Positions 1 through 64,000 of a stretch of DNA of 64,000 nucleotides are shown here, piece after piece; positions within the stretch are counted from its first letter, which is position 1, and each line of letters opens with the position of its first letter. Source of the DNA: Gimesia maris. GTDB taxonomy: Bacteria > Planctomycetota > Planctomycetia > Planctomycetales > Planctomycetaceae. The translations under genes were made by a program, and so were the position numbers. Where the stretch lies: positions 620,001-684,000 of the forward strand of contig NZ_CP042910.1 in the NCBI RefSeq assembly GCF_008298035.1. The letters are read 5' to 3'. The notes beneath the pieces were generated by a model. That model made no database searches, was not told where the DNA came from, and worked only from the letters and a program-made list of their open reading frames with translations.

Positions 1-658
1 TTGGTGATGGCAATTTAGTTCTCATTAGTTGAAAAGTCAATGTTGTCTCATTCTGGTCACTCCAGCTATCCCTCAACGGATTATACGGTGTAAACCAACC
101 CGTTCTCATCGGTCTGACTGTGTTCATCATGATGTCGCAACCAGTTTCTGTAACTGGGTTTGAGGGAATACTGAGTGTACCTGAATTATTCACTATAACT
201 GGTGAAGCTTTATTCAATCGGATTGTTTTGCCAGAGATAATCGCCAGAGTTTGACATGCTTGTCCAGGCGCACTGATGTGGATATTTTTCCAGTTCGTCA
301 GGACTCTGCGAGCTGTTCAACTCCATTCGGCATTCTGTTGCTTTCTGCGATTTCTGTCCGACCGCTTCAAGGGCGCGTGATACGCTTTGGCTGAGAGTGT
401 CTTTCCCAGGAAAGCATTCTGACAAATACACAAAGCTGATCACCAGACAACTGTGTTTGCCTGGTGAATGATAAGGAAGACAGGATCTCTTTCATTATCA
501 GACTGGTTGGGTTTTCAATGGAAAATCTGCTGGTTCGTTTCACACAAAAATAGAGTGCTTAAGATTACCGGGATATTGTTGATGAGAGCATCGCTGGACG
601 CACAGTGATATCAGGAACATCAGTTCGGTCTCATTATTTCAGGGAGCAACGGGTTAAT
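1..658. other. gene-free left edge
   Basis: No convincing coding region is visible in the first 658 bases. The only open frame of any length (minus strand, 210-443) has no recognisable motif and no clear ribosome binding site, and I treat it as chance. No tRNA, strong hairpin terminator or repeat was recognised here. The 3' end of an upstream gene could lie before position 1. Confidence 0.4.
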
Positions 659-1444
659 ATGATAAATAAATTCACTGCCAGGGCAGTTCTGACCGGAATG
701 TTTGTTCTGGGTATGAGCTGTCTGGCGATACCAGGCCAGCTGGAGGCTGGACATAAATGCGGACATGGTCATTGTAAAGGAGGCGGGCTGTCACTGTTTC
801 ATTCCGGAAAGTGCTGCAGTCCCTGGAAGCTGGGCCATAAACATAAATGTAATTCCGGCTGCGGGGGAAGTTCCTGTGGCGGTGGATCTTTAGTCGATCA
901 TTATTATCAGGGAGCCGTCTATGGTATGGGAAACAGTTCGCGCGGCGGTTGCCAGTCGTGCCAGTCTGGAAGTGGTGTTGCTGATTTTGATGGGATGCCA
1001 GCCGGTGGTGTGTCGCCGCAGTTAGGTTTGCAACCCATGCCGATGCAGGCGGCGCCGATGCGCCCGCGGATTCTGCACTATCCGGGTACGATGGGGACTG
1101 CTTATATGCGTCCGACCAGGATGATGCCTGCAGATGGTCCGGAAGGTCATCCTCGGGATGCCGGACTGGATGTCTATGCACCGGGCGCAACCGATATTCG
1201 GGTGGTCGCTTTAAATCGTCAACGGGATGAGATGATCGGCTATCGGGACCCTGCCAACGATGACATCTGGGAATTCGTGACCAAGCGGCCTTTGATACCA
1301 GGCATTCCGCATGTCTACCAGGTGTATGCGATTTTTCCTGAAACGGGTCGAGTTCCGCAAACACAGCGTGTCAGACTGATTATGGGACGCATTGTTGAAT
1401 TGAGCTACAAGAAGTACGAATCAGGTCAGTCGGTTCCCCAATGA
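659..1444 (+). CDS. exported Cys/Gly/His-rich hypothetical protein
   Basis: A 261-residue protein of unknown function. The ATG at 659 is preferred over an upstream GTG at 605 because it opens directly into a signal peptide: charged start, hydrophobic residues about 8-25, then a polar Gln-Leu-Glu-Ala-Gly region. AGGGAG lies about 13 bases upstream. Residues about 30-105 are rich in Cys, His and Gly, with repeated CGHGHC- and GCGGSSCGG-like clusters. The middle is Met/Pro-rich. The C-terminal 80 residues are more ordinary and may form a small beta domain. The Cys/His clusters suggest metal binding or disulphide cross-linking outside the cytoplasm, but this is inference. It is followed by a structured intergenic region and lpxK; no operon link is evident. 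Confidence 0.75.
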   Translation: MINKFTARAVLTGMFVLGMSCLAIPGQLEAGHKCGHGHCKGGGLSLFHSGKCCSPWKLGHKHKCNSGCGGSSCGGGSLVDHYYQGAVYGMGNSSRGGCQSCQSGSGVADFDGMPAGGVSPQLGLQPMPMQAAPMRPRILHYPGTMGTAYMRPTRMMPADGPEGHPRDAGLDVYAPGATDIRVVALNRQRDEMIGYRDPANDDIWEFVTKRPLIPGIPHVYQVYAIFPETGRVPQTQRVRLIMGRIVELSYKKYESGQSVPQ

Positions 1445-1450
1445 GAAAGT

Positions 1451-1612
1451 AACCATTTCTAAGAGTATACTTTTTCCTCTTCAGAAACGGTTGGGTAATT
1501 CGACTGAAACCGCGCCCTGTTGAGAGCAAGGTAGTTGATTGTGTCACTAAGTCTGGCTGCTGATTAGCCAGACGGAAACGACTCGGCTATCATGTTCTGA
1601 ACAGGGCGTGTT
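1451..1612 (+). other. structured intergenic region with nested inverted repeats
   Basis: Between the Cys-rich protein and lpxK there are three inverted repeats. An imperfect pair (AACCATTTCT at 1451 against AGAAACGGTT ending near 1491) follows the stop codon. A perfect 8-bp hairpin GTCTGGCT/AGCCAGAC spans 1551-1573. It is enclosed by a long-range pair CGCCCTGTT (1513-1521) and AACAGGGCG (1600-1608). None has a clean U-tract, so this may be a folded 3' UTR or leader rather than a simple terminator. Confidence 0.35.
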
Positions 1613-1670
1613 CTTTGTAATGTCACCGCCGACTCATTTCATGCTGTAGTGTTTGCAGGCAGGCTGATTC

Positions 1671-2717
1671 GTGGACGAAGTGGAATATCTGAGAATCATC
1701 TCCGGTCAGAGACAGGACTGGCGCGCCCGTCTGCTGTATCAACCCGGCCTGCGATTTCTGAGTCTGCTGTATCGAGGTGGTGTCGGTGTTCGCAACTGGA
1801 TGTTTGACCGCCGACTTCGAAGTGTCAGAACGGTTGAGGTTCCCGTGGTCAGTCTGGGGAATCTGACGACGGGAGGGACAGGAAAGACTCCATTTGTCGC
1901 CTGGCTCACACAGTGGTTTCAAAACCATCAGAAGCAGGTGGCACTGCTGAGTCGAGGCTACCGGGCGTTACCTGGTGAAGTGAATGATGAGAAACTGTTG
2001 CTGGACCGACTGTGTCCCGGCGTGCCTCATTATCAGAATCCGGACCGTTGTGCTTCGGCTGAAAAGGCCATCCGGGATGGGGCCCAGGTACTGATACTGG
2101 ATGACGGGTTCCAGCATCGAAAGCTGGATCGAACTGTCGATCTGGTTTTGATCGACGCTGTCTGCCCCTGGGGGCATGGCGGTCTACTCCCCCGGGGATT
2201 AATGCGCGAACCGAAATCGTCACTCAAGCGAGCGGACTTCGTAATCCTGACACGAGTCGATCAATGTTCTGCGACAGAACTTGCGCAGTTGCAGCAGGAA
2301 TTAATCAAGCTGGTTCCCGCAGATCGAATGGCGACTGCCACGTTTCAGCCCCACGCTTTGATCAATGTGGCTGATGAAACCCTGTCGCTGGAATCGGTCA
2401 AGGGGAAGCGGGTCTGGGGATTTTGCGCGATTGGAAATCCTGCTGGTTTTCGACGCACACTGGAGCAGTCTGGATTTGAAGTGGCAGGGCTCCAGGTGTT
2501 CGCGGACCATCATCATTACTCCAGTGATGATGTGCAGGAGATCGGGGTCCAGGCCAAAGAAGCCGATGTCGATCTGATTCTAACGACCTGCAAGGATCTG
2601 GTTAAGTTAAGTGAACTTATGTTTTGCGGTGTTCCGGTCTGGGGGGTCGAAATCGGTGTTGAATTGCGGGAGGGGAGCGCGTTTCTCGAACAGATATTAC
2701 AGGGGCTTGTAGATTAA
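1671..2717 (+). CDS. lpxK: tetraacyldisaccharide 4'-kinase
   Basis: Transfers a phosphate from ATP to the 4' position of the tetraacyldisaccharide-1-phosphate in lipid A synthesis, at the inner face of the cytoplasmic membrane. The 348-residue length fits the family. Residues about 57-75 hold the diagnostic Walker A region (VVSLGNLTTGGTGKTP, with the P-loop at 68-74). A DDGFQH motif in the middle of the protein is the second family signature, and an N-terminal Arg/Leu-rich segment fits the membrane-associated helix. The start is a GTG at 1671; the preceding ribosome binding site is weak. The gene stands alone rather than next to other lipid A genes. Confidence 0.93.
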   Translation: MDEVEYLRIISGQRQDWRARLLYQPGLRFLSLLYRGGVGVRNWMFDRRLRSVRTVEVPVVSLGNLTTGGTGKTPFVAWLTQWFQNHQKQVALLSRGYRALPGEVNDEKLLLDRLCPGVPHYQNPDRCASAEKAIRDGAQVLILDDGFQHRKLDRTVDLVLIDAVCPWGHGGLLPRGLMREPKSSLKRADFVILTRVDQCSATELAQLQQELIKLVPADRMATATFQPHALINVADETLSLESVKGKRVWGFCAIGNPAGFRRTLEQSGFEVAGLQVFADHHHYSSDDVQEIGVQAKEADVDLILTTCKDLVKLSELMFCGVPVWGVEIGVELREGSAFLEQILQGLVD

Positions 2718-3059
2718 ATGTCCCTCAAAATCGGGTATGCGAGGTTTTGAATGGTTGCCTGTGCTGGATTTACTGCAACAATTCACGATAGATTCCGTAT
2801 TTTGGTCCGCTTTGATCCCAAAAATTGACGTAATCCTGTTTCATAGATACTTGATTTTGGTAGTTTGTTGTGTCATCCTGAGTAGAGATGACATTCACAC
2901 AAAGCGGGTGTTTTGTAGAGAATACGGATCTCGCCTGGCTTGTTACCTTCCTACAGTGCGGCTTTCCCGGTTTGAAGCAACAGCGTCAATCAGGGTTTCC
3001 GTACTCCTTCCCCACGATGGTCTGATCAATCATATTCAAATAGACGAGGTATTTTAATT
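2718..3059. other. intergenic gap, probable leader of the following gene
   Basis: 342 bases without a supportable gene. A 106-codon open frame (2737-3057) has no motif and runs straight up to the next start, so it is taken as chance. The only element I can point to is the GAGGT ribosome binding site at about 3045-3049 for the gene at 3060. Confidence 0.4.
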
Positions 3060-3839
3060 ATGCGAAAGTTGAATCTCAACCAGATATTAATCACTGCTCT
3101 CCTGATTTCTGGATTCAGTTTCCTCTCACCTGTGTCAGTCTCGGCAGCAGAATGGGGATCGGTCACAGGCCGGTTTGTCTATGATGGTGAAGCTCCCAAG
3201 CCTGTCGTGCAGCGGGAAAAAGGTGATCCTAACGTCAAAGATCCCACAGTCTGTGCTGCCATGGAGCATCTCAATAACGATCTGGTCGTCAATCCGGACA
3301 ACAAGGGGATTGCGAATATCTTCATGTACATGAGACGGGCTAAAAATGTACATCCTGATTTGAAAGAATCTAAAAAGAAGACACTTGTCTTTGATCAGCA
3401 GGGCTGTACTTTCGAGCCACATGCATTGTTTGTGCGGACCGATCAGAAAGTCATTGTTAAGTCAGGTGATCCAGTTGCCCACAATACTCATACCTTTCCG
3501 CTCAAAAATCAGGCGGTGAATTTTATTCTGGCTCCCAATGATCGTGAAGGAAAAGAAGTCGAAAACGTCATTTCCGAAATTCTGCCGATGCAGGTGAAAT
3601 GTGACATCCATCCCTGGATGACGGCCTACTGGTTGGTTCTGGACCATCCTTATGCTGTCGTCTCTGATAAAGATGGAAAATTTACGATTGAAAACCTGCC
3701 TGCAGGTAGAAACACTTTTTATCTCTGGCAGGAAAAAACAGGTTACCTGGATCGCAAATTTACAGTGAATATCAAGCCGGGTGAAACCGTTGACATGGGT
3801 GAAGTCAAATTCAGTCCCGCTCAATTTAAAGATAAATAA
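3060..3839 (+). CDS. exported cupredoxin-like protein with carboxypeptidase-regulatory-like domain
   Basis: A 259-residue exported protein. Residues 1-30 form a signal peptide ending in Val-Ser-Ala-Ala-Glu. Residues about 32-60 and 205-255 look like beta-sandwich (carboxypeptidase-regulatory/transthyretin-like) sequence, including a DGKFTIENLPAG motif. The middle resembles a plastocyanin/cupredoxin-type domain: a His in a THTFPLKN-like strand and a Cys-Asp-Ile-His-Pro-Trp-Met cluster about 60 residues later, which could supply His, Cys, His and Met copper ligands. The family occurs in planctomycetes, sometimes called methylamine-utilisation-like; the actual partner is unknown. GAGGT lies about 10 bases before the ATG. 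A strong terminator follows, so it seems to be a single-gene unit. Confidence 0.7.
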   Translation: MRKLNLNQILITALLISGFSFLSPVSVSAAEWGSVTGRFVYDGEAPKPVVQREKGDPNVKDPTVCAAMEHLNNDLVVNPDNKGIANIFMYMRRAKNVHPDLKESKKKTLVFDQQGCTFEPHALFVRTDQKVIVKSGDPVAHNTHTFPLKNQAVNFILAPNDREGKEVENVISEILPMQVKCDIHPWMTAYWLVLDHPYAVVSDKDGKFTIENLPAGRNTFYLWQEKTGYLDRKFTVNIKPGETVDMGEVKFSPAQFKDK

Positions 3840-3870
3840 GCCCTCTCTGCATGACAGAGATATTAGATAC

Positions 3871-3899
3871 GGACACGTCCACCAGGGCGTGTCCTTTTT
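3871..3899 (+). terminator. Rho-independent terminator
   Basis: GGACACG (3871-3877) pairs with CGTGTCC (3888-3894) and is followed directly by five T residues. It ends the transcript of the cupredoxin-like gene. Confidence 0.85.
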
Positions 3900-3943
3900 A
3901 GTGCCTGTAAACCGTTTTTGAAAATGGTGAGGAATTCAGGACC

Positions 3944-6103
3944 ATGCAGATACTTCGCGGTTGCATCGCTCTTTTCGTATGGGGAGTGTTCAGTTTCTCA
4001 ACTGAAATCGGACGGGCGCAACCGGAGCCGCAGGTCAAAACGTCTCGCTTTCGAGAGTCTGTTTCACTGGACGTGAATAATACGGTGCTCAAGAAAATGG
4101 GTTCCGTACGGGATTATCTGTCTGAACAGCAATGGGAAGATGCAGTCAAAATTCTGATTCAGATTTCGGATGAGTATGGCGACTCGTTGTATCCTGAATC
4201 TGCTGGCAGATATCTGCGGGTCTCGGAATATTGTCAGAATCTGCTGGCAGGATTTCCTCCTGAAGCGATCGCCATTTACCGGGAGAAAGTAGATCCCCGC
4301 GCCAAACGCTGGTATGAAGAAGCGCTGGCCAATTCGAGTGAGCAACCCCTGGTCAACATCGCCGAACAGGCATTGATGAGCAGTTACGGGGATGATGCTC
4401 TGAATCTACTGGGAGAGCTGGCGTGGGAGCAGGGTCAACTGGCGGAAGCACGGTCCTGCTGGCGTAAGCTGATTCCGCGAACTGCTTCTGATTCCCCCGT
4501 CTATGACGCCGGATTATTTCATTATCCTGATACGGATTTACCGGTTCCTGAAATTCTGGCCCGCCTGATTCTGGTCAGTTTTTTTGAAGGGAATTTCAGC
4601 CAGGCTGACTTTGAATATCGTCAGTTCCGCAAAAAGTTTCCGGAGACAGACGGAAAGCTTGCAGGAAAAGAGGGGAATCTGTCAGCCTTGCTGGCTGAGA
4701 TTCTGGCTGATCACAGCCAGGTTTCGCTACCTGCCAATCAGGGAGAGATCAAAACATTTGCCGGACATCAGTCGCGGAATTTCAAAGCAGCGCAACAGCC
4801 TGACATAGGTGCGATTGCCTGGAGATTTCCCGTGCCGATGGTCTGGAGTCAGGAATTTACAGCGAAACCGGCATTTGGATTACGCGTCCCCCCGGGACTG
4901 TTTCCCGTGGTTCATCAGGAACATGTTTTCTTCAATGACGCCGAGCGCATCTATGGCTTAAACTGGAAAACGGGGTTACCTGCCTGGTCCCAGGGGCAGG
5001 AGTCCAGTCCGATACTCTATCCTTCTGACAGTCATCTCGTGGCCCGGCTCCCTTTTCGACCCGTGGTCGGCGTGCCCCGCTATACATCGACGATAGCCGG
5101 AGGTCGCCTGTATGCCCGGATGGGATCGCCGGTCACCTCCGTTGCCAAAGACGAACGGCTGGGGCTGTTTTCTGATCTGGTCTGTCTGGATCTCAATCAG
5201 GGCCAGGGAAAGCTGTTATGGAAGATCTCATCGGCCCAGCTGCGAGAGCAAAATTTTGTCTGGTCTTTTGAAGGGGCACCGGTGGTCTCAGGCAACAGAC
5301 TGTATGTCGTATTGCATCGAGGGTTTCCCGAAGTACAGACGAATGTGGCCTGCTTTTCTGCAGACACGGGCGAAATGATCTGGAATCAGAAAGTCTGCCT
5401 GGCCTTAAGAAGTATTGAGGAAGGCGTCAATTATATCAGCCACCTGCTGCTGACCCTGGGAGAAGATCATCTCTACCTGTCGACGGATATGGGGGCCATT
5501 GCCTCTCTGGATACCGTTGATGGAAAGTTGAACTGGCTGGTAACCTATTCCTCCGAGGATAAGACAGACCGGGATGAGATGAGCAATCACATGAAAACAG
5601 GACTGGTTCCCTGTCTATATGATCGCGGGATACTGTTTGCTGCCCCCCAGGATTCGTCGCAGCTGATGGCGTTCGATGCGGAATCCGGATTGCTGCTCTG
5701 GCAGCGGGAATGGCCGGAACAGATACGAAATCTTCTGGGGGTGACGCCGTCCACCCTGGTCGTCAGTGGCAACAGACTGTTTGGGCTGGATCGAGCGACC
5801 GGCAGGATTAACTGGAAAACCGGTTATCACGATCCTGAAGGTTTCGGCTATGGCAGAGGAATCCTGGCCGGCCAGTATATCTACTGGCCTTTAAGAGAGG
5901 AGATTCTTGTCGTTCATACGGAACAGGGTTACCTGAAACAAAAAATATCTCTACGGAAACATTATGGGGAGTCAGGCGGTAATTTAGTGATCGCCGGGAA
6001 TCAGTTACTCGTCGCCCAGCCTCGCAGGCTGACGGCATTTGGAACCGATTCGCGTATTCCGGTTGATGACTCGAAAAACGTTTCCGCGTTAAATGTTAAA
6101 TAA
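3944..6103 (+). CDS. exported PQQ-type beta-propeller protein with TPR-like N-terminus
   Basis: A 719-residue protein. Residues 1-26 form a signal peptide ending near Gly-Arg-Ala-Gln. Residues about 45-200 are helical with tetratricopeptide-like spacing (for example LAWEQGQLAEARSCWRKLI). From about residue 280 to the end there are repeated PQQ/BamB-like blades with the pattern ...L.A.D..TG...W. The fold is clear but cofactor binding is not: many such proteins are scaffolds, not PQQ enzymes. Its layout resembles the N-terminal half of the larger protein at 7722-12332, and the two flank a peroxiredoxin and a thioredoxin-like lipoprotein. Function unknown; probably periplasmic or envelope-associated. 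Confidence 0.75.
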   Translation: MQILRGCIALFVWGVFSFSTEIGRAQPEPQVKTSRFRESVSLDVNNTVLKKMGSVRDYLSEQQWEDAVKILIQISDEYGDSLYPESAGRYLRVSEYCQNLLAGFPPEAIAIYREKVDPRAKRWYEEALANSSEQPLVNIAEQALMSSYGDDALNLLGELAWEQGQLAEARSCWRKLIPRTASDSPVYDAGLFHYPDTDLPVPEILARLILVSFFEGNFSQADFEYRQFRKKFPETDGKLAGKEGNLSALLAEILADHSQVSLPANQGEIKTFAGHQSRNFKAAQQPDIGAIAWRFPVPMVWSQEFTAKPAFGLRVPPGLFPVVHQEHVFFNDAERIYGLNWKTGLPAWSQGQESSPILYPSDSHLVARLPFRPVVGVPRYTSTIAGGRLYARMGSPVTSVAKDERLGLFSDLVCLDLNQGQGKLLWKISSAQLREQNFVWSFEGAPVVSGNRLYVVLHRGFPEVQTNVACFSADTGEMIWNQKVCLALRSIEEGVNYISHLLLTLGEDHLYLSTDMGAIASLDTVDGKLNWLVTYSSEDKTDRDEMSNHMKTGLVPCLYDRGILFAAPQDSSQLMAFDAESGLLLWQREWPEQIRNLLGVTPSTLVVSGNRLFGLDRATGRINWKTGYHDPEGFGYGRGILAGQYIYWPLREEILVVHTEQGYLKQKISLRKHYGESGGNLVIAGNQLLVAQPRRLTAFGTDSRIPVDDSKNVSALNVK

Positions 6104-6161
6104 GAATCAAGAGTACCGTTAACAAAACATGATTTTATACTTTTTAGACAAGGTGAAAGAC

Positions 6162-6767
6162 ATGACATTTTCGTATCGTGAAATCCTCGCTTCGATGTTG
6201 AGTATTGCCTGTATGTGCGGCCTGAGTGCAAGTGCGTCGGGTCAGTTAAATGCACCGCCGGGCAAACTCGAAGTGGGTGACAATGCACCTGCTTTTACTG
6301 CGAAGGATGACCAGGGTAAAGGCTGGAAATCAACCGACTATGTCGGCAAAAAAGTACTGGTCGTGTATTTCTACCCTGCTGATTTAACGGGTGGTTGTAC
6401 CAAGCAGGCGTGCGGCTTTCGCGATGATATGAAAAAGCTGCAGGGAGAAAATGTGGAAGTGATCGGCGTCAGTGGCGATTCCGTTCGCAATCATCAACTC
6501 TTCAAAAAAGAACATGATTTGAATTTCACTCTACTGGCTGATGAAGACGGCGGCGTTGCCAAAAAATTTGGTGTGCCTCTGAAGGCAGGCGGTTCTATCA
6601 AACGCACCATCGATGGCAAGGAAGAAACCTTAACCCGCGGTGTGACAGCAGCACGCTGGACTTTTGTGATCGACAAAAATGGCAAGGTTGTGATGAAAAA
6701 TACCAAAGTCAAAGCCGCTGACGACAGTAAAGCGATTTTGGAAGTGGTGAACCAGCTGAAATCGTAA
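6162..6767 (+). CDS. exported thioredoxin-dependent peroxiredoxin (Bcp/AhpC-TSA family)
   Basis: Reduces hydrogen peroxide and organic hydroperoxides through a cysteine thiol. The ATG at 6162 is chosen over one at 6129 because AAGGTGAAAG sits just before it and it begins a signal peptide (residues 1-28). The mature domain starts with the family's typical GDNAPAFTAKDD. The catalytic motif PxxxTxxC is present (Pro72, Thr76, Cys79), with a candidate resolving Cys84 five residues later as in the Bcp/PrxQ group; the usual TPGC is TGGC here. The 201-residue length equals a Bcp domain plus leader. Export is unusual, because most Bcp proteins are cytoplasmic. Confidence 0.88.
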   Translation: MTFSYREILASMLSIACMCGLSASASGQLNAPPGKLEVGDNAPAFTAKDDQGKGWKSTDYVGKKVLVVYFYPADLTGGCTKQACGFRDDMKKLQGENVEVIGVSGDSVRNHQLFKKEHDLNFTLLADEDGGVAKKFGVPLKAGGSIKRTIDGKEETLTRGVTAARWTFVIDKNGKVVMKNTKVKAADDSKAILEVVNQLKS

Positions 6768-6926
6768 TTACGGATTTGCCTGATTCTTCCGTGGAAAATC
6801 TCTGAATCAGGCTGACGGCTCATCCGCAAAAAGCATCTTTCGTACTCGACAGCCAATGTACTGGCGGCGTACAATTGATGCTGCGGGTGAGGTAGTTCTT
6901 ATCGTTATTGAGGGGGGAGTTGAGCA

Positions 6927-7619
6927 GTGCATGCTGTCCGTGCCACCAGAATTCTATTGGCTGTCATGTGTGTTTCCCTGGGGAGCGTCGTGTTTGTGAC
7001 AGGATGTGGAACATCGGGACAAACGCCTCAATCGCTGACCGGTGTTGCTGATCAAGAGTCAGAATCCTCTGCGGCAGAAATTTCCGGAGTAGAAGGTTCT
7101 GAGAGTGATGCAGATCAGGATCAGACCGAACGGGTGACTTATCAGTCGGGGATGGAGATCGGCGCGATTCCCATGCCCTTTGAAGTGGCCGATGTGACCG
7201 GGCCGAATAAAGGAAAAACGTTGTGTTATCGCTGCCTGTATGGGGAGCGGCCTGTGGTGGGAATTTTTGTCAGAGAACTTGATGAGCCGACGACAGCGTT
7301 GATTCAAAAAATCGATTCGGAAGTCGCCGCACATCAGGATGAGAAACTGGCAGCGTTTGTTGTGATGCTGACCGATACCCCCGCTGAAGTAAAAACGGAA
7401 CTGGAGAAGATCGCCAGTAAAAACCAGATTGCTCATATCCCATTCACTGTTTTTGAAGGAACAGCAGGGCCCCTGGGTTACAATATCAAGCAGGATGCCA
7501 GTCTGAATGTGATGATGTGGGAAGGTGTTGTTAAAGCAAACCGGGCCTGGCAGGCAGGGCAGTTGAAGCCGGATGAAATCAGTGAAGTCATTGCTGATAC
7601 AAGATTGATGATTCATTAA
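6927..7619 (+). CDS. lipoprotein with a thioredoxin-like domain and CxxC
   Basis: A 230-residue lipoprotein. The GTG at 6927 is supported by GGGGGGAG about 10 bases upstream. Residues 1-27 form a lipoprotein signal with lipobox Val-Thr-Gly-Cys (Cys27). An acidic Ser/Glu/Asp linker follows (about 35-70). Residues about 80-225 read like a thioredoxin-fold protein: a strand with GIFVREL, then alternating helices and strands. It carries Cys100-Tyr-Arg-Cys103, placed just before the strand that usually precedes the redox helix, so the active-site assignment is uncertain. It lies directly after an exported peroxiredoxin, suggesting a role in extracytoplasmic redox chemistry; this is inference. Confidence 0.65.
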   Translation: MHAVRATRILLAVMCVSLGSVVFVTGCGTSGQTPQSLTGVADQESESSAAEISGVEGSESDADQDQTERVTYQSGMEIGAIPMPFEVADVTGPNKGKTLCYRCLYGERPVVGIFVRELDEPTTALIQKIDSEVAAHQDEKLAAFVVMLTDTPAEVKTELEKIASKNQIAHIPFTVFEGTAGPLGYNIKQDASLNVMMWEGVVKANRAWQAGQLKPDEISEVIADTRLMIH

Positions 7620-7721
7620 CGCTGCTGGATTATTCAAGTGGGACCGCTGGTTTCGATGCACTCCCGGGACCTGTGTTTATTTAAATCAGATTTATGGAAA
7701 GTGGAATTCCTGCATTTGCCT

Positions 7722-10700
7722 ATGGTTTCTCAATTAATACCATTTCGACTCCCTGGAAGATGCCATCAATATATTGCTGTAGTGGCGCTGGTTCTGATTC
7801 AAAGCCTCATTTCCAATGTCTGCTGCCATGCGCAGCCTTTGCGCAATGATGGGCCTGGTGATGGAATTGGTGGAATTATGGAGGGGGATCTCCACGCGCT
7901 CTTTCCGACCAGTCGTCTTTATTCCAAAAGTTTTCAGGATGCAAAGCAACTGCTCAATGAGCAGAAATATCCGGTTGCAATACCAGAGTTACAGTCGATC
8001 CTGGATGCTCCTGAAGATTATCTGAAAACGGATTCGGCAAATGGATATGAGAGTCTGAAAGAGGCAGCACAACAGCTGATTGCAACGCTTCCTGATGCCG
8101 GCCGACGCTTTTATTCTCTGCAATATGGCCCTGCAGCCGATCAAATGCTCCAGCAGGCAGAAGACCTGGGTGATAACTATCTTCTGCGCGAAATTGTGCG
8201 TCGCTATTTCTTTACCAAGGCGGGCGCAGAAGCAGCTTACGCTCTGGGGGGCTACTATTTCGAACGCGGAGATTTCCTGGCAGCGACACAAATCTGGGAG
8301 ATGCTGCTGACCCAGCATGAACTGGCGATTTCAAAAGAACCGCATCTGACATTTAAACTGGCTGTTGCCTGGTATCATCTTGGTAATATGGGGAAATGTC
8401 GGCAGGCATTAATGCAGCTTTCGCGTTTGATAGAAGGGGGTGTTTACCAGTTTCCTAATGGCACGAAAGTTCCACTGTTCTCGGCAGATGAGAATCCGGT
8501 AGAGTGGTTATCTCAACTGACAGGCAGGCTTGATCTGCGGGCAGTGCGGGAACAGGATAACTGGAGCATGTACCGAGGCAGTCCCGCCCGGACCGCGTCT
8601 GCGGAATTAGCGGTTCCTTCTGCGAAACCCCTCTGGCAGTACTCGACCATTCAAGATCCTTTTCTGCAGTTGCTTAAGGACCCACCACCAGTAGAGGAAA
8701 TGCTGCAGAAACTGGGGGAACATCGCCGCAAGCATATTGCAGGTGTTTTACCGGCGGCCAGTCCCCTGGTCATTCACGATCAGGTGATATTCAGAACCCA
8801 TCGCAATCTCAAAGCCGTTTCCCTGAAGACGGGTAAATTAAGCTGGGAGACCACACTTTCGGATGCGCTGTATCAGGAATTGCTCAAAGATCCCCAGAAC
8901 ATGGATGAAGAATTTTCTGGAACGCCACAGACGCCTCTGGAAAAGTATCTGACCCAACGCGGCTGGCAGGATTACACGGCAGGGCATTTAAGTACCGATG
9001 GAAAACTGGTCTTCTGTGTGGAAAACCTGGGGTTCATCGCGGGCTTTTATCACTTCAGCAGGCTGGACCGTGAGAATGTACTGGTTCCCAACTCATTCAA
9101 TCGACTGATGGCATTTGAGGCGGATACCGGGAAATTTGTGTGGGAACTGGGTGGGCCACGACTGCAGAATTCGATTCATTATTCGGGACATTATTTTCTC
9201 GGGGCTCCTTTACCCCTGGATGGGAAGTTGTATTGTCTGGCAGAGGAAGGACGTGAATTTCGCCTCCTGGTTCTGGATGCCGCAACAGGGGAAACCATCT
9301 GGACACAATCTTTGTACCGCAGTGACTATCCCATTGCCCGCGATTATACCACCGATCGTCGTCCGCTGGATCATATTCGTCGCAGGATGGGATTAAGTCC
9401 CTCTGCAGCACATGGAGTACTGGTCTGCCCGACGGGTTCGGGTTGCACGATCGGCATTGATCTCAATCAGCGTAAGCTGCTCTGGAGGCAGGTCGATACC
9501 GGCGGTAAAGAGATTTCCATGTTTGCATTGTTTGCCCGCGATGCCAACGAAAATATGGAAGGCTGGGCTGAATTCTCTCCCGTGATTGTCGGGGACCGTG
9601 TTCTCATTGAATCAAGAAAGTCACAGACACTGCAGTGCCTGGATCTGTTTGATGGGCGTCTGATCTGGTCACGGCCCAGACGAAATAACCTGTTTATTGC
9701 GGCGGTTCATGACGGGAAAATTCTGCTGGTGGGAAATGACCAGATTGAAGCGTTGAAGCTGAGTGATGGCTCGCTTGCCTGGCCGAAACCACAGCTTATC
9801 GGGGCTCCCAGCGGCCGGGGAATTGTGGTGAAGAATACCTATTACCAGCCTGTTGAGACGGGAGAAATATTGAGTATTCGTCTTGATGATGGACTTGTTC
9901 TCGCCAGAACACGAGTAGATACCGAAACCCTGGTTGGGAACCTGGCAGCAGCAGGAGGCATGCTGGTCTCGCAGAATGAGTCTGAAGTCGTCGGTTTCCG
10001 GTCGGTCACCGCGATCGAAGAACAGATTCGACTGGCGAGCCAGTCAAAACAGCCGGAAGACCAGGCTATGGCGCAGTTGCTGAAGGGAGAATTGAAACTG
10101 TTTGCCGGGGATGTCTCACAGGCGGTGAAATTCATTGATCGGTCGCTTCAGGTTCAACCGACACTGCGTGCCCGGCGGCTGTATGCCGATATTTTCCTGG
10201 AAAGTCTTGATCATGATTTTACAAATAATGAGAACCTGATTTCCAAAATGGAACGCCTGCTGGTCGACGAGGGGCAGCGCAAGCGATTCTTCCAGATTCT
10301 GGCAGTGAATTATCAGCAGCGTGGAAATCTGCAGGCAGCGCTGGAGAATTATCTCAGACTGTCTGAACTGCAAGGCCTGCTGGAGTCGGAGCCGGTGAAA
10401 GGGGGGGGCTTTGTCCGAACCGACCGCTGGATCCGGGCCCAGCTGGAACTGCTTACACTGCGGTCCTCTGACGAAGATCGAAAGAAGATTGCAGAATTCT
10501 TTTCGCGATATTATTCAGAAAAACTGGTACGCGCAGATCGTGCCGTCCTGGAACGATTTCTGGATTGCTGCGGGAATCTTCCTGAAACTCAGCAGGCCCG
10601 GATCATGCTGGTAGCCAGGCTGGAGCAGGAGATCGATACTGCGCCGGAAGAAGAGCAGGCTTATTTGCAGAGCTCACTGATGCGGAATCTGGAGCATCTT

Positions 10701-12332
10701 CGTTCCTCGAAGCAGTCAGTTGTGGCCGCCTTCGCGACAGCCAAACTGACTGAGATTTCTCTCGCCGCAAACCGCAATGTTCAGGCTGAAGAATATATTG
10801 AAACGCTGCGGACGCGCTGGCCGGACGTAGTATGCCTGGATGGTAAAACCGCTTCACAGCTGGCAGAGCAGTGGGAATCGCAACTGGCATCCGCGCAGTC
10901 ACAGCAGGCATCGCCATGGCAGGGAGAGTCTGTTCAGATTTATCGAGAGGAGCAGGAGAAAGGGCAGAACACTTCGCTGACGGTTGAGATCATTGGCCTT
11001 TCCAATACATTGTTCAATAACTATCGACTGGAAATCGGGCCGGCAAAAGAGTGGCTCTTTGCCTACGACGGGCAGGGGCAACAGCAATGGTCATTCTCTC
11101 TGCTGAACGCGGAAATTGAAGTTCCCCAGCAGCCTTATTTTTCAGCGCGTGTCTTTCAGCAGTATCTCGTTGTCAATTTTGGTTCTGAATTTTTTGTACT
11201 GGATACCTTGAATCGCGATCCGGAAGGCCACCCGCTGCTGTTATGGAAGCAGCGCCTGATGTCCGGTCCTCCCAGTGTGCGAGATTATATTTCAATTGAA
11301 CGTACGGGAGTGGCACCCGTATTGCGCGAGTATATTACGCGAAACGCGGACCGTGAATTATTAGGGCGGATCGGGACAATCAACGAGGAGTTTATCTGTT
11401 ACCAGATCGGTTCTGATCTGGTCGCCGCCGATCTGCAGACGGGAAATGTCTTATGGAAGCGACAGGGCATTGGAATCAGCAGCAGGCATTATGGCGATGA
11501 CGAGTATGTGATTGTGATGGTTGGCCAGGAACAAACTGAGCTGCGCTATGATGTGTTAAGTGGGCAGAACGGGAAATTGGTTAATACGTTCAAGCTGAAT
11601 CAGGGTGAGACACCCATTTTTGCTTTCGAGCGCTATCTGCTCACATTAACGGTCGAAGCGGATCAAAGCCGACTCCTGCAACTGAAGGACCTGACAAATG
11701 CTGAGGCAGTCTGGAGTCAGAAGCTGAGTGAGAATTCCACTTATACACTGGGGCAGAATAATGAACTGGTCATGATGCACCAGGATGGGACGATTGCATT
11801 TCTGGATCTCATGACAGGCGAACAGAAATTTGAAGTCAAAGGGCAGCCCGCAGCCAAGATCATTAACCTGCTGGTGCTGCGAAATTCGCGTCAATACCTG
11901 GTATTTGTCAGCCTGCCTTATGTTGCCAGGGAAAGAGGGGAAGCTAACAGGAACAGGGTGGTGTTTCGATCGTTGAGCCTGACTTCCTACCTGTTTAACG
12001 GAATGGTCTATTCCATCGACCGGCAGAGTGGAGAATTAATGTGGTCACTGCCTCTGGAAGCTCAGGGAATTGATTTTTCCCAGTTTCTGGATTTACCGGT
12101 GATGACTTTTGGCATTCGCAGGATCAGAGGAACTACCTCAACCGATGGAACGCAGGTTGATCTGCAGGTGGTTGACCTGCGAAATGGGGATGTGGTTCTC
12201 CAGGAAACCACGACCAGTAATCGTCTGCGGATCTGGGTCGTACCTGATCTGAAACATCAGAATATTCTGATTGAACCATTTCAGATCCGCCTCAGTTTTG
12301 AAGATCCGCCGCTTACCGCACAAAAACCGTAG
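7722..12332 (+). CDS. very large exported PQQ-type beta-propeller/TPR protein
   Basis: About 1536 residues from the ATG at 7722, chosen because it starts a signal-like segment (PFRLPGRCHQ, then a hydrophobic run ending near Cys-Cys-His-Ala-Gln); a GTG at 7638 would add an unlikely 28-residue leader. In order: TPR-like helices (about 30-250), a first PQQ/BamB-like propeller (about 275-760), a second helical TPR-like block (about 790-1060), and a second propeller (about 1090-1520). Blades carry patterns such as AFEADTGKFVWELGG and DLQTGNVLWKRQG. Function unknown; probably a periplasmic scaffold or PQQ-like enzyme. The TPR-then-propeller arrangement matches the 719-residue protein at 3944, so this may be an internally doubled relative. 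Confidence 0.75.
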   Translation: MVSQLIPFRLPGRCHQYIAVVALVLIQSLISNVCCHAQPLRNDGPGDGIGGIMEGDLHALFPTSRLYSKSFQDAKQLLNEQKYPVAIPELQSILDAPEDYLKTDSANGYESLKEAAQQLIATLPDAGRRFYSLQYGPAADQMLQQAEDLGDNYLLREIVRRYFFTKAGAEAAYALGGYYFERGDFLAATQIWEMLLTQHELAISKEPHLTFKLAVAWYHLGNMGKCRQALMQLSRLIEGGVYQFPNGTKVPLFSADENPVEWLSQLTGRLDLRAVREQDNWSMYRGSPARTASAELAVPSAKPLWQYSTIQDPFLQLLKDPPPVEEMLQKLGEHRRKHIAGVLPAASPLVIHDQVIFRTHRNLKAVSLKTGKLSWETTLSDALYQELLKDPQNMDEEFSGTPQTPLEKYLTQRGWQDYTAGHLSTDGKLVFCVENLGFIAGFYHFSRLDRENVLVPNSFNRLMAFEADTGKFVWELGGPRLQNSIHYSGHYFLGAPLPLDGKLYCLAEEGREFRLLVLDAATGETIWTQSLYRSDYPIARDYTTDRRPLDHIRRRMGLSPSAAHGVLVCPTGSGCTIGIDLNQRKLLWRQVDTGGKEISMFALFARDANENMEGWAEFSPVIVGDRVLIESRKSQTLQCLDLFDGRLIWSRPRRNNLFIAAVHDGKILLVGNDQIEALKLSDGSLAWPKPQLIGAPSGRGIVVKNTYYQPVETGEILSIRLDDGLVLARTRVDTETLVGNLAAAGGMLVSQNESEVVGFRSVTAIEEQIRLASQSKQPEDQAMAQLLKGELKLFAGDVSQAVKFIDRSLQVQPTLRARRLYADIFLESLDHDFTNNENLISKMERLLVDEGQRKRFFQILAVNYQQRGNLQAALENYLRLSELQGLLESEPVKGGGFVRTDRWIRAQLELLTLRSSDEDRKKIAEFFSRYYSEKLVRADRAVLERFLDCCGNLPETQQARIMLVARLEQEIDTAPEEEQAYLQSSLMRNLEHLRSSKQSVVAAFATAKLTEISLAANRNVQAEEYIETLRTRWPDVVCLDGKTASQLAEQWESQLASAQSQQASPWQGESVQIYREEQEKGQNTSLTVEIIGLSNTLFNNYRLEIGPAKEWLFAYDGQGQQQWSFSLLNAEIEVPQQPYFSARVFQQYLVVNFGSEFFVLDTLNRDPEGHPLLLWKQRLMSGPPSVRDYISIERTGVAPVLREYITRNADRELLGRIGTINEEFICYQIGSDLVAADLQTGNVLWKRQGIGISSRHYGDDEYVIVMVGQEQTELRYDVLSGQNGKLVNTFKLNQGETPIFAFERYLLTLTVEADQSRLLQLKDLTNAEAVWSQKLSENSTYTLGQNNELVMMHQDGTIAFLDLMTGEQKFEVKGQPAAKIINLLVLRNSRQYLVFVSLPYVARERGEANRNRVVFRSLSLTSYLFNGMVYSIDRQSGELMWSLPLEAQGIDFSQFLDLPVMTFGIRRIRGTTSTDGTQVDLQVVDLRNGDVVLQETTTSNRLRIWVVPDLKHQNILIEPFQIRLSFEDPPLTAQKP

Positions 12333-12454
12333 CGGGTATGACTACAGTCTGATATTGACGTTCTGGACTGGGACCCGGTTACTAGTGGCTTCTGCAGGTT
12401 GATTTGGATCGAGTATGATCGATCAAGAGACGCTCTCGTTAATAGAGATGCGCT

Positions 12455-13450
12455 CTAATACTTATCCTGATCATCGTCGTCGTCATCATAGTCCAGATCA
12501 TCGAAATCATCATCGTCGTCTTCACGATCAGGGTGTAACGGATTATCCGGGGCAAAGAAGAAGTCTCCCAGTCCCATCGGCATCATATTCCCCCCCAGGT
12601 TCTGTTTCCGTTTTTCAGAGAGCGATTCCAGATCGAGGGCATCTTCTCCCAGGCAGGCTTTCAGTGCTTCCAGCCAGACGATATCTTTACTGAGAGGATG
12701 ATCTTTATCCTGGGCCGCACGTTTCAAAGCCAGACGCAGTACGTTGATACCGTCACGGCTTGAGAAGTCCAGCTTCAGACTGTGTGACTGCTGCAGAAAG
12801 TCAACAGTCAGGTCGAGCATATGTTCGTCCGCAAAAGGGAGATGATAATGTAAGATCATCTTTTCATCTTCCCGATTGGGGTGTTCGAGGGTGATACTGG
12901 GCTGCAGGCGACTCAAGATATAGTCGGGAATTTCGAAAGTGGATTCGTCCTCATTCATGGTGACAGCACAACGGAATTCCGGGTGCGCGGGAATGGTCAC
13001 GCCGGCCACAATCGATTCCACGTAGCGACGATGATCCAGCAGCGGTGCAAGGCTGGCCCAGGACTTCTCGTTCATACGATTGCCTTCGTCCAGCACACAG
13101 ATGCCGCCGCGAAGCATGGCGGTCACCAGGGGAGAGGCGTGGTAAGCGATCTTGCCACTCTCAGCCAGCACGGGAGTGACGAGCAGGTCTTCCGGTCGGG
13201 TATCAGCCGTGCATTGAAAGATGTAAAGCTCCTGGTCTCGCGTGCGCGCGCCTGCGATTGCCAGCGACGTTTTGCCAATACCCGGCGTCCCCACCAGTCG
13301 CGGCGTCAGAGGCATGTCTTTTTCGTCGATCACCAGCCAGCAGGCGAGGAGTTGCTTTAATGCTTCGTGTTGACCAATCCAGTCACTGGTAGTCTGATCA
13401 GCACGTCCCAGGTGCAGTCCTACCCCGTCAATTTCTACGCTTCGCGACAT
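12455..13450 (-). CDS. MoxR-type AAA ATPase with acidic tail
   Basis: A 331-residue ATPase of the MoxR/AAA_5 group (CbbQ/NorQ-like). Walker A is GTPGIGKTS at residues 54-62. Walker B is a Cys-Val-Leu-Asp-Glu-Gly-Asn-Arg segment around residues 118-125. Such ATPases usually remodel or insert metal into a partner and are encoded next to a von Willebrand factor A protein. None is visible here: the neighbours are a PQQ-like protein (convergent) and a CBS protein (divergent). The last 25 residues are mostly Asp ([20 protein letters not shown]). The tail could be a partner- or cation-binding extension. The ribosome binding site is weak. Confidence 0.85.
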
Positions 13451-13899
13451 TCGATCAATTTCTATTAGTTAGACAGTCAGTGTTATATAGGAAGTGGATA
13501 CAGAAGCTGAAACTACCTCAATGTATCCAGTCCTGATTATAGGCGTCTAGAGTCGTTTCTGATAAGTCTGGTCTTCCCTCTCTTCAAAGATGAGAGACAA
13601 ATTTGGTGGCTCCTGTTCAGAAATGTTTTTTGAATAATTCTTTAAGTGCTTGAATCAGAAGAGGATATCGCTGCTAGATACAGGTGAACCAGCAGGTGAT
13701 CAAGGGAAATGTTTTTGTGAATCCGCTTGCCGGTTGATAGAATATACAGGTTTCCCACACATGAAAACTATGACGCAGTCGCGTTATTACATATCTGAAG
13801 TGAGTACGCACGTCCTCAGCGGTTTTGAAAGCATTTCTTTTGAAGTGTGGCTCATTTATCTTGTGTTTCTAAACGCCAATTTAGAAGGGGGGAGGAGCG
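13451..13899. other. divergent intergenic region
   Basis: 449 bases between the MoxR-type ATPase (minus) and the CBS protein (plus), presumably holding both promoters. A plus-strand open frame (13650-13907) overlaps the CBS start, has no motif and is rejected. The one clear element is the strong ribosome binding site GGGGGGAGGAG at 13887-13896. Confidence 0.4.
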
Positions 13900-14379
13900 A
13901 TGGATAAACCAATTCTCGCTAAGGACATCATGATCACGAAGTTAATTACATTAACTCCGGATATGGATGTACTGGAAGCAATCGGTATGTTGTTGAAGCA
14001 TCGGATTTCAGGAGCACCTGTGTTAGACGCCGATCATCGAATTCTGGGTGTCTTTTCTGAAAAGTGTTGCATGGATGTGCTGATTAAAGCCAGTTATGAG
14101 CAACTGCCTTCGTCACAGATCTTTCCCTTCGTGGATACAGAGGCCCGCTGTATCTCCGAAGACACCGATTTGCTGACGATCGCGCAGATCTTTCTCAGTA
14201 CTCCAACCCGCAGGTTGCCCGTGGTGAGTGAAGATCGAACGCTGCTCGGACAGATCAGCCGGCGTGATCTGCTGCAGGCAGGAAATAAGAGTCTGCAGTT
14301 TCGTACGAATCTTCCACAAGAGAAAAATCTGCTGTATCTGAGCGGAATCATGAACCGGGAAGAATCCCCCATTTCCTGA
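13900..14379 (+). CDS. tandem CBS-domain protein
   Basis: A 159-residue cytoplasmic protein made almost wholly of two CBS domains (about residues 5-60 and 78-130), which bind adenine nucleotides and act as sensors of energy state. The first has the typical DIMITKLITLTPDMDVLEAI start and a RISGAPVLDADHRILGVFSE core. The second ends RRLPVVSEDRTLLGQISRRD. An unusually strong ribosome binding site (GGGGGGAGGAG) precedes the ATG, suggesting high translation. No fused catalytic domain is present, so it is probably a stand-alone regulator. A strong terminator follows. Confidence 0.88.
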   Translation: MDKPILAKDIMITKLITLTPDMDVLEAIGMLLKHRISGAPVLDADHRILGVFSEKCCMDVLIKASYEQLPSSQIFPFVDTEARCISEDTDLLTIAQIFLSTPTRRLPVVSEDRTLLGQISRRDLLQAGNKSLQFRTNLPQEKNLLYLSGIMNREESPIS

Positions 14380-14429
14380 CCGAATAAGCACTTAGTTATA
14401 TGATGGGGCTTGAGACAAAGTGAATTGCC

Positions 14430-14468
14430 GAGAAAAACCAGCTGGACCTGATTCAGCTGGTTTTTCTC
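14430..14468 (+). terminator. Rho-independent terminator
   Basis: AGAAAAACCAGCTG (14431-14444) pairs perfectly with CAGCTGGTTTTTCT across a 9-base loop. A-rich and T-rich flanks make it able to work in both directions. It follows the CBS-domain gene. Confidence 0.85.
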
Positions 14469-14632
14469 GTTCCTGACGGTTTGATTTTATCAGCCGGTCA
14501 ACTAAAATCAGGGCCGTCGCCGTTTCCAGGTGTAGAACAGGCCAGTGGTCTGAACCAGGGTTCTCAACGGCGTGCTAACGATTATTTGACGAATCTACTC
14601 AAGTAAAGCTATCTATTCGAAGGACTTGCAGC

Positions 14633-15193
14633 ATGGACCAGGCAGAAATTTTACTCGACGCGGAAGAGAGAATGGACAAAGCGGTTCACGTGTTCCAGGG
14701 GCAATTGCAGGGCATTCGAACAGGGCGCGCGACTCCGGGTCTGGTCGATTCCATTCGTGTTGACTATTACGGATCCCCGACCCCTTTAAAGCAGATGGCC
14801 AATGTCAGTGTGCCTGAGCCGCAACAGATTCTGATCCGTCCCTTCGACGCCGGGATGGTCGGTGAAATTGCCAAGGCAATCACTGCCAGTGATATGGGCC
14901 TGGCACCCAATACCGATGGGCGTGTCGTGCGGTTGAATATTCCGCCTCTGTCTACAGAGCGACGTCGGCAGATGGTATCACGAGTCAAAGAACTGGCTGA
15001 AGAAGCCCGGATTTCCATCAGAAACATTCGCCGAGATGCGAACAAGCACGCTGATCAGTCAGAAAAAGACAAAGTAATGGGTGAAGATGAGCGTGACGAT
15101 ACCAAAGATCAGGTGCAGGAACTGACCAAAAAGTTCGAAGGTAAAGTCAACAGCATGGCGGATGCGAAAGAAAAGGATGTGATGGACGAGTAG
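14633..15193 (+). CDS. frr: ribosome recycling factor
   Basis: With EF-G, splits post-termination ribosomes into subunits. The 186-residue length is exact for the family. Recognisable signatures are the RTGRATPGLVD segment, VDYYGSPTPLKQMANVSVPEPQ, NIPPLSTERRRQMV and the RDANKHADQSEKD hinge followed by a charged helix. The ATG at 14633 gives the standard N-terminal helix. frr normally follows tsf and pyrH; here neither is nearby, so the gene is separated from its common cluster. Confidence 0.97.
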   Translation: MDQAEILLDAEERMDKAVHVFQGQLQGIRTGRATPGLVDSIRVDYYGSPTPLKQMANVSVPEPQQILIRPFDAGMVGEIAKAITASDMGLAPNTDGRVVRLNIPPLSTERRRQMVSRVKELAEEARISIRNIRRDANKHADQSEKDKVMGEDERDDTKDQVQELTKKFEGKVNSMADAKEKDVMDE

Positions 15194-15259
15194 TCTTCGT
15201 CGCATTCTTTTTCGCTGCAGTTACGCTTTCACTTTTCTGCACATTTTTTAATTCAGGAG

Positions 15260-15288
15260 TACCTCGAGTCAACTTGAGGTATTCATTT
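15260..15288 (+). terminator. near-palindromic hairpin between frr and pgk
   Basis: TACCTC (15260-15265) and GAGGTA (15276-15281) form the arms of a 22-bp near-palindrome, followed by a T-rich stretch. Most likely the frr terminator. As it lies 60 bases before pgk it could instead be an operator. Confidence 0.5.
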
Positions 15289-15340
15289 TCAGTATTCAAC
15301 AATTCAAACTCTGTAAGATAAGAGACTGGTTCAACTTTCC

Positions 15341-16528
15341 ATGGCAAAGAAGACAATCGAAAACGTAGACGTTGCAGGTAAAACCGTTTTAATGCGGGTG
15401 GATTTCAATGTTCCATTGAATGACGAGCTTCAGATTACCGATGACCGCCGGGTGCGTATGGCATTGCCTTCCATTAAATCTGTCATAGATCGTGGCGGCC
15501 GATTGATTCTGATGAGCCACCTCGGACGTCCAACGGGAGAAGCCAGCGACTCCAAATACAGTCTGAAACCCACAGCGACCTGTCTGGGTGAACTGCTGGG
15601 GCAGGAAGTGGCCTTCGCGACCGATACCGTCGGTGAAGATGCCAAAGCGAAAGTCGCTGGCCTGCAGGATGGCCAGGTTTTGATTCTGGAAAACCTGCGG
15701 TTCAATGCCGGCGAGAAAAAAGGAGACGCTGCGTTTGCAGGCGAACTGGCTTCCTTCGCGGACATTTACTGTAACGATGCCTTTGGAACCTGCCACCGCA
15801 CAGACGCTTCGATGGTGGCTGTACCCGAAGCAATGTCCGGCAAACCTAAGGTCGTCGGCTTCCTGGTCGCCAAGGAAATTCAATATCTGACAGATGTGAT
15901 TGCCAACCCCGAACGACCCTTCGTTGCAATTCTGGGAGGGGCAAAGGTCTCTGATAAAATTAAAGTCATCGATAACCTGCTGGGAATCTGCGATAAAGTG
16001 CTGATTGGCGGCGCGATGGCTTACACGTTCTCGCTGGCTCAAGGCGGAAAAGTCGGGGACAGCCTGGTTGAGAAAGACAAAGTCGATCTTGCGAAAGAGT
16101 TAATTGCCAAGGGGGGCGATAAACTGATGCTGCCCGTCGACACGCACTGTGGCGATGACTTCAACAGCAATTGTAACAAACAGGTTGTCAAAGCGGGAGA
16201 AATTTCCGATGGATTTGAAGGCCTGGATATCGGACCTGAGACCGCAAAAATCTATGCGGAAACCGTGAAATCAGCGAAAACGGTTGTCTGGAACGGCCCC
16301 ATGGGTGTGTTTGAAATGACCCCGTTTGACGCAGGAACCAAGGCGGTTGCCCAGGCGATCGCGGACAGCGATTCGACCAGTATCATCGGCGGGGGAGACA
16401 GTGCCGCCGCGATTCAACAGCTGGGATTTGCTGACCAGGTTTCACACGTCAGTACCGGCGGCGGTGCCAGCCTGGCGATGCTGGAAGGTCAGGAATTCGC
16501 TGCCGTTAATCTGCTGGACGAAGCCTGA
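15341..16528 (+). CDS. pgk: phosphoglycerate kinase
   Basis: Glycolytic enzyme that moves the acyl phosphate of 1,3-bisphosphoglycerate to ADP. 395 residues, normal for bacterial Pgk. Visible signatures are RVDFNVPL near residue 19, the [15 protein letters not shown] substrate-binding segment, LENLRF, the nucleotide-binding NGPMGVFE region and the closing GGGDSAAAI plus STGGGASL motifs. Cytoplasmic. It has its own leader with a hairpin upstream and a terminator downstream, so it appears to be transcribed alone. Confidence 0.97.
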
Positions 16529-16557
16529 TTCGATTCCCGCTTCAAGAAATAACAAGG

Positions 16558-16588
16558 CACAGTCCGTCTTCTGGCGGGCTGTGTTTTT
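16558..16588 (+). terminator. Rho-independent terminator of pgk
   Basis: CACAGTCCGTC pairs with GGCGGGCTGTG (16573-16583, two G-U pairs in RNA) across a TTCT loop, then a run of five T residues. Confidence 0.85.
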
Positions 16589-16683
16589 GTTTCGGGGAGA
16601 GTAAATCCTCGAAATTCGTGAGCAGACAGGTTAAAGTAGAAGTCATGTTTCCTTTAGAGGGAAACTGTGTCCTGATAAAAAAT

Positions 16684-16780
16684 CGAGGGTGGCACTGTCG
16701 GCTTGTCCGACAGTGAAATGAGTTATGAAACTCAATGAGGTCGGCACTGTTGGGCAAGCCAACAGTGGCACCGATTCACC
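16684..16780. repeat. paired REP-like palindromes
   Basis: Two copies of the same kind of palindrome in tandem. The first is CACTGTCGG-cttgt-CCGACAGTG (16693-16715). The second is CACTGTTGG-gcaag-CCAACAGTG (16745-16767). Both have 9-bp stems and 5-base loops and are flanked by GGCAC/GTGGCACC. An outer pair (CGAGGGTG at 16684 against CACCCTTCGAG near 16778) encloses both. Related palindromes occur at 26.8-27.1 kb and 52.96 kb. The layout resembles a bacterial interspersed mosaic element. Confidence 0.75.
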
Positions 16781-16847
16781 CTTCGAGTTTTAATCAGCTT
16801 CCTTGATACATGAATGCGAGTCCTGATTGAAAATAGGGGGAAGTGAG

Positions 16848-17645
16848 ATGAGCACGGCCTTGTTTACTGCGGAGCAGTTCGCTGCGTTTCAGCAGGACGG
16901 TTTTCTAATTGTGGATTCGCTGTTCACTCAGGAAGAGGTGACGCTGTTAGGTCAGATTGGTCGCGCCGACCTGGCCATGCAACAGGCGACCTTCAGTCGC
17001 GCCGATGGAGAAGGGGGCGCGGTCAAGCTGAATGTCGAGAACGAAGTCGGCGAAGATATTTATGGCGCGATTGCCTCCTGCCACCGTGTCGTAGACCGTA
17101 TGGAAGCGTTGCTGGGAGACGAAGTCTATCACTATCATCACAAGATGATTCAGAAGGAAGCGAAAGTCGGCGGCGCCTGGGCCTGGCATCAGGATTACGG
17201 CTACTGGTACAACAATGGCTGCCTGTCTCCTGATATGGGCAGTTGCATGATCGCCGTTGATCGTGCGACGGTCGAGAACGGCTGTCTGCAGGTACTCAAA
17301 GGGAGTCATCTGCTGGGCCGCATTGATCATATGAAAGTCGGCGATCAGACCGGCGCCGATCCGGAGCGGGTTCAGGCAGCACTTGAGCGGATGGAATTGT
17401 TCTACTGTACCCTGGAACCGGGGTCTGCCATCTTTTTTCATTCCAATCTACTGCATCGTTCTGATCAGAATAAGAGCGAGCATCCGCGGTGGGGTTTCAT
17501 CTGCTGTTACAATACGCGCCATAACAACCCCTATAAAGAATCGCGTCATCCCCGTTATACCCCTCTGCAAAAACGTGATGATGCTGATGTGCTGAGCGTG
17601 GGTCGTACTCAATGGGAACAGATGCAGGCTCATCCCTCGCTCTGA
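16848..17645 (+). CDS. phytanoyl-CoA dioxygenase family protein
   Basis: A 265-residue Fe(II)/2-oxoglutarate-dependent dioxygenase of the PhyH family; substrate unknown. The ATG at 16848 follows GGGGGAAG by a few bases, so an in-frame TTG at 16827 is rejected. Residues about 8-24 match the family opening ([18 protein letters not shown]). The His-x-Asp iron ligands are in AWHQDYGYW in the middle. The distal His and the Arg that grips 2-oxoglutarate lie in the [15 protein letters not shown] to HPRWGF segment. Planctomycetes carry many paralogues. queG begins 26 bases after the stop, so the two may share a transcript. Confidence 0.88.
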
Positions 17646-17671
17646 ATAATGAATCGACTGTTGAGAAAATT

Positions 17672-18841
17672 ATGGGAGAAGCAACAGGTTCCACCGCCGA
17701 TGAGCAGAGTCGAAAATCGGCTGTGATCAAACAGATGGCCTTTGATTGTGGTTTCGACCTGGCCGGCCTGGCTCCGGCGATCACTCCTGCCGGCTTTCAT
17801 CATTTTCTGGAATGGCTGAATCAGGGTTATGCGGGTGAGATGAGTTATCTCGAACGCCGCAAAGACGCTTATCAGCATCCACAGCATGTAATGAGTTCCG
17901 TGCGCAGCGTACTGATGTTGACGCTGAATTACCGCACAGAGGAACCCCCGCCGGTCACGGGAACGGAAGCGCGGGTCTCGCGCTATGCCTGGGGAACCAC
18001 CGATTACCACAAAGTGATTCGAAAAAAACTGAAGCAGCTTTCTCGTTTGATTCGGGAGAAGTATCCGGATTGTGAAACGCGGGGCGTGGTGGATACCGCT
18101 CCCCTGCTGGAACGGGATTTCGCACAGTTGGCCGGACTGGGCTGGATCGGGAAAAATACGCTGCTGCTCAATAAGTCGGAGGGGAGTTGGTTTTTTCTGG
18201 CAGGGCTGCTGCTGAGTGATGAACTGGAATACGATGAGCCACATCATTCTTCGCATTGTGGCACCTGCACGCGCTGTCTGGATGCCTGTCCGACCGATGC
18301 CTTTGTCGCAGGGGGAGTTCTGGATGCGCGGAAGTGCATTTCCTATCTGACCATTGAATTACGGGATCAGCCAATCCCGCAGGAGTTACGCCCCGGTTTA
18401 GAGGACTGGGCATTTGGGTGTGATGTCTGTCAGGATGTCTGCCCGTGGAATCGAAAAACGCCTCTGAGTCGTGAAATCGCATTTCAACCCGTGGAAACAT
18501 ATGCTCCCCTGGATGCCTGTGAATTATTGTCGCTGGATGAGGTTCAGTTCCGGGAACGTTTTCAGAGTACGCCCATGTCTCGCGCGGGGAGAGCCGGTTT
18601 ATTGCGGAATGCGGCGATTGTGCTGGGGAACCGGGGAGATGTGAGTGCCGTGCCTGCGTTGAAAAACGTACTCAATGATCGAGAGCCTTTAATTCGCGGG
18701 GCAGCAGCCTGGGCACTGGGAAAACTGGGAGATGCAGAGGTGCAAACCTTTCTGAAAGAACAGTTGGCTGTCGAACCGGAGCCGCATGTCAGGCAGGAAC
18801 TGCAACAGGCAATTGCAGATATGAATATACAAAGCAAATAA
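17672..18841 (+). CDS. queG: epoxyqueuosine reductase
   Basis: Cobalamin- and iron-sulphur-dependent enzyme that reduces epoxyqueuosine to queuosine in tRNA, the last step of the pathway. The DUF1730-type N-terminal domain includes [14 protein letters not shown] and [19 protein letters not shown]. Two [4Fe-4S] ferredoxin motifs follow ([12 protein letters not shown] and [13 protein letters not shown]), then C-terminal HEAT-like repeats. The ATG at 17672 gives 389 residues. An in-frame GTG at 17612, inside the dioxygenase gene, would add 20 unconserved residues; the choice is uncertain because neither has a strong ribosome binding site. Confidence 0.93.
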
Positions 18842-18976
18842 ACTGGAAAATGCAGCGGGAAAGTATCAGGCTCTAATGGAAAAAATGGATGTCGTAGATT
18901 ACGATCATCTGAAGCAGCCGTGATTCAAAACACAAATAGATGCCATATATAATATAATAGATAACGGGAGTCAGAG

Positions 18977-19780
18977 ATGGGCGATCAAATTCTTATCGGA
19001 GTCAATGGAGCCGCTGGTCGGATGGGACAGCGTGTGGCAGTTCTGGTCTATCAGGATCCGGATTTGAAACTGGGAGCTGCTTTAGAGTCAGAGAATTCGC
19101 CGGCTCTGGGGAAAGATGCTGGCGAAGTGGCAGGCATCGGCCCCATCGGGGTCGAGATCCAGTCAGAGTTGACGGATCGTGTCGATGTGATCATCGACTT
19201 CTCCCTGCCCGCTGGTCTGATCAAAATTGCCGGCATCTGTGCCGAACGGCAGATTGGTCTGGTCGCTGCAACAACAGGTCTGACTCCCGAACAGCGGAAT
19301 GAAGTGCTGACAGCTTCACAGACTACCCCTCTGATTCTCGCACCCAATATGAGCCTGGCAGTGAACCTGATGATGAAACTGGTCCGCGAAGCTTCTCATT
19401 CGCTGAAAAATTCGCCGGGGGGCGTCGATGTGGAAATCATCGAACGTCATCACCGGTTTAAGGAAGATGCGCCCAGTGGAACCGCTTTACATTTCGGCGA
19501 AATCGTCGCCGATGAAATGGGCCAGACAGAACACGTTCACGGTCGGGCAGGACGTCCGGGGCCACGACCTGTTTGCGAGATTGGTTATCATGCCTTGCGC
19601 ACCGGCGATAATGTCGGCGAGCATACGATCGTGTTCGGCATGATGGGGGAAACGATTGACCTGACCGTGCGCGGGCATACCCGTGACAGCTATGTTTATG
19701 GTGCACTCGCGGGAGCGAAATACCTGGTCGCTCAGAAGCCCGGTCTGTACACAATGGCGGATGTGCTCGGTCTGAATTAG
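18977..19780 (+). CDS. dapB: 4-hydroxy-tetrahydrodipicolinate reductase
   Basis: NAD(P)H-dependent reductase of the diaminopimelate/lysine pathway, which also feeds peptidoglycan. 267 residues, standard length. The N-terminal GVNGAAGRMGQ motif is the dinucleotide-binding loop. The catalytic signature EIIERHHRFKEDAPSGTA is intact, with the His-His pair and Lys. GGGAG lies 6-11 bases upstream of the ATG. Its presence is consistent with a DAP pathway and, in planctomycetes, with a thin peptidoglycan wall. Confidence 0.96.
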   Translation: MGDQILIGVNGAAGRMGQRVAVLVYQDPDLKLGAALESENSPALGKDAGEVAGIGPIGVEIQSELTDRVDVIIDFSLPAGLIKIAGICAERQIGLVAATTGLTPEQRNEVLTASQTTPLILAPNMSLAVNLMMKLVREASHSLKNSPGGVDVEIIERHHRFKEDAPSGTALHFGEIVADEMGQTEHVHGRAGRPGPRPVCEIGYHALRTGDNVGEHTIVFGMMGETIDLTVRGHTRDSYVYGALAGAKYLVAQKPGLYTMADVLGLN

Positions 19781-20078
19781 CCCGTATCCAGGTTCCCTCA
19801 GCATCTTCAGGGTTATCGGGCCGAGACTCATCGCGCAGAACCACGATGGTAAAATGGGTGGGCAATGTTCGCTTGTTTTGCCAGGTCTATCTGGTTTACC
19901 AAGTCTGTGAAATGGTCAAGAGTCCTACACTTCGCAACCGATAGAAGAAGAGCGCTGACTGCGTCTCTTTAGAGCAGGTAGACAGGGAACTGGTGATTGA
20001 ATCGCCGACTCTCTGAGGCTCAGGGATTGAGTTCTTATCTGCAGTTACCAGGTTATTCAGCTCTCGAAGGAACGAGTG

Positions 20079-20633
20079 ATGAGTTGGCTTAAGTCTCTCA
20101 ATTATAAACGTTTTCTGCAATTATTCTCGAAAAGCAGTACTGCGTCAGAGCCCCGTTTTCTGTTTCGCTGGAATCAGACGACGAAGGTTTTTGCCGGTCT
20201 GCTGGCGAGTGTGTTTTCGATGATGGCGTTATTGTCATTTTTCGGATCGCTGGAAGAACCAGTCGAAGACAAGGGGTCTGAATCGCTCTCTCCCGTGCTG
20301 GGTGCCAGTGATGAACTCTCCATGGAGTTTGGCCTGGACGCGGAATTGCCGCTGCAGGACCAGGCAATCACAGATCCAGACGCGAAGCCCCCTGTTCATC
20401 AGGATGTGCTCATTCAAACGGTCTCAGCCGAACAGGCACCTTCAGCAGACGCTGATCAGGCCGCAGTCTTGCATGCAGTGGGGCAGCAATCAGGAAGCCC
20501 CCATGGACATATTCAGCAGGTTGGGGGAGAACACCCGATCTATGTGACCCCCAGAGGATCAGCGGGAAGTCGATCTGTTTTACAGGATAATGAAGCGGCC
20601 TGGCTGACAGGGGAAATCGAATCGCTTGAATAA
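20079..20633 (+). CDS. single-pass membrane protein upstream of an ExeA-like ATPase
   Basis: A 184-residue protein of unknown function. The ATG at 20079 follows a GAAGGAACGAG ribosome binding site; a GTG one codon earlier is possible. Residues about 1-28 are basic, then comes one hydrophobic helix (about 35-56), then an acidic, Ala/Gln/Ser-rich low-complexity region to the end. The topology suggests an inner-membrane anchor with an extracytoplasmic tail. The ExeA-like ATPase gene starts 95 bases downstream on the same strand, so a working pair is plausible, by analogy with the ExeA/ExeB arrangement, but there is no sequence proof. Confidence 0.65.
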   Translation: MSWLKSLNYKRFLQLFSKSSTASEPRFLFRWNQTTKVFAGLLASVFSMMALLSFFGSLEEPVEDKGSESLSPVLGASDELSMEFGLDAELPLQDQAITDPDAKPPVHQDVLIQTVSAEQAPSADADQAAVLHAVGQQSGSPHGHIQQVGGEHPIYVTPRGSAGSRSVLQDNEAAWLTGEIESLE

Positions 20634-20728
20634 TCGTCGGTAAACAAACTGGATTAACGTCCTCATATCAATCTATTGAGTGTCAGTACAAACACCCGAC
20701 ACTGAAACATACGCGGGAAACAGAGTTT

Positions 20729-21556
20729 ATGTATCAGAGCTACTGGAATCTGAAAAGTGGTCCCTTTGAAGAAAAGATGGACGCTTCTTTTTTTTACGAC
20801 AGCAATCCGCATCAGGCAGGCTTGTTAAAGCTCGAGTATCTGATTGAAAACAGCAAAGGAGCCGGCCTGCTGGTGGGTGGGTCTGGTCTTGGCAAGTCGT
20901 ATCTCTGTCACGTGCTGAAAAGTCAGCTGGCTGAAATTTATCAGCCGTTCGTACATCTCGTCTTTCCACAGTTGTCGCCCATTGAACTGATTTCATATCT
21001 GGCAGTCGAACTGGGAGCAGAAGAAGCCGGTATTGAGCCGCTGGTTCCCGGCAAAGACCGCATCGTCCGGGCCTTGCATCGACAGCTGCAGTTACTCTGC
21101 GAACAGGGATATAAGCCGGTCATCGTGATTGACGAAGCACATCTGATCGTCGATCAGCGGATCTTCGAAACACTGCATCAGCTGCTCAACTTCCAGCAGA
21201 CTTCCGACATCGATTTCACACTGCTGCTGGTGGGCGACCAGTTACTGCTCAGTCACCTGCAGCGTTCGTCTCAACTGGATAATCGCATCGCCGTGCGTTG
21301 CCTGCTGAAATCATTTTCGGAAGAAGAAACACAGAGCTACGTGGAACATCGCCTGCAGGTGGCAGGCCGCAGCGAACCGGTCTTTGAACCAGAGGCATTC
21401 CAGACACTGTTTGAGCTGACACAGGGAAATCCACGGAAGATTAATCGACTCTGCGATCTGGGCCTGCTGGTCGGTTATGCGGATGAATTACCCCTGATTA
21501 CGTCCGACGTGTTGGAAGCCGTCGCTGAAGAACTGGTGACGTCGATCCCGGATTAG
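20729..21556 (+). CDS. ExeA/GspA-like AAA ATPase
   Basis: A 275-residue P-loop ATPase of the AAA_22/ExeA type. The family opening (YWNLKSGPFEEKMDASFFY) is clear. Walker A is GGSGLGKS at residues about 49-56 and Walker B is VIVIDEAH at about 131-138. A sensor-like LLLVGDQ segment and a C-terminal winged-helix-like region with LTQGNPRKINRLCDL complete the fold. In type II secretion ExeA works with a peptidoglycan-binding partner to place the secretin. Here there is no peptidoglycan-binding domain, so only the motor part is present. The membrane-anchored protein just upstream is the likely partner. The stop codon directly abuts the RAYT element. Confidence 0.88.
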   Translation: MYQSYWNLKSGPFEEKMDASFFYDSNPHQAGLLKLEYLIENSKGAGLLVGGSGLGKSYLCHVLKSQLAEIYQPFVHLVFPQLSPIELISYLAVELGAEEAGIEPLVPGKDRIVRALHRQLQLLCEQGYKPVIVIDEAHLIVDQRIFETLHQLLNFQQTSDIDFTLLLVGDQLLLSHLQRSSQLDNRIAVRCLLKSFSEEETQSYVEHRLQVAGRSEPVFEPEAFQTLFELTQGNPRKINRLCDLGLLVGYADELPLITSDVLEAVAEELVTSIPD

Positions 21557-21591
21557 AAAAAGGTGTCAGGAACCTTATATTGACAGTTTAG

Positions 21592-21612
21592 GGGGATTAC
21601 GTTAGAATCCCC
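21592..21612 (+). repeat. subterminal hairpin of the RAYT element
   Basis: GGGGATT (21592-21598) pairs with AATCCCC (21606-21612) over a 7-base loop, ending just before the transposase ATG at 21618. Subterminal hairpins are typical recognition structures for Y1/HUH transposases; here the hairpin could also mask the ribosome binding site. Confidence 0.6.
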
Positions 21613-21617
21613 TGATT

Positions 21618-22301
21618 ATGGGACGACCAAAACGCGCCGCACAAGCGGGATATATTTATCATGTGTTGAACCGGGCGAATGCCCGGATGACGATCTTTGA
21701 GACGGACGAAGACTACGCCGCGTTTGAGCGGATCCTGTCGGAAGCGGTCGAGCGGTTCGAGATGCGGCTGCTCAGTTATTGCGTGATGCCCAATCATTGG
21801 CATCTGGTCGTGCATCCCAGTGAAGACGGCCAGCTCTCCCGCTTCACCGGTTGGCTCACGCTGACCCACACCCAGCGCTGGCACGCCCATCGCCAGAGCA
21901 CCGGTTCAGGCCACGTTTATCAGGGACGGTTCAAATCATTCCCGATCCAGGGCGACGAGCACTTCTATACTGTGTGCCGTTATGTTGAACGGAATGCCTT
22001 CACGGCGAAATTGGTGAAGAGGGCCGAAGACTGGAGTTGGGGCAGCCTGTATCACTGGAAACAGGGAGCGAACGAACCGCAGCCGTTGTTATCTTCCTGG
22101 CCACAGAGACGCAAACCGGGCTGGGCCGAGTATGTGAATCAACCGCTGACCGAGCGCGAAGTACAGGCGTTGGAACGCAGTATCCAGCGCGGCGCTCCCT
22201 TTGGAGACGAGGAGTGGACCGAGAAAACAGTCCAACAACTTGACCTGGCAAGCACGATAAAGCCCCGCGGCAGGCCACGAAAAACAGAAAACGGTTCCTG
22301 A
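21618..22301 (+). CDS. REP-associated tyrosine transposase (RAYT)
   Basis: A 227-residue single-domain Y1 transposase. The HUH metal-binding motif is His60-Trp-His62 in CVMPNHWHLVVHPS. The catalytic Tyr is most likely Tyr122 in RYVERNAFTAKLV. The opening GRPKRAAQAGYIYHVLNRAN is typical of RAYTs. These enzymes cut and join single-stranded DNA at palindromic ends and are linked with the spread of REP sequences. All key residues are present, so it looks intact. There is little room for a promoter of its own: it starts 61 bases after the ATPase stop and may be read through from it. Confidence 0.93.
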   Translation: MGRPKRAAQAGYIYHVLNRANARMTIFETDEDYAAFERILSEAVERFEMRLLSYCVMPNHWHLVVHPSEDGQLSRFTGWLTLTHTQRWHAHRQSTGSGHVYQGRFKSFPIQGDEHFYTVCRYVERNAFTAKLVKRAEDWSWGSLYHWKQGANEPQPLLSSWPQRRKPGWAEYVNQPLTEREVQALERSIQRGAPFGDEEWTEKTVQQLDLASTIKPRGRPRKTENGS

Positions 22302-22311
22302 CACCTTTTTA

Positions 22312-22542
22312 TTACTCGGGTGCTGCGTTTGTTGCCTCTCTCAGTTTCAGCCGGGCGATCTGGGCAGCAGAGGGGCTGTCTTTTTCAAAGAGGTCGCTGG
22401 CACTCGCGTTCGTTTCGCGAATGGGCTGGTCGGCGTGAGCACGATTGTCCATTACAGACGTCAGACCAGCAACTGTGATTGTCAGCAGCGCGATTATCAG
22501 TCTGCTGGTGCATGTCATGTAATAACGTGATTCCTGATTCAT
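22312..22542 (-). CDS. small exported protein
   Basis: A 76-residue hypothetical protein. The ATG at 22542 is preferred because AGGAG lies just upstream and it starts near a signal peptide (hydrophobic LIIALLTITVAGL, then Ala-His-Ala before Asp-Gln-Pro). An internal ATG at 22518 is also possible. The mature part is only about 40 residues, polar and Ala/Glu-rich, with no known motif. Convergent with the RAYT gene; its TAA stop lies one base beyond the element's right end. Confidence 0.5.
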   Translation of the reverse strand: MNQESRYYMTCTSRLIIALLTITVAGLTSVMDNRAHADQPIRETNASASDLFEKDSPSAAQIARLKLREATNAAPE

Positions 22543-22752
22543 CAGCTCCTGTCTCCAGCTTCGAGTTGAGAGAAGTGAGAATGTAGATACCAGACAAGAA
22601 AAAGCAATCACTGTTATCGTCTATTCTATCGTAGTTGCTGTTTTAATGGATAGACCGAATCGCGATGGAGTTACAATAGCTGTGAATACTTAAAGGTTCG
22701 GGACCCCAAAAAAGTCCTGCCCCCGTATTGCGATTATGCGTTCTGTTTCCGA

Positions 22753-23910
22753 TCACATCACTTTTGATGTTGAAGCGCGAATGCACTGCCAGTGAATGCT
22801 GGTTTCATTTGTCGATTGACCGGCATAAAAGATAACCAGAAGTTCATTGTCAGGCAACAACGCTGTCGCAGGCAAACCAACAGCGAAATTGGACATCTCC
22901 TCCCAGGCAGCAAGCATGTCGCCTGGTCGCATCAAATTTTGGGATGCTCCCTGCGAATAGAGTATTATTTCACTCTCTACTGGCCAATGATGTCCGCCAT
23001 CTTTGCTGGTGCGAAGCTTGATAGTGGGGGTTTCTGTGCGATCTACATAAACCATCACAAGCTGACCATCTGATAAACGCACTGGTGCTGCCGGTTGACC
23101 AGGAACGTCAGTATCCCAAAACGTCGACCAATCGTCATAACTGGTTTCAGTCTTTCGTGCATGTATATTGAGATATTCGCCAGTCTCTCGATCAAACGTC
23201 CAGAATAGATTTAACAGTTCATTGTCCCCGACCAGTGCGGGGCGTTGATCCCAATAAAATATTCTCAATGCCGGGTCATCACTGGTGACAATGTGATTTG
23301 ACCAGGTGTGACCATCATTGTCAGAAAGCAGCAGGATCGAACGATGATGCCAGGGTGTCTTGTCGAAATAGGGCTTATTGAGTTCAAGTTGAATCGCCAG
23401 CAGGCTGCAGTCCTCTGCATCACGGAATTGAAGAATCGGTCCTGTCAACGGCGTAGGAAGATGGTCGAACTCACTACTGACAAAGGTCGGCGACGACCAG
23501 GTCAGGCCATCATCTTTTGATCGACTCAGACAAATTCGAGTATCGAGTAACCCCTCCGTCTCTTCATTGAAAAATGGTCGTGAGGGATCACGATCATCGA
23601 CCCAGCAGAGTGCTGCGATGAGTGTGCCATCTTTCAAGGCCGTAAGATACGCTGCGCGAAAACTGCCTGGAGTCAGTTTGTCAAATTGAGGTGGTTCAAA
23701 AGGCCTTATCGGCTCTGACCAGTTGGCCCCTCTATCATCAGACCAGCAAAGCAGCGGGTGTTGGCCCGACAGGCCACTTTTTTCAGGCGCTGCCCGAAAA
23801 CTCACTAACCAGCGTCCTGTCGTGGAAACGCACACGCCGGGGAATGCGCAACTTTGTCGGTCAGTTCCAATATGAGACGGATAGACAATTCCTTGATCGA
23901 TAATCTGCAT
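22753..23910 (-). CDS. sialidase-like (BNR/Asp-box) protein
   Basis: About 385 residues forming a six-bladed sialidase-type propeller. Four Asp-box motifs are visible (WSDDRGANW, SRSKDDGLTW, LLSDNDGHTW, RTSKDGGHHW), evenly spaced as in exo-alpha-sialidases. The chosen start gives a mature-like N-terminus with no signal peptide; an ATG 14 codons upstream would not add one. A typical FRIP motif is not evident, so sialic acid hydrolysis is unproven. It may act on another glycoside or be a non-catalytic propeller. Neighbours give no pathway clue. Confidence 0.75.
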   Translation of the reverse strand: MQIIDQGIVYPSHIGTDRQSCAFPGVCVSTTGRWLVSFRAAPEKSGLSGQHPLLCWSDDRGANWSEPIRPFEPPQFDKLTPGSFRAAYLTALKDGTLIAALCWVDDRDPSRPFFNEETEGLLDTRICLSRSKDDGLTWSSPTFVSSEFDHLPTPLTGPILQFRDAEDCSLLAIQLELNKPYFDKTPWHHRSILLLSDNDGHTWSNHIVTSDDPALRIFYWDQRPALVGDNELLNLFWTFDRETGEYLNIHARKTETSYDDWSTFWDTDVPGQPAAPVRLSDGQLVMVYVDRTETPTIKLRTSKDGGHHWPVESEIILYSQGASQNLMRPGDMLAAWEEMSNFAVGLPATALLPDNELLVIFYAGQSTNETSIHWQCIRASTSKVM

Positions 23911-24040
23911 GGTAAAGTTTCTCACGAACCTGAACTCTATGATGAAAAACAATCAGACATGGAACCACTTCGTTTACACTTCTTGACAACATCCAAGACA
24001 GTCGCTGACCCCTTTAATCTCTCCTGGCACTCGGCTCACT

Positions 24041-24583
24041 TTAAGGCTTTTCAGGCGGAGGTTTAATCTCAGTTGCCGGTGTTTCTGTTGTGGTGTTTGC
24101 TTCAATGATCGCTGCGGAAGCTGATTGGGGTTGTGACTCTTTCGCTGGTTCCGATTCGATTATTTTTTTACCTTTGAGCAGGCTCTTTGCTGTATTCCAC
24201 CAGGCCACCATGTGCAAAATCACCATTACCGTTCCGGCGATCAGGAAGAACCACAATCCGAGAAACGATAACCACTCTTGAAGGTCTTTAGATGTAACTT
24301 GATCCCACCACTTACACCATTTACCTTCATATAGATCTAATAACAGGTAATCCCACAGAAGAAACAGACCAAGCAAAAAGGCAGAAAGCACCATGGGAAC
24401 ATCAGCCAGAGTCAACCACCCCAACTTCTTCCTTAGATCCCATTTTTTATCTTCTGTCTTTTGATCATTCCCGGGCAAATCTTGAATTTTTTGAATTGCG
24501 ATCAGTCTAATGGCAGAAAGATAAGCAGATAAAGTGACGGCTAACCCAAAGATCGCCAGCAGGCTACTTGTCTCAGTAATCAT
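24041..24583 (-). CDS. hypothetical membrane protein, three predicted helices
   Basis: A 180-residue protein not assignable to a family. Three hydrophobic segments lie at about residues 8-28, 56-80 and 106-130, with a basic loop after the first (IQKIQDLPGNDQKTEDKKW). The C-terminal 45 residues are polar and rich in Pro, Glu, Ala and Thr. AGAGGAG at good spacing supports the ATG at 24583. It lies between the sialidase-like gene and azoR, all on the minus strand but with long gaps, so co-transcription is unlikely. Confidence 0.7.
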   Translation of the reverse strand: MITETSSLLAIFGLAVTLSAYLSAIRLIAIQKIQDLPGNDQKTEDKKWDLRKKLGWLTLADVPMVLSAFLLGLFLLWDYLLLDLYEGKWCKWWDQVTSKDLQEWLSFLGLWFFLIAGTVMVILHMVAWWNTAKSLLKGKKIIESEPAKESQPQSASAAIIEANTTTETPATEIKPPPEKP

Positions 24584-24867
24584 GATTCAACTCCTCTCGA
24601 CTGTGATCAGGGTCAAATGAAAAAATACGCTGACAGAATGGCTGAAGAACTATTCGTCAGACTCAATTCGAGAGTGCCTGCAAAGGCCAGTTTAACAGAT
24701 GATTTCTTTTGTCGAAAGTAGTTATTTGATTTCTGCTGCTCAAACAAATCACTTCCAGGGACAGAGAAAAGGGGACAGGGTTCAATGATAAAAGAGTCCT
24801 GGTATCTCGGGTACGAGCAGTATTGAACCAGACTGACAGGTTTGATGTAGCTGGTTATATTGATAAG

Positions 24868-24899
24868 AGCTCATCCCTGACGGCCATCAGGGATGAGCT
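24868..24899 (-). repeat. perfect inverted repeat over the 3' end of azoR
   Basis: AGCTCATCCCTGA (24868-24880) and TCAGGGATGAGCT (24887-24899) are exact inverses with a 6-base loop. The right arm encodes the last residues of AzoR and the stop codon lies inside the left arm. It may act as a terminator, though the downstream sequence on the minus strand lacks a proper U-tract. Confidence 0.6.
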
Positions 24900-25590
24900 G
24901 CGACTTTGTAGATCGTCGAGTCCTGGTTAAGGGGGCAAGGTCGCCCTTTTGCGGTTGGTCTTCGGCGGCAAGCCTTAGAATATTTCTGCGAGCAGACTCT
25001 AAGGAGTTGACTAAAGCCGCACCACCATGCTCGTCATTTTCGGCGGCGATAATCTCTAAATCGGTCACGCCGATGAAGCGAAACACCGTCCGTAAGTGGG
25101 GATCAAGATGGTTATTTTTCTCGTTTCGACCACCGGAACCGTAACCACTATCACCACGGGAGATAACCGCAATCATCCGTTTACCATGAATGAGCGGTGT
25201 ATAAGGTGATTCTTCGTTATCGGGATTAAATAAGAACGTTCGACCTATACGCACAATCTGGTCTATGTAAGCTTTGAAGCCGCTTGGCATTCCGAAATTG
25301 TAAAAAGGAATCCCGGCGACAATCACATCAGCCATTAATAGCTCGTCTATCAGTTCGTTGCTCAAACGCAAGGCATCCTGCATTGCCTGGCTGCGTTCGT
25401 TCGGTGGCGTAAATGCCGCTGCGATCCACTCTTCCGTTACGTGTGGCAATGGGCTTCGTCCAATGTCACGATACGTCACGGTGCTGTTTGGGTGGTTGAC
25501 TTGCCAGCTTTGCACAAAGTCGGCTGTGAGACCACGTGTGTGAGAACGGTCGCTGCGGGGGCTTGAATCAATGTGGAGCAGGTGAGGCAT
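24871..25590 (-). CDS. azoR: FMN-dependent NADH-azoreductase
   Basis: Flavodoxin-like-fold quinone/azo reductase, 239 residues, that makes two-electron reductions of quinones and so protects against electrophile stress. The ATG at 25590 is fixed by AAGGAG seven bases upstream; an in-frame TTG at 25608 is rejected. Family features are the LLHIDSSPRSDRSHTRGL phosphate-binding N-terminus, the PFYNFGMPSGFKAYIDQI segment and a SRGDSGYG loop. The last 20 residues (around LTRTRRSTKSQ) extend beyond the usual end and run into an inverted repeat. Divergent from an HxlR-family regulator 135 bases away, which probably controls it. Confidence 0.9.
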   Translation of the reverse strand: MPHLLHIDSSPRSDRSHTRGLTADFVQSWQVNHPNSTVTYRDIGRSPLPHVTEEWIAAAFTPPNERSQAMQDALRLSNELIDELLMADVIVAGIPFYNFGMPSGFKAYIDQIVRIGRTFLFNPDNEESPYTPLIHGKRMIAVISRGDSGYGSGGRNEKNNHLDPHLRTVFRFIGVTDLEIIAAENDEHGGAALVNSLESARRNILRLAAEDQPQKGDLAPLTRTRRSTKSQLIPDGRQG

Positions 25591-25647
25591 TTCAGTTCTC
25601 CTTTTCAAAAAAAAGTATGGGTATCTGAATTACTTTAACTTTGCTGG

Positions 25648-25653
25648 TATAAT
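25648..25653 (+). promoter_or_regulatory. extended -10 element for the HxlR gene
   Basis: TATAAT preceded by TGG (an extended -10). The position 17 bases upstream holds only a weak CTGAAT. It reads toward the HxlR-family gene. Confidence 0.5.
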
Positions 25654-25696
25654 TGCCGTTCACGAGGCAGATTCAACCGGGCACAAATTTGTGGGG

Positions 25697-25712
25697 TACT
25701 TTCTTTTAAGTA
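25697..25712. promoter_or_regulatory. candidate HxlR operator
   Basis: TACTT-tctttt-AAGTA, a 16-bp inverted repeat 13 bases before the HxlR start. It resembles TACT/AGTA-type sites known for HxlR-family regulators such as YodB. Suggestive only. Confidence 0.4.
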
Positions 25713-25725
25713 GGGTGCGAGAAAG

Positions 25726-26034
25726 ATGAGTGAAATAGATGTAACCGAAGTCTTCGAAAAATGCCTGGGTTGTCGTTACATGGTGGCACTGCTCCGACGA
25801 ATTGAACAGGGAATTCAACGTCCGGGGCAATTGGAGAAGGCAGTTGACGGGATGACTGCGAAAGTCCTTTCGGAGCGACTAAAGCGACTCGTCGAATATG
25901 GCGTCGTTACAAAGACGAGTTACCCCGAAATTCCTCCACGAGTCGAATACACTTTGTCTACTTTTGGTCAACGTCTGCTGGAAATCATCGACGAAGTTGA
26001 CATTCTTCATAAGGAAGCTCGGTTGAAGAAATGA
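25726..26034 (+). CDS. HxlR-family transcriptional regulator
   Basis: A 102-residue MarR-like winged-helix repressor of the HxlR family (YodB/HypR/QorR group). The core matches the family: CRYMVALLRRI, then the recognition region with AKVLSERLKRLVEYGVVTK and the wing ending RVEYTLSTFGQRLL. Two N-terminal cysteines (Cys13, Cys16) lie where family members carry their redox- or electrophile-sensing Cys. Divergent from azoR, so the simplest model is a quinone- or thiol-stress sensor that represses azoR and itself. Start ATG at 25726, ribosome binding site weak. Confidence 0.88.
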   Translation: MSEIDVTEVFEKCLGCRYMVALLRRIEQGIQRPGQLEKAVDGMTAKVLSERLKRLVEYGVVTKTSYPEIPPRVEYTLSTFGQRLLEIIDEVDILHKEARLKK

Positions 26035-26275
26035 CAAACCGACCGTGGGTTTCCGCCTTCCAGTGCGAGTGATCCGGAAGGCGTAGCGATACTGTTTGTT
26101 ACGATATCCCCCTTTTTTTCGTACGATAACTGCACACCACACGCCGAGATATGCAGGTGATCTCTTCTCGTTGATGGTCTAATTCCAAAATCAAGACCCT
26201 TTCGTCATAATCTTCGCATATGACCCTGGTGAAACAATAAGGGTAAACACAAATGCATGAAAGGTTACCGTGTGC

Positions 26276-26387
26276 CACGGTCCGGCTCGTCCGGCCGTGC
26301 CGTGAAAGTAGTGAATGCTTGGTTCTTGAAAAATCGCTGCAGCTACGACCTCCTGCTCGCTCCGCTCGGCCCGAATTGCATTCGGGC
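26276..26387. repeat. palindrome pair, variant type
   Basis: A CACGG(T)CCGG-ctcgt-CCGGCCGTG palindrome (26276-26299) is followed about 70 bases later by GCCCGAAT-tgc-ATTCGGGC (26369-26387). The second lies within a CTCGCTCCGCTCGGCCC context. The same two-part arrangement recurs at 26824-26936, and the second part again at 53113-53130. Confidence 0.65.
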
Positions 26388-26797
26388 TTACTCACTTTCG
26401 TGTGGTTTCGTGTTTTTCGAGGTAGAAGCAACGGGTTCGTTTGTTTGATCGGTTCCCATTGCTGTGTGAAGCAGGTTCGAACATCATCAGGCGGGCGGAC
26501 AGATGGTGCCGACGCTGCGGCGGGGCTGGTCGGGCTTATTGATCTGGTTTGAATGTCTTCTCCGACAGTTTCCTGTTGTCTGCGACAACCCCGGATTACA
26601 TCCCAGGCTATCCGCTTTTTTCGTTCACATCAGCTGCGGATCTGGAATAGTTCGGTAAAAGAACCGGAGCTAACGCGCTGCGGCTAATCTGGGACACGCT
26701 TCTTCATCATCCAGTGGTTCGGGATTTTCATCTGTGGGGGGCGGAGACGCATCTTTTATAATGCTGTGTGAAACGTGAGATGTGAGTGTCATACCAT

Positions 26798-26936
26798 CAC
26801 TGTTGGGCGAGTCAACAGTACTACCCGGTCGGCTCGTCCGGCCGTGAAAACAGAGTAGGGGAAGCCTGGTTCTGGATTGTATGAGGCAGCTGCGACCTCC
26901 TGCTCGCTGCGCTCGGCCCGGATGTATATCTGGGCC
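26798..26936. repeat. REP-like palindromes, cluster
   Basis: CACTGTTGG-gcgag-TCAACAGTA (26798-26820), then CCCGGTCGG-ctcgt-CCGGCCGTG (26824-26846), then GGCCCGGAT...ATCTGGGCC (26915-26936). The first two have the 9-bp stem and 5-base loop of the pair at 16.69 kb. Confidence 0.7.
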
Positions 26937-26966
26937 TACTCTAATCTTTGGAACTGGTTCGGCAGG

Positions 26967-26987
26967 CACTGTCGGGCAAGCCGACAG
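26967..26987. repeat. REP-like palindrome
   Basis: CACTGTCGG-gcaag-CCGACAG followed by ATGGCACCC; same family as at 16.69 kb. Confidence 0.7.
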
Positions 26988-27110
26988 ATGGCACCCGGCA
27001 GTTTGATATTGCTATCACAAAAAAAGAAAGCATACGAAAAATATGAAAGGACACGAAATGGGATGGGGTGAACTGCTGCAGTTTGAGAGTAGAGCAAGCC
27101 ATGACAAATG

Positions 27111-27133
27111 CATTGTCGGGCCAGCCGACAATG
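27111..27133. repeat. REP-like palindrome
   Basis: CATTGTCGG-gccag-CCGACAATG followed by GCACCC. Relative to CACTGTCGG/CCGACAGTG, paired changes in both arms (C to T on the left, G to A on the right) keep the stem intact, which implies selection or conversion for structure. Confidence 0.7.
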
Positions 27134-28055
27134 GCACCCGATGTTTCTACTATGACTGGCATGGTTCTGTCTGCCTGTTACTGGTCTGGTGGTTTGAGAT
27201 TTGTTTTCATCGTACCTGGGAAATCTTATGGAAAGGCATGGGGAGGTCAAGCAGGATGAACAGAATCGGGTGGCGATACTTGTTGACAGGGGGCCAATGT
27301 GGGGCGGTGCTGGAGCGGTGCCGGGGTGATGGGCTGCGATGTGCGGCGACCCGCAGGCATACATCACGAACAGGTGTTGTTTCAGGCAGTGCAAATCTGG
27401 AAAAAACAGGCTGTTTTATAGTGAAGACCTGGAACAAGTGGTGCGTGTTTCAGTGCACTGTAAACTGGTCACGCGCGCGACTCAGTTTGTCGTTTATCGT
27501 CACCGGCGCGCAAGCGTCAAGGGGAGTTTATGCAGCGTGAGTGATCAAATGAGGGGAATAGAAACTTCAGGACTGAACGGTGCTGACTGCTGGTCAGATC
27601 AGATCTTGTCGATCCCGAGACGATTTCTAAAGTGATTGCCTGGGTGGAGTGTTTCGCTCTCCGGTCTGGAGATTTCAAGCCTGGGCGGGATAGCAGAGAA
27701 AATACTTATTTCATAATGATTTACGAGAAACGAGAGTGGTTTCCATTTTGAAAAGGAGTGTCTGATAGTGATATGTTTTGGTCTGAAAAGGAATCGGTTC
27801 CCTTTTTTAATTTCGTATCATAAATAGCTTAGACGTCCATTTCTTTTCCAGGATTGATCGTCCGCTCATCTATCAATCGTTCTGAGTGAAATTCCACTCT
27901 GCAATATATCTGACTGCTGTGATCAGAGATCGCTGACTCACTGATTATCATTTTCTGCAATTTATGAAAAAGTGAATCAGCCTGCCCTGATCAGGCATTG
28001 AATTTCATTCGGGTGTAAAGAGTGTTTCAGATTATTTTTGACAAAGGTGAAAAAA

Positions 28056-29018
28056 ATGAAACAGGAGCAATGGCAGAAACGTGGATTTACACTGATTGAG
28101 TTGCTGGTCGTGATTGCAATTATCGCGATTTTAATCGCTCTGCTGCTCCCGGCTGTTCAACAGGCGCGCGAAGCGGCGCGGCGTTCCACCTGTAAAAATA
28201 ATCTGAAGCAACTTGGATTGGCACTTTATAACTATCATGATACTCACCGAGTTTTTCCTCCGGGGAATATTGGTCGCTGCAGTACGCCCGACTTGAACAG
28301 TTCGGGGCTTGTGCAGTTGTTGCCGAACCTTGATCAGGCACCACTGTATAATCAGTTCAACTTTAACGGCACGATGTATACCTGGGAAATATCAGGCTGT
28401 AACAGTGGATTGATCGGAACGCACGCTGATGATCCTTCAACCAATGGGAATCTCGCGCCTGTGCAGGAAGTACTGCCGGCTTTCCTTTGTCCCAGTGATC
28501 CGAACCCTACTCGTATTCCTCCTGGACAAACATGTTATGCTCCCACTTCTTCTGATACGACGCATGGTGGAGCCGGGAGAACCAATTATGACTTCGTTTC
28601 CAATTTAAGAAACTGGAATTCGTGTGCCCCCTGGAATTCGATCAATTTGACGACGCGTGCCATGTTTGGTGATGACAGCAAATGCAGTGTGCGAGACATC
28701 ATTGATGGCAGCAGTAATACCGTGGCGATGGCAGAAACGACACGATCGGTCCGGAATGGGAATTCGACAGCCTGGGGTTATCGCGGCCATACGATGGTAG
28801 GCGTGAGCTTTGAGCATACCGGTATCAATGTATTCGCCGTGGATGGTGCCGGTACCGGCAGGCTGGACAGCTGGGGATATGCAGGAAGTCTGCATCGCGG
28901 TGGAGTTCATATTCTCATGGGAGATGGTGCCGTTCGTTTCCTCAGCGAAAATATTGATACCACCACGCGGATTAATCTGTCCCGCATTGCCGATGGTCAG
29001 GTTCTGGGTGAGTTTTAG
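28056..29018 (+). CDS. DUF1559 prepilin-like protein
   Basis: A 320-residue planctomycete-type pseudopilin-like protein. The ATG at 28056 follows AAAGGTGA; an in-frame TTG at 28038 is rejected. The N-terminus is a class III prepilin signal ([18 protein letters not shown]) with cleavage expected before Phe, followed by [14 protein letters not shown]. The DUF1559 body contains [23 protein letters not shown] and the typical C-terminal [24 protein letters not shown]. Planctomycete genomes hold dozens of these, thought to be surface or secretion-related, but the function is unknown. The lipoprotein gene downstream is its usual companion. Confidence 0.93.
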
Positions 29019-29124
29019 ACGGAGTCCCGTTTTACTGGAGTGTCTTGAGGGCTGTTTGAAACGAGGATCAAATTACTGGTTCAGACAACCCAGCGAAATG
29101 AAGGTTTTAAAGGGAGAGTCAGGA

Positions 29125-29574
29125 ATGCGGTTTCGAGCTTGTGTGCTTTTGATTATTTCAGGCTTCCTGGTCGGTTGCGGTGGGGCTCCTGCAGCGACAC
29201 CGCTTCCTGAGACGGTACCAGTCACTGGTATTATCACATTAGATGGGAAGCCGATCTCTGCTGCGGCAGTCACGTTTATCCCGCAGGGGCAGACCAAGGG
29301 TATCGAATGTCAGGGTACAACTGATGAAGGGGGGCGTTATCAACTCCAGCAACAGCATGGCGCGGAAGGCGCGCCTCCCGGAAATTACAAGGTTGTCATC
29401 AGCCGTCTGTTGCGTGGTGATGGAACACCGTTGCCTGAGGAGGGGGCAGGTGCGGGAGGAATTGCAGTTGAGTCACTGCCGCCCCGGTATAGTGACGTCC
29501 GTGTTTCGCAACTGACAGCCGTCATTCCTCAAGCTGGTGGTGAGTTCAATTTTGATTTACAGAGTAAGAAATAA
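29125..29574 (+). CDS. small lipoprotein with carboxypeptidase-regulatory-like domain
   Basis: A 149-residue lipoprotein. The ATG at 29125 follows AGGGAG by eight bases; a longer in-frame reading from 28810 lies inside the preceding gene and is rejected. Lipobox Leu-Val-Gly-Cys at residues 17-20. Residues about 35-145 form a single beta-sandwich (carboxypeptidase-regulatory-like), with VTGIITLDGKPISAAAVTFIP at its start and GNYKVVISR later. This pairing, DUF1559 then small lipoprotein, is common in planctomycetes. The two genes are about 100 bases apart and probably co-transcribed. Confidence 0.85.
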   Translation: MRFRACVLLIISGFLVGCGGAPAATPLPETVPVTGIITLDGKPISAAAVTFIPQGQTKGIECQGTTDEGGRYQLQQQHGAEGAPPGNYKVVISRLLRGDGTPLPEEGAGAGGIAVESLPPRYSDVRVSQLTAVIPQAGGEFNFDLQSKK

Positions 29575-29941
29575 TTTTCAGGAGGAATATAAGATTTCTG
29601 CAGCGTCACGATTCGTGCGGCTGGTCGGAGCGGCAATTTTGTCGCAGGCCGAAAGTCAAATCAACTGAAGTTCTGTTTCTATTATGCTGCTCTATGAAGC
29701 AGATGCTTCAAATAACGTGGTGATTCAGTCACGATTGCATCCTGTTCTGTTGAACTCTTGATGAATCTGTGAAGCAGCCCTTGCGAACAGAAGGGTTTCG
29801 CGTTCACAATAGGCGAATTCAATTCCGCCCGGAATCGGGTATATTGTCGCATTTTCAGAGCTTTCTGTATCGGATCATGATTGAACATGATCGTTTACGC
29901 TTTCGTTCGATGCTCTGACAGTCATCAAGGTGGATGTTTCG
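29575..29941. other. intergenic gap before phoR
   Basis: 367 bases. A short minus-strand open frame (29682-29888) has no motif. A good ribosome binding site for phoR (AAGGTGG, 29927-29933) lies at the end. I see no clear Pho box here, in contrast to the region before pstS. Confidence 0.4.
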
Positions 29942-31720
29942 ATGTGGTCTTCGCGTCTATTCTGGAAGCTGTTCCTGGTGTATGCCGGTTTAAATATAGC
30001 GTCAGCGATTGTCTTTGTTCTGATCGTGTCTGGGCGGCAGCAGACCCAGGTGGAAGATCAGGTTGAGCAGCGACTGCATGATTCCGCGGTGATCATGCGC
30101 AACAGCCTCGAAGGTGTGTTCCAGGACGGCATTTCTGAATCATTACAGGAAAAAGTCAGAAAACTGGGAGCCGAGACCGGCACACGTTTGACGTTGATTG
30201 ACAAGGACGGGATCGTGCTGGCAGATTCTGACCAGGATACTTTGGATCTGGTACGTGAGATGGAAAATCACAAGAACCGGGTGGAAGTCATTCAGGCGAT
30301 TTCGACTGGTTTCGGGAGTTCAAAGCGCATCAGCCCCACCTTAAGCGAGCCTATGTTGTATTACGCCGTCCTGTATGAAAAAAATGGTGAGCCACGGGGT
30401 GTTGTGCGGGTTGCCATTACGATGGCGAAAATTCAGAAAGAGATTTCGTCGATCGAAAAGCTGATCTGGACCATCGCATTGCTGGTGAGTTTAACAGTCA
30501 TGCTGCTGACTTACTGGGTTGTGGCGCGGATGATCCGTCCATTGACGATTCTGACTCATGCTGCAGAATCCATCGCGAATGGGGATTATGATCAGAAGCT
30601 CTATTTTCCGCAGCATGACGAGTTGGGAATCCTGGCGCAGTCTTTCAATCATATGAGTAAGGAGATGGCAGAGCGTGTACGTCAGTTACAGGCCAGTGGC
30701 GACCGTTTGAGTACTGTTCTGGAGGGGATGGTCGAGGGCGTGATTGCGATCAATGAACGGCAGCATGTCCTGTTTGCGAATGAATCTGCGGGCAGGCTGT
30801 TGTTTTTCTCACCAGAAGATGCGGAGGGTAAGGCGCTGTTTGAATCGGTGCGAAATCATCAGCTGCAGAAATCTGTAACGGAAGTGCTGAAGACACTCGA
30901 GCCTCAGCGAATGGAAGTGGAGCTGGAAAGTACCAGCGACCGCATTCTGGGAGTCACGACGACTCCGTTGCCGGGAACGCCCTGTCCGGGGCTGGTGATC
31001 GTGCTGTTTGATATGACGGAATTACGCCGCCTGGAGTCGCTCCGTCAGGAATTCGTTGCCAATGTATCGCATGAATTGAAAACGCCACTCAGTTCTATCA
31101 AAGCGTACACGGAAACACTCATTCGGGGTGCGATGGATGATCCCGAAATCAATAAGACTTTTTTGCTGCGTATTGAAGAGCAGGCTGACCGGCTGCATCA
31201 GCTCATTCTGGATCTGATCAGTCTGGCCAGTATTGAATCCGGAAACCAGGTATTTGATATTATCAATATAGAGCTGAGGCCGTTTGTGGAGTCTTGCCTG
31301 GTGGATCAGCAGAAAGTGGCCGAGTCAAAACAGATCGAACTGTTAATCGAAGAAAGTGAGCCCGGGATCAAAGTGAAGGCCGACGAAGAAGGTTTGCATC
31401 AGATCCTGGGGAACCTGATTAACAATGCGATTAAATACACGCCCGACCAGGGACGCATCACCATTCGCTGGCAACGCGAAGAGGGAAATATGGTGTTGCT
31501 GCAGGTGCAGGACACCGGAATCGGGATTGCGGAAAAGTATCAGGCCCGCCTCTTTGAGCGATTTTTCCGTGTTGATAAAGCCCGTTCGCGTGAACTGGGG
31601 GGGACCGGTCTGGGGCTCTCCATCGTGAAACATCTGGTTCAGTCTTTTAATGGAACCATCGGCGTCACCAGCAAGGTTGGGGAAGGCAGCACGTTTTCGG
31701 TGCGGCTGCCTCGGGGATAG
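29942..31720 (+). CDS. phoR: PhoR-type sensor histidine kinase
   Basis: A 592-residue membrane histidine kinase heading a phosphate-uptake locus. The ATG at 29942 has AAGGTGG eight bases upstream. In order: TM1 (about 7-27), extracytoplasmic sensor region (about 30-165), TM2 (about 173-195), HAMP (about 196-250), PAS (about 262-365), HisKA with phospho-acceptor His377 in FVANVSHELKTPLSS, and HATPase with NLINNAIKY, DTGIGI and GGTGLGLSI. Classical PhoR has a shorter periplasmic part. The partner regulator is encoded by phoB at 36543, with the Pst transporter and PhoU genes between. It should phosphorylate PhoB when phosphate is scarce. Confidence 0.9.
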   Translation: MWSSRLFWKLFLVYAGLNIASAIVFVLIVSGRQQTQVEDQVEQRLHDSAVIMRNSLEGVFQDGISESLQEKVRKLGAETGTRLTLIDKDGIVLADSDQDTLDLVREMENHKNRVEVIQAISTGFGSSKRISPTLSEPMLYYAVLYEKNGEPRGVVRVAITMAKIQKEISSIEKLIWTIALLVSLTVMLLTYWVVARMIRPLTILTHAAESIANGDYDQKLYFPQHDELGILAQSFNHMSKEMAERVRQLQASGDRLSTVLEGMVEGVIAINERQHVLFANESAGRLLFFSPEDAEGKALFESVRNHQLQKSVTEVLKTLEPQRMEVELESTSDRILGVTTTPLPGTPCPGLVIVLFDMTELRRLESLRQEFVANVSHELKTPLSSIKAYTETLIRGAMDDPEINKTFLLRIEEQADRLHQLILDLISLASIESGNQVFDIINIELRPFVESCLVDQQKVAESKQIELLIEESEPGIKVKADEEGLHQILGNLINNAIKYTPDQGRITIRWQREEGNMVLLQVQDTGIGIAEKYQARLFERFFRVDKARSRELGGTGLGLSIVKHLVQSFNGTIGVTSKVGEGSTFSVRLPRG

Positions 31721-31810
31721 TCTTCACAATGTGAAACGCCGTAAATGTATTATCCCATAAGGGTTAAGGTGAATACACCAGGCATTCTGATGTTCTGGAA
31801 AGATTAAGTA

Positions 31811-31843
31811 CTTCACGGTTTCTTAATACAACCTTAACAAATT
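31811..31843 (+). promoter_or_regulatory. candidate Pho box (three 11-bp units) before pstS
   Basis: Three head-to-tail 11-mers each beginning CTT: CTTCACGGTTT (31811), CTTAATACAAC (31822) and CTTAACAAATT (31833). The 11-bp period and CTTAA/TTAACA cores match PhoB/PhoP/SphR box architecture. The block ends 5 bases before a TATGGT (31849-31854) that could be the -10. It lies in the phoR-pstS gap, so PhoB probably activates pst here. Confidence 0.65.
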
Positions 31844-31848
31844 GCGGT

Positions 31849-31854
31849 TATGGT
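31849..31854 (+). promoter_or_regulatory. possible -10 of the pst promoter
   Basis: TATGGT a few bases downstream of the three Pho-box units; no good -35, as expected for a PhoB-activated promoter. Confidence 0.35.
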
Positions 31855-31976
31855 AACACGCGTCTGAGAGAGACCGTTCACGTCGTTGCTCTTCTTGTCC
31901 GAAGTGACTGGCGTGGAGTTTTAAACAAATATCAAACATGTTTACCAGTATATCGCAATTGGGAGAGACAGACGAA

Positions 31977-32978
31977 ATGATCACAACGAACATCGGGAAA
32001 GTATTGGCTGTGTTGAGTCTGGCCATTGGAATTTCCCTGATTGGTGTTGGATGCTCAGGAGGCGGCAACAACAGTGCTGAATCAGGTGCTCAATCAAATG
32101 GTTCTGAACCAGAATCTTCAGAAGCAGGGAACCTGGCTGGAGACGTCAAGATTGACGGGTCGAGTACCGTTTACCCGGTGAGTGAAGCTGTGGCAGAGGA
32201 GTTTCGTGCGGTTCAACCCAAGGTCCGCGTGACCGTAGGCTTTTCCGGAACCGGCGGAGGCATGAAGAAGTTTATCGCCGGTGAAGTGGATATCTGCGAT
32301 GCCTCTCGTGCGATGAAGGAAAAAGAAGCAAACGCGTGCAAAGAACAGGGAATTGAATTCATCGAGCTGTCCGTCTCGTTTGATGGTCTGGCAGTGATTG
32401 TGAACCCTAAAAATACCTGGTGTGACTGTTTGACTGTGGGGCAGCTGAAAGAACTGTGGCGACCTGAAAGCGGTGTGAAGCAGTGGAAGGACCTTGATCC
32501 TAAATGGCCAGCAGAAGATATCAAGCTGTACGGTCCGGGAACAGACTCGGGAACGTTTGATTATTTCACAGAAGCGATTGTGGGAGAATCAAAAGCGAGT
32601 CGGGCAGATTACACAGCCAGTGAAGACGATAATGTGCTGGTTACAGGGGTTTCCGAAGACAAGAACTCTCTGGGATACTTCGGTTTTGCTTATTATGAAG
32701 AGAACAAAGAAAAGTTGAAACTGTTAGGAGTAGATGGCGGAAAAGGTTGTAAGAAGCCTTCCCTGGAAACGGTTCGCGATAATTCTTATGCACCGTTATC
32801 CCGCCCCCTGTTCATCTACGTGCGGAAATCTTCTCTGGAGCGACCTGAAGTTGTTGCCTTTGTGAAATTCTATCTGGAAAACGCGGCTGCCCTGTCTAAA
32901 GACGTGGGTTATGTACCAGTTTCCGATGAAGTTCAGGAAGCGAACATGAAAGCTTTTAATGGAGCTATATCCAAGTAA
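31977..32978 (+). CDS. pstS: phosphate-binding lipoprotein of the Pst transporter
   Basis: A 333-residue high-affinity phosphate-binding protein. The ATG at 31977 has GGGAGAGA upstream; an ATG at 31938 would spoil the signal. Lipobox Gly-Val-Gly-Cys (about residues 23-26), then a Ser/Glu/Asn linker. Ligand-binding signatures are IDGSSTVYPVSEAV, the GFSGTGGGMKKF loop and YGPGTDSGTFDYF. The last base of its stop codon is not shared but the pstC start overlaps the TAA by one base, so translation is coupled. The lipid anchor replaces the soluble periplasmic form of enteric bacteria. Confidence 0.95.
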   Translation: MITTNIGKVLAVLSLAIGISLIGVGCSGGGNNSAESGAQSNGSEPESSEAGNLAGDVKIDGSSTVYPVSEAVAEEFRAVQPKVRVTVGFSGTGGGMKKFIAGEVDICDASRAMKEKEANACKEQGIEFIELSVSFDGLAVIVNPKNTWCDCLTVGQLKELWRPESGVKQWKDLDPKWPAEDIKLYGPGTDSGTFDYFTEAIVGESKASRADYTASEDDNVLVTGVSEDKNSLGYFGFAYYEENKEKLKLLGVDGGKGCKKPSLETVRDNSYAPLSRPLFIYVRKSSLERPEVVAFVKFYLENAAALSKDVGYVPVSDEVQEANMKAFNGAISK

Positions 32979-33970
32979 TGGAAGATCGTTCAAATCCGGA
33001 ACAATCGACTAAGCTCGAAAGTGGTGAGGCAGCTGTACTTCAGCTGTCTCGCCCTTCGTCTTTAGAAAAAGCAGGCGGGCTGTGGTGTAGTCTGCGTCCT
33101 GTTTATGAGGGTTGTATCCACTTTGTACTATTTATCTGTGCCAGTATCTCTATTCTGGTAACAGTGGGAATTGTGGTAGTGCTGCTCTATGAGTCAGTGC
33201 AGTTCTTTTACGATGTTCCCATTCTTGAGTTCTTAACTGGTACCCAGTGGTCACCGTTATTGAAGCCTCAGCACTTTGGTATTTTACCCCTTTTGTGTGG
33301 CACGATGCTGGTTGCCGGAGGGTCGGCAGTAGTCGCAGTGCCCATCGGCCTGGGGACTGCCATTTATCTGAGCGAATACGCATCTCCCCGTTTTCGCGAT
33401 ATCGTGAAACCGATGCTGGAAATTCTGGCGGGGATACCTTCAGTCGTTTTCGGATATCTGGCGGTTGTGTTTGTGTCGCCTATTATTCGTGAAATCTTTC
33501 CCAGTGCCGGCGTCTTTAATGCTGCCAGTGCCTGTATCGTAGTCGGGATTATGATCCTGCCGATGATTATTTCCCTGAGTGAAGACATTCTACAGTCGGT
33601 CCCGCTTTCTTTGAGGGCAGCCGCTTTTGCCTTGGGGGCTAATAAATTTGAGGTGACAGTACGCGTGATTGTGCCTGCTGCTTTATCGGGAATTATTGCC
33701 AGTTTCCTGTTGGCAATCTCACGTGCGATTGGAGAGACGATGGCCGTGACTCTGGCAGCCGGTGCCACTCCCAAGCTGACCTTGAATCCGCTCGAAAGTA
33801 TCCAGACGATGACCGCCTATATTGTGCAGGTGAGTCAGGGGGATACACCCACAGGCACCGTAGAATATCGAACAATTTTTGCAGTAGGCCTGGCCTTGTT
33901 TATTACCACGATGATCATGAATGTGATTGCTCAATATATTCTCTCTCGAGTAGGGGAGCGTTACGAATGA
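32978..33970 (+). CDS. pstC: phosphate ABC transporter permease PstC
   Basis: A 330-residue inner-membrane permease. About 45 polar residues precede the first helix (about 47-70). The remaining five helices include the binding-protein-dependent transport fold, with the EAA-like loop SLRAAAFALGANKFEVTVRVIVPAALSGI that contacts PstB. A large extracytoplasmic loop follows the first helix, as in PstC. Start and stop overlap its neighbours (1 base with pstS, 4 bases ATGA with pstA), showing a tightly coupled operon. Confidence 0.95.
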   Translation: MEDRSNPEQSTKLESGEAAVLQLSRPSSLEKAGGLWCSLRPVYEGCIHFVLFICASISILVTVGIVVVLLYESVQFFYDVPILEFLTGTQWSPLLKPQHFGILPLLCGTMLVAGGSAVVAVPIGLGTAIYLSEYASPRFRDIVKPMLEILAGIPSVVFGYLAVVFVSPIIREIFPSAGVFNAASACIVVGIMILPMIISLSEDILQSVPLSLRAAAFALGANKFEVTVRVIVPAALSGIIASFLLAISRAIGETMAVTLAAGATPKLTLNPLESIQTMTAYIVQVSQGDTPTGTVEYRTIFAVGLALFITTMIMNVIAQYILSRVGERYE

Positions 33971-34845
33971 GCACAAAGCTGGATATTTATACGACAAAGC
34001 GACGCGGACGTATTAAAAATATGCTGTTTACCTCAGCCTGTTTCCTGGCGACCATCACCTGTGTGTTGATGCTGATGGTGTTGATCTGGAATATTATTTT
34101 GCAGGGAAAAGACTGGCTGAGCTGGGGATTTATTGATCATCTGCCTTCCCGTTTTCCGCATAAAGCGGGAATTAAATCTGCCTTGTGGGGCAGTATCTGG
34201 TTGATCAGTCTGACAGCGATGTTCTCTGTTCCACTGGGAGTCGGAGCCGCAGTCTATCTGGAGGAATATGCACCACGAAGTCGCTGGCGTAAATTGATCC
34301 AGTTAAATATTGCCAACCTGGCTGGAGTACCTTCGATCGTGTACGGCATTTTGGGACTGGGCCTGTTTGTGAGGGCATTGTCTCTGGAGCGGAGTGTGCT
34401 CTCCGGTGCACTGACACTGACGCTGGTGGTATTACCAATCATTATTCTCGCTTCACAAGAAGCACTCAGGGCTGTTCCCGATTCGATAAGGCGGTCGGCT
34501 TATGCTCTGGGGGCAACCCGCTGGCAGACCGTCTGGTATCAGGTTTTGCCAGCATCCCTGCCTGGAATCATGACAGGTGTGATTTTATCTCTGTCACGTG
34601 CCTTGGGCGAGGCTGCACCTTTAATTGCAGTGGGAGCAATGGCTTACGTGCCTTTTGTTCCCGAGAAGTTAACTGATGAATTTACCGCATTGCCAATTCA
34701 GATTTTCAACTGGACTTCCCGACCCCAGGAAGATTTTCATCATCTGGCTGCTGCAGGGATCCTGGTTCTGCTGGTGGTTCTGGTCAGCATGAATGCGATT
34801 GCCATATTTGTACGTCATAAATACGGGAAAAAGATTCGCTGGTAA
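33967..34845 (+). CDS. pstA: phosphate ABC transporter permease PstA
   Basis: A 292-residue six-helix permease that pairs with PstC. Recognised from the GVGAAVYLEEYAPRSRW segment, the NLAGVPSIVYGILGLGLFVR motif typical of PstA, and the EAA loop SIRRSAYALGATRWQTVWYQVLPASLPGI. SRALGEAAPLIAVGA closes the family signature. It overlaps pstC by the four bases ATGA. A 98-base gap separates it from pstB. Confidence 0.95.
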   Translation: MSTKLDIYTTKRRGRIKNMLFTSACFLATITCVLMLMVLIWNIILQGKDWLSWGFIDHLPSRFPHKAGIKSALWGSIWLISLTAMFSVPLGVGAAVYLEEYAPRSRWRKLIQLNIANLAGVPSIVYGILGLGLFVRALSLERSVLSGALTLTLVVLPIIILASQEALRAVPDSIRRSAYALGATRWQTVWYQVLPASLPGIMTGVILSLSRALGEAAPLIAVGAMAYVPFVPEKLTDEFTALPIQIFNWTSRPQEDFHHLAAAGILVLLVVLVSMNAIAIFVRHKYGKKIRW

Positions 34846-34943
34846 TATGGATGGATTTTGTACTACCTCAAAAACAGAGAAAAACATCGACACAGTTTTG
34901 ATCAAAATTATCTATAATTGGTCTCAGCAAGGATTTTCAATCC

Positions 34944-35834
34944 ATGGCTTCAACACCTTCGGTTAAAAATAATATGCAACCATCCGACAAGACGACTTCC
35001 GATCAATCTAAAGGCCCGATCGTTCGTCCTTCGATTCCAGAGGGAAAGAGCATGCGGACGGCCGACGAATTAGCCCAGGCCACTGAAAAAATCAGTGTGA
35101 GTGATTTGTCGTTTTATTATTCGGAGAATCGTGCATTAACAGATATCTCGCTTTCCATACCAGAACGCTGTGTAACTGCCTTTATTGGACCTTCGGGTTG
35201 TGGCAAGTCAACATTTTTGCGATGTCTTAATCGAATGAACGACATGATTGAAGGCACGCGGGTAGAAGGAGAGATTCTGTTGGAGGGGCAGGATATTTAT
35301 TCGTCTCGAACAGATATCGTCACATTGCGCAAACGGATTGGAATGGTATTCCAGAAGTCCACACCCTTTCCTAAATCCATTTTTGATAATGTCTCTTTTG
35401 GTCCTAAGATCGCCGGCATTCGCAAGAAAAAAGATTTATTCGAGATTGTAGAACGTTCACTGCAGCGCTCTGCTCTCTGGGATGAAGTCAAGGATCGTTT
35501 GACTGATTCAGCCCTCAATCTTTCAGGGGGGCAGCAGCAGCGGCTGTGTATTGCACGGGCACTGGCGAATGATCCGGATATTCTGCTGATGGATGAGCCG
35601 GCTTCTGCACTGGACCCCGCATCCACTGCACGGATTGAAGATTTAATCTTCGAGTTGAAAGAGCAGTATACGATCGTGATTGTGACACATAATATGCAGC
35701 AGGCCGCGCGTGTTTCTGACCAGGCTGCGTTTTTCTATCAGGGGTTGCTGATAGAATCGGGGGCGACTGAAGAGTTATTTACGAATCCCAAGAAACAACA
35801 GACCGAAGACTATATTACAGGCAGATTTGGATAA
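34944..35834 (+). CDS. pstB: phosphate ABC transporter ATPase PstB
   Basis: A 296-residue ABC ATPase. Walker A is [10 protein letters not shown] at residues 81-90, the signature LSGGQQQR is intact, and Walker B is [14 protein letters not shown]. An [19 protein letters not shown] segment is specific to PstB. It has about 45 extra residues before the ABC core, rich in Ser, Lys and Thr; the translation start could therefore lie downstream, but no better ribosome binding site is seen. phoU follows four bases after its stop. Confidence 0.96.
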
Positions 35835-35838
35835 GCCG

Positions 35839-36510
35839 ATGACAAAGCACTTACAGCGCGATATGGAGTCACTTGAAAGGGAGATCATCACACAATCTTC
35901 GCTGGTTGAAGAAATGATCTCCAAGGCCAGTCGTGCGCTCTATGAAGTTCATGTTGATCTGGCGAATGAAGTCATAGAGAAAGAACGCGCGATCAACGAG
36001 AGTGAAGTGAAAATCGAAGAAGAATGTCTGAAAATTCTGGCATTGCATCAACCGGTCGCCGTGGATTTACGTGAGACGGCAACCGTGTTGAAAATCAATA
36101 ATGATCTGGAGCGAATTGCCGATCTGGCAGTGAATATCGCAGAACGGACCATTGGGCTGTCGCACTATCCCAACTTTCGCATCCCGGCTTCTCTGGAACC
36201 GATGACGAAAGTCACCGTATCCATGCTGCGTGATGCCATAGATGCCTTTATTGATTTTGATTCAGAAAAAGCACGCAGTGTCTGTAAGCGTGATGACATT
36301 GTTGACGGTTACAACCGGGAGATCATCAATGAAATTTATCAGTTGATGCAGACAGATCCCAATCTGATTAAGCCGGCATTACATTTCTTTTCCTCAGCTC
36401 GCCATATCGAACGTATTGCCGACCATACAACTAATATTGCTGAAGATGTGATTTATCTGACCGAGGGCGAAATTGTCCGCCATCGTCATAAAGAAACATT
36501 TTCTACCTGA
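35839..36510 (+). CDS. phoU: phosphate-signalling regulator PhoU
   Basis: A 223-residue all-helical protein of two PhoU domains. It links PstSCAB activity to PhoR so that the Pho response is off when phosphate is plentiful. The metal-cluster motif (D/ExxxD) appears in NNDLERIADLAVNIAERT and again in ARHIERIADHTTNIAEDVIYL, each once per domain. The ATG at 35839 is chosen; an in-frame TTG at 35827 overlaps pstB. It lies between pstB and phoB, as in many pst-pho operons. Confidence 0.95.
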   Translation: MTKHLQRDMESLEREIITQSSLVEEMISKASRALYEVHVDLANEVIEKERAINESEVKIEEECLKILALHQPVAVDLRETATVLKINNDLERIADLAVNIAERTIGLSHYPNFRIPASLEPMTKVTVSMLRDAIDAFIDFDSEKARSVCKRDDIVDGYNREIINEIYQLMQTDPNLIKPALHFFSSARHIERIADHTTNIAEDVIYLTEGEIVRHRHKETFST

Positions 36511-36542
36511 TTCTATCTCATTAAGATGGTATAAAAAAAGAT

Positions 36543-37256
36543 ATGTCAAAGAAACGCATTCTTGTGATTGAAGATGATCGTTCTCTCTCTGAAGTTCTCG
36601 CATATAATTTGCGACAGGAGAAATACGATGCCGTGGTTGCCCTGGATGGAATGGATGGCTTGCGTCAGGCGCAACTGAAAACACCGGACCTGATCATTCT
36701 GGACCTGATGCTTCCCCAGATGGATGGGCTGGAAGTCTGTCGCCGGCTCCGCTCGGATCCGGTCACCAGTAATGTTCTGATACTGATGCTGACAGCCAAG
36801 TCGGAAGAAACCGACCAGGTGGTAGGTTTCACATTAGGGGCCGATGATTACGTCACCAAACCATTCAGCGTCAAGATTCTACTGGAGCGGATCAAAGCAT
36901 TGCTCAGACGTCGTGAAAGTAACGGCGAAGCATCAGATACGATTGTCAGTCAAGGAGTGATGATCGACCGCAGGCGTCATCGCGTCATGATTGATGATGT
37001 CCCGATCTCGTTGACTCGGAGTGAATTTGAACTGCTGGAAGCACTTGTTCGTCAACCGGGTCGGGTTTTCTCTCGTGCAGAGCTGATTGATGCCGCCCTG
37101 GGAGACGATGCCCTGGTTCTGGAGCGAACGATCGATGTGCATATCCGGGCCTTACGTCAGAAGCTGGAAAAGCATTCCGAACTGATTGAGACAGTCCGTG
37201 GAGTTGGTTATCGTTTCCGCGACCCTGATACAGCCTTCAAAAAACAGACTACATAA
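36543..37256 (+). CDS. phoB: PhoB-type response regulator
   Basis: A 237-residue OmpR/PhoB-family regulator. The receiver domain (1-120) has the acidic pocket Glu10-Asp11-Asp12, phospho-acceptor Asp54 in IILDLMLPQMDG, the conserved Thr in LMLTAKSEE and Lys in DDYVTKPFS. The C-terminal winged helix (about 135-230) has LTRSEFELLEALV and RTIDVHIRALRQKLE. It closes the pho locus, 32 bases after phoU, and a strong terminator follows. The expected target is the three-unit box before pstS. Confidence 0.95.
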   Translation: MSKKRILVIEDDRSLSEVLAYNLRQEKYDAVVALDGMDGLRQAQLKTPDLIILDLMLPQMDGLEVCRRLRSDPVTSNVLILMLTAKSEETDQVVGFTLGADDYVTKPFSVKILLERIKALLRRRESNGEASDTIVSQGVMIDRRRHRVMIDDVPISLTRSEFELLEALVRQPGRVFSRAELIDAALGDDALVLERTIDVHIRALRQKLEKHSELIETVRGVGYRFRDPDTAFKKQTT

Positions 37257-37278
37257 AACGTTCAAGCGAATCTTGAAT

Positions 37279-37316
37279 AAACAGGCCTGCTGTAAGTAAA
37301 TAGCAGGTCTGTTTTT
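37279..37316 (+). terminator. terminator of the pst-pho operon
   Basis: AACAGGCCTGCT (37280-37291) pairs with AGCAGGTCTGTT (37302-37313), then T residues. It ends the phoB transcript. Confidence 0.85.
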
Positions 37317-37431
37317 GTACCTGAAGTATGAAGCAGGATGATTTTCACGGATGAGTAGCTCTGTGGGTATACATGAGAATACTTTTCAGGAGGTGTCTCT
37401 CCCATAACACAAAAAACTTATTTGAGAGTAG

Positions 37432-37459
37432 TTGACAGTTCTCAAAAGTCCGATATACT
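37432..37459 (+). promoter_or_regulatory. sigma-70-type promoter for bfd
   Basis: TTGACA (37432-37437) and TATACT (37454-37459) with a 16-base spacer, close to consensus. Six-base inverted arms TTGAGA (37422) and TCTCAA (37440) straddle the -35. Confidence 0.75.
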
Positions 37460-37468
37460 ATTCTTAGT

Positions 37469-37483
37469 TGAGACTGAGTCTCA
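37469..37483. promoter_or_regulatory. candidate Fur box
   Basis: TGAGACT-G-AGTCTCA, a perfect 7-1-7 inverted repeat, the geometry of Fur-family operators. It lies about 10 bases past the -10, where binding would block transcription. The gene downstream is a bacterioferritin-associated ferredoxin, a classic iron-regulated gene. Confidence 0.6.
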
Positions 37484-37628
37484 TACTCTACTTGCAGTGA
37501 GGCCAACCAGAAAACGGGGTTTAAAGACCGTTCCTACCTGATCGAATCCCGTAATCACCATGCAACCAGCTTTCAATTAAAAAGCATCAGTCACAACGGA
37601 TGCGACTGATGCCAGGGTATAACGCGAA

Positions 37629-37916
37629 ATGTCTACCGTTACCGAGAGCCAGTTTGAACGATCCACGGCAATCCCCGTTCCTGAGATTGCTCCCCGTCGA
37701 AAATTTCTCTGCCACTGTCTGAAAGTGACGCCAGAAGAAGTCCAGCAGTGCATTACTGTCAGCAATGCTGAGACAGTGCATGAAGTGACCCGAGGCTGTG
37801 GTGCTGGGAAAGGTTGCACGGCCTGCCATTGTCGGATTAAAGACCTGCTGGCAGGTTCCTGCGATGAGTGTGGCCAGTCCAAGCGGCGTTGCCTGTGTGC
37901 GGCGCAGCCAGCTTAG
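37629..37916 (+). CDS. bfd: bacterioferritin-associated ferredoxin-like protein
   Basis: A 95-residue [2Fe-2S] protein of the BFD family, which binds bacterioferritin and passes electrons to release stored iron. The four ligand cysteines match the family: Cys28-x-Cys30 and Cys63-x-x-Cys66, in FLCHCLKVTPEEV and GCGAGKGCTAC. Beyond the domain is a short tail with four more cysteines (Cys78, Cys81, Cys88, Cys90: SCDECGQSKRRCLC). Such a tail is not part of classical Bfd and could hold a second metal. The bacterioferritin gene is convergent, 77 bases away, and shares the terminator. Confidence 0.88.
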   Translation: MSTVTESQFERSTAIPVPEIAPRRKFLCHCLKVTPEEVQQCITVSNAETVHEVTRGCGAGKGCTACHCRIKDLLAGSCDECGQSKRRCLCAAQPA

Positions 37917-37932
37917 TCTGCTCTTTACCACC

Positions 37933-37955
37933 AAAGCCCCTTTTCGGGGCTTTTT
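37933..37955. terminator. terminator between bfd and bacterioferritin
   Basis: AAGCCCC-ttttc-GGGGCTT followed by T residues. Being A-flanked on the other side, it can also serve the convergent bacterioferritin gene. Confidence 0.85.
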
Positions 37956-37993
37956 CTGTTTGTTAACAGTCCGTAAACCGCCGGTTTGCTCTG

Positions 37994-38464
37994 TTATTCG
38001 TGGATCTGTCCTGCCAGGTAGTTCTGGATTCCAACCTGTTTGATCAGTTCCATCTGCGATTCGCACCAGTCGATGCTTTCTTCAGATTCAACGACCATCT
38101 GATCCATCAATTCGCGGCTGCCAGCATCTTTTTCTTCGTGACACAGTTCAATTGCCGAGTTATAGGTAGACACGCCTTTCATCTCCAGTTCGAGGCTGTT
38201 CTGGATCTGTTCCTCTACCGTTTTGCCTACACGAATGACATCGTATCGGGCAATTTCAGGCACTCCTTCCAAGTACAGGATCCGGTCGATGACCTGGTCA
38301 GCGTGTTTCATTTCTTCAATGGATTCATCATAAAAGTGCTTGGCCAACTTAGCAAAACCCCAGTCTTTACACATCTTCGATGAGATAAAATACAGGTTGA
38401 TGGCTGTCAACTCGATTGTGAGTCCCTCGTTCAGTGCGTCGATTATTTTCTGACTACCCTTCAT
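37994..38464 (-). CDS. bfr: bacterioferritin
   Basis: A 156-residue ferritin-like iron-storage protein that forms a hollow 24-mer. The ATG at 38464 is fixed by the family N-terminus (MKGSQKIIDALNEGLTIEL); the longer open frame upstream is unrelated. Ferroxidase residues Glu18, Glu51 and His54 are in place, and Met52 is the residue that ligates haem between subunits in true bacterioferritins. Later helices carry ELEMKGVSTYNSAI and EESIDWCESQMELI. It is convergent with the bfd gene, so storage and release genes are adjacent. Confidence 0.95.
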   Translation of the reverse strand: MKGSQKIIDALNEGLTIELTAINLYFISSKMCKDWGFAKLAKHFYDESIEEMKHADQVIDRILYLEGVPEIARYDVIRVGKTVEEQIQNSLELEMKGVSTYNSAIELCHEEKDAGSRELMDQMVVESEESIDWCESQMELIKQVGIQNYLAGQIHE

Positions 38465-38665
38465 TGGTCTTGTCTTTCTCTTTTTGTTTTCTGGAAATGC
38501 TGCCTTCAACCTGGAGACACGCCGCTTGTAGTATTCGTGAATTGGGGGATATGTTCCAGACTGAAACTGTCTAAAATCCGCTATTTTCCAGTATTGAAAC
38601 GAGATCTCTCTCGTCACGGCTCTGCAGCAGAAAAATTTGAAACAGATTCTCAATTTAGATCTGTT

Positions 38666-39466
38666 TTATGGTTCCAGCTTGAGAAGTTCGACTTTGCGGA
38701 ATTCAATCGGATGGCTTTCCGACTGCAGCGATATGGTACCTTTTTCAAGCATGAGGGGGGCACCCTGCTGAATCAGTTTTTTAGCATCGCCATCCTCAGG
38801 GTCCAACTGAGGCTTCGTGTAGGACAGCACTGTTTTTCCATCAATCATGTGTTTGATGATTTTGTTTCCTTGGACTTCGACTTCCACGGTGACCCATTGA
38901 TCTCCGTGATAGGTTTTGGAATTCGAGTTGACACAGTGTGGTTTAAACAGCTTGTCATCCATGACAACGTGCGTGCCCGGCGTACACAGATTGGCGGTTG
39001 TGCGGGTCCCTGTCCCTTTGCCACCGAGTAACTGCACTTCAATGGAGACAGGAAATTTCTGGTCTTTCGACATGCTTTCCGGTGTCTGGCCGTGAACCAT
39101 GATTCCACTGTTGCGCAAGGCCCAGCCTGGTCCCCCTGTGGACTGCTCCCCGGTGAATCGATATTCGACACGGATGACGTAATGGGAAAAAGGAGTTTTG
39201 TAGAACAGGTGTCCGAATTTTTCTGCAAATTCACCGTACTGATCATAGCCCACTTTCAGTAATCCATCTTCAACGCGGAATGTATTGCCAAAGTTCTCAT
39301 TCACATCGTAGCCTCGGATTTTTACCGTCCAGTCATCCAGGTCTTTTCCATTGAAGAGTGGGATCCATTTTTTTTCCGCAGGGGTATCGTCTGCAGATGC
39401 AAGCGGACCAATACAGAGGGATAAAAACAGGCACAGGCAGAACGTCAGGGATGAGGCAGATTTCAC
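38666..39466 (-). CDS. exported DUF1080 (3-keto-disaccharide hydrolase family) protein
   Basis: A 266-residue exported protein. Residues 1-25 are a signal peptide (hydrophobic FCLCLFLSLCIG, then PLASA). The rest is one DUF1080 domain, a concanavalin-like beta-sandwich, beginning KKWIPLFNGKDLDDWTVK and including SGIMVHGQTPESM and a C-terminal IEFRKVELLKLEP. Some members hydrolyse 3-keto-glycosides. The same domain is fused at the C-terminus of the 1742-residue protein at 47226. A solo gene here, no operon partner. Confidence 0.88.
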   Translation of the reverse strand: MKSASSLTFCLCLFLSLCIGPLASADDTPAEKKWIPLFNGKDLDDWTVKIRGYDVNENFGNTFRVEDGLLKVGYDQYGEFAEKFGHLFYKTPFSHYVIRVEYRFTGEQSTGGPGWALRNSGIMVHGQTPESMSKDQKFPVSIEVQLLGGKGTGTRTTANLCTPGTHVVMDDKLFKPHCVNSNSKTYHGDQWVTVEVEVQGNKIIKHMIDGKTVLSYTKPQLDPEDGDAKKLIQQGAPLMLEKGTISLQSESHPIEFRKVELLKLEP

Positions 39467-39683
39467 GAAACAGTTCCTTGATCACGGCGCGGGTAATACA
39501 GGCAGGACAACAGACGGTTCGTTGACCATGAGTCTTGAGTTGTCAGGCAGGATGAATATACGGGTTCATCCGGTCGACCATTGATCGATTATAAACTGCG
39601 CAACAGCAAATGACACGTTTTTGCGATCGAACTTTGCAGATTTCAACGAGTCTCAGTAAAGCATGTCAGATAATGAACTCCAT

Positions 39684-39718
39684 ACACAAAAAACGCCCGT
39701 TATAAATAACGGGCGTTT
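39684..39718 (-). terminator. terminator of the small lipoprotein gene
   Basis: AAACGCCCGTTA-taaa-TAACGGGCGTTT, a perfect 12-bp stem. On the minus strand it is followed by a run of T residues. Confidence 0.88.
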
Positions 39719-39756
39719 AAATTCAGTAGTGTACCAGAGAACTGGTTTCGGCGGGC

Positions 39757-39990
39757 TTAGCTGCCGGATTCTTCTGTTTTAGGTGCAGCGGGCTCTTCGC
39801 CACCTTCTGGCACTTCAGCGCCGGCACCGCCTGTTGTGGAACCAGCTTCAGCGGGAGCTTCTGCAGCGGGAGCTTCTTCTGTTGCAGGGGCAGGAGCATC
39901 TGCTGCAGGTTTACCGCATCCAACGGCCCATGCTGAAATACTGATAGTTGCCAGCACGACGAACAGTCGGCTCAGTTTTGTGAAAGACAT
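39757..39990 (-). CDS. small acidic Ala/Pro/Glu-rich lipoprotein
   Basis: A 77-residue lipoprotein. Signal with lipobox Ala-Val-Gly-Cys (Cys25). The remaining 50 residues are low-complexity Ala, Pro, Glu and Gly, without a fold. Perhaps an envelope spacer or a decayed, free-standing lipoprotein tail. A good terminator follows, which supports a real gene. Function unknown. Confidence 0.75.
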   Translation of the reverse strand: MSFTKLSRLFVVLATISISAWAVGCGKPAADAPAPATEEAPAAEAPAEAGSTTGGAGAEVPEGGEEPAAPKTEESGS

Positions 39991-40630
39991 TATTGTCCCT
40001 TCCGAATAGTTGTTGTAGAAAATGAGTCACTTGGTCTCTGTCTATCAAAGACATTGTCTAAAAGCATTAAAAAATGAGATACGGCAGATTTCAAGCGACA
40101 TTCATCTTTTAAACTCATATTTCAGTTTGAAATCACTGAAAGGCAACTGTTTTTTCAGTTCAGTTGACTCTTCCCGGCGAATAGAAAATCGGAACTGAAG
40201 GGGTGAACCGGATTAACAGATAACGGTAGTCCTTGAGAATCAGGCTGGTTGGGATGCCAAAAACTGGGAAAAAGGTCAAGATGAAATCCGGGTAAACCCT
40301 CATTTTCAGTCAGAAACTTAAAGAATCGGTTTTTTAGAATTCTCAAAATTTTTATAAGAAACTTTGATATAACAGTTTGCTAATTCGTTCAGGGTTTGTC
40401 ACACTTATCTCAGGTTGATAAACGCTGAAATGGTTTTTTATCTTATTCGCATAAGTGTCCAATTCACCGGCAACCTGATTTTGTCATTATTTTGCGTTAT
40501 AATACGCTGTGCGTATTTTTTCAGTGTGTCACTATTTATGAGCGAATTTGCTAAAAGTGGTGATCAGTTACAGAGTGACAATAAACTCCGTTTTATTGTC
40601 GAGAGACTTTTAAGTTAGAGGATGGGCTTT
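39991..40630. other. AT-rich gap before the cold-shock gene
   Basis: 640 bases. A minus-strand open frame (40155-40346) has no motif and is rejected. The right part holds the promoter-like and hairpin elements of the cold-shock gene. The rest is AT-rich with nothing else recognised. Confidence 0.45.
40498..40524 (+). promoter_or_regulatory. TATAAT overlapped by a short hairpin with T-tract
   Basis: TATAAT (40498-40503) is a consensus -10 with a weak CTGATT 17 bases upstream. Overlapping it, AATACGC-tgt-GCGTATT (40501-40517) is a hairpin followed by T residues, which looks like a small terminator. If the promoter is used, the transcript starts inside the hairpin; if an upstream promoter is used, the hairpin could attenuate. 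Confidence 0.45.
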
Positions 40631-40828
40631 ATGGCCACTGGAACAATCAAAAAAATTACTGAAAAAGGGTTTGGCTTCATTAACGATGGCCAACAGGACA
40701 TCTTTTTTCATCTCTCATCACTGGATGGTGTCACATTCGATCAACTGGTTGAAGGCCAAACTGTAGAGTTTGAAACCGAAAAGAGTGATCGAGGCCTGCG
40801 TGCAGTTCGAGTTACTACTTCCGAGTAG
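40631..40828 (+). CDS. cold-shock protein
   Basis: A 65-residue CspA-family single-stranded nucleic-acid-binding protein. Both RNP motifs are present: KGFGFI at residues 12-17 and DIFFH at about 24-28. The ATG at 40631 is chosen because GAGGATGGG lies at good spacing; an ATG at 40622 would put the site on top of the start. The domain is complete and slightly divergent after the second motif (FDQLVEGQTVEFE). The long AT-rich leader is typical of cold-shock mRNAs. Confidence 0.93.
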   Translation: MATGTIKKITEKGFGFINDGQQDIFFHLSSLDGVTFDQLVEGQTVEFETEKSDRGLRAVRVTTSE

Positions 40829-40846
40829 AATCTAGACAAAAACATT

Positions 40847-41719
40847 TCAATCCCACGCTTCTACGGTATTGTGTAACATCCCGAGCCCCTGTATCTCGAT
40901 GCAGGCCTGGTCTCCAGGCTGAAGATATACGGGGGGTTTACGGGCCATACCAACTCCGGGAGGTGTACCGGTAAAGATGATATCGCCGGGTTCGAGTGTC
41001 AGTATCTGAGACACGAACGCGATTACCTCTTCTATGGTAAAGATAAACTTATCGGTATTGGAATTCTGCAAAACCTCTCCATTAAGTGTCAATTTGATGG
41101 AGAGGCTGTTTGCATTTTTGATCTCATCTGCCGTTACCAGATAAGGGCCAGTCGGAGCAAATGTGTCCGCTGTTTTTCCCAGCAGCCACTGTCCGCCCGG
41201 ACGTCCAATCTGCCAGTCGCGCGCCGAGACATCGTGGCCGTTCATATAGCCGGCAACGTAGTCTGATGCGTTTGCCTGGGTCACGTTACGACATGTTTTA
41301 CCGATCACTGCCACGAGTTCGGCTTCATAGTCAACTTCGCGGGCCACAGAGGGAATCCGTATTGGCTGTCCTGAGCCTGTCACGGAACTGCTGAACTTGC
41401 TGAAACAGACTGGTTCATCAGGGAAGGGCATGCCTGTTTCTTCTGCATGGTCACGGTAATTCAACCCGATACAGAGCACTTTTCCCGGTGAGGGAATCGG
41501 TGCCAGCAGTGTACCTGTTATCTGGCGGTCTGCCTGTTGAGCCTGCTCTGCGGCTGCCTTTGCGCGCTCCAGACCTCCTTCCACTGCCAGAATCCCTTTC
41601 AGCGATCGTGGCAGGTTCTCGTCGAAGGCTGACAGATCAAAAAATGTCAGTTTGTTGTCCTGGTCAATCACAGAGGCAACTTGAATGCCATTTTCAGTCT
41701 GGATCGTCGCTAACTTCAT
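40847..41719 (-). CDS. fumarylacetoacetate hydrolase family protein
   Basis: A 290-residue enzyme of the FAH superfamily, which covers hydrolases, isomerases and decarboxylases of beta-keto acids. Substrate unknown. The GLNYRDHAEETG motif begins the catalytic domain near residue 86. Metal ligands lie in DYEAELVAVIG and in GYMNGHDVSARDWQ. GDIIFTGTPPGVG near the C-terminus is the family lid motif. AAGGAG precedes the ATG at 41719. Convergent with the cold-shock gene, leaving only 18 bases between stops. Confidence 0.92.
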   Translation of the reverse strand: MKLATIQTENGIQVASVIDQDNKLTFFDLSAFDENLPRSLKGILAVEGGLERAKAAAEQAQQADRQITGTLLAPIPSPGKVLCIGLNYRDHAEETGMPFPDEPVCFSKFSSSVTGSGQPIRIPSVAREVDYEAELVAVIGKTCRNVTQANASDYVAGYMNGHDVSARDWQIGRPGGQWLLGKTADTFAPTGPYLVTADEIKNANSLSIKLTLNGEVLQNSNTDKFIFTIEEVIAFVSQILTLEPGDIIFTGTPPGVGMARKPPVYLQPGDQACIEIQGLGMLHNTVEAWD

Positions 41720-42024
41720 GCTAGTTATCTCCTTGGATTGTATTTCTGGGACTTCAGGAAGCAGGTTGCAGGTCGTTTCAGATTTGCTGAAATCTTATGT
41801 CGCTGCTTCAGGTGGGGGTAGTGAACGCCAGGATCATAGCTTTCTGTTTCATCGAGATACAGGTCTGTTACTGCTTTTCCTGCCGTGGGTTTCAAATAAC
41901 TGATACGTAAGATTTTCTTCTCGGCGGCGGAATGTTATGCTGTCAGCTGTGAGTTTTCGCTGGTTGACAGCAGGAACTCAGATACAAAAACTCTGTTTCA
42001 GCTCTTATTTATTCGGATGTGATC
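41720..42024. other. divergent gap between FAH gene and purM
   Basis: 305 bases. Two small inverted repeats are seen: TTTCAG/CTGAAA (41776-41792) and GCTGTCA (41939-41945) against TGACAGC (41965-41971). The second could be an operator for purM. No gene is supportable. Confidence 0.4.
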
Positions 42025-43101
42025 ATGACAAAAGCGACCTATAAAGATGCCGGTGTTGACCTGGATCTCTATCAGAAAGCAATGTCTTCCATTCATCCTC
42101 TGCTGGGTAAAACCCACCTGGCGCAAAAAGCACGTGTGATGGATCTGCCAGGCGGTTTTGCCGGCCTCTTCCGTTTGAATAATCCTGAACCTGGACCCGC
42201 GGGACGAAAATATGAAGACCCGGTACTGGTTTCCGGGACGGATGGAGTCGGGACAAAAATCAAAGTGGCCATCGAGGCTGAAACTTATAATACGATCGGT
42301 ATTGACCTGGTCGCCATGTGTGTCAACGACTGTCTCTGCCTGGGGGCGGAGCCCTTGTTCTTTCTCGATTACATCGCCTTAGGCAAGGATGACCCCGAAC
42401 GACTGGTCGAACTCATGGAAGGGGTCAGCAAAGGTTGTGTCCTCTCGAAGTCTGCGTTGCTGGGCGGGGAAACAGCAATTATGCCTGACCTGTACGGCGA
42501 TGGTGACTTTGATATGGCAGGGTTCTCTGTCGGTGTCGTCGAACGCAATCAGGTTCTGGACGGACACGCGATTCAGGCGGGAGATGTTGTATTGGGGCTC
42601 GAATCGAGTGGCTTTCACTCCAACGGTTACAGCCTGATCCGCAAAGTGGTCTTTGAAATGGCAGGGCTGGGGATTAACGATCCGATTGAAGAACTGAATC
42701 AGCGAACCGTGGCCAGTATCCTGCTGGAACCAACCCGAATTTATGCTTCTGCCATCAATTCCGTTGTACGCAGCTATCCTGGTCAGATTGTGATCAGCGG
42801 AATGGCACACATCACAGGGGGAGGTTTGGTAGAAAACATAGAACGGATTCTACCCGCCAATCGCCGAATAGAAATCAAGAGGTCAGCCTGGGAAGTTCCA
42901 CCTGCATTCAACTGGCTGCAGTCACTCGGAAATATTGACGAAGAGGAAATGTTCCGCGTCTTCAATATGGGAATTGGGATGGTCGCCATCGTCAGGGCAG
43001 ATCAGGCGAAAGCGGTTCGTGAAAAACTGCACGCCAGCCAGTGTCCCACACATATACTGGGTAAAGTCACTCAAGGCGACAAGCAGGTCACGCTGATCTG
43101 A
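42025..43101 (+). CDS. purM: phosphoribosylformylglycinamidine cyclo-ligase
   Basis: ATP-dependent AIR synthetase of purine biosynthesis, 358 residues. Signatures are the YKDAGVDLD N-terminus, the VSGTDGVGTKIK loop, the MCVNDCLCLGAEPLFFLDYIA segment and LGGETAIMPDLYG, then ITGGGLVENIERILP. The ATG at 42025 fits the family start; a GTG two codons upstream is possible. No other pur gene is adjacent. Convergent with the DUF5009 gene. Confidence 0.96.
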   Translation: MTKATYKDAGVDLDLYQKAMSSIHPLLGKTHLAQKARVMDLPGGFAGLFRLNNPEPGPAGRKYEDPVLVSGTDGVGTKIKVAIEAETYNTIGIDLVAMCVNDCLCLGAEPLFFLDYIALGKDDPERLVELMEGVSKGCVLSKSALLGGETAIMPDLYGDGDFDMAGFSVGVVERNQVLDGHAIQAGDVVLGLESSGFHSNGYSLIRKVVFEMAGLGINDPIEELNQRTVASILLEPTRIYASAINSVVRSYPGQIVISGMAHITGGGLVENIERILPANRRIEIKRSAWEVPPAFNWLQSLGNIDEEEMFRVFNMGIGMVAIVRADQAKAVREKLHASQCPTHILGKVTQGDKQVTLI

Positions 43102-43111
43102 AGCTTCAATA

Positions 43112-44329
43112 TTAAAGTCGCAGGTGGATTTTGTTCTTTTCCAGATGCCGCACGATCAACCAGGTGATCCAGAAAAAGAGCACGAAACTACCCCAGGCAT
43201 ACCAGGCGGCGGCATCTTTCGTCGTAAATGGTTTGACGGCTTCTCCGACCAGATCATGCAGGATATAAGCTACCAGCGCATTGGTACCGAGTGTGTGGAA
43301 CAGCGGTATCTGCAGATTGCCCCGGTCACACGCCAGGTGGAACAGCAGGTAGACTAACAGGGAAAGTCCGGCCGTGAAGACCAGGTAGGAAAGCGTTCCC
43401 GCCCGCTGACTCATCATCCAGTAATTCCATTGCCGCTGATCCTGTCCCGGCGGTTTGACAAACGGTGGCTCCGCCAGATACGACGAAAATGGTTCTCCCT
43501 GTTTGGATTTCCATTGTGATTCGTCCGGGATGACCGGATGGGCGGCCAGTTTCTCCGTCGCGGGGCGTTCTGAAACCGGGACATCATAAAATCGTGTCCC
43601 ACAGGAAAGAGCCCAGCCCAGCAGCATCAGAGCAAAAGACCAGAAGAGAATCGGCTTCACGCGGGGCAATCCCTCCGCTTCCACCACCCAGTCACAGGCC
43701 AGCGTTCCGATAATCGCGGGAATTGTCCAGGTTAAAAAGCCCAGCGGACCGCCATCAATGCCGTTCGGGGGAGAATTCACCCAGATGAAATAGAAGTAAT
43801 AGGACAGAATTATATGGGCCGCTGCGGAGAAGATCATAAAGCCAATCCGCACGGAAGACCGCGCACGAATGACAGGGGTAATCCATAGAGACGTCAACGC
43901 GATGTGCATCAGCGTCTGGAACCAGTTGCGTTTGAGCGGATCGGCGATGGCCCCCCAGATCCCCAGTGACTGTAGTTCCTCCCAGGTTTTTGTGACGGGA
44001 GAAACGCGGTAGATAATCAGCGAAACCAGCACCAGTCCCAGCAGCCGTCTCACGACACGCGCGTAAGCAGAAACAGCGCCTGCAGTCTGAACCCGCCTGC
44101 CAAACGTCAGTCGAAACGCAAATCCAACCGCGAACAGAAAGTGGGGCATGATCGTATCCGCGTAACTGCAGTACGTATTGTGATGTTTGAGTACCACCGG
44201 GCAGACCACAAAAAATCCCATGTAGTTGACCAGAAACATCCCCGCTACAGTGTATCCCCGAAACTGATCCAGAGAGACAATGCGTTTGTTGAATTTCTCT
44301 GCCGTCGTAGAACTCGTGTTGTCTGTCAT
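43112..44329 (-). CDS. DUF5009/HGSNAT-like membrane acyltransferase
   Basis: A 405-residue integral membrane protein with about nine to ten hydrophobic segments. It opens with RIVSLDQFRGYTVAGMFLVN, the signature shared by DUF5009 proteins and the heparan-alpha-glucosaminide N-acetyltransferase group, which move acetyl groups across a membrane onto amino sugars. A conserved His-containing segment (IMPHFLFAVGFAF) follows. A polar extracytoplasmic loop lies around residues 235-305. Substrate unknown. It is downstream of the XylR-type regulator gene on the same strand, separated by 265 bases containing a 10-bp inverted repeat. Confidence 0.85.
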   Translation of the reverse strand: MTDNTSSTTAEKFNKRIVSLDQFRGYTVAGMFLVNYMGFFVVCPVVLKHHNTYCSYADTIMPHFLFAVGFAFRLTFGRRVQTAGAVSAYARVVRRLLGLVLVSLIIYRVSPVTKTWEELQSLGIWGAIADPLKRNWFQTLMHIALTSLWITPVIRARSSVRIGFMIFSAAAHIILSYYFYFIWVNSPPNGIDGGPLGFLTWTIPAIIGTLACDWVVEAEGLPRVKPILFWSFALMLLGWALSCGTRFYDVPVSERPATEKLAAHPVIPDESQWKSKQGEPFSSYLAEPPFVKPPGQDQRQWNYWMMSQRAGTLSYLVFTAGLSLLVYLLFHLACDRGNLQIPLFHTLGTNALVAYILHDLVGEAVKPFTTKDAAAWYAWGSFVLFFWITWLIVRHLEKNKIHLRL

Positions 44330-44412
44330 GCTGTTCCGTCTATTTCAAAGAGCTTCAGGAAAAAGCAACGGGAATTGATGTTAGACTCTACTAGATCGTA
44401 TCGCATTTAACC

Positions 44413-44464
44413 ATAGCGTCTCTCAATCTATTATACTCGTTCCAAATGGCTCCGGAGACGCTAT
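44413..44464. repeat. 10-bp inverted repeat between xylR-like and DUF5009 genes
   Basis: ATAGCGTCTC (44413-44422) and GAGACGCTAT (44455-44464) are exact inverses separated by 32 bases that contain TTATACT. It could be a looped operator for the DUF5009 gene or a terminator of the regulator gene. Confidence 0.5.
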
Positions 44465-44594
44465 AGTAAAACTGGACACAGTCTATACGATCTGACAGAC
44501 AAATTAAAATAGGGTGCCTAAATTTTGAGTGAAGTAGCAGGGGATGTTCTCAGACTATGACTGAAAAAATAGTAAGCGGATCCAACTCCGACTT

Positions 44595-45755
44595 TCAGCG
44601 AGTCCGTTTCTGTCCGCGGCGGAACTGGCCCGGGGTCGTTCCGGTCTGCTTTTTGAAGGCGACGTTCAGGTATTCAGCATGACGGAATCCAGTCCGCTCT
44701 GCAATTTCTATTAATGAGAGTTCGGTTTCTTCCAGCAACTGTTTCACGCGATCCAGGCGGATGCGCATGATCTCTTCATGAGGAGAGCGTCCGATGATTT
44801 TCTGGAAGCGGCTTTCCAGGACCCGCCGTGACAGGGGAATCGATTTCAACACGTCCTGCACATTGATGCCATCGCAGGCCTGCTGGCGAATGAAACGCAC
44901 CGCATCAGAAATCAGTTTGTCGTCAATCGCCTGGATATCCGTAGATTGACGCGTCGCGATGCCCAGGGGCTTGATCAGTTGTGCTTCCGATGAAACCGCT
45001 TCGCCCGCAATCATACGATCCAGCAGGGCAGCGGCTTCGTAGCCGGTCAGCCGGGTATTGGGGATTACACTGGAGAGCGGTGGCTCGGAAAGATTGCAGA
45101 GGATTTCATCATTATCGACGCCGATGATGGCGACTTCTTCGGGGACGGAAACATTGATCGTGCGGCAGACGTCGAGCAGTTGCTGGGCTTTAATATCGTA
45201 GCAGGCCATCACTCCCACAGGTTTGGGAAGTGCACAAATCCAGTCTGCCAGTCGTTTCTGTTCGGCTTCCCAGGGAGGGGCCTGTTTTCTGCCCCTCGTC
45301 TGAGGATACGTGTGACAGTGTAAACGCGCTGTCTGAATGCATTCCTGGAAATGCGATTCCCGCCAGCGGGACCAGTTAAATCGATGATCGCCACAAAATG
45401 CAAAATGTTGAAAGCCGCGATCAATCAGATGCTGGGCCGCCAGTGAAGCGATCGCGTGATCATCAGTCTCCACCCAGGGGAGTGAAGGTGCCAGACGGGC
45501 GGCGCTCACATCTACGGCTGGGACTCCCGAATTCACAACCGCTTCCGCGATCTTTGTGTTCTCAATCCGGGCGATAATGCCGTCGCCATGCCAGTTATTC
45601 AACCAACTGACCGGAACATTGCCTCTACCATGTTCGGGCAGATAAATCGACCAGGAATGGTGCTCATGAATATAAGACATGATGCCGCGCAACAGCCCCC
45701 GGGCATAGGAGTTAGATGATTCAATCAACAGGGCAATCGAAGGGCGCGATTTCAT
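44595..45755 (-). CDS. XylR-type AraC-family transcriptional regulator
   Basis: A 386-residue regulator. The N-terminal 270 residues are a LacI/periplasmic-binding-like sugar-sensing domain without its own helix-turn-helix. It is recognised from the IALLIESSNSYARGLLRGI opening, the DRGFQHFAFCGD segment, GVMACYDIKAQQLLDVC and VAIIGVDNDEILCNLSEPPLSSV. The C-terminal 110 residues are an AraC DNA-binding domain with SRRVLESRFQKIIGRSPHEEI and ERTGFRHAEYLNVAFKKQTG. It matches E. coli XylR in layout. Divergent from the Gfo/Idh-like and giant PVC genes, which are its likely targets. A paralogue of the same length lies at 58868. Confidence 0.9.
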   Translation of the reverse strand: MKSRPSIALLIESSNSYARGLLRGIMSYIHEHHSWSIYLPEHGRGNVPVSWLNNWHGDGIIARIENTKIAEAVVNSGVPAVDVSAARLAPSLPWVETDDHAIASLAAQHLIDRGFQHFAFCGDHRFNWSRWRESHFQECIQTARLHCHTYPQTRGRKQAPPWEAEQKRLADWICALPKPVGVMACYDIKAQQLLDVCRTINVSVPEEVAIIGVDNDEILCNLSEPPLSSVIPNTRLTGYEAAALLDRMIAGEAVSSEAQLIKPLGIATRQSTDIQAIDDKLISDAVRFIRQQACDGINVQDVLKSIPLSRRVLESRFQKIIGRSPHEEIMRIRLDRVKQLLEETELSLIEIAERTGFRHAEYLNVAFKKQTGTTPGQFRRGQKRTR

Positions 45756-46028
45756 GAATTCAGGAACTTGCGTTGTGAGTAAAGGATATTTCTGAAGAAC
45801 GTAATATTCTTAAGGAAAGCCGATATGCTGAAAAACGGGAACGAAAAACAGTCCCTGAAAATGCTGAGTAAGACTGAATTCGATGCGGTAAAATATCTCA
45901 ATTTATTCTGCGCAAGTTTACATGGTAACTGGTCGGTCCTGATTTACAATAAAGAACATGGGTACGACTCCGATGTGACGAAGGTTCCGTTCGGACAGAA
46001 GCATCTCCTGCAGTGTTGAAGGATTACC

Positions 46029-47144
46029 ATGAGTGAGAAACAGATTAATGTTGCCATTGTCGGTCTCGGTTTTGGAGCCGAGTTCATTCCCATCTATCAG
46101 GCACATCCACATGCCAGCATGTACGCGATCTGCCAGCGATCGGAAGAGCATCTGAATCATATTGGCGATACCTTCGGGATCGAGAAACGGTATACATCGT
46201 ATGACGAACTGCTGGCAGATCCGAACGTGGATGCCGTCCATATTAATACGCCGATTCCCGATCACGCACCACAGTCGATCAAAGCATTGAAAGCGGGTAA
46301 GCATGTCGCCTGCACCGTCCCGATGGCAACGACGGTGGCCGAGTGCGAAGAGATCGTCAAGACAGTCAAAGAGACCGGCCTGAAATATATGATGATGGAA
46401 ACCGTGGTTTACAGCCGCGAGTTTTTATTTATTAAGGAGATGTACGACAAAGGGGAGCTGGGAAAAATTCAATACATGCAGGCCAGTCACCCGCAGGACA
46501 TGGAAGGCTGGCCTGAATACTGGGAGCGAATGATTCCCATGCATTACGCGACGCATGTCGTCAGTCCGGTATTAGGCATGGTCAATGGTCGCGCTGAATA
46601 TATCAGCTGCTTCGGTTCCGGCACGGTGAATGATGAAATCGCCGAGAAATCAGGGAACCGATTCGCCGTTGAGACCTGTCACATCAAGATTAAAGATTCC
46701 GACATTGCCGCCCACATCTGGCGATTCCTGTTTGATACCGCCAGGCAGTATCGTGAATCGGTTGACGTTTATGGGACGAAGAAATCATTCGAGTGGCCGT
46801 TAATCGAAGGGGAAAATCCGGTCCTGCATACAGCGAAGAGGCCCGAACCGGAAATCCCGAAACGTGTGGAAGTTCCCGACTACGCGCACCTGCTGCCACC
46901 TGAAATCCAGAAATTTACCCGCGCGATTCACGATGCCGGGCATCTTTCGTTTCTGCAGGGGGCCGGGCATGGCGGTTCGCATCCGCATCTGGTGAATGCG
47001 TTTTTGAACTCGCTGGTCGAAGGCTCTGATCCCTGGCCGAACGCACCGCTGTCTGCCAACTGGACCTGTGTTGGAATTCTGGCGCATGAGTCGGCAGTCG
47101 CGGGTGGCGAACTCAAGCCACTACCTGCTTTCACGCTGGAATAG
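46029..47144 (+). CDS. Gfo/Idh/MocA-family oxidoreductase-like protein
   Basis: A 371-residue NAD(P)-dependent sugar-type oxidoreductase by fold. The Rossmann motif is AIVGLGFGAEFIP near residue 9, and a typical DAVHINTPIPDHA segment follows. The usual Glu-Lys-Pro motif, whose Lys is catalytic, is replaced: GKHVACTVPMATTV has Thr-Val-Pro. A His-containing PMHYATHVVSPV helix is kept. Loss of the Lys suggests altered chemistry or a binding role. No signal peptide, so cytoplasmic. Start ATG at 46029 with GAAGGATT upstream. It lies 81 bases before the giant dehydrogenase and probably shares its transcript. Confidence 0.88.
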   Translation: MSEKQINVAIVGLGFGAEFIPIYQAHPHASMYAICQRSEEHLNHIGDTFGIEKRYTSYDELLADPNVDAVHINTPIPDHAPQSIKALKAGKHVACTVPMATTVAECEEIVKTVKETGLKYMMMETVVYSREFLFIKEMYDKGELGKIQYMQASHPQDMEGWPEYWERMIPMHYATHVVSPVLGMVNGRAEYISCFGSGTVNDEIAEKSGNRFAVETCHIKIKDSDIAAHIWRFLFDTARQYRESVDVYGTKKSFEWPLIEGENPVLHTAKRPEPEIPKRVEVPDYAHLLPPEIQKFTRAIHDAGHLSFLQGAGHGGSHPHLVNAFLNSLVEGSDPWPNAPLSANWTCVGILAHESAVAGGELKPLPAFTLE

Positions 47145-47225
47145 AAGATGTTCTGAATCCTGCAATTAACTGAAACGCTTCACGAATCCATTTTTATCTG
47201 ATTTATCTTTCCGAGGGGAATCGTT

Positions 47226-50200
47226 ATGGCTCGTTACTCCCTGTTTCTGCTGTCACTACTCTTGTCTGCAGCGCCGCTCTCTGCCGCCGAAGAGTTCATT
47301 GTCCATCAGTTTGAACGCAAGCAACTGGGAGACAAATTCTACGCAGAAGGAGCCACATTCGCCGATCTCAATCAGGATGGAAAAACGGATGTCATCTCGG
47401 GGCCATACTGGTACGAGGGGCCTGAATTTCAGAAACGGCATGAATTCTATCCGGTCAAGGAATGGAGTATCAACGGTTATTCCGATAACTTTTTCGCCTT
47501 CACTCATGATATCAACAAAGACAAATGGCCCGACATTGTGATTATCGGTTTTCCGGGGAAAGAAGCATTCTGGTACGCGAATCCGCAGAACAAAGAGAGG
47601 CACTGGAAAAAGCATCTGGCACATCCCAACGTCGATAATGAATCGCCCACCTATACCGACTTGACCGGGGATGGGGAACCAGAGCTGGTCTTTCATACCG
47701 GAGGCCAACTCGGGTACGCCGGCCCGGGGAAAGATCCGACTGCGCCCTGGCAGTTTCATGCGATTTCTCCCAATCTCAAATACGGTCGATTCACACACGG
47801 ACTGGGGGTCGGTGATGTTAACGGCGACGGCCGCGCAGATATTCTTGAGAAAAATGGCTGGTGGGAACAACCGGCGGAAATCAGTAAGCCCGGTTTCTGG
47901 ACGCGACATCCTTTCAAGTTTACTAACGCTGGCGGCGCCCAGATGTATGCTTACGATGTCGACGGCGATGGCGATCAGGATGTCATCACCAGTAAAGCAG
48001 CCCACACCTACGGCCTGGCTTGGTTCGAGAATGTGAAGGACGGCGACGACATCACATTCATCGAACATCGCATCATGGGCAGCAAACCGGAAGAGAACAA
48101 ATATGGGGTGGTGTTTTCCCAGCTACACGCCGTCGATCTAATCGATATGGACGGCGACGGAATTAAAGACATTGTCACCGGTAAACGATTCTGGGCCCAC
48201 CAGGGGCACGACCCGGGAGCGAAAGAACCTCCCGTGAATTACTGGTTCAAAACGGTACGCTCTCAATCGGGCGTTGATTTCCTCCCATTCCAGATCAATG
48301 ATAAATCAGGAGTCGGAACACAGGTTGTTGCCGGCGATCTCAATGGCGACAAGCTGCCTGATCTGGTGATCGGCAATAAATCCGGCGCATACGTCCTGCT
48401 TCACAAAGTACAAAAAGTAAATGAAGCCACCTGGAAGAAAGCACAGCCAAAAAAGTTTGTTCCTGAGAAAGTCTCCGTAAAAAATGAGCTCAAGCCGGGA
48501 GAGTTTTACGCCACGAATTCAGAAGGAAAACGGCTGAACGTCGACTTCGAACTGGGAAATCTGAATGACTGGATTGCAGACGGCAAAGCTTTTCAGTCAC
48601 AGCCAGCCAAAGACGATATGGTACACCCCCGTCGTACCGACATGCGCAGCAACCATCAGGGACAGTTCTGGGTCGGCACCTTCGAGTTCCTGCAAGACAA
48701 GCCTGTCGGAACATTGACTTCAGCGACGATTCAAGTCGATCATCCTTATGCCAGCTTCTATGTCGGTGGCGGGAAACATGATTCCACGCGAGTCGAAATC
48801 GTAGATCATGCCAGCGGCAAAGTGATTGCCAAAGCCAGTGGTCGTAACAACGAAGCCATGCATCAGACGCTGGTCGATCTTTCCAGGTACCAGGGTAAGG
48901 AGATCTTCATTCGCCTGGTCGATCAGCATCGGGGTGGCTGGGGACACATAAACTTCGACCATTTTCGGTTCCACGATCAGAAACCCGCGTCCTTAAAAGT
49001 GTCCAACAGCGATGCTCGCCCAAAAGATCATACTCAGAAATACGATGGTCTGCCGGGCTCCAAGGCGGCTGAGGTGATGACCGTTCCGGAAGGATTTTCG
49101 GTTTCTCTTGTTGCTGCCGAACCCGATGTCCAGCAGCCGATCGCCATGACGATTGACGATCGCGGACGACTCTGGGTCGCTGAATCGTATGCTTATCCCA
49201 GCAAACAACCGGCAGGGCAGGGCAAAGACCGGATCCTGATTTTCGAAGACAAAGATGCCGATGGCAAATTCGAGACTCGAAAAATCTTTCAGGATAAACT
49301 GAATCTGGTCAGTGGACTGGAAGTCGGCTTTGGTGGCGTCTGGGTGGGACAGGCTCCGTATCTGCTCTTTATTCCTGATAAGAATGGCGATGATAAACCC
49401 GATGCCGAACCGCAGATCCTGCTGGATGGCTGGCATTACGAAGACACGCACGAGACGCTGAACTCATTCATCTGGGGCCCCGATGGCTGGCTCTATGGGT
49501 GTCATGGCGTGTTTACTCATTCCCGAGTCGGGAAGCCCGGCACCCCCGATGATCAGCGCCAGCCCATCAACGCCGGAATCTGGCGGTATCATCCTACCCG
49601 CCACGAATTCGAAGTCTTCGCCCATGGCACCAGTAATCCCTGGGGCGTGGACTTTAACGATCAGGGGCAGTGCTTCCTGACCTGCTGTGTGATCCCTCAT
49701 CTGTTTCATATCGTTCAGAACGCCCGCTATCGCAGACAGGCGGGACAGCATTTCAATCCTTATACCTACGATGATATCAAGACCATCGCGAAACACAGAC
49801 ACTGGACCGGCGGTCAATGGAATCAGTCGGACCGGGTAGCTTCTGATCTGGTGGGAGGTGGCCACGCCCATGCCGGCGCGATGATTTACCTGGGGGGAAG
49901 CTGGCCTGAAAAGTATCGCAATCAGTTGTTCATGAATAACATTCACGGTGCCCGTTTGAATCAGGATCAGCTGGCGCGTAAAGGTTCGGGCTACGAAGGG
50001 GATTTCGCTCCCGATTTCCTGTTCGCCAACGATCGTTCCTCACAGATTCTCTATCTGCGATACGGACCGGACGGGCAGGTTTATTTTATCGACTGGTACG
50101 ATACGAATCAGTGTCATAATCGCGAGTTTCAGAAACATGATCGTTCGAACGGTCGTATCTTTCGAGTCGCTTATAATAATGCGAAACCGGTTCAAGTGGA

Positions 50201-52454
50201 TCTGCAGAAGCTGACCAGTGCCGAACTCGTCAAGCTGCAGTTACATGATAACGACTGGTACGTCCGCCAGTCTCGGCGCATTCTGCAGGAACGGGCACCC
50301 GATCCGGAAGTCCATGCCCAGCTGGCTGAAATGGCTTTCAAGCATGACGATGTCACTCGACGTTTGCGGGCATTGTGGGCCCTGCATGTGACCGGCGGTC
50401 TGTCAGAAGCCAAAGTTATGCAGGCATTAAAAGACCCCAGTGAATTCATGCGGGGCTGGGCAATCCAACTGGCGCTGGAAACAGAAACCCCGACTGAGGC
50501 GTTGCTCGCGAAAATGGCTGAACTCGCTCAGAGTGATCCTTCTCCCGTGGTGCGGTTGTATCTGGGATCCGCCGTCAATCGGTTGCCTCTGGATCAGCGC
50601 TGGGACATCCTGTCTGGCCTGGTCAGTCATAAAGCAGATCAGAACGATCACAATCTGCCTTTGTTGTACTGGTATGCGATCGAGCCGTTAGCACCTCATA
50701 ATATGCAGCGGGCGTTTCAACTGGCGGATGCTTCCAAAATTCCTTTGATCGAATCCTATACCCTGCGTCGGATCGCCGATATCGGAACAGCCGAGGCCGT
50801 CGCTTTCCTGGTGGAACAATTGGGACAGTCGACAACAGCAGCGCGGCAGAAGGTCTTCCTCGATTCCATCAACAGTGCGTTGCGCGGTCGTCGTCAGTTC
50901 CCGATGCCAGAACCCTGGAAATCCGTGGGTAAAAAGCTGATCGCCAGCAAAGACCCGGTTGTGAAATCAGAATCTCTGGCGCTGGCGGTGACCTTTGGTG
51001 ATCCAGCGGCGATGCAGCAGTTGCGGGAAATCGTAGCCAGTCGGAAGAACGATCTCTCGGGCCGCAAGTCGGCACTGGCATCGTTATTGGGGGCAAAAGA
51101 TCCGGAGCTGCAGCCAATTCTGATTCCACTGCTCGACGAGCCGGGCATGCGACGGGAAGCCTTACGCGGGCTGGCGGGATACTCTGCTGCCGAGACTGCG
51201 TCTGAGATTCTCAAACGCTATCCGCAGTTCGATCTGAATGAAAAACGGGATGCCCTCAATACGCTCGCCAGTCGACGCGAGTATGCACATCAGCTGGTGG
51301 CGGCTGTCGAAGCGAAAGAGATCGCTGCTAAAGATCTCTCCGCGGAAATCATTCGTCAGCTGGGGAATCTCAAGGATCAAAGTCTGAATGAAAAAATCGG
51401 CAAAGTCTGGGGCATCGTGCGCGAGTCGGCTGCGGATAAGAAAAAACAGATCGCCAGCTTCAGGGATATGATTGAACGTCCTCATCCCACCCCCGATCTG
51501 AATCTGGGAAGAGCCGTCTTTGCGAAGACCTGTCAGCAGTGTCACAAACTGTTTGGTACAGGGGAATCGATCGGACCCGAGCTAACTGGTTCCAATCGGG
51601 CAAACCTCGATTATCTGCTTTCCAACGTGATTGATCCGAGTGCCGTGATGGCGAAGGACTATCAACCCGTTGTCATCGTCACCGAGTCGGGACGAATTGT
51701 GACAGGCATCATCAAACAGCAGGATAAGAACGCGGTCACCGTCGCAACTGCGAATGAGACAGTCATCATCCCCCGCGATGAAATTGATGAGATGAGCCTG
51801 AGCGATAAATCAATGATGCCGGACAATCTCTGGAAGCAGTTGAGCCGTCTGGAAGTCCGTTCGCTGGTCGCGTATCTGGCTGGTTCACAACAGGTTCCCA
51901 TGAAAGCGACTCCCGATAATCTGAAGCTGTTTTTCAACGGTCAGGACCTGGCTGGCTGGACCGGAAACAGTCAACTCTGGTCGGTCGAAAACGGCGAGAT
52001 CGTCGGACGTTCGCCGGGAATCAAACAGAATGAATTCCTGGTCAGCGATCTGCAGGTAAGTGATTTTGAACTGAAACTCAAAGTCAAACTGACTCCCGAT
52101 ATCGGCAACAGCGGCATTCAGTTTCGCAGCAGCCTGGAACCAGGCAGCCATGTCAAAGGGTACCAGGCCGACGCGGGCAAAGGCTGGTGGGGGAAGCTTT
52201 ATGAAGAACATGGCCGTGGTCTCCTGTTTAAAGAATCGGGTGAAGCCTATGTTCGTAAAGGGGAATGGAACGAGTACCGCATCGTCGCCGTTGGTTCACA
52301 GATTCGTACCTTCATCAACGGAAATCTCTGTACTAATCTCAACGATCCCCAGGGAGCCAAAACAGGCATCATCGCCTTCCAGATTCATTCTGGCGGACCC
52401 ATGGAGGTTCGCTTCAAAGATCTGGAATTAAATCTGGGCCCCAAAGCGGACTGA
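47226..52454 (+). CDS. giant exported FG-GAP / PVC-type dehydrogenase / cytochrome c / DUF1080 fusion
   Basis: 1742 residues. Signal peptide 1-21. Residues about 25-400 hold FG-GAP/VCBS repeats with calcium-binding DLNQDGKTD, DVNGDGRAD, DVDGDGDQD and DMDGDGIKD loops. About 420-590 is a jelly-roll-like region. About 620-1000 is the PVC-type dehydrogenase propeller (VPEGFSVSLVAAEPDVQQP, WGPDGWLYGCHG). HEAT-like repeats follow (about 1000-1400). A c-type haem site CQQCH begins at Cys1436 with a likely distal Met in LSDKSMMPDN. Residues 1560-1740 are a DUF1080 domain. The layout suggests an extracytoplasmic oxidase of a carbohydrate, passing electrons to haem. GAGGGGAATC precedes the ATG. Confidence 0.9.
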   Translation: MARYSLFLLSLLLSAAPLSAAEEFIVHQFERKQLGDKFYAEGATFADLNQDGKTDVISGPYWYEGPEFQKRHEFYPVKEWSINGYSDNFFAFTHDINKDKWPDIVIIGFPGKEAFWYANPQNKERHWKKHLAHPNVDNESPTYTDLTGDGEPELVFHTGGQLGYAGPGKDPTAPWQFHAISPNLKYGRFTHGLGVGDVNGDGRADILEKNGWWEQPAEISKPGFWTRHPFKFTNAGGAQMYAYDVDGDGDQDVITSKAAHTYGLAWFENVKDGDDITFIEHRIMGSKPEENKYGVVFSQLHAVDLIDMDGDGIKDIVTGKRFWAHQGHDPGAKEPPVNYWFKTVRSQSGVDFLPFQINDKSGVGTQVVAGDLNGDKLPDLVIGNKSGAYVLLHKVQKVNEATWKKAQPKKFVPEKVSVKNELKPGEFYATNSEGKRLNVDFELGNLNDWIADGKAFQSQPAKDDMVHPRRTDMRSNHQGQFWVGTFEFLQDKPVGTLTSATIQVDHPYASFYVGGGKHDSTRVEIVDHASGKVIAKASGRNNEAMHQTLVDLSRYQGKEIFIRLVDQHRGGWGHINFDHFRFHDQKPASLKVSNSDARPKDHTQKYDGLPGSKAAEVMTVPEGFSVSLVAAEPDVQQPIAMTIDDRGRLWVAESYAYPSKQPAGQGKDRILIFEDKDADGKFETRKIFQDKLNLVSGLEVGFGGVWVGQAPYLLFIPDKNGDDKPDAEPQILLDGWHYEDTHETLNSFIWGPDGWLYGCHGVFTHSRVGKPGTPDDQRQPINAGIWRYHPTRHEFEVFAHGTSNPWGVDFNDQGQCFLTCCVIPHLFHIVQNARYRRQAGQHFNPYTYDDIKTIAKHRHWTGGQWNQSDRVASDLVGGGHAHAGAMIYLGGSWPEKYRNQLFMNNIHGARLNQDQLARKGSGYEGDFAPDFLFANDRSSQILYLRYGPDGQVYFIDWYDTNQCHNREFQKHDRSNGRIFRVAYNNAKPVQVDLQKLTSAELVKLQLHDNDWYVRQSRRILQERAPDPEVHAQLAEMAFKHDDVTRRLRALWALHVTGGLSEAKVMQALKDPSEFMRGWAIQLALETETPTEALLAKMAELAQSDPSPVVRLYLGSAVNRLPLDQRWDILSGLVSHKADQNDHNLPLLYWYAIEPLAPHNMQRAFQLADASKIPLIESYTLRRIADIGTAEAVAFLVEQLGQSTTAARQKVFLDSINSALRGRRQFPMPEPWKSVGKKLIASKDPVVKSESLALAVTFGDPAAMQQLREIVASRKNDLSGRKSALASLLGAKDPELQPILIPLLDEPGMRREALRGLAGYSAAETASEILKRYPQFDLNEKRDALNTLASRREYAHQLVAAVEAKEIAAKDLSAEIIRQLGNLKDQSLNEKIGKVWGIVRESAADKKKQIASFRDMIERPHPTPDLNLGRAVFAKTCQQCHKLFGTGESIGPELTGSNRANLDYLLSNVIDPSAVMAKDYQPVVIVTESGRIVTGIIKQQDKNAVTVATANETVIIPRDEIDEMSLSDKSMMPDNLWKQLSRLEVRSLVAYLAGSQQVPMKATPDNLKLFFNGQDLAGWTGNSQLWSVENGEIVGRSPGIKQNEFLVSDLQVSDFELKLKVKLTPDIGNSGIQFRSSLEPGSHVKGYQADAGKGWWGKLYEEHGRGLLFKESGEAYVRKGEWNEYRIVAVGSQIRTFINGNLCTNLNDPQGAKTGIIAFQIHSGGPMEVRFKDLELNLGPKAD

Positions 52455-52461
52455 TCGCACC

Positions 52462-52502
52462 ACGGTCAAACTGGTTTTCACCGTGAAAGCCAGTTTGACC
52501 GT
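52462..52502 (+). terminator. long hairpin after the giant dehydrogenase gene
   Basis: ACGGTCAAACTGG (52462-52474) and CCAGTTTGACCGT (52490-52502) pair perfectly, and the stem extends inward with one mismatch to a CCG loop. There is no U-tract, so it may protect the mRNA end rather than act as a classical terminator. Confidence 0.6.
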
Positions 52503-52551
52503 CTGTCAGCTCCTTTCGCATCGACGTCAGTCGCCTGTCGGAAAAAACTGA

Positions 52552-53076
52552 ATAAACTCCCCTTGACGCCTGCGCGCCGACGACGATAAACGCTAAAATG
52601 AGTCGCGCGCGTGACCAGTTTGCAGTGCACTGAAACATACGCCACTTGTTCTTGATCGTCACTATAAAACAGCCTGTTTTTTCCAGATAATCAGTTCTCA
52701 GATCAGCACCCGTTCCTGATGTATGCCTGCGGGTCGCCACACATCGCAGCCCTTCGTTCCGGCACCGCCACTGATCACTCCAGCATCGGTCCCATATCAA
52801 CAGATATCGCCATGTTTTATCGTTCATCCCTCTTGACCTCCCCACGCCCTTCCACAAAATAATCCACCATGCAACGGCATACATACCACAGATCGAACAC
52901 GAGACAGACCCCGATAACAATAACAAATATCAATGTCCTCTCACCTGCGCGGGTGAGACTGTCGGCCTGCCCGACAGGGCTTACGTAAACAGCACCACGA
53001 TCTGGTTGACCCGCCCCCCCCAAAAAAATAATTATAAAGATCAGCTCCGAAGCACCGCAGATGAAAATCCCGAACC
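52552..53076 (-). repeat. long dispersed repeat, copy B (inverted)
   Basis: On the minus strand this matches copy A at 26716-27540. The exact 19-mer lies at 53058-53076, and the core from CTCCCC near 52840 to TAAACTCCCCTTGACG at 52553 lines up with only point differences and small gaps. It carries one REP-like palindrome where copy A carries several. It sits between the 3' ends of the giant dehydrogenase gene and the kinase gene, which converge on it. Confidence 0.75.
52959..52977. repeat. REP-like palindrome
   Basis: CTGTCGG-cctgc-CCGACAG, the same stem as at 16.69 and 27.0 kb. A second small hairpin TCACC-tgcgc-GGGTGA lies just before (52941-52956). Confidence 0.7.
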
Positions 53077-53112
53077 AGTAAACACCGATCACGGACTGGA
53101 AGAATCGGATAG

Positions 53113-53130
53113 CCACGGATGCAATCCGGG
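53113..53130. repeat. palindrome of the GGCCCGGAT type
   Basis: CCACGGAT-gc-AATCCGGG, followed by CCGAGCGCAGCGCAGGA. On the minus strand this equals the CTGCGCTCGGCCCGGAT...ATCCG block at 26.37 and 26.92 kb. Confidence 0.6.
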
Positions 53131-53188
53131 CCGAGCGCAGCGCAGGATGTCGCAGATCGCGCGTACTGTAAAAGCCTGTATTTGTAGT

Positions 53189-56100
53189 TTAATTACCTGT
53201 CAAAGCTTTGCTGTTGCGCAGAATGCTTTGCAGAAAATCCAGCTTCGGCTGTCCGTTGATCGTAGTCAGGGATGTTATCTCTGTCAGAGTCGTTCGATTG
53301 CGGAGTGCCTGCTGCGGACTGCAGTTCAGTGATTCGATCGGCAGAGAATTGAGGGGGGACAGATCGAGTGTGGGAGGCCCCCCTTTCAGCGTGAGTTTGC
53401 GGAGCGAGTTCAGCATGCGCAGGGATGAGATGTCGTGAGACTCGGGGACCAGAGTCAGAGTCGCCTCAATGACGACGCCCTCTTCAATGACCGGCACCAG
53501 GCCGACTCCATTCGCGTCTTCACGAAGTTTGCCAAGGATTGCATTGGTCCGTACGCTGGCAGGTTCCTGGGCATAAGCGGATGCGAATGCTTCGGCGGCG
53601 CTCTGTTGTGCGGCATACTGACTCCAGAAATCACCCGCTTCGCGTATTTCATGGGCATCCCTTCCCAGCCGTTTCAGGGGCAACTGGAATAAAAGTTGCT
53701 CATCCTGTTCCTCAAAGAGCGGCAGGCTCAATGTCAATTGTTCCAATGGCATATGCTCCAGCGGTGACAGGTCGGAGACCAGGGTTCGTTCGAAACTCAA
53801 TTCTTTCAAAGGCATGCCTGCGAGCGGTGACAGATCGGAAACCTGAGTGTTCTCTATGTGAAGTGTGGTCAGTTCCGCTTCTTTCAGTGGTGACAAATCG
53901 GAAATGCCCGTGTTACTGCAGTAGAGCGCCTGCAGGGGCATCCCACTCAACGGTAATAGACTGCGGACATGAGTCTGGTGTACTGCAAGGTGCGTCAGAT
54001 CCATTCCCTGGAGGGGAGACAGGTCGGCCACTTGAGTGAAATCTAAATTCAGATTAGTCAGCCGCATCCCCTTCAGCGGAGACAGGTCCGACACATGCGG
54101 GCTACTCCAGAGAAACAGAACCTTGAGCGGCATGTCCGCTAACGGGGACAGGTCTTTAATCCTGGTGTGGGCACCATACAAGTGAGCCAGCTTCATTCCC
54201 TTTAGAGGCGTGAGATCGGAAACACTGGAATTACTGATGTCCATTTTGGTCAACGGCAATCCGACCAGTGGTGAAAGGTCCGTGAGCTTGCCGTGTGTCA
54301 GATGATTACCACCGCATACGAGTGAGGTCAGGTCTGACAGTGCTCGGACAGGCCAGATCTCAGCGATATGATCTCCTGCCAGGAAGGTCAAACCGACGAC
54401 ATGACCGTTTTCGATTGTTTCCTTCAGTTTGCCATCAAAACCAGGATTGACCTCCATCAACTTTTGAGACACCGCGACAACCTGGTCTGTCGCTTTCATG
54501 CGGGCTACTTCGTCAAAAAATTTCTGTTGTCCGGCATCGGGTGTCCAGCGCCCGTTTGACGTGCTGGTCTTTTTCAATTCGCTCCAGTCGATATCACATT
54601 CGGGCAATGCCTGGGCGAGACGTCTGATGCCCTCCGTCGTTACCGGGGTTTTATTCAGGTACAGGTTGCGAAGATTACGATTCTGCTCCAGGGACTCCAG
54701 TCCGACATCATTGATATTGGTCTGTTCCAGATTCAGTTGGCCCAATTGGGAGGCACCAGACAGAATCGCAAGTGTACTGTCATCTGCCTGGGTCAGTGAG
54801 AGCATCAATAGCTCGAGTTTTTGCAGACTTGCATATCGTTTCAAAATCGAGAGATCTTCTGCTGAAAGTTGCGTGTCCCCCAGCCTCAGATCGCGCAGAT
54901 CGGGGAAGTCGGTAAAATATTCCAGTCCCTGCTTTGTGATATTGGTCCCCCATAAATCAAGCCGCTGCAATCCGCGATTGTCACTCAGGTGTGCGAGACC
55001 CGCATCGGTGAATTCAGGAGAATAGGCTAAGTTCACAAAACGAAGATTCTTTGTACCTCTCAATGCAGCCAGACCGGTATCGGTAACCTTTTTCATGTTG
55101 ATCAGCTCGACGTGAGTCAGGCGAAAGGGACTGTCAGGGAGTTCCTTGATCGATGCGATGAGTTTTTTCTCTCCCTGACGGCTGTCATCGTTCAAACGTA
55201 CTTTTCCCCCGATGGAGAGGACATATTCCGCAGCACGACGGTCGGGATCAACGACTTTTGAATCGGTCGGTTGAGCTGCCGGTTCCCGGCTCACGCGCAC
55301 AACCTGTCGTCCGTTCCGGGTGACTGTGATCAGCTCCTGCTGCAGGACTTCACCATTCTTCGTAGCCTGCAGCTGATATTGTCCCGGTTTCAGTCGAAGT
55401 TCTTTGACGCCGGCACCGGTAATCACCATCTCCTGTCCATCGATGGAAATGCTGACACCGGGATCATCCACTTCGATCACCAGCGTTCCTTCAGGCGAGA
55501 GCAGGCGAATCACGGTTCCCCGCACATTGGTGATGCCGGTTGCTTCGGTGAAGCCGAAACTCGAAAGCAGCACAATCAGAACCGCTGCGAACTTCATCCA
55601 GGGGAACAGCGCCCGACGCATTCGCTTCGAACTCTCGGGAGACTCTTCCACGGGAGGGATCTTCAATGCGATTTCTTCATGAGTACCCGCTAACAGGTCA
55701 GCGACTTCCTGTGCCGAGGTGAAACGTTTTTCAGGTTCTTTCTCGTGCAGTTTTTGAATGATAGTTACCAGCCAGTCAGGGACTTCCGTAATGACTTCCT
55801 GAATATTGCGTGGCTGCTCATCAACGACCCGTTTGAGTACGGCCAGCGTTGAGGGAGCACGAAAGGGAGCCCTTCCGGTACACATCACATACAGCACGCT
55901 GCCCAGGCTGAACAGGTCACTCCTCTGATCGAGTCTGACGCCCTGAACCTGCTCGGGGGACATGTACAGCGGGGTCCCGGCGATGATGCCGCTCTGGGAT
56001 CGGCTGGCGTCATCCGCTGCGCGAGCCAGACCGAAATCGGTGAGCTTGACCTGGCCTGTACCTGATTCGATCAGGATATTGGCCGGCTTGATATCCCGAT

Positions 56101-56764
56101 GAATCAGTCCCTGCAGATGTGCTGCCTGGAGTCCGTTGGCAATCATCTGCCCCAGTCGACAGATGGTCTGGAGTTCGAGTGGACCATTTTCGTCGAGTAC
56201 CTGCTGCAGTGTTTTGCCGTCAATGTATTCCATCACCAGAAAGGGGAGGGGAGCTTCCTCGACCGCATAGATATTGACGACATTTTCATGACGAATCGCC
56301 GCGGTGGCCCGGGCTTCGCGCAAAAAACGCTTGCGGGCAGGGGAAGTGGCAGCCATGGCCGGCGTCATGACCTTGATGGCAACAATCCGGTGCAGTCGCT
56401 GGTCGAACGCCTTAAACACGATCCCGCAGCCGCCCCGACCGATCAGTTCCTGGATATCGTAATGGCAGAGGCTCCCCAGCGAACCTTCAACTGTCGGCGG
56501 TTCCAGAAAACTCAGATCCAGGTCGCTTTCGAGCGGACTGTCCTCGACCGATGCAACCCGCGTCACATCGCTTGCTTTTCTGATCTGGTCCACGGCGGGA
56601 ACTCTCAGGAATTCTCCCGAGCGCGCGTATTCTTCAAGTAACGCATCCACCTGTTTTCGCAGCAGCCGATCATCGCCGCATACCTGGTCGAGAAACGCGG
56701 ATCGACTCGGAACATCGTCGATCTCCAGTGCTTCATTAAATATTTCCTGTTCGTTCATATTCAA
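53189..56764 (-). CDS. Ser/Thr protein kinase with PEGA and leucine-rich repeats
   Basis: 1191 residues. A Hanks-type kinase domain (about 100-365) has the Gly loop GRGGCGIVF (109-117), Lys131, catalytic HRDIKPAN (Asp224) and DFG at 243-245. One membrane helix follows (about 388-407). After it comes a PEGA-like beta domain (about 425-480), then two leucine-rich-repeat blocks. The first (about 540-740) has irregular repeats such as LRFVNLAYSPEFTDAGLAHL. The second (about 850-1040) has about eight near-identical repeats of the form DLSPLKGMPL..L.L..T.V. All catalytic residues are present. A probable receptor kinase with LRRs outside the membrane. It is read in the same direction as the ECF sigma factor gene upstream, a common planctomycete pairing. 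Confidence 0.93.
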   Translation of the reverse strand: MNMNEQEIFNEALEIDDVPSRSAFLDQVCGDDRLLRKQVDALLEEYARSGEFLRVPAVDQIRKASDVTRVASVEDSPLESDLDLSFLEPPTVEGSLGSLCHYDIQELIGRGGCGIVFKAFDQRLHRIVAIKVMTPAMAATSPARKRFLREARATAAIRHENVVNIYAVEEAPLPFLVMEYIDGKTLQQVLDENGPLELQTICRLGQMIANGLQAAHLQGLIHRDIKPANILIESGTGQVKLTDFGLARAADDASRSQSGIIAGTPLYMSPEQVQGVRLDQRSDLFSLGSVLYVMCTGRAPFRAPSTLAVLKRVVDEQPRNIQEVITEVPDWLVTIIQKLHEKEPEKRFTSAQEVADLLAGTHEEIALKIPPVEESPESSKRMRRALFPWMKFAAVLIVLLSSFGFTEATGITNVRGTVIRLLSPEGTLVIEVDDPGVSISIDGQEMVITGAGVKELRLKPGQYQLQATKNGEVLQQELITVTRNGRQVVRVSREPAAQPTDSKVVDPDRRAAEYVLSIGGKVRLNDDSRQGEKKLIASIKELPDSPFRLTHVELINMKKVTDTGLAALRGTKNLRFVNLAYSPEFTDAGLAHLSDNRGLQRLDLWGTNITKQGLEYFTDFPDLRDLRLGDTQLSAEDLSILKRYASLQKLELLMLSLTQADDSTLAILSGASQLGQLNLEQTNINDVGLESLEQNRNLRNLYLNKTPVTTEGIRRLAQALPECDIDWSELKKTSTSNGRWTPDAGQQKFFDEVARMKATDQVVAVSQKLMEVNPGFDGKLKETIENGHVVGLTFLAGDHIAEIWPVRALSDLTSLVCGGNHLTHGKLTDLSPLVGLPLTKMDISNSSVSDLTPLKGMKLAHLYGAHTRIKDLSPLADMPLKVLFLWSSPHVSDLSPLKGMRLTNLNLDFTQVADLSPLQGMDLTHLAVHQTHVRSLLPLSGMPLQALYCSNTGISDLSPLKEAELTTLHIENTQVSDLSPLAGMPLKELSFERTLVSDLSPLEHMPLEQLTLSLPLFEEQDEQLLFQLPLKRLGRDAHEIREAGDFWSQYAAQQSAAEAFASAYAQEPASVRTNAILGKLREDANGVGLVPVIEEGVVIEATLTLVPESHDISSLRMLNSLRKLTLKGGPPTLDLSPLNSLPIESLNCSPQQALRNRTTLTEITSLTTINGQPKLDFLQSILRNSKALTGN

Positions 56765-56992
56765 TATTTCTCTAAATGACTCACCCTGATTATTTCGGTT
56801 CTCTCGTCAGGCCTGAATCATCTGTTGTATCCTGGAAGCTGTTGACACATATCATCGCGATTGATGAATGAACACTATTATGTAGTTGAGTCTGACTTGA
56901 AGAAAGAGAAGACATTGTGAAAAACAGACCGACCATCGCCAGACACCTCTGTACTCCGTGTTTCATTCATGACAGTCCGACTCTGCGGAGAC

Positions 56993-57856
56993 CTATTGTG
57001 CCCAGCGCCCTTTTTTGAAGTGCCCCCAGGGATAATAACCATGCTTCAGGGAGACCCGGTCATTGTACAGCCGGACGCGCACGTCTGTGGTCTTGCTTTT
57101 CAGTTCGATATAATCGGATTTGCGGGCCGCCTCATGAAAGCGAACGTGGCTTTTGCCTTTATTCTTCACTTCCAGCCAACTGTGGTCCGGCTGAATGGAG
57201 TAAACGGCTCCGCCGTCGCGGACGTAAACGCGGCGGCCATCAAACAGGTAGGGAGAGATCTCGTTGTAGGCTTTTGTTTCCAGCCAGGACGCCTTCGACT
57301 TGTCTCCGTTGCGAGTAAATTCGAGGATTTCACTGTGGTAGGCTTTCTGCATCGACGTGACCGCCACCACGATCTCCTTTTCAAAGTGGGTCGTCCGGAT
57401 CACCGAGGGCAGAATTCGTTTCTCCTTAAACCGTTTCCGCTGTCGTTCAATTAAATAAGCACCATGCGTATTGCCTCGTTTGATGGCAATCGCCTTCTCT
57501 TTCTCGAACAGTTCATCTATCGACTTCATCGCTGCCTCGACACGCTCCTTGAATTCCTCCCGGGCGATTTCCAGATCACTTTTTCCATTCCGTCCCAGAT
57601 CCGGTCCTGCATAAGCCAGGATCATGATGACTCGATTCAGGTTCTGCTCCGGGTAATTACTCCGCTGCAGTGGCTGAGAATGCTCTTCAAACTGCCCGGC
57701 ATCAATGACTGTCTGTTCGATCATTCTGGAATTGAGTTCTCCGTCAAACGACCTGCTACGAAACGGCACGCGTCCATTTATGTCGTCGGCGGGTAAGACA
57801 CTGGGGATCAGAAGGATCACCAACAGAGAGAGCATGTTTCTGGGTTGAAATGACAC
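56993..57856 (-). CDS. exported hypothetical protein
   Basis: A 287-residue protein of unknown family. Residues 1-23 are a signal peptide (SLLVILLIPSVLPADD). The middle (about 90-190) is helical and highly charged, with possible coiled-coil sequence (KERVEAAMKSIDELFEKEKAIAIKR). The C-terminal 90 residues look beta-rich, including DGRRVYVRDGGAVYSIQPDHSW. It lies between the kinase gene and the ECF sigma factor gene on the same strand, so it may be a sensor, ligand or target of that module. This rests on position alone. Confidence 0.65.
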   Translation of the reverse strand: MSFQPRNMLSLLVILLIPSVLPADDINGRVPFRSRSFDGELNSRMIEQTVIDAGQFEEHSQPLQRSNYPEQNLNRVIMILAYAGPDLGRNGKSDLEIAREEFKERVEAAMKSIDELFEKEKAIAIKRGNTHGAYLIERQRKRFKEKRILPSVIRTTHFEKEIVVAVTSMQKAYHSEILEFTRNGDKSKASWLETKAYNEISPYLFDGRRVYVRDGGAVYSIQPDHSWLEVKNKGKSHVRFHEAARKSDYIELKSKTTDVRVRLYNDRVSLKHGYYPWGHFKKGRWAQ

Positions 57857-57974
57857 GAATCGGCCTCACGCAGCAGGGGAATCTGGTAAACAGAACAAAG
57901 AGATGACAGTCAGATCTCTTTGAACCTCGCTACCATTCAGTGCGTAGAGCGGCGGTTGGGGACGCCAGAAATTC

Positions 57975-58541
57975 TCAGGAATTTTCGAAATTACTGCGCA
58001 TTTCCCGGCGAAGCCAGGCTTTCGCATACGCCCACAGGCGGTCGGCAGAGCGGGGCGATATTCCCATTACTTCCGCAGATTGGCTTAGCGTAAGTCCCGA
58101 AAAATAAAGAAGTTGAACCAACTCTGTGGCTCGTGGGTTCACAGCGGAGAGCCGGTCAAGTGCCTCATCCAGCGCAATCAGATCTTCCACCGGTTCAGGA
58201 GAAATGGCGGGGCTCACATCGTCCAGTTCCAGACGCACCGCATCACCACCCCGTTTGAGACTTCTGCGAGTCCGCGCGTTTTCCACCAGAACACGGCGGA
58301 TGGCAATCGCAGCCGCACCAAAGAAGTGTCCTTCCCCGTTCCATTCCGCGTCGTTTCCCACCAGGCGCAGATAGGCTTCATGGACTAAAGATGTGGCCTG
58401 TCGGGCATGGCCGGACTGTTCTTTCGCTAAATAATCTGCTGCGAGTTTTCGCAGTTCATCATAGACCAGAGGCAGCATTTTTTCCGCGGTATCCTGGTCT
58501 CCCGCCTGAACGGCGTGCATCATTTCAGTGAATCCAGACAT
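57975..58541 (-). CDS. ECF-type RNA polymerase sigma factor
   Basis: A 188-residue sigma-70 family factor of the planctomycete ECF group. The ATG at 58541 gives a normal N-terminus (GFTEMMHAVQAGDQDTAEKML); the open frame upstream lacks family sequence. Region 2 includes SLVHEAYLRLVGND. Region 4 has VQLLYFSGLTLSQSAEVMGISPRSADRLWAYAKAWL, the helix-turn-helix for the -35 element. No anti-sigma factor gene is adjacent. In this group a linked Ser/Thr kinase is thought to control activity, and one is encoded two genes downstream. Confidence 0.92.
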   Translation of the reverse strand: MSGFTEMMHAVQAGDQDTAEKMLPLVYDELRKLAADYLAKEQSGHARQATSLVHEAYLRLVGNDAEWNGEGHFFGAAAIAIRRVLVENARTRRSLKRGGDAVRLELDDVSPAISPEPVEDLIALDEALDRLSAVNPRATELVQLLYFSGLTLSQSAEVMGISPRSADRLWAYAKAWLRREMRSNFENS

Positions 58542-58867
58542 CGCAGGCACAGACTTTCGTAACGGGATTACTCGAAGTTTCTCAATTAAAAGCGGGACGA
58601 CTCGTGGGGAACACGAGCAGCACCCATCCCTGGCGGAGGCACGCAACAAAAAAGTGACACGCTCCTTCCTTAATTTTGTACAGGTTATCCTTTATCTTAT
58701 CAACGAGGCCGTTGATTTCTATGACAAAAATTCATTTACCATACCGACTCCACTACTCATGCCGCGTACTTCCACAGCCTTGCTGGCACGCGTGATTCAT
58801 TTCGAGTACAACAGATGCAGAGTACCGCACACCATGTAGCGCCTGGTGTTTTACCGGGGGAAACAGC
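58542..58867. other. divergent gap between the sigma factor and the second XylR-type regulator
   Basis: 326 bases. No gene is supportable, although the sigma factor frame stays open further upstream on the minus strand. GGGGGAAACAGC just before 58868 is the ribosome binding site of the regulator. No clear operator was recognised. Confidence 0.4.
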
Positions 58868-60028
58868 ATGCAGGAACAGTCGAGAGTTGCCATTCTGATC
58901 GACACCTCGTCGGGTCATGGACGGGGGCTGCTGAACGGGATGATCAGGTTCCAGCGCGAAATCGGATCCTGGTCGGTCATCTTCCGCTCGCATCAGCCCG
59001 ATCAACCGGCGCCCGCCTGGCTGCAAAAAGCAGACATTGATGGTGTCCTCGCCCGCATTCCTCACAAGCAGATGGCCGACATCCTCCGCAAACGCAGGCT
59101 GCCTGTGATCGACATGCCTTACACCCGGGAAGGTTTTGGCTTCCCCAGTCTGTTCACCGACAATCAGAAAATTGTGGAACTGGCGGCACAACATTTACTC
59201 GACCGGGGGATTCGCCATTTCGGGTTTTGTGGCTGGCCCCGCGGTTTGAATTCCCGCATGGATGAACGCTGTGACCTGTTCGTACAAACTCTCGCTGATG
59301 CCGGCTGTACCTGCAGTCTCTTTCCGGAACAGAATGACCGCTGGGACGCCAGCCACTGGGAGAATGATCAACAGGGCATCGCCGAATGGCTGATCACATT
59401 ACCCAAACCCGCTGGAGTTATGGCCTGTTATGATGACCGGGGGCAACATGTGCTTGAGGCCTGTCAGATCGTCGGCCTGAAAGTCCCCGATGAAGTCGCC
59501 GTCATTGGTTCCGATAATGATGATCTGATCTGCAAACTCTCGTCACCCCCGCTCACCAGCATCGACGCCGGATTTGAACGCATCGGCTACGAAGCGGCTT
59601 CCCTGCTGGAACAGATGATGAAACAGGGGGAGCAGCCTGAACCAGTCCAGCTGTTTCCTCCGGCCCGACTGGTACAACGACAGTCCACCAACATCGTCGC
59701 CGTGGAAGATCAGGACCTGGCAGCAGCCCTGCGATTCATTCGCGATCATGCCAGTCAGAGAATTACAGTGGAAGACATCCTGGCGGAAGTTCCCATCTCC
59801 CGCAGCAGCCTGGAACGGCGGATGAAAAAGTTTATCGGCCGCACTCCCAAAGAAGAAATCCTGCGCGTGCAGCTCGAACGCGTGCAGCAGTTGCTGGCAG
59901 AGACGCAGTTATCGCTGACAGAAATTGCGTTCAAAACGGGTTTCGATCACCCGCATTACCTGGCTGCCTTATTCAAACGCAAATTTCAGCAGACACCAGG
60001 CAGCTTCCGACGCGCGGTTCGCAAGTGA
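58868..60028 (+). CDS. second XylR-type AraC-family regulator
   Basis: 386 residues, the same length and layout as the regulator at 44595 but clearly diverged. The sensing domain opens RVAILIDTSSGHGRGLLNGM and contains DRGIRHFGFCGW, GVMACYDDRGQHVLEACQ and VAVIGSDNDDLICKLSSPPLTSI. The C-terminal AraC domain has SRSSLERRMKKFIGRTPKEEI and KTGFDHPHYLAALFKRKFQ. Ribosome binding site GGGGGAAACAGC. It is followed in the same direction by the second PVC-type dehydrogenase gene, so each PVC dehydrogenase in this window has its own XylR-type neighbour. Confidence 0.9.
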   Translation: MQEQSRVAILIDTSSGHGRGLLNGMIRFQREIGSWSVIFRSHQPDQPAPAWLQKADIDGVLARIPHKQMADILRKRRLPVIDMPYTREGFGFPSLFTDNQKIVELAAQHLLDRGIRHFGFCGWPRGLNSRMDERCDLFVQTLADAGCTCSLFPEQNDRWDASHWENDQQGIAEWLITLPKPAGVMACYDDRGQHVLEACQIVGLKVPDEVAVIGSDNDDLICKLSSPPLTSIDAGFERIGYEAASLLEQMMKQGEQPEPVQLFPPARLVQRQSTNIVAVEDQDLAAALRFIRDHASQRITVEDILAEVPISRSSLERRMKKFIGRTPKEEILRVQLERVQQLLAETQLSLTEIAFKTGFDHPHYLAALFKRKFQQTPGSFRRAVRK

Positions 60029-60156
60029 CGGAAAATGTGAAGACGTTTACGAAATGTGTGATAGTTTCTCCTGACAGCACTCGCTAGATTGGGACAATAA
60101 AGCAGGGGAAAACAGGCGTCCTGTTTATTCATGGTGCTCCGGTAAAGGGAGAGACG

Positions 60157-63100
60157 ATGCGATTCAATGCAGCATCCAACAGAACCACTTTTTTTCTGAT
60201 CAGAATGGTTGTTCTGTCTTTTTTGATCTGGCAGGCCTTTGAAGTACGCTGCCTGGCACAGGGCTTTTCGCCGGGCGAAGCGGCCCAGCGCATGACGGTC
60301 GACAGCGACTTCAAAGTCGAGCTGGTCGCTGCTGAACCGTTAGTTCGCCAGCCGGTCGCGATTGACTTTGATGATCGTGGGCGGCTCTGGGTGCTGCAAT
60401 ATCTGCAATATCCCAATCCTGCCGGTTTGAAACGGGTTAAGGTCGATCGCTTTTCTCGGACCACTTATGACCGGATTCCCGAACCTCCCCCGACCGGGCC
60501 GAAAGGCGCCGACCGCCTGACGATTCTGGAAGATACCAACGGCGACGGCGCGTTTGACAAAGCGAAAGATTTTATCAGCGATCTGAATATCGCGTCCGGT
60601 TTTGCCTTCGGTTATGGTGGCGTATTTGTGCTGCAGACACCATACCTGCTCTTTTATCCGGATCGCAACCGGGATGATATTCCCGACGGCGATCCGGAAG
60701 TGCTGCTGAAAGGCTTTGGCATGGAAGACACCAGTTCGGTCGCCAATTCACTGGTCTGGGGACCCGATGGCTGGCTGTATGGAACACAGGGAACCAACAT
60801 CACCGCCCTCATCCGGGGGATTGAATTCGAGCAGGGCATCTGGCGCTATCATCCGGTGAGCAGGAAATTCGAACTGTTCATGGAAGGGGGCGGCAACATG
60901 TGGGGCCTGGATTTCGACGAGTTTGGCAATCTCCTCGCGGGCACCAACTACGGCGGCTATCTGATGATTCATTGTGTGCAGGGTGCCTACTACGAAAAGT
61001 CGTTCGCCAAACACGGTGAACTGCATAATCCGTTTGCGCTGGGCTACTTTCAGCACGTGCCTCACAAAAACTTTCAGGGAGGACACGTCACGGTGGGCGG
61101 CATCCTGTATCAGAGCGATCAGTTCCCCGCCCCATACCGCAACAAATACATCGCCGTCGATACGCTCGGGCATGCCGTCCGCTGGCATCATGTGCTGCCG
61201 GACCAGTCCACGTTCCGCAGTGAAAATGGGGGCGTCCTCTTGCAGGCCAACGATACCTGGTTTGCGCCCAGCGATGCAATCCAGGGGCCCGATGGAGCTG
61301 TCTACGTCGCCGACTGGCACGACCAGCGAACCGCGCACCCCGATCCGGATGCGACCTGGGATCGCAGAAACGGACGCGTGTTTCGTATCAGCCATCGATC
61401 TGCCAAACCGGTTCGGCACGTCGATCCCCACTCCCTTTCCAGCGAACAACTGGTCGACGTGTTGGGCAGCAGTAATGCATGGCAGGTCAGACGCGCACGC
61501 AGGATTCTGGCAGAGCGACGTGACAAGCAGGTTATCGACCAGCTCAGAACGCTCTCGCAAAATCCAGACAATCCATCACTCGCTTTACAGGCGCTCTGGA
61601 CGTTAAACACGCTGGACGCCTTTGATCAAAATCGGGAAAGCAGTCTGCTCGCACACCAGGATCCCCACATCAGGGCCTGGACCATTCGGCTCATCGGTGA
61701 CACAAAACAGGTCTCTGACGAAAACGGACAGAAACTGTTATCAATTGCCAAAACTGATACCAGCCCGACCGTCATCAGTCAACTGGCCAGTTCTGCCAAG
61801 CGGCTCCCTGCACAACAATGTATCGCTCTGGTTCGCACGTTATTGAATCGCAGTGAATTCAGAAATGATCCCCATATTCCGCTGTTACTCTGGTGGGCGC
61901 TGGAACGATATTCGATTTCAAGTTTACCAGAGGTACTGCAAGCTTTTTCCCGTCCGGGCGACTGGCAGAATCTTTTTCTGAGGGAGGTGATCCTGGGACG
62001 TCTGATGCGTCGCTATGCCGGCGAAGGGAGCAACGCAAGTCTGGTCGCCTGTGCCCGGTTACTGGCAGCAGCCCCGGAGAAAACAGAGCGCAAACGGATG
62101 ATTTCCGAACTGGATGCCGGGTTGAAAATGCTGGGTCGCGAACGTCTGCCCGGGCTTCCCCTCGGTCCCAAATACGGTAATATCGCTGCCATCACTCGCG
62201 TGGAGAAATCGAATCAGGTCACGCGATTGAAAACCCTTCCCCCGGAACTCGCCGACCAACTTGCCACGATCTGGGACGACAAAACCACCGACCCGCTCAT
62301 CATTCGTGTCGCCATGCGGCTCGGTAGCAAGGCCGCTTATGATCGTGCCCTGGCATTGGCGACAGATAAAACATGCACAGAAAAAACACGTTTAGACATG
62401 CTGGCAATTCTGCAGGAACTGGGGGACTCCCGGGAATGTCGGGATAGGGTGTTAAAGCTGGTGGGCGGTTCGGAAACGCCCACCATTCAACTGGCGGCAC
62501 TCAATCTGTTGAGCCGCTTCGCTGATGAGCGGATTACAGAGCGTCTTCTGGCTCAGTATGAAAAGATGGATGCAACTCTGCGATCTCAGACCCGCGATGT
62601 TCTGCTGGGGCGCGCTGACTCTGCGTTCGCATTTTTGCAGGAAATCGATCAGGGAACCTATCCGCCAACAGAAGTCACTGCCGATCAGTTACGAAGAGTG
62701 GCCTTACACAATGATGTCAGGCTGAATGAAATCGTCCGCAAGCACTGGGGTAATATTCGCGCAGGGACACCGGAAGAAAAACTGGCCGAGATCCGGCGCA
62801 TCTCCAATGACCTGCGTGCCGGTTCGGGAAATCTGGATCAGGGGAAACTGCTGTTCGAGAAACAGTGTGCGACCTGCCATAAGCTGTTTGATACCGGCAA
62901 AACAATCGGGCCGGACCTGACCAAAGCTAATCGTCAGGACCAGAGTTTTCTGCTGGTCAGCATCGTCGACCCGAATACGCAGATCCGCAAAGAGTATTTG
63001 AACTACGTACTGGTCACTGTCGATGGACGCGTACTGAACGGACTGCTGGTGGAAGAAACTCCCGCCAGTGTGACGCTGCTCAATGCGAAAAATGAGCGCA

Positions 63101-63231
63101 CCACGGTCAGCCGAAATGACATTGAGGAACTGAAAGCGTCTCCCGTTTCTCTGATGCCCGAAGACCTGCTGAAAAAACTGACGCCCCAGCAGGTCCGTGA
63201 TCTGTTTCAGTATTTACAAACAGAGAAATAG
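60157..63231 (+). CDS. exported PVC-type dehydrogenase with cytochrome c domain
   Basis: 1024 residues. A signal segment (about 15-35, MVVLSFLIWQAFEV then Leu-Ala-Gln) precedes the dehydrogenase propeller (about 45-420), with DSDFKVELVAAEPLVRQPVAIDFDD, NGDGAFDKAKDF and WGPDGWLYGTQG. HEAT-like repeats span about 430-880. The haem motif CATCH begins at Cys904, with likely distal Met in SLMPEDLLKKL near the end. It lacks the FG-GAP front and DUF1080 tail of the 1742-residue relative at 47226, so it is the basic form. Presumed extracytoplasmic redox enzyme; substrate unknown. Confidence 0.92.
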   Translation: MRFNAASNRTTFFLIRMVVLSFLIWQAFEVRCLAQGFSPGEAAQRMTVDSDFKVELVAAEPLVRQPVAIDFDDRGRLWVLQYLQYPNPAGLKRVKVDRFSRTTYDRIPEPPPTGPKGADRLTILEDTNGDGAFDKAKDFISDLNIASGFAFGYGGVFVLQTPYLLFYPDRNRDDIPDGDPEVLLKGFGMEDTSSVANSLVWGPDGWLYGTQGTNITALIRGIEFEQGIWRYHPVSRKFELFMEGGGNMWGLDFDEFGNLLAGTNYGGYLMIHCVQGAYYEKSFAKHGELHNPFALGYFQHVPHKNFQGGHVTVGGILYQSDQFPAPYRNKYIAVDTLGHAVRWHHVLPDQSTFRSENGGVLLQANDTWFAPSDAIQGPDGAVYVADWHDQRTAHPDPDATWDRRNGRVFRISHRSAKPVRHVDPHSLSSEQLVDVLGSSNAWQVRRARRILAERRDKQVIDQLRTLSQNPDNPSLALQALWTLNTLDAFDQNRESSLLAHQDPHIRAWTIRLIGDTKQVSDENGQKLLSIAKTDTSPTVISQLASSAKRLPAQQCIALVRTLLNRSEFRNDPHIPLLLWWALERYSISSLPEVLQAFSRPGDWQNLFLREVILGRLMRRYAGEGSNASLVACARLLAAAPEKTERKRMISELDAGLKMLGRERLPGLPLGPKYGNIAAITRVEKSNQVTRLKTLPPELADQLATIWDDKTTDPLIIRVAMRLGSKAAYDRALALATDKTCTEKTRLDMLAILQELGDSRECRDRVLKLVGGSETPTIQLAALNLLSRFADERITERLLAQYEKMDATLRSQTRDVLLGRADSAFAFLQEIDQGTYPPTEVTADQLRRVALHNDVRLNEIVRKHWGNIRAGTPEEKLAEIRRISNDLRAGSGNLDQGKLLFEKQCATCHKLFDTGKTIGPDLTKANRQDQSFLLVSIVDPNTQIRKEYLNYVLVTVDGRVLNGLLVEETPASVTLLNAKNERTTVSRNDIEELKASPVSLMPEDLLKKLTPQQVRDLFQYLQTEK

Positions 63232-63309
63232 AGTAACATCAACAGAAACAGAACGTTGATGTTAGACAGCGCATCGTCCGCTCCCCCGAAAACACAGGAA
63301 GAAAATGTG

Positions 63310-64000
63310 ATGACACAGCTTCGAAAATGGAACGTTTCATTCTTCTGCCTTGTGGTAATCTTATGTTCCACGCTTCAGGCTGTTCCTGCCGACGAACCAC
63401 CGCGGGTGTATCAGAACCGGTTGCAGCTGCTCAAAAATCCGGAACCACTGCTGGCAGACCATCCGACATTCGTGCAGCCGATTGAAGAAGTCCGCCGCTA
63501 TGCAGCACCGATTCTGGTTGATGAGGAAGGTGCCGACCTGAGTGTACGTGCCTGGAGATTCTCCTACAATGCGCGGGGCATCATCGAAATGCCGAACCGC
63601 CTGCGCGCCGATAAGACAGCGGTGATTATGGTCCATCCCTGGGGAATTGACGATGGCCAGGGCTGGCGCACACCCGAACCGGCGGGGGTCTGCGACTTCT
63701 GTACGCCGACCAAAAATCATCTCGCCGCACAGCATACGCGTACCGTGATTGATCCGTTTCTCAAGCGGATGCGGCCGCAGGTCTCGCTGACGATGTTTAG
63801 CCTGATTGCGCCCGTCGATCCGATTCGAAAAAAACTGTATCGCACGTTTGACTACCAACCCACGGAGGAAGAACGGGCGGAAGCAAAAAAACAGTTGAAA
63901 GCCCGACTCGACAGCCTGCCCTATAAAGGACAGCCTTTGATCGAGAAACTCACGCTTTCCAGCGATCGACCTGTGATCGATTACTTCCGCCAGTTTCCGG
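63310..64000 (+). CDS. exported protein, truncated by the window edge
   Basis: Open from the ATG at 63310 to the last base, 230 codons so far. Residues about 1-27 are a signal peptide (FFCLVVILCSTLQAVPA then Asp-Glu). The mature part includes TAVIMVHPWGIDDGQGW and a Cys-Asp-Phe-Cys segment, followed by HLAAQHTRTVIDPFLKRM. This loosely recalls an isochorismatase-like hydrolase, but I cannot assign it. It follows the PVC dehydrogenase by 78 bases in the same direction and probably belongs to the same unit. Confidence 0.7.
   Translation, partial: MTQLRKWNVSFFCLVVILCSTLQAVPADEPPRVYQNRLQLLKNPEPLLADHPTFVQPIEEVRRYAAPILVDEEGADLSVRAWRFSYNARGIIEMPNRLRADKTAVIMVHPWGIDDGQGWRTPEPAGVCDFCTPTKNHLAAQHTRTVIDPFLKRMRPQVSLTMFSLIAPVDPIRKKLYRTFDYQPTEEERAEAKKQLKARLDSLPYKGQPLIEKLTLSSDRPVIDYFRQFP

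Follow-up and report, generated by a model that had tools for sequence, protein, structure and literature searches.

Evenly spaced, gene-like repeats in the chromosomes of Gimesia: a family of about fifty putative transcription units per genome that may mark chromosome domains

Two inverted copies of the repeat and their promoter motif

The window, i.e., the entire stretch of 64,000 nucleotides of the Gimesia maris genome (G000) that was analyzed, contains two inverted copies of a repeat, copy A on the plus strand and copy B on the minus strand, which were recovered at the coordinates and in the orientations proposed by a sequence-only reading of this DNA (Table 1). That reading had reported a shared exact 19-mer and a core of about 300 bp. 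BLASTN comparison of positions 27223-27535 (plus) and 52860-52548 (minus) revealed 81% identity over 314 columns, including 2 gap columns (E value of 2e-78, far beyond chance), with an identical run of 30 nt that exceeds the 19-mer. A second block common to both copies, TGGTTCGGGATTTTCATCTG, located at approximately 26716 in copy A and 53076 in copy B, forms part of the promoter motif. As had been noticed, the stretch between the promoter and the core is longer in copy A than in copy B and contains REP-like palindromes. The absence of a transposase was also correctly stated, the ORFs of the two copies being too short (165 and 170 residues in the sense orientation), and the sense ORFs did not match any Pfam family above the cutoff. 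The 25.3 kb separating copies A and B make them the second-closest pair of neighbors in the genome, the closest pair being 18.7 kb apart. Downstream of copy A, the gene at 28038-29018 (plus), which we take to resemble the DUF1559 pilin-like family, is a member of a very large family, since its first segment of ~180 nt matches more than 100 places in Gimesia genomes.

Table 1. Features of the two copies, in window coordinates (G000:C1 coordinates where indicated)
Feature	Position	Strand	Remarks
Copy A promoter block, TGGTTCGGGATTTTCATCTG ... TATAAT	26716..26762	+	Common to copy B; upstream of most copies
Copy A motif TTCATCTG-N22-TATAAT	26727-26762 (G000:C1:646727-646762)	+	Exact pattern match
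Copy A leader	26763..27211	+	Varies between copies; REP-like palindromes, e.g., 26890-26923, 26966-26997, and 27110-27140
Copy A sense ORF, 165 aa	27043..27540	+	Second in-frame ATG at 27058, preceded by AAAGGA
Copy A core, ~325 nt	27212..27536	+	Profile HMM and covariance-type sequence model
Copy A 5' end direct repeat around GTCAAG	27235..27254	+	Sequence reading; conserved alignment columns
Copy A ~10.5-nt phased YGA array	27266..27360 (approximate limits)	+	Alignment columns 55-150
Copy A 3' end direct repeat around GTCAAG	27505..27524	+	Sequence reading; conserved alignment columns
Copy B core, ~325 nt	52547..52871	-	Family model
Copy B sense ORF, 170 aa from TTG	52414..52926	-	In-frame ATG at ~52884, with no SD apparent
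Copy B promoter block ending in TATAAT	53031..53077	-	Exact pattern match
Copy B motif TTCATCTG-N21-TATAAT	53031-53065 (G000:C1:673031-673065)	-	Exact pattern match

The usual order within a copy is the promoter motif, then a leader that differs in length and often contains REP-like palindromes, and finally a core of ~320 nt with sharp ends, both of which carry similar direct repeats around GTCAAG. The promoter motif was shown to be specific to the repeat family. In its exact form, TTCATCTGN{21,22}TANRAT, the motif matched 27 places in the genome versus 2 for the reversed control, and 25 of these 27 matches precede a same-strand copy by 149 to 517 nt, thereby accounting for 23 of the 52 copies of the genome. 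A looser form of the motif was present at most 600 nt upstream of 82 of the 132 distinct copies identified genus-wide, versus 2/130 for both the downstream and the reverse-strand controls. The palindromic REP-like units are separate from the core and belong to the leaders. A REP-like 18-mer occurs 41 times as an exact match, and 13 of these occurrences precede a same-strand core by no more than 1.8 kb (0.25 expected). Eight exact 18-mers are present within 7 kb at G000:C1:21075-27868, five of them spaced by ~273 bp. With respect to membership in the REP or ERIC type, the consensus fold of the core did not contain any long palindrome.

Conservation of the core is periodic between alignment columns 55 and 150, with a period of 10.6 to 10.9 nt in alignment A1, which is rich in clade I sequences (0/3,000 permutations). 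In the genus-wide alignment, periodicity was detected at 10.2 to 10.9 nt (P = 0.0073) and at 5.1 to 5.5 nt (0/4,000). Periodic conservation was not significant over the whole core (0.089) or outside columns 55 to 150 (0.16). Regular YC steps in a C-rich strand are a trait of Rho loading sites, and phased stretches are a trait of gyrase-like wrapping. The antisense strand of the core is C-rich with YC steps every 10 to 11 nt, and many copies end near a convergent gene. Together with the periodicity, these features are consistent with a topological or termination site on the opposite strand, either Rho-loading-like or a phased stretch that would wrap DNA as gyrase does. We give this explanation the least credence of those considered here: it accounts neither for the conserved state of the remaining 230 nt nor for the promoter and the ORF.

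Number, spacing, and inheritance of the copies

The repeat had been proposed to belong to an unnamed dispersed family, and searches of the genome bore this out. BLASTN with copy B as the query returned 40 places at E ≤ 0.1. A family model (R1) built from the sequences of 84 diverse cores returned 57 matches at E ≤ 1; copy counts for this genome are based on the 52 matches that had E < 1e-6. A repeat restricted to two copies was therefore rejected. With the sequence model, copies were detected in every one of the 17 Gimesia genomes searched. Nine single-contig genomes contained 49 to 59 copies each at E ≤ 0.01, as counted among the best 98 candidates at most per genome, and six had 39 (G003) to 58 copies at E ≤ 1e-5. 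Outside Gimesia, weak matches (E values of 1.9e-4 and 3.8e-4) were obtained for 2 of 153 genomes of the order in a scan with stricter filters that lose weak matches. An exact core pattern matched 32 stretches of public contigs, from the metagenome-assembled genomes Gimesia sp. SAT87 and Planctomycetaceae HKST-UBA69. A phrasing-limited survey of titles and abstract openings of open papers did not reveal any description of the family.

The copies are distributed along the chromosome in a nonrandom manner, as would be expected of a chromosome-organizing family. In G. maris, the coefficient of variation (CV) of the gaps between the 52 copies was 0.56 versus ~0.97 for random placement. Spacing was more even than chance in all of the seven complete genomes (gap CV of 0.56 to 0.74; mean spacing of 133 to 190 kb). 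Among 10,000 random draws, as even a spacing was obtained in none for G012, G009, G014, and G000, in 7 for G013, in 79 for G016, and in 83 for G003; the seven tests are not independent because the genomes share ancestry. Over-even spacing was again observed with strong matches alone in the three genomes tested, and the largest gaps of G013 and G016 were not unusual (P = 0.29 and 0.68, respectively). Unlike this evenly spaced family, the REP-like repeat of the G. maris genome is clustered (gap CV of 1.74, or 1.17 for 24 collapsed clusters). The over-even spacing could alternatively arise through loss of close copies by recombination.

Positions are largely inherited. For approximately 30 of the 38 loci of the G. 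maris genome, G014 or G011 has a copy bordered by matching sequence. Comparison of flanks between clades, based on 71 sampled loci, matched 13 loci of G. maris, nine of which were consistent in side and orientation and four of which were not; one of the nine (L019) depends on a repeated helix-turn-helix (HTH) gene. In the clearest cases (L018, L022, L027, L033, and L037), the distances between the core and the neighboring gene were similar, those of L026 being looser.

The sequence-only reading had considered a nonautonomous mobile element, which would here be an old one that spread before the radiation of the genus and is now decaying. The family is multicopy with similar direct repeats at both ends, copies have been lost at two loci of G014 (L002 and L009, both occupied in G011 and replaced in G014 by other sequence), and cores have been replaced between matching flanks at two loci (L017/L136 and L025/L142), where they are only ~81% alike. 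These observations would fit such an element, whereas the inherited and over-even positions, the stable copy number, and the family-specific promoter do not. Among the loci whose flanks were compared, excluding L027 and L004 with only one matched flank, none presented a clean empty site bearing a target duplication. Searches of phages and plasmids with one copy as the query and of viral contigs with one exact pattern did not return any match. The proposal was thus not supported, and we consider it very improbable. The G014 stretch devoid of the L002 copy (L183, G014:C1:414001-434000, at ~13300-15400) contains REP-like sequence and what we presume to be a transposase-like gene.

Cores resemble each other by clade. 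Within genomes, the median identity of cores was 0.73 to 0.79 in nine of ten genomes, the exception being G007 with two copies (0.63). Identity between clades was 0.60 to 0.64, reaching 0.66 to 0.68 for G007 compared to G013 and G016. For ten cross-clade pairs occupying the same position, identity was 0.60 to 0.68, below the median for paralogs of the same genome in nine of the ten pairs; at the divergent locus L037, same-position and own-paralog identities were about equal. Since cores are alike by clade and not by position, the history of the positions differs from that of the core sequences, a pattern that gene conversion or co-selection would produce.

An open reading frame with start signals and the question of a product

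A stop-free frame spans the core in the sense orientation in 50 of the 84 diverse cores and in the antisense orientation in 2. Column shuffling of these cores left 11.9 open sense frames on average and 28 at most in 200 runs. Shuffling of the first 73 rows in blocks of 20, a stricter control, retained 33.5 on average and 47 at most in 200 runs versus 46/73 observed; by this measure, clade I has a modest surplus of open frames. Among 60 divergent copies, 30 had a sense frame without stops versus a mean of 4.9 under a dinucleotide-Markov model (maximum 10 of 30); the corresponding antisense number was 12 versus a mean of 14.2. A unique open frame exists in only 64 of the 141 distinct copies, 60 of which have enough flanking sequence for starts to be examined. 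In these 60, SD-ATG combinations were distributed 30:1:1 over the three phases in favor of the open frame, half of the copies thus carrying an in-phase start signal, whereas ATGs as a whole were distributed 80 in the open phase versus 57 and 32 in the others. The 30 SD-ATG copies are related and therefore not all independent, though their N-termini are of many kinds. The ORF starting at an SD-ATG spans more than half of the core in 57 of 136 copies and more than 90% in 41. The phase bias of these starts suggests that the sense ORF may be translated.

Amino acids did not appear to be the conserved layer, as had been argued from copies A and B. For 23 same-locus pairs of G000 and G014, pN/pS was 1.08 in the open frame versus 0.83 to 0.89 in the other sense frames and 0.74 to 0.95 in the antisense frames. 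Pooling of 530 divergent pairs gave 0.98 in the open frame versus 1.05 and 0.92 in the others. Pooled values therefore did not reveal purifying selection on amino acids, even though single close pairs ranged from 0.33 to 4.63, with some low values (0.33 to 0.42). Codon-position entropy in clade I was only slightly biased (0.83/0.73/0.73). The reading frame drifts between clades: for 21 SD-ATG ORFs, the coding phase agreed between clades at 0.38 to 0.40 of the positions in the first half, at 0.89 in columns 160 to 240, and at 0.57 and then 0.35 further on. Amino acid similarity between clades had a z score of 1.8 in the coding phase, compared to -6.3 and +6.1 in the two remaining phases of the sense strand (150/178 pairs), indicating that this test is dominated by mutation bias. 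In 15 same-locus pairs, stops occurred in 4 of 354 differing codons of the open frame versus 20 to 30 of ~360 in the other sense frames, a weak test because the open frame was picked for few stops. The sequence-only reading was thus right about the family and the nonconserved amino acids but overlooked the promoter and the translated-looking ORF. Whatever its function, an ORF that has start signals but lacks pooled amino acid constraint, in a sequence conserved at the nucleotide level, is puzzling.

The copies could encode fast-evolving, small, basic proteins, perhaps similar to type I toxins, with an antisense promoter giving rise to an RNA that would overlap the region of the start. According to this account, pN/pS is close to 1 because many copies decay. 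The phases of the SD-ATGs and the extent of the ORFs over the core argue for such proteins, as do the low pN/pS of some close pairs and the hydrophobic N-termini of some copies; a transmembrane N-terminus was rejected as a general feature, since it is limited to these copies. On the reverse strand, the end positions A12, T16, A38, and A39, invariant in 84 copies, fit a candidate promoter of the type TTGAC-N16-xAxAAT. Protein profiles of clade I and clade II/IV matched over 68 columns of the second half (probability of 96.6; E value of 7e-10), although this match may stem from nucleotide conservation in one frame. The pooled pN/pS values and the poor agreement of the coding phase in the first half stand against small proteins. 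The proteins tried did not match Pfam, NCBIfam, PHROGs, or PDB above the cutoffs, and two AlphaFold models had no confident fold (pLDDT of 50 and 43). Type I toxin-antitoxin loci are multicopy and intergenic, with a small ORF and an overlapping antisense promoter, the last being a candidate feature in Gimesia. Unlike those loci, the Gimesia family has ORFs of ~70 to 165 residues or longer, which lack pooled amino acid constraint and whose frame is not kept between clades. On balance, we regard a family of small proteins as unlikely.

A structured regulatory RNA family, with each copy acting as one small RNA gene, was the other proposal of the sequence-only reading. The family-specific promoter and the strong blocks of nucleotide conservation agree with this possibility, and RNAalifold analysis of 84 diverse copies predicted 13 pairs over 346 columns, 11 of which displayed at least one double change. 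However, the consensus fold had an energy of only -8.0 kcal/mol and its covariation term was -0.66, the strongest covarying columns were mostly noncomplementary, and no Rfam family matched within the window at the gathering thresholds. Conserved secondary structure with covariation was thus not detected by these analyses and, in view of the ORF signal of the sense strand, the proposal was not supported; we consider it improbable.

A possible role in the organization of the chromosome

We tentatively favor, at somewhat less than even chances, the explanation that the repeats form a family of gene-like units, about 50 in each Gimesia genome, that is transmitted vertically and whose evenly spaced members, as putative transcription units, would mark or anchor chromosome domains. 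The inherited, even positions and the joint change of the cores in each lineage suggest a chromosome-organizing role rather than jumping. In combination with the family-specific promoter, the over-even positions and the joint evolution of the cores point to a function that the copies exert as a set. Selection would act on the nucleic acid and not on the peptide. The common promoter would drive coordinated transcription sustained by translating ribosomes, and/or a putative protein would read the helically phased array. Transcription, the array-reading protein, or both would then mark or anchor domains of roughly 130 to 190 kb, and gene conversion, or co-evolution with the putative protein, would keep the sites of a lineage alike.

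In E. coli, one strong transcription unit suffices to form a contact domain, which was reported to be unchanged by the introduction of two stop codons (PMC10948358). Since the E. coli domain is indifferent to stop codons, a model based on transcription and domains can dispense with an ORF, and any requirement for an open frame would therefore have to stem from Rho protection, membrane coupling, or the peptide. A more elaborate version of the domain explanation, which we hold to be doubtful, is that of a built-in ruler. Approximately 50 co-regulated, evenly spaced units would set domains or anchors by means of peptide-neutral translated ORFs and phased arrays, and the copies of a lineage would evolve in step with a single DNA-binding factor, in the way that satellite DNA and centromere proteins do. 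If the domain explanation is correct, a bacterial genus encodes the spacing of its chromosome in a dedicated family of transcribed sequences, in a phylum, the planctomycetes, that is known for unusual nucleoids. It would also offer a direct experimental handle on the setting of domains and a bacterial case of about fifty dispersed loci evolving together.

Several known systems share part of these features. Like REP/BIME, ERIC, and STAR elements, the Gimesia repeats are dispersed intergenic units present in tens of copies. ERIC-type units have been reported in silico to carry ORFs (PMC2759123), and STAR elements are comparable intergenic repeats (PMC3532100). Unlike these elements, the Gimesia repeats have a promoter of their own and SD starts in phase with the ORF; they are also over-evenly spaced, occupy inherited positions, and resemble each other by clade. 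The matS/MatP and Noc-binding sites are similarly present as tens of sites around one chromosome. These are short protein-binding sites and not transcription units, whereas the Gimesia unit comprises ~320 nt in addition to a promoter and an ORF, with a putative binding protein. Transcription-induced and chromosomal interaction domains provide a third parallel, since transcription units placed at intervals could divide the chromosome. Known domain boundaries are ordinary, strongly expressed genes, unlike the putative transcription units of Gimesia.

A small HTH gene, encoding a protein of the MTD...RRSVERYLTRARREM type that we take to resemble the small subunit of terminases, starts divergently 45 to 60 nt upstream of the core at L019, L156, L033, L045, and L199, the last two being one and the same locus. 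This gene was rejected as a partner of the repeat, since it was found beside only 5 of 133 copies. Finally, a copy is present 9 to 35 kb from the start of the contig in each of G003, G009, G012, G013, G014, G016, and G000; if these contigs start at dnaA, one copy would always be located near the origin.
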